Of a stretch of 6,124 bases of DNA, positions 1-6,124 are shown piece after piece. The position numbers and the translations under genes are program-made. Under the pieces are notes generated by a model that saw only the letters and a program-made list of their open reading frames with translations, was not told where the DNA came from and ran no database searches. The stretch's first letter is position 1; every line of letters starts with the position of its first letter. The DNA is taken from assembly GCA_937925645.1 (NCBI GenBank), contig CALAMB010000375.1:1-6124 (forward strand), written 5' to 3'. Source of the DNA: an uncultured Acidobacteriota bacterium (GTDB lineage: Bacteria; Acidobacteriota; JAAYUB01).

Positions 1-1677
1 CAGCAGCTCCGGCTCCTCAAGGCGGTCACGTATGTCAACGCGACCGAGTTCGTGCCCGCCGACGCCGCGGCGGCGGGCGACCGCGTGCCCGACGGCGTCG
101 CCGACCCCGCCTACAATCAGGTGATGGAGCGGGTGGTGACGCTCCCCGACGTGGTGCCTGGCCGGCTGCTCGAGGTGCGGATGGAACGGACCACTGCCGC
201 CGCGCCTGCCGGCTTCAGCGGCGTCGAGTTTTTCCAGGCGGACGATCCGCTGCGGGACAAACGCCTCCACATTGGGCTGCCCGAGGGAGCTGTTCTGAAG
301 TACCGCGCGTTCAACGGCGACGTCATCCAGAGCCTCCGTCACAGCGAGCGCGGCCGCGTGCTGCATTCCTTCTTCGTGCGGGACGTGCCGGCCGCGGCGG
401 TGGAGCCATTCGCCCCGCCGCTGGCGCTCGCCGCCGCCCGGCTGGTCTACTCGTCGTACGCCGGCTGGCGCGAGGCGGCGGCCCCGTTCGCCGACGCCTA
501 CTGGCGGTTTGTCGACAGGCCCGGTCCGCAGACGGCGACGCGCGCGGCGGCGCTCGTCGCCGGCGCCGCCACGCCCCGGGAACAGGCGCAGCGGCTCTTT
601 CACTTCGTGACCCGCGCGGTGGCCGCCATTCCGGTGGCCGTGCCCATGGCCGGCCTGCAGCCGGCGGAACCGGACGCGGTGCTGGCTGCCGGCGCAGGCG
701 ACGCCAGGGACAAGGCGGTGCTGCTCGGGGCGATGCTGGCGGCGGCGGGGCTTGAGGCCGTGCCGGTGTTTCTCAACAGCGACCGGCTGCCGCTGGCGGA
801 AGACGTGCCGGCGATGGAGCAGTTCGACGCGCTGGTGCTGCGGCTGGAGCTTCCCGGCGGGGATCCCGTCTTTCTGGATCCGACCGGCGGCGGTGACACC
901 TTCGGCTTCTGCGCCCGTGCGGCGGACAACCGGGGTCTCTTCGTCGGCCGCACCCGGACGGAGTTCGCGGATACCGGCGCGGCAACCGCTTCGGCCAACC
1001 GGGCCGACAACCGGCTGACCATCCGGCTGGATGCCGCCGGCGGGGCGGAGATCGAGGCGGTGGCGGACCTGCGCGGCCTGTTCGCCGCCCGGGCCCGGGA
1101 GCTGCTGGGCCGGCTGTCCCCAGAGGAGCGGGAAGCGGCGCTGCGCGAGCTGGCCTCCCGCTGGGCCGCCGGCGCCGTGCCAAGCGGCGGCGAGGCGGCG
1201 GGCCTGGATGCGTCCGACCGCGGCGTGGAACTCCGGCAGGCGGTGGGCCGCGGCGACCTGACGGTGCGGCAGGAAAACGTCGTCGTGCTGGACACGCCGT
1301 CGCATCCGTTGACGTTCGCCGAAGTCAGCTTCTGGCTGGGCGAGCCGGAGCGCCGCACGCCGCTGGATTTGGGCGAGCCGGCCGTCAGCCGCACGGTGAC
1401 GGAGATCCAGCTGCCCCCGGGGAGCGAGGTGCTTCACCTGCCGGCGGAGATCGTTCGCGAGACGCCCGCCTGGTCCGCCCGGCGGACCTTCAGTCTGGAC
1501 GAGGCCCGGGGCGTGGTCCGGGTGGAGGAGGAGGTCGCGGTGACCCGACGCATCCTGCCGCCGGCCGACTACGCCGAGACCCGCCGGTTCTTCGAGGCGT
1601 TCACCGCGCGCGCGGCGGGACTGATCCTGTACCGCCTGCCGGCCGCCGGGGCGCCGGATCTGCGGGGCGGCCGATGA
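1..1677 (+). CDS. DUF3857 / transglutaminase-like / DUF3858 protein, 5' end outside window, catalytic residues missing
   Basis: The frame is open from base 1, so the true start lies upstream; the GTG at 52 is only an internal codon. The visible 558 residues read as the end of a DUF3857 domain (about residues 1-130), a transglutaminase-like core (about 180-300) and a DUF3858-like beta-rich tail (about 400-550; note the RRTPLDLGEP and IQLPPGSEV stretches). Proteins of this architecture are usually exported or envelope-associated, but a signal peptide cannot be checked here. The core keeps the fold signature GDARDKAVLLGAML and FLDPT, yet the Cys expected in GD(C)xDKA is Ala (codon 703-705), and the His expected in FD(H) is Ala (codon 829-831). 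Only the Asp (codon 877-879) remains. It is therefore probably a non-catalytic, binding or structural version. Its stop overlaps the ispH start, implying co-transcription. Family call is fairly sure; the role is unknown. Confidence 0.82.
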   Translation, partial: QQLRLLKAVTYVNATEFVPADAAAAGDRVPDGVADPAYNQVMERVVTLPDVVPGRLLEVRMERTTAAAPAGFSGVEFFQADDPLRDKRLHIGLPEGAVLKYRAFNGDVIQSLRHSERGRVLHSFFVRDVPAAAVEPFAPPLALAAARLVYSSYAGWREAAAPFADAYWRFVDRPGPQTATRAAALVAGAATPREQAQRLFHFVTRAVAAIPVAVPMAGLQPAEPDAVLAAGAGDARDKAVLLGAMLAAAGLEAVPVFLNSDRLPLAEDVPAMEQFDALVLRLELPGGDPVFLDPTGGGDTFGFCARAADNRGLFVGRTRTEFADTGAATASANRADNRLTIRLDAAGGAEIEAVADLRGLFAARARELLGRLSPEEREAALRELASRWAAGAVPSGGEAAGLDASDRGVELRQAVGRGDLTVRQENVVVLDTPSHPLTFAEVSFWLGEPERRTPLDLGEPAVSRTVTEIQLPPGSEVLHLPAEIVRETPAWSARRTFSLDEARGVVRVEEEVAVTRRILPPADYAETRRFFEAFTARAAGLILYRLPAAGAPDLRGGR

Positions 1678-2540
1678 AGATCCAGGTGGCCCAGAGCGCC
1701 GGCTTCTGCTTCGGGGTGCGCCGCGCCATCGACATCGCCCTGCAGGCCGCTCGCACGGAACAGGACGTCTACATGCTGGGTGAGATCGTCCACAACGAGT
1801 CCGTCGTGGACCAGATCCAGCGGGCCGGCATCCGGGTGGTGGACCGCATCGACGACATTCCCGCCGGCGTGCTGCTGTTCCGCGCCCACGGCTCCACCCC
1901 GGAGACGTACGGCGAGGCCGAAGCGCGCGGCCTCAAGATCGTGGACGCCACCTGTCCCATGGTGCTGGAGATCCACCGGATCGTGCGCAACCTTCACGCC
2001 GAGGGGTATCAGATCGTGATCATCGGCGACCACAACCACGACGAGGTGCGGGGCATCGCCGGGCAGGCGCCCGGCGCCCGCGTGGTGGCCGCGCCGGCCG
2101 ATCTTGAGGGTTGGGATCGGCGCTACCCCAAGCTGGGCGTGGTGGTGCAGTCCACCCAGAGCCTGGGCAACGTGCAGCAGATCCTGCCGGAGCTGGTGCG
2201 CTTCAGTCGCGAGATCCGCTTCATCAACACCATCTGCAAGCCCACCACCGACCACCAGAGCGAGATCTGCCTGATGCCGCGCCACAACGACATCATGATC
2301 ATCGTCGGGTCGTACACCAGCGCGAACACCCGCCGGCTCACGGAGCTGAGCCAGAGCATCAACCCGCGGACCTACCAGGTCCAGACCGCGGCGGACGTGC
2401 GCGCCGAGTGGTTCGAGGGCGTCGCGACGGTGGGCATCTCCGCCGGCGCCTCGACGCCGGACGTGCTCATCCGCGAGGTGGTGGACGCCATCCGCCGGAT
2501 CGACCCCGGCGCCGAGGTGGACGGCCTGGGCGACGAGTGA
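1674..2540 (+). CDS. ispH: 4-hydroxy-3-methylbut-2-enyl diphosphate reductase (IspH/LytB)
   Basis: This is the last enzyme of the MEP isoprenoid pathway. It is a cytosolic [4Fe-4S] protein that reduces HMBPP to IPP and DMAPP. The 288 residues match the family's usual length, and the three cluster cysteines are present: C12 in GFCFGV, C94 in DATCPMV and C188 in NTICKPT. The substrate-binding residues are also visible: H40 (GEIVH), H72 (RAHGS), H122 and E124 (HDEVRG), S216 and N218 (TSANTRRL) and S260 (GASTPD). Two places differ from the form I know best: QST at 159-161 where QTT is common, and KPTTDHQ after C188 where xATxxRQ is common. The start is the ATG at 1674, in an ATGA overlap with the upstream gene, and the protein begins directly with the typical MKIQVAQSAGFCFGV. 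No separate promoter is evident. Identification is very secure. Confidence 0.97.
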   Translation: MKIQVAQSAGFCFGVRRAIDIALQAARTEQDVYMLGEIVHNESVVDQIQRAGIRVVDRIDDIPAGVLLFRAHGSTPETYGEAEARGLKIVDATCPMVLEIHRIVRNLHAEGYQIVIIGDHNHDEVRGIAGQAPGARVVAAPADLEGWDRRYPKLGVVVQSTQSLGNVQQILPELVRFSREIRFINTICKPTTDHQSEICLMPRHNDIMIIVGSYTSANTRRLTELSQSINPRTYQVQTAADVRAEWFEGVATVGISAGASTPDVLIREVVDAIRRIDPGAEVDGLGDE

Positions 2541-2591
2541 CCGGCACCGGCCGGATCCGCACGCCGGTCCGACGGGCGGGCGTGACAACAC

Positions 2592-2597
2592 AGGAGG
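2592..2597 (+). promoter_or_regulatory. Ribosome-binding site of the ThyX-like gene
   Basis: AGGAGG lies 10 bases ahead of the GTG at 2608. It supports that rare-type start over other GTG codons nearby, for example 2614. The 67-bp gap after ispH holds no T-tract terminator, so the two genes are probably read from one transcript. Confidence 0.8.
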
Positions 2598-2607
2598 CGC
2601 GGACAGC

Positions 2608-4155
2608 GTGGACGTGATCCTGGCGGGCCTGAACGTGGATGCGGAGATCCTCCGCGAGTACCGGGAACTCCTGGAGCGGGCCCGGCCGGCGCTGGCGGAC
2701 GGTGCCGACGCCGACCGGGAGGTCCTGGCGGCGGAGCTGACCGCGCTCGCCGAACGCCGCAACCTGACGCCAGAGACGCTCTCGGCCGCCTACGCCCGCA
2801 TCAGCCGCGACCCGCGTCCGGCGCCGGAGCTCCGCGCCGCGGCCCGGGCGGAAGTGGACCGGGCCCGAAAATCCAACGAGTCGATCATCTTCGGCCTGGG
2901 CCATGCCTCGGTGGCCGAGCACGCCGTGTTCAACCTGGACGTGCTGGGCGTCAGCCGCCTGGCCGCCGAGTTCGTGGAGCGCTTCCGCCTCTGCTCCTAC
3001 ACCGAAAAATCGCAACGCTACATCACGCTCGAGGGGGATTACGTCACGCCGGTGGAGGTGATGGGCACGCCGCTGGAGGCGGAGTTTCACGCGCTGGTCG
3101 CCCGCCAGGTGGCGTTCTACCGCCGCTGTTACGGCAAGCTGGCTGAGTATTTTCCCGCCCGGCACCCGGAGTTGGCTGAGGGGAGGGACGGCCGGCGCAC
3201 CCTCGACGGCTGGGCCAGGGAGGACGCCCGCTACGGCCTGAGTCTGGCCACGGAGACCCAGCTCGGCCTAACCGCCAACGCCCGCAACCTGGAGCGGATC
3301 ATTCAGGCGGCGGCCGCCCATCCGCTGGGCGAGGTGCGGGAGTACGGCGACCGCCTCCGCCGCGCCGTGGGCGGCATCGCCCCGTCGCTCATCAAGTACA
3401 CTGAGCCGGCGGCGCACCACCGCCTGGACCTGCCGCTGACCCGGGAGCGCCTGCGCGCCGCCGCCGGCACAGCGACGCCGGAGCCAGCCGGCACGGCGGC
3501 CGCCTGCCGCGTCGTGGATGACGCGGGCCTGGACGAGACGCCGGTCTGGACGGCGCTGATGCACGAGGCGGGCGGGCTGTCGGCGGCGGCGAGCCGGCGC
3601 TGGGCCGAAACGGCGGGCGACGAGGAGAAGCGCACCCTGCTGGCGGGACTCGTGGAACACCTGCCGCCGTGGCAATCGCTGCCGCGCGCCTTCGAGCTGG
3701 CCGCGGCCACGTTCGAGTGCGTGGTGAGCGCCTCGTGCTTCGCCCAGCTCAAGCGCCACCGGATGGGCACGCTCATCCCGCAGGATTACGACCCGCGGCT
3801 CGGCGTCACCGTGCCGGCGTCGGTGGCGGCGGTGGGGGAGGGCGCGGCGTTACGGGAACTGGCGGACGCGAGCGCCGCGGTGGCCGCGCGGATCGGCGCC
3901 CTGGCGCCGCCGGCGGCCGCCTACGCCCTGACCAACGCGCACCGGCGCCGGGTGCTGTTCCGGGTCAGCGTGCGCGAGCTGGCGCACTTCGCGCGGCTGC
4001 GCCTCGACGCCCACGCCCAGTGGGACATCCGCGAGATGGCCGGGGCGATGACAGCGGCGGTCCGGCCGCGCTTGCCGCTGTTCGGCCCGCTGCTCTGCGC
4101 CAAGAACGACCTGGCCGCCGCCTGCCGCCGCCTGGCCGACCCCGGCGGGGAATGA
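2608..4155 (+). CDS. thyX: Tandem (double-length) ThyX-like flavin-dependent thymidylate synthase family protein
   Basis: ThyX makes dTMP from dUMP using FAD, NADPH and methylene-tetrahydrofolate; the usual protein is about 220-250 residues and forms a homotetramer. This 515-residue protein holds two ThyX-like halves. The first (about residues 80-265) has GHASVAEH (98-105), GVSR and RFRLCSYTEKSQRY (125-138), which follows the RHRxxSxNExSxRY signature except for His to Phe and Asn to Thr. It then has NARNLERII (224-232) and ends near APSLIKYTEP. The second half (about 355-500) has an intact RHR (383-385) but loses the rest of that signature. It keeps the C-terminal dUMP-side block RELAHFARLR plus AHAQWDIREMA (456-478). 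The halves are thus complementary, which suggests one composite active site per chain (inference). The start is GTG with AGGAGG 10 bases upstream. It probably shares a transcript with ispH. Family assignment is firm; thymidylate synthase activity is less sure. Confidence 0.85.
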   Translation: MDVILAGLNVDAEILREYRELLERARPALADGADADREVLAAELTALAERRNLTPETLSAAYARISRDPRPAPELRAAARAEVDRARKSNESIIFGLGHASVAEHAVFNLDVLGVSRLAAEFVERFRLCSYTEKSQRYITLEGDYVTPVEVMGTPLEAEFHALVARQVAFYRRCYGKLAEYFPARHPELAEGRDGRRTLDGWAREDARYGLSLATETQLGLTANARNLERIIQAAAAHPLGEVREYGDRLRRAVGGIAPSLIKYTEPAAHHRLDLPLTRERLRAAAGTATPEPAGTAAACRVVDDAGLDETPVWTALMHEAGGLSAAASRRWAETAGDEEKRTLLAGLVEHLPPWQSLPRAFELAAATFECVVSASCFAQLKRHRMGTLIPQDYDPRLGVTVPASVAAVGEGAALRELADASAAVAARIGALAPPAAAYALTNAHRRRVLFRVSVRELAHFARLRLDAHAQWDIREMAGAMTAAVRPRLPLFGPLLCAKNDLAAACRRLADPGGE

Positions 4156-4184
4156 TTCACACGCATCTCCCGCATTTACTGAAT

Positions 4185-4208
4185 CTTTGCGACTTTGCGT
4201 CTTAGCGA
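4185..4208 (+). repeat. Three-copy 8-bp tandem repeat
   Basis: CTTTGCGA, CTTTGCGT and CTTAGCGA follow one another without gaps, starting 30 bases after the ThyX-like stop codon. The copies differ at one or two bases. From memory, similar CTTTGCG words recur in intergenic DNA of many environmental genomes; the copy number elsewhere in this genome cannot be seen. It lies just beyond the T-tract side of the tRNA terminator. Confidence 0.6.
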
Positions 4209-4212
4209 GAGG

Positions 4213-4244
4213 AAGAAAAAAACCGCCGGCAGAAATGCCGGCGG
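4213..4244 (-). terminator. Rho-independent terminator of the tRNA-Glu unit
   Basis: Read on the minus strand, an 8-bp perfect GC stem (CCGCCGGC / GCCGGCGG, 6-base loop) is followed at once by seven T residues and then CTTC. It begins 9 bases beyond the encoded CCA. On the plus strand the same hairpin is followed by CTTGGGTATTGG, with no T tract, so it is not a convincing terminator for the ThyX-like gene. Confidence 0.9.
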
Positions 4245-4253
4245 CTTGGGTAT

Positions 4254-4328
4254 TGGTAGCGCTACGGGGATTCGAACCCCGGTTACCGCCGTGAGAGGGC
4301 GGCGTCCTAACCCCTAGACGATAGCGCC
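4254..4328 (-). tRNA. tRNA-Glu, anticodon CTC
   Basis: The minus strand folds into a full cloverleaf. The acceptor is GGCGCTA paired with TAGCGCT (one G-U at the end), with discriminator A and an encoded CCA (4254-4256). The anticodon stem is CCGCC/GGCGG with loop CTCTCAC, placing anticodon CTC at 4293-4295, which reads codon GAG (Glu). The T arm is CGGGG-TTCGAAT-CCCCG. The D region (GTCTAGGGGTTAGGAC) and the CACGGCGGTAACC stretch are typical of bacterial tRNA-Glu. It has 72 bases plus CCA. The gene is a monocistronic unit with its own promoter and terminator, convergent to the upstream protein genes. Confidence 0.97.
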
Positions 4329-4345
4329 AAAAGATCGCGGCCACT

Positions 4346-4362
4346 GTCCCGCATTGCGGGAC
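4346..4362 (-). other. Hairpin at the predicted 5' end of the tRNA-Glu precursor
   Basis: GTCCCGC and GCGGGAC form a perfect 7-bp stem with a 3-base loop. Counting 7 bases from the -10 box puts the transcription start at about 4362, so the primary transcript would begin with this hairpin. It is followed by a short single-stranded stretch and then the tRNA 5' end at 4328. The leader would be removed by RNase P. A role in protecting the 5' end or in processing is inference. Confidence 0.6.
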
Positions 4363-4368
4363 GGCCAT

Positions 4369-4396
4369 ATTTTATTCAAGCCGTCCGGAAAGTCAA
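4369..4396 (-). promoter_or_regulatory. Sigma70-type promoter of tRNA-Glu
   Basis: On the minus strand TTGACT (4396-4391) and TAAAAT (4374-4369) are separated by 16 bases, close to the consensus TTGACA-17-TATAAT. The position is right for a transcript starting about 34 bases upstream of the mature tRNA. The bases just below the -10 (ATGGCCG) are fairly GC-rich, as in stringently controlled stable-RNA promoters, but no clear discriminator can be proved. Confidence 0.8.
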
Positions 4397-4422
4397 CTCC
4401 AAAATCGCCGCCCGGGCCGGGT

Positions 4423-4439
4423 CTGAAGGCGTCCTTCAG
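4423..4439. other. Unassigned perfect hairpin
   Basis: CTGAAGG, a CGT loop and CCTTCAG give a 7-bp perfect inverted repeat, loosely framed by GTC and GAC. There is no T tract on either side, so it is not an obvious terminator. It lies upstream of the tRNA promoter, where an operator would be possible, but nothing else supports that. Confidence 0.35.
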
Positions 4440-4446
4440 CTAGACG

Positions 4447-4488
4447 CCAGCAGCCAGCAGCAATCAACCACCAGCTGTCAGCTCTCCA
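4447..4488. repeat. Degenerate heptamer array
   Basis: The stretch divides into six 7-base words: CCAGCAG, CCAGCAG, CAATCAA, CCACCAG, CTGTCAG and CTCTCCA. The first two are identical and most others keep a C at position 1 and CAG at the end. The period matches the clearer heptamer array at 5573-5649, which is the main reason to report it; alone it would be weak. Confidence 0.4.
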
Positions 4489-4568
4489 AATTTTAAGACA
4501 AATTGTTCAATGCCTCCGTCATGGCTGTATCCACCAATGAGTAAATTTTTGAGTGAGATCACCCGATT
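4489..4568. other. AT-rich spacer with no recognised feature
   Basis: This stretch is clearly more AT-rich than the coding regions, with AAATTTTAAG and AAATTTTTGAG runs. I see no credible gene, RNA or strong hairpin in it. It separates the heptamer words from the left inverted repeat of the mobile unit. Confidence 0.5.
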
Positions 4569-4607
4569 GGCACAGATGAGGTACCGCGAGCGGCAGCGAG
4601 CGGCGCG
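4569..4607 (+). repeat. Left inverted repeat (REP-like)
   Basis: The 30-base core 4578-4607 begins GAGGTACCGCGAGC and ends GCGAGCGGCGCG. It equals the reverse complement of 5361-5390 except at one base (G here, A in the other copy). A further outer block GGCAC (4569-4573) also matches, separated by four mismatched bases. The core contains a tandem decamer, GCGAGCGGCA then GCGAGCGGCG, and a GGTACC palindrome. Confidence 0.85.
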
Positions 4608-4714
4608 ATGCGACCCTGGCTACGATCCACCGGTTGATGAAGTAATTCCATCAGGACCAACGTCTCTCGCTCGGAACATTTTTTAAATCAAACGTTATAT
4701 AGATTGAATCCACT

Positions 4715-4719
4715 GGAGG
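4715..4719 (+). promoter_or_regulatory. Ribosome-binding site of the Y1 transposase gene
   Basis: GGAGG stands 9 bases before the GTG at 4729. An in-frame TGA at 4705-4707 excludes any start further upstream. A TATATA at 4696-4701 could be a -10 box, but the matching -35 region (GGAACA) is poor, so no promoter is claimed. Confidence 0.75.
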
Positions 4720-4728
4720 TTTTCCTCG

Positions 4729-5265
4729 GTGAAAACGCATGGCCTGCAATCATGCTTTCTGACCTTTCGCACTCGTGGCACCTGGCTCCATGGCGATCCA
4801 CGAGGCTCTCAGGACCGCTTCCGCAACGAATACGGCACGCCTCGCATCAGCCATACCCCTGCCTGGCAGGAAGAAGAAGCTTGCCGACTGGGCCATCCGC
4901 CCGTCACCCTTGATGCCGCCATGCGCCGGATTGTGCATGACGCCATAGTGGATAAATGCGCTTGACGAGGCTGGCCGCTTCATGCACTGCGCATCCGCAC
5001 CGAGCATGTTCACGCCGTACTGTCGTGCTCGATATCGCCGGACGACGCGCTGAACCAGCTCAAGTCATGGTGTACCCGAAAACTGCGGGAAGCCGGATTC
5101 ATCCCAGCCGATCTGAAACCATGGTCGCGCCATGGGTCCACAGTGCATCTGTACCGTCAGAGTCAGTTTGACGCCGCGCGCCGGTACGTCCGGGATAAAC
5201 AGGGTGGGGATCTGGATAATTGGGCGGATATCGAAGCGCGCTACGGCGACGAGCAGGATCGATAA
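4729..5265 (+). pseudogene. Y1 (HUH) transposase of the IS200/RAYT type, interrupted by one in-frame TGA
   Basis: From GTG 4729 the frame reads a protein start typical of RAYT-like transposases: CFLTFRTRGTWLHGDPRGSQ, then PRISH and PPVTLDAAMRRIVHDAIV. It stops at TGA 4963-4965 after 78 codons. Beyond the stop the same frame continues to TAA 5263 and gives RGWPLHALRIRTEHVHAVLS, KPWSRHGSTVHLY and RRYVRDKQGG. The HUH histidines are codons 5005 and 5011, and the probable catalytic Tyr is codon 5185. These enzymes cut and rejoin single-stranded DNA at hairpins. The frame is unchanged across the stop, so a nonsense change such as CGA to TGA (Arg) is the simplest explanation, not an indel. The upstream operon genes here all end in TGA, so TGA is a real stop. 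The truncated 78-residue product would lack all catalytic residues. Full length would be about 178 residues. Confidence 0.87.
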
Positions 5266-5334
5266 CGTTTCCGAGCGTTCATCGCCACTCGTCTTTGTGT
5301 GGTCTGGATACATTGACGGAGTGGAATCGCATCC

Positions 5335-5359
5335 GGGGTGACGCGTGGAGCACGCCCCC
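5335..5359 (+). other. GC-rich hairpin just inside the right inverted repeat
   Basis: GGGG, a TGAC bulge, GCGTG, loop GAG, then CACGC and CCCC form a 9-bp stem with a four-base bulge. It ends one base before the right inverted repeat. Y1 transposases recognise bulged or imperfect subterminal hairpins, so this is a candidate recognition structure. I could not find an equivalent just inside the left arm, so the role is speculative. Confidence 0.45.
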
Positions 5360-5360
5360 T

Positions 5361-5399
5361 CGCGCCGCTCGCTGCTGCTCGCGGTACCTCCCGCGTGCC
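5361..5399 (-). repeat. Right inverted repeat (REP-like)
   Basis: This is the reverse-oriented partner of 4569-4607. The core 5361-5390 runs from CGCGCCGCTCGCTG to GCTCGCGGTACCTC. It differs from the left copy at one base of 30, and the outer GTGCC at 5395-5399 matches the left GGCAC. The near identity shows that the pair is either young or kept by selection or conversion. Confidence 0.85.
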
Positions 5400-5424
5400 G
5401 GCCGTTTGTGAGTGCCAGACGAGA

Positions 5425-5549
5425 TCGGTGAATGGGTGAATCGGTGAATGGGTGAGTCGGTGAATGGGTGAATCGGTGAATGGGTGAATCGGTGAATGGG
5501 TGAGTCGGTGAATGGGTGAGTCGGTGAATGGGTGAATCGGTGAATGGGT
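5425..5549 (+). repeat. 16-bp tandem repeat, about 7.8 copies
   Basis: The unit TCGGTGAATGGGTGAR is repeated seven times in full and once partly (13 bases). The only variation is the last base, which runs A, G, A, A, G, G, A. Each unit is itself two related 8-base words, TCGGTGAA and TGGGTGAR, so the array began as an 8-bp repeat. There are no spacers of unique sequence, so it is not a CRISPR. The array has no stop in one plus frame, but no start and ribosome site support translation. It begins 25 bases outside the right inverted repeat. Confidence 0.95.
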
Positions 5550-5572
5550 ACTTGGGATTCTAAGATTCAGTT

Positions 5573-5649
5573 CCCAGCACCCAGGTCCCAGATCCCAGAT
5601 CCCAGATCCCAGATCCGAATTCCGATGTCCGATTTCCGAATTCCGAATT
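5573..5649. repeat. 7-bp tandem array made of two word families, with G-quadruplex potential on the minus strand
   Basis: Eleven heptamers follow in perfect register: CCCAGCA, CCCAGGT, CCCAGAT four times, CCGAATT, CCGATGT, CCGATTT, then CCGAATT twice. The word changes from CCCAGAT to CCGAATT while the 7-base phase is kept. On the minus strand the first six words give six GGG runs separated by exactly four bases (5573-5610), a standard G-quadruplex pattern. The array lies downstream of the TonB-receptor terminator, beyond its T tract. Intergenic heptamer repeats are known in other bacteria, for example the STRR sequences of cyanobacteria. Confidence 0.9.
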
Positions 5650-5652
5650 ACG

Positions 5653-5682
5653 AAAAAAAAGGCGGGGCCAGAAGGCCCCGCC
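5653..5682 (-). terminator. Rho-independent terminator of the TonB-dependent receptor gene
   Basis: On the minus strand a 9-bp perfect stem (GGCGGGGCC / GGCCCCGCC, 4-base loop TTCT) is followed by eight T residues. It begins 28 bases after the receptor's stop codon. This is a strong canonical terminator. The plus strand has no T tract after the stem. Confidence 0.93.
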
Positions 5683-5710
5683 TGGAGTGGTCACGCGGAC
5701 CAGCCGGTTC

Positions 5711-6124
5711 TTAGAACTCGAACCGGATGGAGAACCGCATGTTGAACGGACGCTGGAACGCCTGGGGCGTCAGGTAGTCGGGGTTCTCGTATTCGGGAGC
5801 GAGTTCGAAGTCCTCGTCCACGTTGGTGATGCGCTTGAAGTTGCAGAGGTTGAACACGTCCACGCCGAAGCGCAGGCGGTAGTTGTCACCGAAGGTGAAC
5901 GGATAGCTCATGTGCACGTCGAAGTTGTTCAGCCACTCGGTCCGGCCCTCGGCTCCGCGCGGGGTCATCGGGATCTCGCCGGAGTTCTCATACGCCGGGT
6001 GGGCACCCAGCTTGGTGATGGGGGCGCCGCTGGTGCTCCGGAAGCCCACGCCCAGGGTGAAGCCGCCGGTGAAGGTGTAGGAGCCGTTGAAGTTCAGGGT
6101 GTGGCGCCGGTCGGTGTTCAGGTA
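5711..6124 (-). CDS. TonB-dependent outer-membrane receptor (Oar-like), C-terminal 137 residues
   Basis: The frame is open to the right edge of the window, so the signal peptide, plug and most of the barrel lie outside. The visible part begins YLNTDRRHTLNFNGSYTF and continues with alternating beta strands: GFTLGVGFRSTSGAPI, EWLNNFDVHMSYPF and YRLRFGVDVFNLCN. It ends in FNMRFSIRFEF. A terminal aromatic residue in an alternating hydrophobic last strand is the standard signal for insertion by the BAM complex. The DRRH, SGxPI, LGAHPAYENSGE, PRGAEGRT and VDVFNLxN pattern is that of the large carboxypeptidase-regulatory-like TonB receptors (Oar type) that are numerous in Acidobacteriota. The substrate cannot be told from the barrel end. 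The stop is TAA, followed by a strong terminator. Confidence 0.88.
   Translation of the reverse strand, partial: YLNTDRRHTLNFNGSYTFTGGFTLGVGFRSTSGAPITKLGAHPAYENSGEIPMTPRGAEGRTEWLNNFDVHMSYPFTFGDNYRLRFGVDVFNLCNFKRITNVDEDFELAPEYENPDYLTPQAFQRPFNMRFSIRFEF

Follow-up and report, generated by a model that had tools for sequence, protein, structure and literature searches.

The question raised by this locus is whether a Y1 transposase-like gene framed by long inverted arms, found in the window (the whole stretch of 6,124 nucleotides analysed, from an uncultured Acidobacteriota bacterium), belongs to a REP-RAYT system, as the original prediction proposed, or is an ordinary insertion sequence. The arms, at positions 4569–4608 and 5360–5399, are 88% complementary over 40 nt, lie 751 nt apart and make up the longest inverted pair reported for the window. 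The predicted pairing, a 30-base core identical at 29 positions with a single differing base together with an outer match of five bases (GGCAC at 4569–4573 with GTGCC at 5395–5399), proved to be exact, and the best ungapped inverted match between the two 300-bp flanks of the gene scored 28, compared with a maximum of 13 in 60 dinucleotide-preserving shuffles of these flanks. When the arms were read against their relatives a refined structure appeared, each window arm being an outer block plus a REP-like hairpin, with inner motifs in common as well (Table 1). The locus lies in an ordinary-looking chromosome, its neighbours being ispH, a ThyX-like gene and a tRNA-Glu. The ThyX-like protein (2608–4155, 515 residues) contains two stretches that match Thy1 (PF02511) and may be a two-domain form, and at 5661–5683 the sequence GGCGGGGCC-AGAA-GGCCCCGCC, beside an A run, resembles a terminator for the minus-strand gene that ends at 5711.

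Table 1. Features of the transposase-like locus in the window, with strand and basis of each assignment.
Feature	Position	Strand	Basis
Left-end outer block	4552..4579	+	67-arm consensus, conserved from about 28 bases outside GGTACC; end approximate
Left REP-like core, GGTA plus predicted hairpin CCGC-GA-GC-GGCA-GC-GA-GCGG	4580..4603	+	29 sites in genome G001; fold
Left-end inner motif ATTCCATC, also in small units	4645..4652	+	Reading of arm alignment
Y1/HUH transposase-like frame, interrupted	4729..5265	+	Profile match, alignment of relatives
In-frame TGA, codon 79	4963..4965	+	Frame reading, alignment of relatives
HUH codons; tyrosine; glutamine	5005..5013; 5185..5187; 5200..5202	+	P0001 numbering
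Right-end inner motif (GACGGAGTGG...GGGGTGA on + strand), also in small units	5315..5341	-	Reading of arm alignment
Right REP-like core, loop AGCA	5365..5388	-	Arm alignment and fold
Right-end outer block	5389..5416	-	Arm consensus; retained at gene-less site of G002 and G003

The gene in the window matches the Y1_Tnp profile (PF01797) with an E-value of 0.0012 and a bit score of 19.3, which falls short of the gathering threshold of 23. Among 80 candidates 63 protein relatives were found, the best of which, P0001, occurs in 27 contigs and is 90% identical over its whole length. His93, His95, Tyr153 and Gln158 are invariant in 20 aligned sequences, the window included, and the motifs read EHVH and YVRDKQ in the window (YVRDEQ in the closest relative locus, L001). 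An AlphaFold2 model of P0001 (pLDDT 85.7, pTM 0.81) matches IS200/IS605 transposases and also the structure of a REP transposase in complex with its hairpin (4er8; E-value 1.1e-4, TM-scores 0.47 and 0.50). The window gene is a Y1/HUH relative, interrupted by a stop. Four relatives scanned against NCBIfam stay far below the cut-offs of both the REP_Tyr_transpos family, where the best scores 23 of 80 bits and P0001 is not listed, and the IS200 family, where P0001 scores 22.6 of 55 bits.

The stop, a TGA at codon 79 that had been overlooked in the original prediction, precedes both the HUH motif and the tyrosine, so the product of the window copy would end ahead of its catalytic residues and the copy is likely inactive. 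The equivalent codon gives Trp in P0001–P0003 and Tyr in P0004. Recoding of TGA was considered and rejected on three grounds: ispH and the ThyX-like gene of the window terminate with TGA, the relatives carry Trp or another residue at codon 79, and stops within the matched range of the relatives' genes (7 of 35 loci) fall at scattered positions. Comparison of the window gene with that of L001 over 177 codons, codon 79 left out, gave dN 0.047, dS 0.374 and dN/dS 0.126; selection kept the protein during most of this divergence and the stop is therefore likely recent.

L001, a locus in an Acidobacteriota MAG (genome G001), shares 91% identity with the window along 4.4 kb to the left of the gene, which it has in uninterrupted form at the same site and between the same inverted arms. 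At L001 neither the right outer block nor the ATTCACC array described below is present beside the gene, other sequence following directly after the core from position 5662 onward. The 24-base arm core appeared at 29 sites in G001 with at most three mismatches (14 forward, 15 reverse; none for a reversed-pattern control). Twenty of these sit in ten inverted pairs, namely the pair around the gene and nine small ones of 204–255 bp, leaving nine singles. With at most two mismatches 26, 17 and 20 sites were found in G001 and its relatives G002 and G003, and again none for the controls, while the other three of the six genomes of the class searched gave 0, 0 and 0. In one copy (L058, 1732–1755) the core is extended by a tandem repeat of the 10-base unit GCGGCAGCGA. 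The prediction that the arm core recurs is therefore borne out, often with inverted pairs, in the relatives, where it was counted, and from these sequences we infer recurrence in the window's own genome as well. The gene itself is present in one copy in G001, the only one of four genomes of the family (MAGs, completeness not stated) in which it was found; this agrees with the single-copy gene that had been proposed and is unlike an ordinary multi-copy insertion sequence.

A hairpin of the form CCGC-GA-GC-loop-GC-GA-GCGG (or its CC/GG form), directly after GGTA, was predicted for all four cores tested. Its fold energies are unremarkable (z-scores of -0.7 to -1.6). In a set of 67 arms, where arms identical across the compared stretch were counted once, 63 have G-A at one mismatched stem position and 63 have A-G at the other, figures biased upward by the arm-collecting pattern, which contained GA/GA and both stem variants and allowed at most five substitutions. 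One inner stem pair is G-C in 56 arms, C-G in eight and unpaired in three, and the C-G subfamily is, as far as the predicted hairpin goes, a compensatory change. RNAalifold, run on 65 of these arms (all but a shifted tandem copy and a decayed arm), found the GA/GA-loop hairpin only, with a covariation term of +0.14, which is not a bonus; the same program detected no hairpin in either the outer block or the inner one. Directly before the stem the foot is GGTA in 51 of the 67 arms and GGTG in nine, AGGT occupies -5 to -2 in 60, and in 17 arms CnGA lies four bases further out.

Facing cores define 21 units in G001–G003 with lengths of 193–277 bp, 14 of them of 243–250 bp. These include orthologues between genomes, many units being common to sister genomes at orthologous places, and represent fewer than 21 independent insertions. 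According to the arm alignment three parts make up each end of a unit, namely an outer block (about 28 bases), the core and the inner motif, and the gene-bearing unit carries the same three parts at both of its ends; because core, outer block and inner motifs are common to both unit types, the small units probably arose from the gene-bearing one by deletion. An intergenic location of the copies holds for 12 of the units, which have all six frames closed and lie outside any single gene, but not demonstrably for the remaining nine, where an open frame runs across the unit and a location within a gene is possible. For one doublet the single strand gave a strong fold (z-score -4.4).

Arrays of ATTCACC[G/C] adjoin repeat ends in the window (5425–5549) and in G001–G003. 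Such an array is found within 160 bp outside 13 of 68 arms, with the same orientation to the core in all of them and none reversed, and the arrays beside arms may mark a strand-specific target. They also occur elsewhere, with 110, 127 and 123 overlapping matches in G001, G002 and G003, respectively.

Empty sites, which the original prediction suggested comparing in relatives, could be found both for the gene and for small units. At the site orthologous to the window locus G002 and G003 hold no gene and instead a short joined sequence, in which the left outer block followed by GGTACCGC (GAAGTACCGC in G003) directly joins TTGCCGGCC of the right outer block. As CCGCG is common to the two ends of the unit that holds the gene, a deletion between these short stretches of identity would explain the site in a simple way; it may also be the original state, with insertion into it elsewhere. 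In a ThyX tree, in which the row of G004 is a partial gene, G001 groups with G003 (support 0.93), and on these sequences the grouping is at odds with the gene having been lost once, in an ancestor shared by G002 and G003. Six small units were probed in the same manner (L110, L114, L118, L119, L051 and L113). The doublet L110 of G002 is clearly missing at the orthologous site in both G001 and G003, whereas the borders are less clear in other cases: L114 is absent from G003, where other sequence lies between the flanks, the contig of G001 ending too early at this site to tell, and L118 is likewise absent from G001, again with other sequence between the flanks. For L119 G001 and G002 show the right flank only, and for L051 no orthologous flank was found. 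The ends of the insertions are approximate because simple repeats fill the spacers. The idea that the outer blocks were a repeated target already present before insertion was not supported, one partial place being found in the three genomes by a pattern that would miss degraded copies and does not match the gene-less sites themselves.

To see how far the hairpin design extends, the 450-bp flanks of 35 related genes (of 50 loci, L036–L050 with weak or partial matches being left out) were scanned for a stem, a 2x2 internal loop of any sequence, two base pairs and a four-base loop. This revealed 185 such hairpins on both strands, among them 25 with GA/GA and 28 with its reverse complement TC/TC, the next types reaching nine; 20 shuffles keeping single-base composition gave a mean of 0.2 GA/GA hairpins. 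The GA/GA form occurs at ten of the 35 loci, L001 and nine of the 34 others, in Acidobacteriota and Planctomycetota, and at eight of the ten it is found on both sides of the gene in inverted order. Hairpin patterns recur in nine of ten genomes searched that contain such genes: in all six from Planctomycetota (12, 27, 12, 6, 345 and 10 sites; one control match in G007 and none in the rest) and in three of four from Acidobacteriota (47, 0, 19 and 108 sites; no control matches), G014 giving no match to the Acidobacteriota pattern. The same ten genomes have one to seven profile matches each to the protein, some of them fragments. In the Planctomycetota genome G011 the patterns CCGCGACCGTGAGGGAGCGG and CCGCGAGCGTGAGCGAGCGG are both listed and display the same stem swap as in the genus of the window. 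Its locus L004 combines 345 exact hairpin-pattern matches in the genome with one transposase profile match, and immediately ahead of the gene four hairpin copies form a tandem array with a period of 87 bp (C40:5233–5513).

The repeats of class-3-like genes (class 3 TnpA-Y1, see below) could be a REP superfamily of their own, next to GTAG and CGTC, with structure and not sequence as the defining trait. In this proposal a tandem G-A/G-A internal loop interrupts the stem at a distance of two base pairs from a four-base loop whose last base is A; compensatory changes have maintained the design in both Acidobacteriota and Planctomycetota, and the internal loop serves as the recognition mark of the enzyme, a counterpart of the AA-GC bulge in E. 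coli REPs. We regard the odds of this joint proposal as even. The hairpin rule can be used for finding such repeats in other phyla.

Taken together, the locus is best read as a class-3-like Y1/HUH gene, interrupted by a stop, between two inverted REP-like sequences of a kind dispersed through three related genomes, where the intact enzyme would have moved the small doublets in trans, a reading to which we give a probability of roughly 0.78. By analogy with E. coli TnpA-REP the intact enzyme would recognise the REP hairpin on single-stranded DNA. REPs of E. coli contain an AA-GC stem mismatch, a change to a regular stem severely affects activity, and cutting needs the mismatch (text of PMC8266576); since the mismatch is needed there, the GA/GA internal loop is the putative element recognised here. 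The conserved tyrosine would then cut, using the HUH metal site, and the enzyme would move the small doublets in trans. Among G001–G003 no movement was caught, and many of the units sit at orthologous places in sister genomes.

An ordinary IS200/IS605-like element with short non-autonomous copies, whose single gene is the last survivor and not domesticated, would explain why the small units resemble deletion derivatives of the gene unit and why up to seven profile matches occur in other genomes with such genes, and class 3 is itself said to resemble both insertion sequences and REPtrons (text of PMC6006769). This is nevertheless improbable given the one copy in G001, located at the site of the window, the dN/dS of 0.126 between window and L001, and relatives that stay under the IS200 cut-off (P0001). 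More improbable still is an origin of the hairpins as structural or transcript-end elements that recombination or slippage has spread, with the gene lying between two of them by chance. The many units at orthologous places in sister genomes, the doublet with a strong single-stranded fold and the abundance of simple repeats fit such an origin, whereas the same hairpin design at 10 of 35 related loci, far above the shuffles (25 hairpins against a mean of 0.2), and the three parts per end common to gene-bearing and small units argue against it.

With a REP-RAYT-like system as the preferred reading, one and the same site offers three states of the gene: L001 has it uninterrupted, the window has it broken by a stop, and G002 and G003 lack it. 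The REP family persists in G001–G003 despite the differing state of the gene, which makes the dependence of the doublets on the enzyme testable, and class 3, whose behaviour was unknown in 2018 (PMC6006769), gains a case with an intact, a broken and an absent gene.

When comparing the locus with known systems, the Y1/HUH fold of the model and the subterminal hairpins are shared with IS200/IS605, from which it differs by a gene that is single-copy and syntenic and by a score under the IS200 family cut-off. Several copies or differing sites, by which IS200/IS605 elements are told, were not seen in the one gene-bearing relative genome, and an ordinary multi-copy insertion sequence was set aside on the single copy in G001 and its synteny with the window. 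Features in common with the TIRYTs or TIRtrons (Di Nocera et al. 2013, PMC3733652) are long inverted repeats that enclose a tyrosine transposase, repeat families of moderate abundance and a group in Acidobacteria. Of 26 TIRYTs, 20 are placed in subclass 2.1, the rest in 2.2 and 2.5 and none in class 3 (text of PMC6006769), unlike the window gene, which is nearest class 3. The single gene, the inverted REPs around it and the scattered doublets are as in the RAYT/TnpA-REP systems, where a stem mismatch, here GA/GA, is described for group 2 REPs; the doublets measure 193–277 bp, whereas in GI REPINs the invariant 16-mers are 71 bp apart (texts of PMC3116915 and PMC8266576). The REP-RAYT reading first proposed thus holds for core recurrence, inverted pairs and a single gene in the relatives, but not for a canonical RAYT (class 2), as there is no GT[AG]G foot and Y----Q stands in place of Y---NP. 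No account of the repeat family was found in the texts of PMC6006769, PMC3733652, PMC3116915 and PMC8266576.

The closest counterpart is class 3 TnpA-Y1 as set out in the text of Quentin et al. (2018, PMC6006769), characterised by a Y----Q motif, with Acidobacteria and Planctomycetes among its hosts, and regarded there as possible intermediates between insertion sequences and REP transposases. Y----Q (Tyr153, Gln158), HVH, a similar length and the host phyla are shared, and genes flanked by "atypical secondary structures" repeated in the genome have their parallel in the predicted hairpins and their recurrence in G001–G003. Compared with the class 3 motifs NHVH and YV[VI][AENY]EQ, the window has E for N before HVH and R for V/I in the tyrosine motif; the core residues are retained, with differences beside them. 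A GA/GA internal loop is not described in that text, figures and supplements aside, and the class 3 foot is CnGA, unlike the GGTA of the window's genus. Judged by its DNA, the system functions like REP-RAYT and comes closest to class 3 TnpA-Y1, from which its foot sequence differs.
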